Source: Kiritimatiellia bacterium (lineage in GTDB: Bacteria; Verrucomicrobiota; Kiritimatiellia; RFP12; DVOR01). Taken from it: a stretch of DNA of 17,024 nucleotides. The first letter of the stretch is position 1; each line of letters begins with the position of its first letter. The notes beneath the pieces are model-generated. The model was not told the DNA's origin. It saw only the letters and a program-made list of their open reading frames with translations, and searched no databases. Positions 1-17,024 of the stretch are shown here, piece after piece. The position numbers were made by a program, and so were the translations under genes. Where the stretch lies: NCBI GenBank assembly GCA_017548245.1, contig JAFYMU010000106.1, forward strand, positions 1 to 17,024, written 5' to 3'.

Positions 1-109
1 CGAGGATAGGCAATGGATAGACAAGTAGCGATAGCCAAGGGAAGGTGTGAATCGCTGGGGTGGGTGCGGAGTGGTGTAAAAGGGGTTTTTGGGGTGTCTC
101 GGTGCTTCG

Positions 110-151
110 CTAATGGAGAAAAGTGTTAAAACTTGCAAAAATCTCCATTAG
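110..151 (+). repeat. 42-bp inverted-repeat element, copy 1
   Basis: First of three near-identical 42-bp copies upstream of the DUF4143 ATPase gene. The ends are perfect 10-bp inverted repeats, CTAATGGAGA (110-119) and TCTCCATTAG (142-151). The spacer contains a smaller AAGT...ACTT inverted repeat. It differs from copy 3 by a single base (T for C in the spacer). Read from its internal ATG it encodes a 12-codon frame, MEKSVKTCKNLH, ending at the terminal TAG; the one base change is synonymous in that frame. It could be an operator or a small mobile/REP-like element. Confidence 0.85.
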
Positions 152-247
152 AAAGAGGGATAAGGGGGGGTGAATAGGGGGTAAGATGACCTGTTTTTCC
201 CTTTGGAGAACGTTTGGATAGCTGAAAATCGTTGAAAAAGGTGTATT

Positions 248-289
248 CTAATGTAGAAAAGTGTCAAAACTTGCAAAAATCTCCATTAG
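248..289 (+). repeat. 42-bp inverted-repeat element, copy 2
   Basis: Second copy. It is identical to copy 3 except for G to T at position 254, which breaks one base pair of the 10-bp terminal inverted repeat and turns the second codon of the 12-codon frame into a stop. The flanks match copy 3 further out: AAAGGTGTATT stands immediately before both, and GGA.TC follows both. The duplicated unit of copies 2 and 3 is therefore nearer 60 bp. Confidence 0.85.
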
Positions 290-294
290 GAATC

Positions 295-323
295 TTGAAA
301 AATGCGGTGTAAAGGTGTATTCT
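295..323 (+). promoter_or_regulatory. Predicted sigma70-type promoter of the DUF4143 ATPase gene
   Basis: TTGAAA (295-300), a 17-nt spacer, then TATTCT (318-323). The -35 matches the consensus at 5 of 6 positions and the -10 at 4 of 6, with optimal spacing. Transcription would begin near 330, inside copy 3 of the inverted repeat. A repressor bound to that repeat would cover roughly -8 to +34. The equivalent sequence at copy 2 lacks a correctly spaced -35. Sequence-based prediction only. Confidence 0.45.
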
Positions 324-363
324 AATGGAGAAAAGTGTCAAAACTTGCAAAAATCTCCATTAG
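322..363 (+). repeat. 42-bp inverted-repeat element, copy 3 (possible operator)
   Basis: Third copy, with a perfect 10-bp terminal inverted repeat. It lies directly before the ATPase gene: its last bases (362-363) form the start of the AGGAG ribosome-binding site at 362-366. It overlaps the predicted -10 and start of transcription. A GTG within it (335) is in frame with the ATPase, but the ATG at 374 with its Shine-Dalgarno sequence is the better start. Its internal 12-codon frame stops 10 nt before that ATG. Confidence 0.85.
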
Positions 364-373
364 GAGTCGTGTG

Positions 374-1624
374 ATGGAAATTCAGCGTCAGTTTTATCTT
401 AATGAATTGGTTCGAAAGCAGCGTAATGGGTTTGTGAAGGTCATTACGGGTTTGCGCCGATGTGGAAAGTCGTATTTATTACGTACGATTTTTAAAAATC
501 AATTACTTTTGGATGGCGTTTCTCCAGAGTCAATTATTGAAATTGCGTTTGATGAACGTGATAATAAGCCTTTTTGCAATCCTGATACCTTTTATGCCTT
601 TGCCAAAAAGAGATTAGAAGAGGTTCCGAAGGCGGTCTTTTTGTTGGATGAAATACAGTTACTTGAGGATTTTGAATCAGTCCTTAATGGCTTGTTGAAT
701 AAAGGGGCGGAGATCTATGCGACGGGGAGTAATGCGAAGTTTCTCTCCAAAGATATCATTACTGAATTTCGTGGAAGAGGTGACGAAATTCATATGATGC
801 CGTTGAGTTTTGCCGAGTATTTTTCCATTTTTAATGATGATAAGGTCGCTCGTTTTCAAGAGTATATGTTGTATGGAGGGTTACCACTCGTTGCACTTTC
901 GGAGCTTCCTGAAGATAAGATTGCGATGCTGAATTCGCTTTATACAGAGACGTATTTACGAGATATCGTGGGAAGAAATAAGATTCGCAAGGTCTCGGAA
1001 TTAGAAAATTTACTAGACATTCTTTCATCTAGTATTGGGAGTTTGGTGAACCCAGAAAAGCTACGTAAAACATTTCATAGTGTGAAGCATTCAAAAATAA
1101 CCACGACGACAATCACAAAGTATTTGACGTATCTGGAAGATGCTTATTTGCTCGAGGCGGCACAACGGTATGATATTAAGGGGAAGGCTTATATTGAAAC
1201 GCCTCAGAAATATTACTATTCCGATTTAGGGTTGCGTAATGCACGGTTAAATTTCCGACAATTGGAAGAGACGCATAGCATGGAAAATATCATTTATAAC
1301 GAACTGCGTCTTCGGAAGTATAACGTGGATATTGGCCAAGTTACAATTCATGAGAGGGGGGCGAATGGCCTCTATAGTCGGAAGCAATTAGAGGTTGACT
1401 TCGTGGCGAATAAAGGATCCAAGCGTTATTATATTCAGTCAGCGTATTTAATTCCGGATGAAGTGAAGCGCGAACAGGAAATTAAGTCGTTGCTTAAGAT
1501 TGATGATACCTTTAAAAAAGTGGTCATTACATCGCATGCGCCAGCGCCTTTGTATGATGAGCATGGTATTTTGACCATGAGCATTTATGATTTCTTGCTG
1601 AACCCAAATAGTTTGGATTTTTGA
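374..1624 (+). CDS. AAA+ ATPase with C-terminal DUF4143 domain
   Basis: A 416-aa ATP-binding protein of the widespread AAA_14/DUF4143 family; the cellular role of the family is not established. The Walker A motif GLRRCGKS is at residues 26-33 and the Walker B VFLLDE at 88-93. A GSNAKFLS sensor-like segment and the characteristic RGDEIHMMPLSFAEY region follow. The C-terminal DUF4143 part carries ExDFV at about 340 followed by YYIQSA, which resembles a PD-(D/E)xK nuclease-type core. The ATG at 374 was chosen because AGGAG lies 7 nt upstream; the in-frame GTG at 335 falls inside a repeat. The gene is visibly AT-richer, with many TTA and ATT codons, than the core genes downstream, consistent with horizontal acquisition. 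Such genes are often multicopy in gut-type bacteria. The family is clear, the function is not. Confidence 0.9.
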   Translation: MEIQRQFYLNELVRKQRNGFVKVITGLRRCGKSYLLRTIFKNQLLLDGVSPESIIEIAFDERDNKPFCNPDTFYAFAKKRLEEVPKAVFLLDEIQLLEDFESVLNGLLNKGAEIYATGSNAKFLSKDIITEFRGRGDEIHMMPLSFAEYFSIFNDDKVARFQEYMLYGGLPLVALSELPEDKIAMLNSLYTETYLRDIVGRNKIRKVSELENLLDILSSSIGSLVNPEKLRKTFHSVKHSKITTTTITKYLTYLEDAYLLEAAQRYDIKGKAYIETPQKYYYSDLGLRNARLNFRQLEETHSMENIIYNELRLRKYNVDIGQVTIHERGANGLYSRKQLEVDFVANKGSKRYYIQSAYLIPDEVKREQEIKSLLKIDDTFKKVVITSHAPAPLYDEHGILTMSIYDFLLNPNSLDF

Positions 1625-1634
1625 TACTTTGAGA

Positions 1635-1666
1635 TTGACTATTTTTTGGGGAAGCGGTAGCATAAT
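1635..1666 (+). promoter_or_regulatory. Possible promoter of the small lipoprotein gene
   Basis: TTGACT (1635-1640) and CATAAT (1661-1666) each match consensus at 5 of 6 positions but are 20 nt apart, longer than usual. They lie in the gap after the ATPase stop and before the lipoprotein, leaving a leader of about 65 nt. Weak prediction. Confidence 0.3.
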
Positions 1667-1737
1667 GTCATGATGATGCGTATAGGTGCCTATATGCAGA
1701 TTCTGATTTCTCAACAACTGATTAAAAGGAGTTTGAA

Positions 1738-2217
1738 ATGAACAAGATGTTAACGCTCGCTTCGATGGCGCTTTTGGCTTTGATGACAGGTTGCGCTGCA
1801 GTCAATACCAACGATGCTGCTGTCGCAACTGAAGTCGTTGTTTGCAAGACCTACGCGCCCAAGATGGACGTGAAGAAGGAAGCTGTCACGGGTGTCGCTA
1901 CGGTGAACTGCCTCTTTGGTGGTTTGATCACGTGGGGTGTCTCGAATTACGCAGATGATGCCTTCATTAAGACGGGCTCGCCTGTTGCGCTCGTGGCTAA
2001 CCCGATGACGGTGGCGAAGCAGGGTGCGACGTACAATGCTTGCGCAGCTGCGGATGCAACGCATCTCTTGGGTGCTACGTATCGCGTGGATACGGAAGAT
2101 TACATTGTCTTCAAGAAGGTGAAGTGCACGGCTACGGGTTATCCGGGTAAGGTGACGGGCATCGTGGAAACGAAGCCGGCGACGACCAAGACGACCACGA
2201 CCAAGGCAACGAAGTAA
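1738..2217 (+). CDS. Small putative lipoprotein of unknown function
   Basis: A 159-aa protein with a lipoprotein signal: Lys3, a hydrophobic stretch, and the lipobox LMTGC with the acylated Cys at residue 19. The mature part contains the Gly-rich VNCLFGGLITWG, a conserved-looking TYNACAAADATHLLGATYRV segment and YIVFKKVKC. It ends in a low-complexity Thr/Lys tail (TKTTTTKATK) that may approach peptidoglycan or be disordered. Three further cysteines in the mature part might form disulfides. The ATG has an excellent AAAAGGAG 6 nt upstream. The gene is monocistronic, followed at once by a strong terminator. It resembles the short lipoproteins common in PVC genomes, but I cannot assign a named family or a function. 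Confidence 0.8.
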   Translation: MNKMLTLASMALLALMTGCAAVNTNDAAVATEVVVCKTYAPKMDVKKEAVTGVATVNCLFGGLITWGVSNYADDAFIKTGSPVALVANPMTVAKQGATYNACAAADATHLLGATYRVDTEDYIVFKKVKCTATGYPGKVTGIVETKPATTKTTTTKATK

Positions 2218-2240
2218 TTGGGCTTGGTATTGGCTTGCAG

Positions 2241-2275
2241 GAACGATCGCTGAAGGGCGGTCGTTCTTGTTTTTT
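2241..2275 (+). terminator. Rho-independent terminator after the lipoprotein gene
   Basis: GAACGATCGC (2241-2250) pairs with GCGGTCGTTC (2257-2266) in a 10-bp stem with one G-U pair and a 6-nt loop. A T-rich run follows (2267-2275). It lies 24 nt past the lipoprotein stop. Confidence 0.85.
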
Positions 2276-2293
2276 GGGGGTGGAGGCGCCGCA

Positions 2294-2314
2294 GTTGCTC
2301 GTTCCTAGTTCGGT
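2294..2314 (+). repeat. GTTNNNN heptad array, short upstream block
   Basis: Three consecutive 7-nt units, GTTGCTC, GTTCCTA and GTTCGGT. They are separated from the main array by 17 nt (2315-2331), which shifts the 7-nt phase by 3. Confidence 0.6.
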
Positions 2315-2331
2315 CGCTCCGCTCCCTTGTA

Positions 2332-2429
2332 GTTCCGAGTTCAAGGTTAGCTGTTGAAGGTTGAATGTTAGCGGTTTGCTGTTCGCTGTTCTAGGTTCAG
2401 GGTTCTAGGTTCTGAGCTTGCTGTCGCCC
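2332..2429 (+). repeat. GTTNNNN heptad array (12 exact units plus 2 decayed)
   Basis: Twelve consecutive units start with GTT at exact 7-nt steps from 2332 to 2409. The tetramers after GTT are CCGA, CAAG, AGCT, GAAG, GAAT, AGCG, TGCT, CGCT, CTAG, CAGG, CTAG and CTGA. Two decayed units follow (GCTTGCT, GTCGCCC). The phase is exact while four of seven positions vary, so this is not an ordinary slippage microsatellite. No protein is supported here. A shorter array of the same kind lies at 2968-3002 on the opposite strand. Confidence 0.85.
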
Positions 2430-2433
2430 TCCT

Positions 2434-2448
2434 AGCGCCGCAGGCGCT
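2434..2448. repeat. Short perfect hairpin next to the heptad array
   Basis: AGCGCC (2434-2439) and GGCGCT (2443-2448) are perfect inverted repeats around GCA. There is no T-tract, so it is not a clear terminator. The rest of the stretch to the next gene (2449-2520) shows nothing I recognise beyond GC-rich repeat-like sequence. Confidence 0.45.
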
Positions 2449-2523
2449 CGCTGGGCATATGCGCCCGTGGCAAAGCCATCGGAAATACCAGCAACTAAAA
2501 GCGAGCCTTGCGAGCGCGTTTTT

Positions 2524-2531
2524 GCTACAAT
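2524..2531 (+). promoter_or_regulatory. Extended -10 promoter placing the DUF6922 start near +1
   Basis: TGCTACAAT is an extended -10 (TGN plus TACAAT, 2526-2531). No -35 stands at proper spacing. Transcription would start near 2538, only a few bases before the ATG at 2541. This would make the mRNA leaderless or nearly so, which fits the lack of any Shine-Dalgarno sequence before this gene. Confidence 0.4.
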
Positions 2532-2540
2532 GGTGTTTGT

Positions 2541-2816
2541 ATGAGTACGCTTGTTCAAAAACTTTCAAAACGGTTGTTTTGGGATGTTGATCCTGAAACA
2601 ATTGATGATGTTGTACATTGTCGTTATATCATTCAACGTGTGTTGGAGCGTGGTTCAATTGAGGAAATTCGCGAAACGGTGGCCTTTTACACCCTCGAAC
2701 GGATGATTGCCGAAGCGCAACAGATTCGTTCGCTTGATCCTGTTACCCTCGCTTTCGCGGCCTGTCTTGGAAATGTTAAAGAGGAGTCCTTTAAATGTTA
2801 TTCCTCAATACAGTAG
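2541..2816 (+). CDS. DUF6922-type small protein, probable antitoxin of an AbiEii-like pair
   Basis: A 91-aa protein. The core (LFWDVDPETIDD, then RYIIQRVLERGSIEEI, then RSLDPVTLAFAA) matches the DUF6922 pattern. Such genes commonly stand directly before AbiEii-type nucleotidyltransferase toxins and are taken to be their antitoxins. I recognised this by pattern, not by search. The ATG at 2541 starts the conserved domain; an upstream in-frame TTG at 2508 would add an unrelated N-terminus. The gene overlaps the start of the truncated partner by 22 nt, the usual arrangement for a coupled toxin-antitoxin operon. It looks intact although its partner is not. It is moderately AT-rich compared with the core genes. 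Confidence 0.75.
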   Translation: MSTLVQKLSKRLFWDVDPETIDDVVHCRYIIQRVLERGSIEEIRETVAFYTLERMIAEAQQIRSLDPVTLAFAACLGNVKEESFKCYSSIQ

Positions 2817-2986
2817 CTCCTGAAACATATTGTCTACTGAAACAAATTCAAGCGCTTCCTGAATTTGCAGAGGCGCGGTCAATCTGTCTCGGACGGAGTG
2901 AGCTGCGCCTTCCTTCGCGTCTTTGCGGTAAAACCACACTGGCAGTCCTGCGCCGCAGTCGTCACACTTTGACCCCAGAACCTTGA
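2795..2986 (+). pseudogene. Truncated AbiEii-type nucleotidyltransferase toxin remnant
   Basis: The frame opens with MLFLNTVAPETYCLLKQIQ and then ALPEF, a typical start for AbiEii/AbiGii nucleotidyltransferases. In intact members this is followed within a few residues by a LVGGTALAL-type active-site segment, with total length of about 200-300 aa. Here the homology stops after about 26 codons, near 2870. The rest of the 63-codon frame is encoded by a dispersed repeat (from 2894) and by the antisense of the heptad array (the last residues, LTPEP). No GG(T/S)...DxD catalytic motif remains. GAGGAG (2781-2786), 8 nt before the ATG, still provides a ribosome-binding site inside the antitoxin gene. 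The 3' part of the toxin was lost by deletion or repeat insertion. Confidence 0.7.
2894..2958 (+). repeat. Dispersed repeat family B, copy 1
   Basis: About 65 bp (core CTTCGCGTCTTTGCGGTAAA) that recurs in inverted orientation at the far end of the window, 16960-17024, with roughly six mismatches. The left limit is uncertain because the other copy is cut by the window edge. It directly follows the break in the toxin gene. Confidence 0.8.
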
Positions 2987-3002
2987 ACTCAGAACGTTGA
3001 AC
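2968..3002 (-). repeat. GTTNNNN heptad array, opposite orientation
   Basis: Read on the minus strand from 3002, four exact units (GTTCAAC, GTTCTGA, GTTCAAG, GTTCTGG) are followed by a decayed GGTCAAA. On the plus strand AAC recurs at 2979, 2986, 2993 and 3000. Two of the units (GTTCTGA, GTTCAAG) also occur in the array at 2332-2429. The two arrays face each other around the DUF6922/toxin remnant. Confidence 0.8.
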
Positions 3003-3031
3003 TAAAAAATACGAGTATTTTCATTTTCTGC

Positions 3032-3060
3032 TTGCATTTTAGATTTGGATTTGCAATAAT
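3032..3060 (+). promoter_or_regulatory. Promoter of tRNA-Tyr
   Basis: TTGCAT (3032-3037), a 17-nt spacer, then AATAAT (3055-3060, 5 of 6 to consensus). The predicted start near 3067 would give a 12-nt leader before the mature tRNA at 3079. Confidence 0.65.
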
Positions 3061-3078
3061 GTGTGCCGTTTTCAGTTC

Positions 3079-3163
3079 GGTGGGTTACCAAAGTGGCCAA
3101 CTGGGGCGGACTGTAAATCCGCTGGCTCTGCCTTCCTACGTTCGAATCGTAGACCCACCACCA
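3079..3163 (+). tRNA. tRNA-Tyr (anticodon GUA)
   Basis: 85 nt including an encoded CCA (3161-3163). The acceptor GGTGGGT pairs with ACCCACC. The anticodon arm is GCGGA, CTGTAAA, TCCGC, giving anticodon GTA. A long class II variable arm is present, as expected for bacterial tRNA-Tyr. The T-arm CTACG, TTCGAAT, CGTAG is perfect. It delivers tyrosine to UAU/UAC codons. It is transcribed from its own promoter and closed by a strong terminator, so it is a single-gene unit just upstream of rodA. Confidence 0.97.
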
Positions 3164-3168
3164 TTCTT

Positions 3169-3196
3169 ACCCACGAGTTTTCTCGTGGGTTTTTTT
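3169..3196 (+). terminator. Rho-independent terminator after tRNA-Tyr
   Basis: ACCCACGAG (3169-3177) and CTCGTGGGT (3182-3190) form a perfect 9-bp stem with a TTTT loop, followed by seven T. It begins 5 nt after the tRNA CCA. Confidence 0.93.
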
Positions 3197-3242
3197 GTGC
3201 GATGAAACCGTGTTGGTGCGGTGAATTTGGTAGATTGTACGT

Positions 3243-4451
3243 ATGGAACCGTGGTATCAGCGGCTTTGGCAAAAGATCACACGCCTGGATTGGGTGTTGC
3301 TCGTGTCAACGTTAGTGTTGGCAGGGGCGGGTGTGTGTTTTGTGAAGTCGGCGTGTAGTGCGCGTGCGACGGTGGCGTTGCAGTCGTTGTGGGTGGGGCA
3401 GTTGGGCTTTGTGTTGGTGGGGCTCGGGTTGATGTTCATCTTGGCGTTTTGCGATTATCGGAAGTGGATGAAGTTGTCGCCGATGGTGTATGTGGGGATG
3501 TTGATGGCGTTGGTGTTGGTGTTGATTCCGGGTATCGGGGTGGCGCGTATGGGTGCGCGACGTTGGCTCTTTGGGTTGCAGCCGAGTGAGCCGGCGAAGT
3601 TGGCGGTGATGATGATTTTGGCGTGGCTCATTGGTGGCAATGTGGAACGTTTCCGCAATTTTAAGGGGCTTTGCATTTGTGGTCTTTTGGCGGCGGTGCC
3701 GGCGGCATTGATTTTGTTGGAACCTGATTTGGGCACGGCGTTAGTTTTGGGTCCGACGGTGCTTGCGATGCTTTTTGCTGCGCGAATTTCGCCAAAGGTC
3801 TTGGGTGCGGGGGTGCTAGCCTTAATTTTAACGGTGAGTTATGAACTGACCTTGGTGAAGATTGCGAAGGCTGAGGGGGTGCCGAAGGAACGGTCGGAGC
3901 AGATCTTAAAATGGACGGGTTTGTTGCCGCACCAGATTGATCGCGTGGAGACCTTTTTGTATCCGATGCGCGATCCGTATAAGACGGGTTATAATGCGCG
4001 TCAGAGCGAAATTGCCGTGGGAAGTGGCGGTTTTTGGGGCAAAGGTTATGGTCATGGGGTGCAGCATCGCTTGGGTTATTTGCCAGCGGCGGTGAGTATG
4101 AATGACTTTATTTTCCCTGTGGTGGCAGAGGAAACGGGGTTTGTTGGGACGACGATTTTATTAGGTCTTTATCTCCTTGGAATCATTTTTCCAGGGGTGA
4201 TTATTGGTTTAAGGTGCAATGATAATACGGGAAAACTTCTAAGTATTGGTGTTGTAACCTTGCTATTTTGTCATATTTTTATTAATATAGGTATGACAGT
4301 GCGGATTGTTCCCATCACGGGACTGCCATTGCCGTTCATTAGTCAGGGCGGGACATTTATGCTTGTGATGATGATGGCGATGGGCTTTTTGCAGAGTGTT
4401 TCGATTCATGGTCGGAGCACGCATGCAGTCTCCACAGATAACCTTTTTTGA
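3243..4451 (+). CDS. rodA: Peptidoglycan glycosyltransferase RodA (SEDS family)
   Basis: A 402-aa multi-pass inner-membrane protein that polymerises lipid II into glycan strands during cell elongation, usually with a class B PBP. SEDS hallmarks are in order: GARRWL then SEPAKL (about 104-120), EPDLGTALV with the presumed catalytic Asp at 162, YNARQSEIAVGSGGFWGKGYG (about 250-270), DFIFPVVAEETGFVG (about 288-302), and near the end NIGMTVRIVPITGLPLPFIS (about 348-367). About ten hydrophobic segments are visible. It is called RodA rather than FtsW because an RNase E/G gene follows, the classic mreBCD-mrdA-rodA-rng order. The mre genes and PBP are not next to it here; a tRNA unit lies upstream. 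No clear Shine-Dalgarno precedes the ATG. It leads a tight operon with the RNase, lptD and tRNA-Arg. Confidence 0.93.
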   Translation: MEPWYQRLWQKITRLDWVLLVSTLVLAGAGVCFVKSACSARATVALQSLWVGQLGFVLVGLGLMFILAFCDYRKWMKLSPMVYVGMLMALVLVLIPGIGVARMGARRWLFGLQPSEPAKLAVMMILAWLIGGNVERFRNFKGLCICGLLAAVPAALILLEPDLGTALVLGPTVLAMLFAARISPKVLGAGVLALILTVSYELTLVKIAKAEGVPKERSEQILKWTGLLPHQIDRVETFLYPMRDPYKTGYNARQSEIAVGSGGFWGKGYGHGVQHRLGYLPAAVSMNDFIFPVVAEETGFVGTTILLGLYLLGIIFPGVIIGLRCNDNTGKLLSIGVVTLLFCHIFINIGMTVRIVPITGLPLPFISQGGTFMLVMMMAMGFLQSVSIHGRSTHAVSTDNLF

Positions 4452-4463
4452 CGCAGGACGAAC

Positions 4464-6044
4464 ATGTTTGGATGGCTTTTTAAACGGAAGAGTAAACGAC
4501 GCGAAATCGTTGTTAATGTCGAAAAACTTGAAACGCGCGGGGCCGTGGTTGAAAACGGTCGCGTTGAGGAGTTTCAGGTGGAACACCCGATGGAAGAGCG
4601 CCTTGTGGGGTGCATTTTCAAGGGGCGTATCCAGAATTTGGAACACGATTTGCAGGCGGCGTTTGTTGATATTGGCCTCAAGAAGAATGCCTTTTTGCAT
4701 TATTGGGATATGATTCCCGATGAAGAGGGCGGTTTGGATGAGGATGAAGATAATCGCGCCTCGAAGCGGAAGCGTATTTCGAATGATGAAATCGCGAAGC
4801 GTTTCCCGCCTGGAAGTGAAATTGTGGTGCAGGTGACCAAGGGGCCGATTGGCACGAAGGGTCCGCGTGTAACCGCAAACTTGTCGTTGCCAGGCCGTTA
4901 TTTGGTGATGATGCCTTCGGCAAAGTCGACGCGCGGGGTGTCGCGCAAGATTGCAGATGCGAAGGAACGGTTGCGTCTTAAGAAGATTTTGGATCGTTTG
5001 CCGTTGCCTCCGGGCGTGGGCATTATTGTGCGTACGGTGGGTTCGGGTGCGAACCAGCGTGCGTTCTGTCGCGATTTGCGTAATATCCTCGATGTTTGGG
5101 GACAGTTGCAGCGTAACATTCAGACGCTTCACGCGCCTGCTTGCGTCTATTCCGAACCCGATTTGGTGGAACGCGTGGTGCGCGATTGGTTGACCGAAGA
5201 CATTGATCGCGTCATCATTGACGATGCTGAGGCCTTTAATCGCATTCGTGAAGTGGCAGGGCGCATCTCGCGTCGTGCGCGCCGTGTGATTGAGTTGTAC
5301 AAGGGCCATTTGCCGATTTTTGATCACTATGGCGTGGAAACGCAGATGGAAGAGGCCTTCCGTCGTAAAGTGCATTTGAAGAGCGGCGGTTATCTCGTGA
5401 TTGATGAAACCGAAGCCTTGATTGCCGTTGACGTGAATACGGGTCGCCATCGTGGTAAGGGATCGCAGGAAGAGGCGATTCTGGAAGTGAATATGGAGGC
5501 CGTCGAAGAGGTGGCGCGCCAGTTGCGTTTGCGCAATATCGGTGGGTTGGTTGTGATTGACCTTATTGATATGAAGAGCCGCAAGCATCAGAACCAGATT
5601 TACAAGGCGATGAAGGCTGCGGTGAAGCGTGATCGTGCACGCACTAATGTGTTGCCGATTTCGGAATTGGGCTTGATGGAAATGACGCGTCAGCGTCAGG
5701 AAGAAAGCTTGCTCTCGCAGATGTACATCGATTGCCCGTATTGTAAGGGGCATGGTGTGATCAAGAGCCCGTTGGCGTTGTCGGTTGATATTCAACGTCA
5801 GATTGCGGCGGTGATGCGTAAGCAGCAGAATGCACCGGGTGCAACCGATTTGCAAGTGTTGGTGGCACCGTCGGTGATGGAACGTCTGCGTAATGAAGAT
5901 GAGCAGATGTTGGTCGAAATGCAGCGTCGTTATTCGGGTAAGTTGACCTTCAAGAGCGAAGTGGCGCGTCACCCTGAATCGTTTGCTATTCTCGATCGAG
6001 ATGGTAAGGTCCTTTATGCCGTCTCGGAAAATCGTTCAGTCTAA
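4464..6044 (+). CDS. rng: Ribonuclease E/G family endoribonuclease
   Basis: A 526-aa endoribonuclease that cuts single-stranded AU-rich RNA in rRNA maturation and mRNA decay. An S1-type RNA-binding region lies at about 40-135 (GCIFKGRIQNLEHDLQAAFVDIG), interrupted by an acidic insert (DEEGGLDEDEDN). The DNase I-like catalytic part has the metal-binding aspartates D323 (in AVDVNTG) and D366 (in VVIDLIDM). Their 43-residue spacing equals that of E. coli RNase E D303/D346. The zinc-link CPYCKGHG follows with C424 and C427, again at the E. coli spacing. There is no long C-terminal degradosome scaffold, so it is RNase G-like in architecture. It starts 12 nt after rodA with a weak AGGA 5 nt before the ATG. 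All residues needed for activity are visible. Confidence 0.94.
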   Translation: MFGWLFKRKSKRREIVVNVEKLETRGAVVENGRVEEFQVEHPMEERLVGCIFKGRIQNLEHDLQAAFVDIGLKKNAFLHYWDMIPDEEGGLDEDEDNRASKRKRISNDEIAKRFPPGSEIVVQVTKGPIGTKGPRVTANLSLPGRYLVMMPSAKSTRGVSRKIADAKERLRLKKILDRLPLPPGVGIIVRTVGSGANQRAFCRDLRNILDVWGQLQRNIQTLHAPACVYSEPDLVERVVRDWLTEDIDRVIIDDAEAFNRIREVAGRISRRARRVIELYKGHLPIFDHYGVETQMEEAFRRKVHLKSGGYLVIDETEALIAVDVNTGRHRGKGSQEEAILEVNMEAVEEVARQLRLRNIGGLVVIDLIDMKSRKHQNQIYKAMKAAVKRDRARTNVLPISELGLMEMTRQRQEESLLSQMYIDCPYCKGHGVIKSPLALSVDIQRQIAAVMRKQQNAPGATDLQVLVAPSVMERLRNEDEQMLVEMQRRYSGKLTFKSEVARHPESFAILDRDGKVLYAVSENRSV

Positions 6045-6060
6045 AACGGAACGTGGTGTT

Positions 6061-8502
6061 ATGTTTAAGAACTCCTTTCAAAATCATTTCAGCTTGCCCG
6101 CGAGTAAATGCCGGAAACGGATGACGTGGTTGCTGAAAGGATTGCTTTGTGTGGCGGCGTTGTCTGCTACAGAAGCGCAGGCTCAATCGTATTCTTCGGA
6201 AGCCTTTGAGAAGATGGGCTTCAGCATGCCCAAGTTGGACCGCGCAGGTGATATTCACGTGAATGCGGATAAGATGACGGCCGACCAGCAGACGGGTTTG
6301 ACGGTGTTGGATGGCAATGTCTTGGTGACCTTCTCGGATATTACGCTCACCTGTGATCGTGCCACGTATGATTACAAGAGTGGTGATATTCACGCCGAGG
6401 GAAACATTGATTTGTCTTCTCAGGCGGGTGGCTCTTGGCATGGTGATTCGATTGACTTCAACCATAAGACGGGGCAGGGCTTGATTGGTACGGGCCTGTT
6501 GCGTTTGGGCGCGGTGTCGGTTTTGGCCGATAGTATTGCACGTGATGAAGATGGTGTGGCGTATTCGCGCAATGCAACGATTACGACTTGTACCAACGAA
6601 CAGTGTGCATGGCACTGGAATGTGACGGGTACGGCACGTTACAAGACGCAGGAATTCATCGAATTGCGTGACGCGGTCTTTCATTTGGGCGGCGTCCCTG
6701 TGTTGTGGGCTCCGTACTACTATCGTGATTTGAACTCGCACTACGGATGGCGTTTTATGCCTGGCTTCTCGTCGAAGTGGGGCGCCTATTTGTTGACGGG
6801 TTATGTCTATCCGATTGCAGGTAGCGAAGAAGAAGATGCGTTGTTGTATGGCAAGACGGCAATTGATTTGCGCAGTAAGCATGGCGTGGCCGTGGGTCAA
6901 GAATTGACGTGGCGCACGATGGGCGGCCTCTTTGGTGATGATGCAATTCATCAAGGTCGTATTTCGGCTTATATTTCGCAGGCCAATGAGGATCTTGATA
7001 CGGAAGATACCAACTGGCAGAGTCCGTACAATGATTATCGTTACTCGATTGGCTTCCGTGATCGTGTGGATATCTCGCCGCGTGACTTTATCTCGATTGA
7101 AGGCGAATATGTGAGTGACTCGGAGTTCCGCACGGACTTTAAGGAACTCTCGGTGCGCGATCATGCGCAGCCGGTCGGTATTGCGAACTATGAACATCGC
7201 GAAAACGCATGGGTCTCGTCGCTTTCGATGGGGGGTCCGCTGAACAGTTTTTACGGCGGCACGCGCCGTTTGCCGGAGTTCCGCTTGGATACGTTGCCCA
7301 AAAAGGTCTTTGATATCTCGGATCTCTTCTACGAATCGCAGACCACGGTGGGTTGGTATTCGCGTCAGGCCGCTAAGAATAGTGGCGCATTGTGGGACGA
7401 ATATCGTTACACGCCGGGTAACTGGGCTTACTTTGAAAGCGCACGTTTGGATACGCGTCACATGTTCCGCCGTCCGTTCCACTTGATTGATGGCGTTACG
7501 TTGACGCCGCGTGTGGGTTGGCGTGGTACGTACTACTCGGATTCTCCTGACGGGGATGCGCTTTTCCGTTCGCTCTTCGAGATGGGCTTGACGCTTCAGG
7601 CGCGTTATTGGCGTGATTTTGAAACGATGCGCCACACGGTGATTCCCTACTTGGACATTACCTATGTGCCGGGTTCGCAAGGAAATGCGGACGATCAGCC
7701 TTATGCCTTTGACCGCATTGACCAAGAGTATGAATGGCGCGATCGTTATGCCTCGGATGGTTTGACGCCGTCGCACCGTTATTCGGGTATCCGCTTGGGT
7801 GTGCGCAACTTGCTTCAGCGTCGCGCGAAGGACAACGCCTTAACGCGTTACTTTAATGCCGACCTCTACAGCGTCTACGTGGCGCAAACGCAAGATCGTT
7901 GGGTGCGTTGGTCGCATCGTGAACAGCCTGGACGCGACGATTTGTCTGCGCCCGCGCGTCGTGTGAAGGAACCGACGGGCTTCCGCATTTTGGGTTTGGA
8001 TACGGCGTTCTCGCCGACGCGTTCGTTGGATCTCGTGTCGGACATCCAGTACGATCCTGAAGAAGGCCGTTTGGCATTCTGGGATATCGGTGTGCGTGCA
8101 CATACTAAGTCCGTGACCTATTACGCGGGTTATCTCCGTCGTAACCATGATTTGTATGACTACTATTGGACCGATCCGGTGAAGGATGCGCTCGTCTATG
8201 CAGGCTTCGTGCATCACTTGTGCGATACCTTTGACTGGTCACTTTATGTGCGTTACAACACAAAATATAAAGATTTGGAAGAAATCGGCGGCTTTTTGCA
8301 GTATAATTTGGACTGTATGAGTTTCCGACTCAACATGGAATACCTGCCAGCTTATACAACGGAAGACACCTATAAGCATGACAGCGATTTCAAGTTGTCG
8401 CTCGGTGTTTGGTTGCGCGCCTATCCTAAGGAAGACGACATGGATTGGATGTCGTGGGGCAACCTCACCAACATGCGCTTGTTGGAACGCGAAAACGACT
8501 AA
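6061..8502 (+). CDS. lptD: LPS assembly outer-membrane protein LptD
   Basis: An 813-aa beta-barrel protein that, with the lipoprotein LptE, inserts lipopolysaccharide into the outer leaflet. The signal peptide has a long basic n-region (SKCRKR), a hydrophobic core and a likely cut after residue 41 (EAQA/QS). A periplasmic OstA/LptA-like jellyroll follows at about 65-165 (HVNADKMTADQQTGLTVLDG). ATITTCTNEQCAWHW (C177, C182) is the family's signature after the jellyroll. The remainder is a long aromatic-rich barrel of alternating strands. The ATG at 6061, 16 nt after the RNase stop, was chosen over the in-frame ATG at 5983 inside the RNase gene. The ATG at 6121 would also leave a signal peptide and cannot be excluded. 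lptE is not in the window. The TAA is 9 nt before tRNA-Arg. Confidence 0.9.
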   Translation: MFKNSFQNHFSLPASKCRKRMTWLLKGLLCVAALSATEAQAQSYSSEAFEKMGFSMPKLDRAGDIHVNADKMTADQQTGLTVLDGNVLVTFSDITLTCDRATYDYKSGDIHAEGNIDLSSQAGGSWHGDSIDFNHKTGQGLIGTGLLRLGAVSVLADSIARDEDGVAYSRNATITTCTNEQCAWHWNVTGTARYKTQEFIELRDAVFHLGGVPVLWAPYYYRDLNSHYGWRFMPGFSSKWGAYLLTGYVYPIAGSEEEDALLYGKTAIDLRSKHGVAVGQELTWRTMGGLFGDDAIHQGRISAYISQANEDLDTEDTNWQSPYNDYRYSIGFRDRVDISPRDFISIEGEYVSDSEFRTDFKELSVRDHAQPVGIANYEHRENAWVSSLSMGGPLNSFYGGTRRLPEFRLDTLPKKVFDISDLFYESQTTVGWYSRQAAKNSGALWDEYRYTPGNWAYFESARLDTRHMFRRPFHLIDGVTLTPRVGWRGTYYSDSPDGDALFRSLFEMGLTLQARYWRDFETMRHTVIPYLDITYVPGSQGNADDQPYAFDRIDQEYEWRDRYASDGLTPSHRYSGIRLGVRNLLQRRAKDNALTRYFNADLYSVYVAQTQDRWVRWSHREQPGRDDLSAPARRVKEPTGFRILGLDTAFSPTRSLDLVSDIQYDPEEGRLAFWDIGVRAHTKSVTYYAGYLRRNHDLYDYYWTDPVKDALVYAGFVHHLCDTFDWSLYVRYNTKYKDLEEIGGFLQYNLDCMSFRLNMEYLPAYTTEDTYKHDSDFKLSLGVWLRAYPKEDDMDWMSWGNLTNMRLLEREND

Positions 8503-8511
8503 TTTCACCTT

Positions 8512-8588
8512 GCGCCTGTAGCTCAGTTGGACAGAGCAGCGGCCTTCTAAGCCGCGGGTCGGGGGTTCGAACCCCTCCAGGCGCGCCA
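8512..8588 (+). tRNA. tRNA-Arg (anticodon UCU)
   Basis: 77 nt with encoded CCA (8586-8588). The acceptor GCGCCTG pairs with CAGGCGC. The anticodon arm GCGGC, CTTCTAA, GCCGC gives anticodon TCT, reading AGA/AGG. The T-arm GGGGG, TTCGAAC, CCCTC has one G-U pair. It starts only 9 nt after the lptD stop with no room for its own promoter in the gap. It is either cotranscribed with rodA-rng-lptD or driven from inside lptD; a TATAAT at 8302-8307 exists there but has no matching -35. Confidence 0.97.
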
Positions 8589-8597
8589 CTTCTTAAA

Positions 8598-8637
8598 AGC
8601 CCTCTCGCAGATTTCCGCGAGGGGGCTTTTTCTCTTT
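8598..8637 (+). terminator. Rho-independent terminator after tRNA-Arg
   Basis: AGCCCTCTCGC (8598-8608) and GCGAGGGGGCT (8617-8627) form an 11-bp stem with one G-U pair and an 8-nt loop. A T-rich run follows. It closes the rodA-rng-lptD-tRNA unit. Confidence 0.92.
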
Positions 8638-8713
8638 CGCCACCCTTGTAACTTGAACTGCACATTTCCGAAGATTTTGTCAAGGAATTACTGCGCGAAG
8701 CGTGGAGTTTCGC

Positions 8714-8719
8714 TATACT
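8714..8719 (+). promoter_or_regulatory. Possible -10 element before the transglutaminase-like gene
   Basis: TATACT (5 of 6 to consensus) lies 29 nt before the ATG, downstream of the tRNA-Arg terminator, so a promoter must lie in this gap. No convincing -35 is seen 16-18 nt upstream. Confidence 0.35.
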
Positions 8720-8748
8720 ATTGTTTTTGAAAAAGAGGAGTTCCTTTA

Positions 8749-11700
8749 ATGGCTAGATTAAATCGCATGTCATTGGTTTTTGCGGGGATTTTCTGCGCGG
8801 TAGGAGTTGCGCTTGCATTGCCCCCGATGCCAGAGTTGTTGGATCGTGACGCAACCTTGAAACAGGTGCGTGAACTAACGCGTGATGTCGCCCCCGATGC
8901 GCGCACCTTAACCTATGCGCAATCGCGTTATGTGGTGTACGCGCCTGATGGTTCGAGCACGCTTTGGATTGAATGGTGGGTGAAGGCCTTCACGGAAGAG
9001 GGCGCCAAGGAATTGCATAACATTCCGCTTTATTACAAGAAGGGATTTAGCGAAGGCGAATTCCAAATGGCGGAAATTATCCGTGCGGATGGTTCGGTGC
9101 TGCCGATTAAGGTGCGCGACCACGTGCAAGATGTCTCCTCAAATGATGGTAACGCTGAAAATATTTACGACCAGAATTCGCGCAATTTGGTGTTGACCGT
9201 CACGCAGTTGGAGAAGGACGACACCTTGCACTTTGTCATGGCGCGTCAGACCATGCGTCCGCGCATCCCCGACACCTTTACGGACTTTGACACCTTTGAA
9301 AGCACTGAGTGTCCGCTTCCTTACGCTTCGTTGACCATTGTGGCACCGAAGGAATTGCCGTTGAAGAGCATGGCGGTCTTGGATGAAGTGCCGGGTACGG
9401 TCACGACCTCGCGTGAAACGTTGAAGGACGGTCGCACGTTGCATCGTTGGATCGCACGCAATGTGCCGCAGACCTTCAAAGAAGAAAATATGCCTGATGA
9501 ATCAACGCAGTTGCAGCGCGTGATTGTCTCGACCTTCTCTTCGTGGGAAGAATTGTCGAAGTGGTATTGGGGGCTTTGCGAACCCCATTTCGCGATGACG
9601 CCTGCCATTGTTGAAAAGGTTAAAGAATTGACCCAGGGCAAGTCGAAGGAAGAACAAATTGCCGCGCTCTTCGGTTTTGTGGCGCAGGAAATCCGTTACA
9701 TGGGCATTATTGCCGAAGACACCGCTCCGGGTTACGAACCGCATGATGTCGCCTTGACCTTCGACAATCGCTATGGCGTTTGCCGTGACAAGGGCGCTTT
9801 GTTGGTGGCGATGTTGCGTGAAGCGGGCTTCAATTCCTTTCCCGTGTTGATTAATGCGGGTTCGCAACGTGATAAGGAAGTGCCGTTACCCTTCTTCAAC
9901 CACGCGATTGTTGCCGTGGATATGGGCAACTTTGATTACTACTTGATTGACCCCACCGATGATACTGCACGTGCAGAAATGCCGGCATACTTGAGCGATT
10001 GCACCTACTTGGTCGCTCGTCCCGAAGGGGATACGTTGCGCGTAACGCCTGTGCCGTCGCCTGAAGCGAACCGCATGGAAATCGTGACGGATGGCACCTT
10101 GGAAACAAGCGGCGATTTGACGTTGACGGCAACGTTGCAGTTTAACGGCGTGAATGACAACGCTTACCGTTCGCTCTTCATCAAATCTACGCCCGAAATC
10201 TTGCGCGCTCGCTTGGATGGCATGATGAAACGCGTCGTGCCGGGCGCCGAACTTGTGAGCTTCACCTATTCGCCTGAGAATCCGCAGGATATTACCCAAC
10301 CCTTAGTCTTGAACTTGAATGTCTCGGTGAAGGGCTATGCTGTGCCAAATGCTGAAGGCCGCACGATTGTGAAGTTGCCGTACTTCAGCCGCGTCTTCGG
10401 TTTGGTGAACTTCCTCTTTGATGGTTTGGATCAGCCGACGCGCAAATATGATTGGGTGATCTCCGCGCCGTGTGGCGTTCGTGAAAAGGTGACCTTGCGC
10501 GGTTTCAACGCTTTGGGCGAGGCGCACTTGTTGCCGACGGACCCGATCTTGAAGTCGAATGGTGCCTCTTACGATGTGATTTGCAAACGCGATGTCGCCG
10601 CCGATACCATCACCTTGACGCGCGAACTCGAATTGTCTCACAAGACCTACACGCCTGAAAACTACCGCGCTTTGCGTCGCTTTGTCGAACGCATGAGCCG
10701 TTTTGAAGATTTGCGTCCGCTCTTCGTGAAGCCTGCCAATACGGAAGAAGACGCGTCGATCCTCCAGAATGTCGTTGAATCCACCCTGAATCTCGATGGC
10801 ACCGCAACGCGTCGTTACGCTCGCAAGGTGCGCGTCAACACCTTCCAAGGCAAGCGTTCTCAGGGCGAAATGAAGTTGTGGCACGCGCCCGCTTGGCAGA
10901 ATTTGACCTTGCAGGCCGCCGAAGTGACCACCGCAACGGGTGATTGCATCGCCGTGACGCCGAAGGAAATCAACGAATTGGATAGCGATGGCGCCGCCTT
11001 GTCGCCGCGTTATCCCAATTGGAAGCAGACTGTGATCTCCTTGCCTGCCGTTGAAGTGGGCTCGGTCTCCTACGTGGATTGGATCATTGCTTCGAAGGAT
11101 CAGCGCCCCTTCTGCGAAACGATTACCTTTGGAGATAGCTACTCCACCGCTGAAGAAACCTACCGTTTGGCGGTGCCTTTGGCTGAAGTTTCGGAAATGC
11201 GCATTGCCGAACGTCATTTTGACGGCGTTCAGGTGGAGCGCAAGGTCGAGCAGACCGAAACCCATCAGGTTTACACATGGACGGTGCGTGATTTGCCGGC
11301 GATTAAGTCCGAACCCGCTACTCCGGGCGCAGAATTGATTGCACCGACGATTCACGTCGCCCATCGTAAGGCTGCCGCTCACCGCACCATGCCCGAACTC
11401 TTTGCAAAGGTCGCAGCACTCGTGAAGCAGAAGCAACCTCAAACCAAGGCCATGGCCAAGCAGATCTTGGCTGATGTGGACGAGGATGATGTGAATGCGT
11501 GCTTGACGGCCATTCAGAACTTTATGTCGCGCCGCGTGCGTACGCTCGGCCCTGCATGGGATGCCTTGCCCTTTGGCACGATTTCCTCGCCGGATGAAAC
11601 CCTGGCCGCAGGCTATGGTAACCGTTTGGACCGCTTGGTTTTGTGGATGGCTCTCTTGAAGGAAGCCGATATCACCACGGAATTGGTCTTTGCGGATGAT

Positions 11701-12564
11701 CACACGTTGGCCTTTGCTTGCGCCTTCAATGACGTGCTTGCAGCGCGCGAAGTGCCGCGCTGGACGCGTTGGTCGACGCCGTATCTCCGTTTGCAGGATG
11801 GTCGTTTGATTGGTGACGCGGGCGAATGTGATCCCGTGACCGCCACGCGTTTGGAAGATTGCGGTTTGATGACCGCACGTGGTCGCGAACTCTATCACGC
11901 AGAAGCCGCTGATCAGAGCTACAGCCGTCAGACGATTCGCGTGGTGGTGGATGTGAGCGGTGACGCGGTCCTCTCTTCGGAGGTCTTGCGTTACGGTTTG
12001 GACGCGGGTGCTCTTCGCCGCGCCGTGCGTGAGTTCACGCCTGAAACGCGTCGTCGCGCCATCGCCGCAACGGCTGATGCCTTGGCCACTGGCGCCGAAC
12101 CCTGCAGCGAATATGTGATTGACACCGAGGCTTATCCGGTGCGGACCCGTTTGGCTGTCGCCGCAAAGAGCTATGGTGTTCGCCAGGGCAATTTGCTCAA
12201 CATCCCTGTGCCGACCTTGGTCTCGCCCTTCTACAAACTCCGTGGCACGCGCCGTGACAATCCCATCTGGCAGGGCGAAGTGAATGATTACACCACGGAA
12301 GTCGACATCTGGTTGCCGAAGGGCTGCGAAGTGCTCTCCCGTCCCGAACCCTTTGTGGTGACCTTGCCGGGCGGTGGCACCTACGAATTGGCATTGAAGG
12401 ACGAACGTCGTCCCTACACGGGCCAGCAGCGTCTCACCTACACGGTGCGCTTGAACGCCACCCCTGCCATTTTGGATAACTGGCTCTTCTCCGCATGCTT
12501 GGAATTGGATCGCCGTTTGATGGCGCCTGAAATGTCCACCATTGTCGTGCGTTTGCCCGAATAA
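8749..12564 (+). CDS. Secreted tandem DUF3857/transglutaminase-like protein, second copy degenerate
   Basis: A 1271-aa exported protein with a signal peptide (likely cut near residue 23, ALA/LPP). The first half has a DUF3857-type beta domain (about 50-230), then a transglutaminase/cysteine-protease-like domain with YGVCRDKGALLVAML, FNHAIVAVD and YLIDPTDD. This gives a full Cys-His-Asp triad C345, H385, D401. A further beta-rich region extends to about 640. The second half repeats the plan: a DUF3857-like part at about 680-870, then a transglutaminase-like fold where YGNRLDRLVLWMALLKEA aligns with the active-site helix but has Arg959 in place of Cys. The His region is also lost. A C-terminal beta region follows. 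The strong AGAGGAG 8 nt before the ATG fixes the start. Substrates of this family are unknown; a role in periplasmic protein or glycopeptide processing is only a guess. tsaD follows after 19 nt. Confidence 0.85.
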   Translation: MARLNRMSLVFAGIFCAVGVALALPPMPELLDRDATLKQVRELTRDVAPDARTLTYAQSRYVVYAPDGSSTLWIEWWVKAFTEEGAKELHNIPLYYKKGFSEGEFQMAEIIRADGSVLPIKVRDHVQDVSSNDGNAENIYDQNSRNLVLTVTQLEKDDTLHFVMARQTMRPRIPDTFTDFDTFESTECPLPYASLTIVAPKELPLKSMAVLDEVPGTVTTSRETLKDGRTLHRWIARNVPQTFKEENMPDESTQLQRVIVSTFSSWEELSKWYWGLCEPHFAMTPAIVEKVKELTQGKSKEEQIAALFGFVAQEIRYMGIIAEDTAPGYEPHDVALTFDNRYGVCRDKGALLVAMLREAGFNSFPVLINAGSQRDKEVPLPFFNHAIVAVDMGNFDYYLIDPTDDTARAEMPAYLSDCTYLVARPEGDTLRVTPVPSPEANRMEIVTDGTLETSGDLTLTATLQFNGVNDNAYRSLFIKSTPEILRARLDGMMKRVVPGAELVSFTYSPENPQDITQPLVLNLNVSVKGYAVPNAEGRTIVKLPYFSRVFGLVNFLFDGLDQPTRKYDWVISAPCGVREKVTLRGFNALGEAHLLPTDPILKSNGASYDVICKRDVAADTITLTRELELSHKTYTPENYRALRRFVERMSRFEDLRPLFVKPANTEEDASILQNVVESTLNLDGTATRRYARKVRVNTFQGKRSQGEMKLWHAPAWQNLTLQAAEVTTATGDCIAVTPKEINELDSDGAALSPRYPNWKQTVISLPAVEVGSVSYVDWIIASKDQRPFCETITFGDSYSTAEETYRLAVPLAEVSEMRIAERHFDGVQVERKVEQTETHQVYTWTVRDLPAIKSEPATPGAELIAPTIHVAHRKAAAHRTMPELFAKVAALVKQKQPQTKAMAKQILADVDEDDVNACLTAIQNFMSRRVRTLGPAWDALPFGTISSPDETLAAGYGNRLDRLVLWMALLKEADITTELVFADDHTLAFACAFNDVLAAREVPRWTRWSTPYLRLQDGRLIGDAGECDPVTATRLEDCGLMTARGRELYHAEAADQSYSRQTIRVVVDVSGDAVLSSEVLRYGLDAGALRRAVREFTPETRRRAIAATADALATGAEPCSEYVIDTEAYPVRTRLAVAAKSYGVRQGNLLNIPVPTLVSPFYKLRGTRRDNPIWQGEVNDYTTEVDIWLPKGCEVLSRPEPFVVTLPGGGTYELALKDERRPYTGQQRLTYTVRLNATPAILDNWLFSACLELDRRLMAPEMSTIVVRLPE

Positions 12565-12565
12565 T

Positions 12566-12573
12566 GCTATACG
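12566..12573 (+). promoter_or_regulatory. Possible extended -10 just before tsaD
   Basis: TGCTATACG (TGC plus TATACG, 12568-12573) sits in the 19-nt gap, 10 nt before the tsaD ATG. If used, the transcript would start near 12580 and be almost leaderless, as proposed for the DUF6922 gene. tsaD has no Shine-Dalgarno sequence. There is no good -35, and read-through from upstream is the alternative. Confidence 0.3.
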
Positions 12574-12583
12574 AAATCTCACC

Positions 12584-13642
12584 ATGATTGTCCTTGGAAT
12601 CGAGAGCTCCTGCGATGAAACCGCTGCCGCCGTCGTGCGCAACGGTTCGGAGGTGCTCTCCTCTGTCATCTATTCGCAAGTTCCCTTGCACCAACCCTAT
12701 GGCGGCGTGGTGCCTGAGATTGCCTCGCGTTCGCACATTGAGAAAATCCGTGCGATTATCGAACAAGCCTTGCGCGAGGCCTTCCCTGACTCGGCCGACC
12801 CCTTGCAAGAGGTTGATGCCATTGCCGCAACGTGTGGTCCTGGCCTTGCCGCTTCGCTCTTAGTGGGGTGGAGTGCCGCCAAGGGCTTGGCCCTCGCCAG
12901 TGGCAAACCGCTCTTGCCGGTCAACCATATGCACGCGCATTTGTGGTCGGTTCAGTTGGACAAAGGCCCCGTGGACATCCCGGCGCAGTATCCGCAATTG
13001 GGTCTCGCCGTGAGTGGTGGCCACACCTGTTTCGTTGAGGCTTCTGGCCCCAATCAATACCAACTCATTGGCCAGACCATCGATGATGCCGCAGGTGAAG
13101 CCTTTGACAAGGCCGCAAAGCTCTTGGGCTTGGGTTATCCCGGCGGCCCTGTGATTGACCGTGTGGCGCGTGAAGTGCCTTTGGCCGAACGCCGCACGAT
13201 TCCCTTCCCGCAAGGGAAGGTGGCCGCCGACCATCCGTTGGCACCGGGGCTCCGTGCCGAACTCTGCGTCTCGTTCAGCGGGTTGAAAACCGCATTGCTG
13301 ACCTACTTCCGCAAGAATCCGCCGCAATCCGAAGCCGAAACCGCGCGCATCTGCGCCGCTTACCAAGAGGCTATCGTTGATGCCATCGTGAAACGTGCCG
13401 AGATCGCCTTGCAAACCGGTAAGTACAAAACCTTTGCTGTCGGCGGTGGTGTGTCGCTCAATGGCCGTTTGCGTGAAGCCTTGCAAGCCCTGGCCGATCG
13501 CTATCGCATTCCGTTGCTCTTGGCCTTCCCGCGTTATTGTGGCGACAATGCCGCCATGATTGCAGGCTTGGCCTCCGCAGGCGGTGCATTACCTGCCGAA
13601 GATCCTTTGGCGTGGGATATTGATCCTTCGCTTCCTGTCTAA
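12584..13642 (+). CDS. tsaD: tRNA N6-adenosine threonylcarbamoyltransferase TsaD
   Basis: A 352-aa ASKHA-fold enzyme that transfers threonylcarbamoyl from its adenylate to A37 of ANN-reading tRNAs (t6A), together with TsaB and TsaE. It starts with the family signature IVLGIESSCDETAAAVV. The metal-binding motif NHMHAH is at 114-119 (His115, His119). Other signatures are GGVVPEIASRSH, ATCGPGLAASLLVG, AVSGGHT, AAGEAFDKAAKLLGLGYPGG, and near the end AVGGGVSLNGRL and CGDNAAMIA with the late Asp ligand. Length is normal for the family. The ATG at 12584 starts the conserved N-terminus directly; the upstream in-frame ATG at 12542 lies inside the previous gene. No Shine-Dalgarno is seen, so translation may depend on the upstream gene or on a leaderless transcript. 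Two tRNA genes occur in the window but not next to it. Confidence 0.97.
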   Translation: MIVLGIESSCDETAAAVVRNGSEVLSSVIYSQVPLHQPYGGVVPEIASRSHIEKIRAIIEQALREAFPDSADPLQEVDAIAATCGPGLAASLLVGWSAAKGLALASGKPLLPVNHMHAHLWSVQLDKGPVDIPAQYPQLGLAVSGGHTCFVEASGPNQYQLIGQTIDDAAGEAFDKAAKLLGLGYPGGPVIDRVAREVPLAERRTIPFPQGKVAADHPLAPGLRAELCVSFSGLKTALLTYFRKNPPQSEAETARICAAYQEAIVDAIVKRAEIALQTGKYKTFAVGGGVSLNGRLREALQALADRYRIPLLLAFPRYCGDNAAMIAGLASAGGALPAEDPLAWDIDPSLPV

Positions 13643-13694
13643 TTTCAATCGTTCACTTTTAACACACTAACTGACCTTGAAAGGTACCTCCACA

Positions 13695-14750
13695 ATGGCT
13701 GAAAAGAAAACCGCCGCCGCGACCAAGCCTGGGGACAAGCTCTCTGCTGTCCTGAGCCAGATTCGTAAGGAATTTGGTGACTCTGCAATCATGCAGATGG
13801 GCGATTCCGAAGTAAAACAAATCCCCGTGATCTCCACTGGTGCATTCTCGCTCGACCTCGCCCTCGGCGCAGGTGGCGTGCCCAAGGGTCGCATCGTGGA
13901 AATCTTCGGTAACGAATCCTCGGGTAAGACCACACTCTCCTTGCACATTGCGGCCAATGCCCAGAAGGAAGGCGGCATTGTGGCCTTTATTGACGCTGAA
14001 CACGCCTTGGATATCAACTATGCCAAGCGCATCGGCGTGGATGTGAATAACTTGCTCTTGGCCCAGCCTAACTCGGGTGAAGAGGCCCTCCAGATTGCCG
14101 AACAGTTGGTGCGCTCTGGCGCCGTGGACGTGGTGATCGTGGACTCGGTCGCTGCCTTGGTGCCTCAGAGCGAATTGGATGGCGAAATTGGTGACTCGCA
14201 CATGGGTGCTCAGGCGCGCTTGATGTCCCAGGCCATGCGTAAGCTCACCGGTCTCTTGGCCAATACCAACACGCTCTGCATCTTCACGAACCAGATCCGT
14301 ATGAAGATTGGCGTCATGTTCGGTTCGCCTGAAACCACTACGGGCGGCAACGCCCTCAAGTTCTACGCCTCCGTCCGCATGAAGATTGCCCGCATTCAGA
14401 CCTTGAAGGACAACACCGGCAAGGCTTATGGCAACCGCACCCGCGTCAACGTGGTGAAGAACAAGGTTGCACCGCCCTTCACCGAAGCCGAATTCGACAT
14501 CCTCTACTCCCGTGGCATCTCCTGGGAAGGTTCGGTCTTGGATGCCGCAATCGCCGCAGGCGTGGTCTTGAAGCGCGGTAGCTGGTTGAGCTTCGAAAAC
14601 GAACAAATCGGTCAGGGCGCCGCCGCCGCAACGGAATTCCTCCGCGTGAATCCCGACATTTTGGAACGCATCCGCACCAAGGTCTTGGAAAACCGCGAAG
14701 TCTTCGCCCCTGGCGCAAGCAAGTCCGAATCCGCCTCCGCCGACGAATAA
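13695..14750 (+). CDS. recA: Recombinase RecA
   Basis: A 351-aa DNA-strand exchange and SOS coprotease protein. The Walker A reads GNESSGKTT (72-80); the usual sequence is GPESSGKTT, so the Pro is Asn here while the Lys-Thr are intact. Other hallmarks are [21 protein letters not shown] (Walker B), GEIGDSHMG (loop L1), [13 protein letters not shown] with [17 protein letters not shown] (loop L2), and the C-terminal domain. The short tail ends SASADE, acidic as in other RecA. The ATG at 13695 has AAGG 10 nt upstream; an in-frame TTG at 13677 is a poorer start. It lies 52 nt after tsaD. I see no E. coli-type LexA box (CTG-N10-CAG) in that gap. recX is absent downstream; a terminator follows. Confidence 0.98.
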
Positions 14751-14777
14751 TCGCCCCAAACACGCGATACAAAAAGA

Positions 14778-14809
14778 AAGAGCCGCAGATTACTGCGGCT
14801 CTTCTTTTT
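14778..14809. terminator. Bidirectional rho-independent terminator between recA and the minus-strand operon
   Basis: AAGAGCCGCAG (14778-14788) and CTGCGGCTCTT (14793-14803) form a perfect 11-bp stem with an ATTA loop. On the plus strand CTTTTT follows (for recA). On the minus strand TCTTTTT follows, so it can also end transcripts from the flavo-diiron/3D operon. Confidence 0.92.
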
Positions 14810-14860
14810 GCTGTGAGTTGAACGAATAATCAGTAACCGCCCGTTAGGGCTCCCACATGC

Positions 14861-14928
14861 ACGGCTTTCGCCGTAGGCGATTTTGGGAGTGGTTCTTGCG
14901 AAGCACTTTTTCCTTTTTCTAAAAAGTG
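14861..14928. repeat. Hairpin cluster in the recA/3D intergenic region
   Basis: Two inverted repeats lie in this otherwise gene-free stretch: ACGGC/GCCGT around TTTC (14861-14874), and CACTTTTT (14904-14911) with AAAAAGTG (14921-14928) around a 9-nt loop. Neither is followed by a T-tract. They belong to the same structured intergenic sequence as the repeat at 14926-14969. Confidence 0.5.
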
Positions 14929-14969
14929 TGGGGTAAAGCGCCTTTGGGTGTGGCCCTGCCACCGCTTTC
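14926..14969 (+). repeat. Dispersed repeat family A, copy 1
   Basis: 44 bp starting GTGTGGGGTAAAGCGCC and ending CTGCCACCGCTTTC. It is 43 of 44 identical to the inverted copy at 16895-16938. Beyond it the sequence folds further: CCACCGC (14959-14965) pairs with GCGGTGG (15004-15010), enclosing TACAGGGGC (14976-14984) paired with GCCCCTGTA (14992-15000). The two copies bracket the 3D/flavo-diiron operon. Confidence 0.88.
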
Positions 14970-14975
14970 GCGGGG

Positions 14976-15000
14976 TACAGGGGCGGCGGTAGCCCCTGTA
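14976..15000. repeat. 9-bp stem-loop at the 3' end of the 3D gene
   Basis: TACAGGGGC and GCCCCTGTA with a 7-nt loop form a strong hairpin 17 nt past the stop of the minus-strand 3D gene. No T-tract follows on either strand. It may protect mRNA 3' ends in the manner of REP elements, or simply be part of the dispersed repeat. Confidence 0.55.
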
Positions 15001-15016
15001 TTAGCGGTGGGGTAGG

Positions 15017-15469
15017 TTACGGTTTCTTCCAAACCTTCACTTTAAGGGTTCGGCGACCCCATTTGAGTGCCGCCTGATGGCTGGGGAACCAGAGGTCAAT
15101 ATGTGCCCCCTTAATTGCGCCCCCTGCATCCTCACCGCGCGCATAACCGTAACCTGGCACATAGAAGACCGAACCATAAGGGTAACGTGTCTTATCCACT
15201 GCCGCCGTGCCATGGCGCGTCTCCGTTCCCGTTGACGTGATGCCCACCTTCTTGGGTTGCCCCTTCATCGGGCCGTAACTGTACACAGGCGTTCCCAATC
15301 GCAGCCAGCTCCGTTCCCAACCGCAACACTTGCCGCAATCACAGTAACCCGTGACCACGATCGTCTCCGTCACCGGCGTCACCCCACGCGGCGGCCGAAT
15401 ACCATTGCAACCACTGAGGAGCACGCCCCCAATGGTTGCAATCACAAGACTCAGTTGACGCAACCGCAT
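15017..15469 (-). CDS. 3D (Asp-Asp-Asp) domain lipoprotein, probable peptidoglycan hydrolase
   Basis: A 150-aa protein with a lipoprotein signal (lipobox LLSGC, Cys21). The mature part has a Cys-rich GYCDCGKCCG motif typical of small 3D-domain proteins. The 3D double-psi barrel follows: GTAAVDKTRYPYGSVFYVPG, then GEDAGGAIKG, then HIDLWFPSHQAALKWG. The three signature Asp (in AVD, GED and HID) are present, as in the catalytic barrel of MltA-type lytic transglycosylases. The likely role is cleavage or binding of glycan strands at the outer membrane or periplasm; the catalytic assignment rests on family knowledge. It is the second gene of a minus-strand operon: its ATG follows the flavo-diiron TAA after one base, with no Shine-Dalgarno, so translation is probably coupled. 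Confidence 0.88.
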   Translation of the reverse strand: MRLRQLSLVIATIGGVLLSGCNGIRPPRGVTPVTETIVVTGYCDCGKCCGWERSWLRLGTPVYSYGPMKGQPKKVGITSTGTETRHGTAAVDKTRYPYGSVFYVPGYGYARGEDAGGAIKGAHIDLWFPSHQAALKWGRRTLKVKVWKKP

Positions 15470-15470
15470 C

Positions 15471-16658
15471 TTATTCTACAGCCAATGCTGCCGCCGCCAA
15501 AGCACGACCCGCCTCGCGGCACTTCTCCAGCGTCTCCGCCTTCGGCACGAAACGGCACGTAATCGGCGCGCACACCAAGTCACAGTTCATCGCCTTGAGG
15601 TACTCCTGCGCCTCCTCAGCGCCCTTGCTTGCCCAACCGTACGAACCGAAACTGAAGGCCTTCTTACCCGCCGGTTTCAAGCCACGGATGTACGTGAGCG
15701 CCGCCGCCACACGCGGCATCAACGACTGGTTCAGCGTGGGCGTACCCACTGCAAACGCCGCGCAGTCCATCAATTCCGTGATCAACTCCGTATCGCCCAT
15801 CGCCTTGAGGTCAAAGAGTTTGACCGTGACATTCGATTCATTTGCGCCATCGGCCACAGCCTCTGCCATCAAACGCGTGCTCTGCCACATCGTCGAGTAG
15901 AACACAATCACCTTGCGCGTCGGCTTACTCACATGCCAATCCAAATACGCCGAGAGAATCTTGTCAAAGTGCGAACGCCAAATCACGCCATGCGACGGCG
16001 CCACCATCTTCAACTTCAAGCCGAGCAACTTCTTTGCCGCCGCCGCCACAGGTTTTGCGTAGAGCAACACGATATTCGCGTAATACGTCTTCGCTTCCTG
16101 CATCACCTCATTGAGATCCGCCTCATCATCAAAACGGCAATACGTGGCATAATGCTGGCCAAAGATATCCATCGAGAAGAGCAATTCCTCTTCCTGCAAA
16201 TAGGTCACCATGCTCTCCGGCCAGTGGCACATCACCGTGTCAAAAAACTGTAACGTGCGGCCCCCGAGATCCAACGTCTCACCCTCTTTGACCACCTGCC
16301 ACTTCCAGGCCGATGTATCAAAATGGTGTTCCAACGCATCCTTACACTTGGCATTACAAACCACCACCGCATTCGGGCACGCCTTCACCATCTCCGGCAA
16401 ACCACCCGCGTGATCCGGTTCGGCATGGTTACACACAATGTAATCCACCTGCGCCAAATCGCACAACGCCGCCACATGCTGCTTCAACGATTCCACGAAC
16501 GGAGCCTTCACCGTATCGATCAACGCCACCTTCGTCGCGCCCTTCACCAAATACGCATTGTACGACGAACCGCGCTTCGTCTGATAACCATGGAAATCGC
16601 GTACAGGCCAATCCACATAACCGACCCAATTCACATCCTTAACAAGCTCGATATTCAT
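15471..16658 (-). CDS. fprA: Flavo-diiron protein (FprA/FDP type)
   Basis: A 395-aa cytoplasmic enzyme that reduces O2 to water and/or NO to N2O with electrons from rubredoxin or other carriers. The N-terminal metallo-beta-lactamase-like domain has all diiron ligands: H78, E80, D82 and H83 (NHAEPDH), H145 (CHWPESM), D164 (MDIFG) and H223 (PSHGVIW). The C-terminal flavodoxin domain (about 248-395) has the FMN phosphate loop STMWQST at 255-261 and a late GSYGWASKG loop. There is no fused rubredoxin domain, so it is the simple class A form. The start at 16658 was chosen because AAGGAG lies 7 nt upstream and the conserved N-terminus begins there; the in-frame ATG at 16709 would add 17 unrelated residues. 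It leads the operon with the 3D lipoprotein, an unusual partner. Confidence 0.95.
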   Translation of the reverse strand: MNIELVKDVNWVGYVDWPVRDFHGYQTKRGSSYNAYLVKGATKVALIDTVKAPFVESLKQHVAALCDLAQVDYIVCNHAEPDHAGGLPEMVKACPNAVVVCNAKCKDALEHHFDTSAWKWQVVKEGETLDLGGRTLQFFDTVMCHWPESMVTYLQEEELLFSMDIFGQHYATYCRFDDEADLNEVMQEAKTYYANIVLLYAKPVAAAAKKLLGLKLKMVAPSHGVIWRSHFDKILSAYLDWHVSKPTRKVIVFYSTMWQSTRLMAEAVADGANESNVTVKLFDLKAMGDTELITELMDCAAFAVGTPTLNQSLMPRVAAALTYIRGLKPAGKKAFSFGSYGWASKGAEEAQEYLKAMNCDLVCAPITCRFVPKAETLEKCREAGRALAAAALAVE

Positions 16659-16690
16659 CCGTCGACTCCTTCTGTTTGCAGCCCTTTCAA

Positions 16691-16734
16691 AACGAAAGGA
16701 AATTCTCATTTATGCGTAATCACGCACTTTCGTT
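16691..16734 (-). promoter_or_regulatory. Structured 5' leader of the flavo-diiron operon
   Basis: In the predicted transcript AACGAAAG pairs with CUUUCGUU (plus-strand 16727-16734 with 16691-16698). A stacked inner stem UGCGU/ACGCA with a GAUU loop is directly continuous on the 5' side, and 14 nt are bulged on the 3' side. The structure ends about 20 nt before the ribosome-binding site. It could be an RNA control element or a DNA operator just downstream of the promoter. It resembles no riboswitch class I can name. Confidence 0.4.
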
Positions 16735-16747
16735 GATGTCGTTTGTA

Positions 16748-16756
16748 ATTATATCA
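16748..16756 (-). promoter_or_regulatory. Extended -10 promoter of the flavo-diiron operon
   Basis: On the minus strand TGATATAAT gives a perfect TATAAT (plus-strand 16748-16753) with the TG extension. The best upstream -35-like hexamer, TTGTTT, is 18 nt away and weak. Transcription would start near 16741, giving a leader of about 83 nt. Confidence 0.6.
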
Positions 16757-16800
16757 CATTTCATTTTCACCAAACAAGCCTCTTTTTACACATCTTTTAA

Positions 16801-16814
16801 GCCCCTGCAGGGGC
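16801..16814. repeat. Perfect 14-bp palindrome
   Basis: GCCCCTGCAGGGGC reads the same on both strands. It is followed by a second partial copy (CCTGCAGAGGC, 16820-16830). It opens the repeat-rich region that runs to the window end (16801-17024), where I see no gene. Confidence 0.7.
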
Positions 16815-16894
16815 TCACGTCCTGCAGAGGCTCACGCCGCTTAATGTGGGGGCTCGCATCGCCCCTTGGGAGTGGTCCTTACCACCACCCCCAT

Positions 16895-16938
16895 GAAAGC
16901 GGTGGCAGGGCCACACCCAAGGGCGCTTTACCCCACAC
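16895..16938 (-). repeat. Dispersed repeat family A, copy 2
   Basis: Inverted copy of 14926-14969, 43 of 44 bases identical. The sequence on its distal side differs (CATGGGGGTGG in place of GCGGGGTAC), so the conserved block has sharp limits. It lies upstream of the flavo-diiron promoter. Confidence 0.88.
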
Positions 16939-16959
16939 AAGAAAATGCTGAAAGGGCGG

Positions 16960-17024
16960 CTCCGCCGCAGCACTGCCAGTGTGGTTTTACCGCAAAGACG
17001 CGAAGGGAGGCGCGGCTCACTCCG
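16960..17024 (-). repeat. Dispersed repeat family B, copy 2 (cut by the window edge)
   Basis: Inverted copy of 2894-2958, with about six mismatches over roughly 65 bp. The repeat may continue past the window. It stands 21 bp from family A copy 2, so the two families can be neighbours in one composite intergenic block. Confidence 0.8.

Follow-up and report, generated by a model that had tools for sequence, protein, structure and literature searches.

How can a tandem array retain one trinucleotide in an exact 7-nt phase while the other positions of its units change? The question is raised by an intergenic array in the window, i.e., the whole 17,024-nt stretch of Kiritimatiellia DNA, from a gut bacterium, that was analysed. 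The genome holding it (G000; 1.39 Mb in 243 contigs, 75% complete) was compared with its relatives, in a set of 59 genomes; a RecA comparison placed two Kiritimatiellae MAGs and two records of uncultured bacteria nearest among named relatives (67% identity). The features of the locus are as follows:

2294..2314, + strand: upstream group of three GTT heptads (sequence and flank comparison)
2332..2415, + strand: main array of 12 GTTNNNN units (sequence and unit statistics)
2416..2429, + strand: two decayed heptads, GCTTGCT (2416) and GTCGCCC (2423) (sequence)
2541..2816, + strand: DUF6922 ORF between the two arrays (Pfam PF21956, E 4.6e-18)
2795..2878, + strand: initial 28 codons of an ORF, truncated at the start of a dispersed module (translations read by eye)
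2975..3002, - strand: second array (four GTT heptads), in the opposite orientation to the main one

The array in the window and its counterparts

The main block consists of 12 consecutive GTT units at exact 7-nt steps (starts 2332, 2339 ... 2409) followed by two decayed units, just as the first-pass annotation had described it. The three upstream GTTs (2294, 2301, 2308), which it had counted to the same array, keep the 7-nt spacing among themselves but do not fall in the 7-nt frame of the main block (2332-2308 = 24 nt). The array is intergenic (flanking ORFs 1738-2217 and 2508-2816) and does not lie within 23S rRNA; in the window Rfam found a tRNA only, and Tandem Repeats Finder reported mere fragments of the array. 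Phase and core are indeed kept while the remaining positions vary: there are 11 different units among the 12, and all 26 deviations from the column consensus fall in the 48 cells outside GTT, none in the 36 GTT cells. If deviations are spread evenly, log10 P for the GTT constancy is about -8.1, before multiplication by 7 for frame, a value that is optimistic because GTT was the reason for choosing this array. That the other four positions vary freely was too strong a claim, as the 210 GTT units tabulated from G000 arrays (some counted twice where arrays overlap) draw on 63 of the 256 tetramers, and four tetramers account for 75 of these units.

A 17-nt arm of the second array (2979-2995) is 94% complementary to 2332-2348. 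In the genus, the 16 genomes besides G000 have no match to the DUF6922 protein encoded between the two arrays, but family f3 has counterparts of 75-79% identity; sequence comparison suggests its horizontal transfer. The truncated ORF at 2795..2878 resembles a longer ORF that follows DUF6922 in three relatives (L319, L324, L325), and the dispersed module that ends it is also present on contigs C13, C147, and C228. DUF6922 was considered as habitual cargo of such array pairs and rejected, 7 of 12 relatives being scorable, with scores of at most 11 and a right boundary that was often guessed. Elsewhere in the window, inspection by eye showed a 40-nt element, with the inverted ends TAATGGAGA ... 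TCTCCATTA, that occurs three times just upstream of an AAA/DUF4143 ATPase gene (111-150, 249-288, and 323-362), one copy having a changed base.

The possibility that the array is unique, raised in the first-pass annotation as an objection, fails because the pattern recurs in G000 and in relatives: runs of four GTTNNNN units were found on 26/243 G000 contigs, many of them close to contig ends, and runs of six GTT units in 38 of the 59 genomes, G000 included. Overlapping matches to the four-heptad pattern in G000 number 42+50, vs 10+21 for the reversed pattern. The left flank of the window array, including 2294..2314, is common to arrays on C13, C31, and C116; therefore, array and flank have been dispersed together. 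Upstream of tRNA-Tyr/rodA, no GTT array of at least four units was found in G004 and G016, and G010 has a period-9 array there; nor was such a GTT array found at seven rodA loci of relatives. The units vary from genome to genome (GTTCTCY in G006, GTTAGCT in G004, GTTGGGC and GTTCAGG in G022).

Periodicity was also sampled in stretches without N chosen regardless of arrays (180 kb of G006 and 157 kb of G051), where 16 and 10 period-7 regions were found, respectively, vs 1.0 expected in each. Period-8 regions numbered 31 in G006 and 0 in G051, and periods 10 and 11 gave 6 and 1 regions in G006 and 0 and 0 in G051. High values were likewise obtained for periods 6, 9, and 12 in G006 and for periods 9 and 12 in G051; these are tentatively put down to codons. 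An evenly spaced G000 sample (118 kb without N) contained one period-7 region, not of the GTT type. By eye, hairpins were seen before many GTTYTCY arrays of G006 (L172-L178, L199-L208), with stems that change on both sides between copies (GCCCC/GGGGC, GCGCG/CGCGC). Intergenic period-8 arrays (CCAARCYT, ATCAGCYA) occur in the G006 loci L199-L208, and period-9 ones, again by eye, in G006 (TATAGGACN) and G010 (TCTGTGTGT, L171).

Inverted arrays around S23/IVP genes and their insertion

The PF05635 family (23S_rRNA_IVP/S23, a four-helix bundle) is present in 49 of the 59 genomes, in 43 of them over the cut-off. The window has no PF05635 match, and both G000 matches are on other contigs (C233 and C77). 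On C233 an inverted pair of GTT arrays encloses the gene, whose product matches the solved structures 2gsc (E 6.1e-20) and 2rld (E 5.2e-6). Flanks were compared by an arm score, in which the left flank is matched to the reverse complement of the right flank, and loci with a score of at least 15 (our own cut) are called armed. In the first set (60 loci, 9 of them dropped for short flanks) 31/51 PF05635 loci were armed; the controls reached 15 in 0/36 recA/rodA loci and 7/401 mismatched pairs, and the direct orientation did so in 7/51 loci. With one locus per genome taken, 21 of the 27 loci with flanks among the first 30 were armed. After the addition of 22 loci, four of which (from G022) had been picked after arrays were seen on their contigs, 51 of 73 PF05635 loci with usable flanks were armed, mostly by period-7 arrays, and 22 had no arms (47/69 armed with those four excluded; L261, which has an N in a flank, is counted among the 51). 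Random placements reached 15 in 6/1441 cases.

The best lag among the 51 armed loci was 7 in 30 left and 31 right arms, and 8 in 11 and 11; L239, L279, and L308 are armed without a clear short period. In L229, L266, and L336 (57 vs 24) the direct match was stronger than the inverted one. An analysis of flanks from the ORF ends, which took 70 of the 82 loci, gave 44/66 armed, with a median distance of 36.5 nt both upstream of the start and downstream of the stop; the loci are not independent, these 44 representing 13 protein clusters. S23/IVP genes in G009 and G007 are also flanked by period-8 arrays of the GGAAGTTT type. A general scan for inverted array pairs, in which rows from N-filled stretches are spurious, returned pairs enclosing other genes or none. 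Selection of the arms for RNA stems by G-U wobble was tried as an explanation and rejected (81 mismatches in sense vs 117 in antisense; 11 loci for, 25 against, 15 ties).

Outside Kiritimatiellae, 5/16 loci reach the score of 15 (Desulfobacterales, Geobacter twice, Syntrophaceae, and Bdellovibrio, the last without short-period arms) and 11/16 have no arms. Of the PF05635 genes examined, most of those in Kiritimatiellae lie between inverted arrays, as do 10/16 on plasmids (cyanobacteria, Gemmatirosa, Azospirillum), the other 6/16 having no arms; these 16 come from 44 plasmid records. Fourteen of the plasmid loci adjoin annotated protein genes, the remaining two regions being without annotation. 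No S23/IVP match was found in phage records. Three plasmid S23/IVP genes (L333, L336, L345) lie inside cyanobacterial CRISPR clusters, twice in the order cas6-IVP-cas4 and once as cas10/Cmr2-IVP-Cmr3.

Cassettes insert, since some relatives have one and others have none at the matching site, and their arms change by a whole 7-nt unit. Occupied and empty versions of four plasmid sites were compared, the empty ones in relatives without the PF05635 gene, and differ by cassette-sized insertions. At one of them, 3 nt separate an integrase gene from the one next to it in three relatives; in two Calothrix brevissima plasmids a cassette with GGGTGTA-type arms lies between the two. The TraM site has two occupied copies (region 89.6% identical) whose right arms differ by exactly one GTTCCCT unit; in Nostoc sp. 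ATCC 53789 this site carries arms, with an inverted score of 19, and no PF05635 annotation, its three frames being filled with stops. At the nrd site the junction was read by eye, the empty sequence being badly aligned by the program. The compared sites showed no clear target-site duplication, and some have extra or changed bases beside the arms. At L237 and L234 the same S23/IVP gene occupies the same place in two related species (G042 and G053), with downstream arrays that differ in length and unit content.

Unit dialects, cores, and competing explanations

The unit type follows the protein lineage. When two cassettes are said to share a dialect if at least 30% of their arm 6-mers are in common, sharing is found in 19/85 cross-genome pairs at protein identity of at least 50% and in 3/843 below it, and in 1/5 and 0/13 same-genome pairs, respectively. 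Moreover, a genome that contains arrays of a given dialect nearly always has a cassette of the same dialect (whole-genome counts include arms and overlapping matches). Matches to (GTTYTCY)4 number 136 in G003, 13 in G005, 246 in G006, and 54 in G009, all with IVP arms of that type, then 4 in G001, which has no PF05635 match, and 0 in 12 other genomes. The GTGAATC dialect has 5 matches each in G005 and G015, both with such arms, 2 in G009, 1 in G006, and 0 in 13; AATTAYG has 7 in G000 and 4 in G010, both with such arms (all four G010 matches lie within arms), 1 in G002, and 0 in 14. Arrays of six GTT units are present in 37/49 IVP-positive vs 1/10 IVP-negative genomes (Fisher P 0.0002) and, within the genus, in 9/10 vs 1/7 (P 0.004), relatedness being ignored in both tests.

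We consider it probable that degenerate heptad (sometimes octad) arrays, that of the window included, are inverted ends of small insertable PF05635 cassettes and of their commoner gene-less relatives. The IVP protein, or a partner of it, would recognise the ends. Slippage by 7 nt would lengthen and shorten the arrays, transitions would supply most of their diversity, and a shared core would provide periodic microhomology, through which arrays would join in register and so keep their phase. As the window array has an inverted partner at 2975-3002 but no IVP gene between the two, we read it as a gene-less, chimeric relative, which would descend from an IVP cassette and hold several unit types in register. 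The two PF05635 genes of G000 have arms of other types, and none with the dialect of the window array was seen there. Two units known from the G004 IVP arm (GTTAGCT, GTTTGCT) and one from a Geobacter arm (GTTCAAG) recur in the window array, possibly by chance. A broader and more tentative view, which we hold as possible rather than probable, is that S23/IVP proteins belong to a cross-phylum class of tiny mobile elements with fast-evolving heptad arrays as inverted ends, whose IVP lineages may spread gene-less arrays of their own dialect in trans; some cyanobacterial heptad repeats would be such ends, and the ribosomal IVS one specialised member.

Alternatively, ordinary intergenic heptad repeats could slip and decay alone, PF05635 being accessory genes in repeat-rich DNA and captured by it. 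Whole-unit changes and transitions are compatible with slippage and mutation, array pairs enclose other genes too, and GTTYTCY arrays exist in G001 without a PF05635 match. Most arrays are gene-less, 17 stretches of G006 containing 44 arrays, vs three PF05635 matches in the whole G006 genome (longest-ORF gene calling in this GC-rich genome overlapped 32 of the 44). Among long simple repeats, moreover, heptads are the commonest class in most genomes covered by a 2007 survey, as described in PMC4679880. This explanation is nevertheless rather unlikely, in view of the inverted rather than direct arrangement, the rarity of high scores among random placements (6/1441), the cassette-sized insertions at plasmid sites, and the tie of dialect to protein lineage, with different dialects within one genome. 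The templated mechanism offered in the first-pass annotation is not required, since two near-identical cassettes differ by one whole heptad, arrays of near-identical units are found in relatives, and 57/87 two-letter variable columns in arms are transitions; the GTT constancy of the window array is at best partly explained.

The main reading of that annotation, an array selected for GTT every 7 bp for protein binding, bending, or nicking, appears to us the least probable: GTT is constant in 36/36 cells of the window array and AAC/GTT is the invariant core in 24 of 64 period-7 arms, but other cores occupy the same place (GAA in 30), and PF05635 arms also use GTGAATC, AATTATG, AGGCAAT, and GAGCTTG, so that selection for GTT was rejected as a general rule and GTT as a general signal. 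By protein cluster the AAC/GTT core is found in 4/10 vs 2.0 expected, period 8 occurs too, and the seven rodA loci of relatives have no such array. It is also very unlikely that arrays are copied by a Y1/RAYT transposase or by a reverse transcriptase, considered DGR-like since PF05635 resembles the DGR protein Avd according to the accessible text of PMC10053308. Hairpins before many arrays would suit such retro- or REP-type mobilisation, but among the 17 genomes of the genus the reverse transcriptase family PF00078 was found in none, G000 (75% complete) among them, and Y1_Tnp in two, once over the cut-off, with 0 in G000; arrays are abundant in G000, G003, and G006 all the same. A gene of either kind may have been missed because the assemblies are 50-95% complete.

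Relation to known systems

Cyanobacterial STRR are heptanucleotide repeats. Like STRR/LSSR, the window array consists of tandem intergenic 7-nt units; unlike them, its units are not identical (11 different of 12). Arrays of the heptamers TAACTGA (PMC4679880) and GGGNATC (PMC4692102) have been described, and in the accessible parts of these papers they share with STRR and the present arrays an intergenic tandem arrangement with partly variable positions, and no gene family or inverted end of a cassette is connected with them. By our derivation, TAACTGA reversed and rotated gives GTTATCA.

REP/REPIN elements are gene-less dispersed repeats that match the flanks of one RAYT-encoding gene in the same genome. 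The present arrays are similar in that gene-less repeats match the flanks of one encoding gene; however, a Y1 transposase is over the cut-off in 1/17 genomes of the genus, and PF05635 has no known catalysis. The core of integron attC sites is GTTRRRY, and attC was rejected, as GAAT alone among the 30 commonest G000 tetramers fits RRRY. DGR are approached through the resemblance in fold between PF05635 and Avd (accessible parts of PMC10053308), while PF00078 has no match in the 17 genomes of the genus.

The closest comparison is with the 23S rRNA IVS. In Coxiella it contains an S23p ORF and has terminal inverted repeats that form a 28-bp stem, and the accessible parts of PMC4990558 describe it as a selfish element and call the origin and function of S23/IVP unclear after more than 25 years. 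The protein family and terminal inverted repeats are common to both systems, whereas the present cassettes lie outside rRNA, between ordinary genes, end in periodic degenerate heptad arrays, and have many gene-less copies. The window shares with the IVS terminal inverted repeats, but neither the S23/IVP gene nor the location in 23S rRNA. In the open literature (PMC) we found no paper linking S23/IVP to heptad arrays, and no description of such arrays as mirrored ends of S23/IVP cassettes in several phyla. This link ties together two unexplained things, the heptad repeats scattered through bacterial genomes and the S23/IVP of rRNA intervening sequences, and makes both the repeats and the function of S23/IVP testable.
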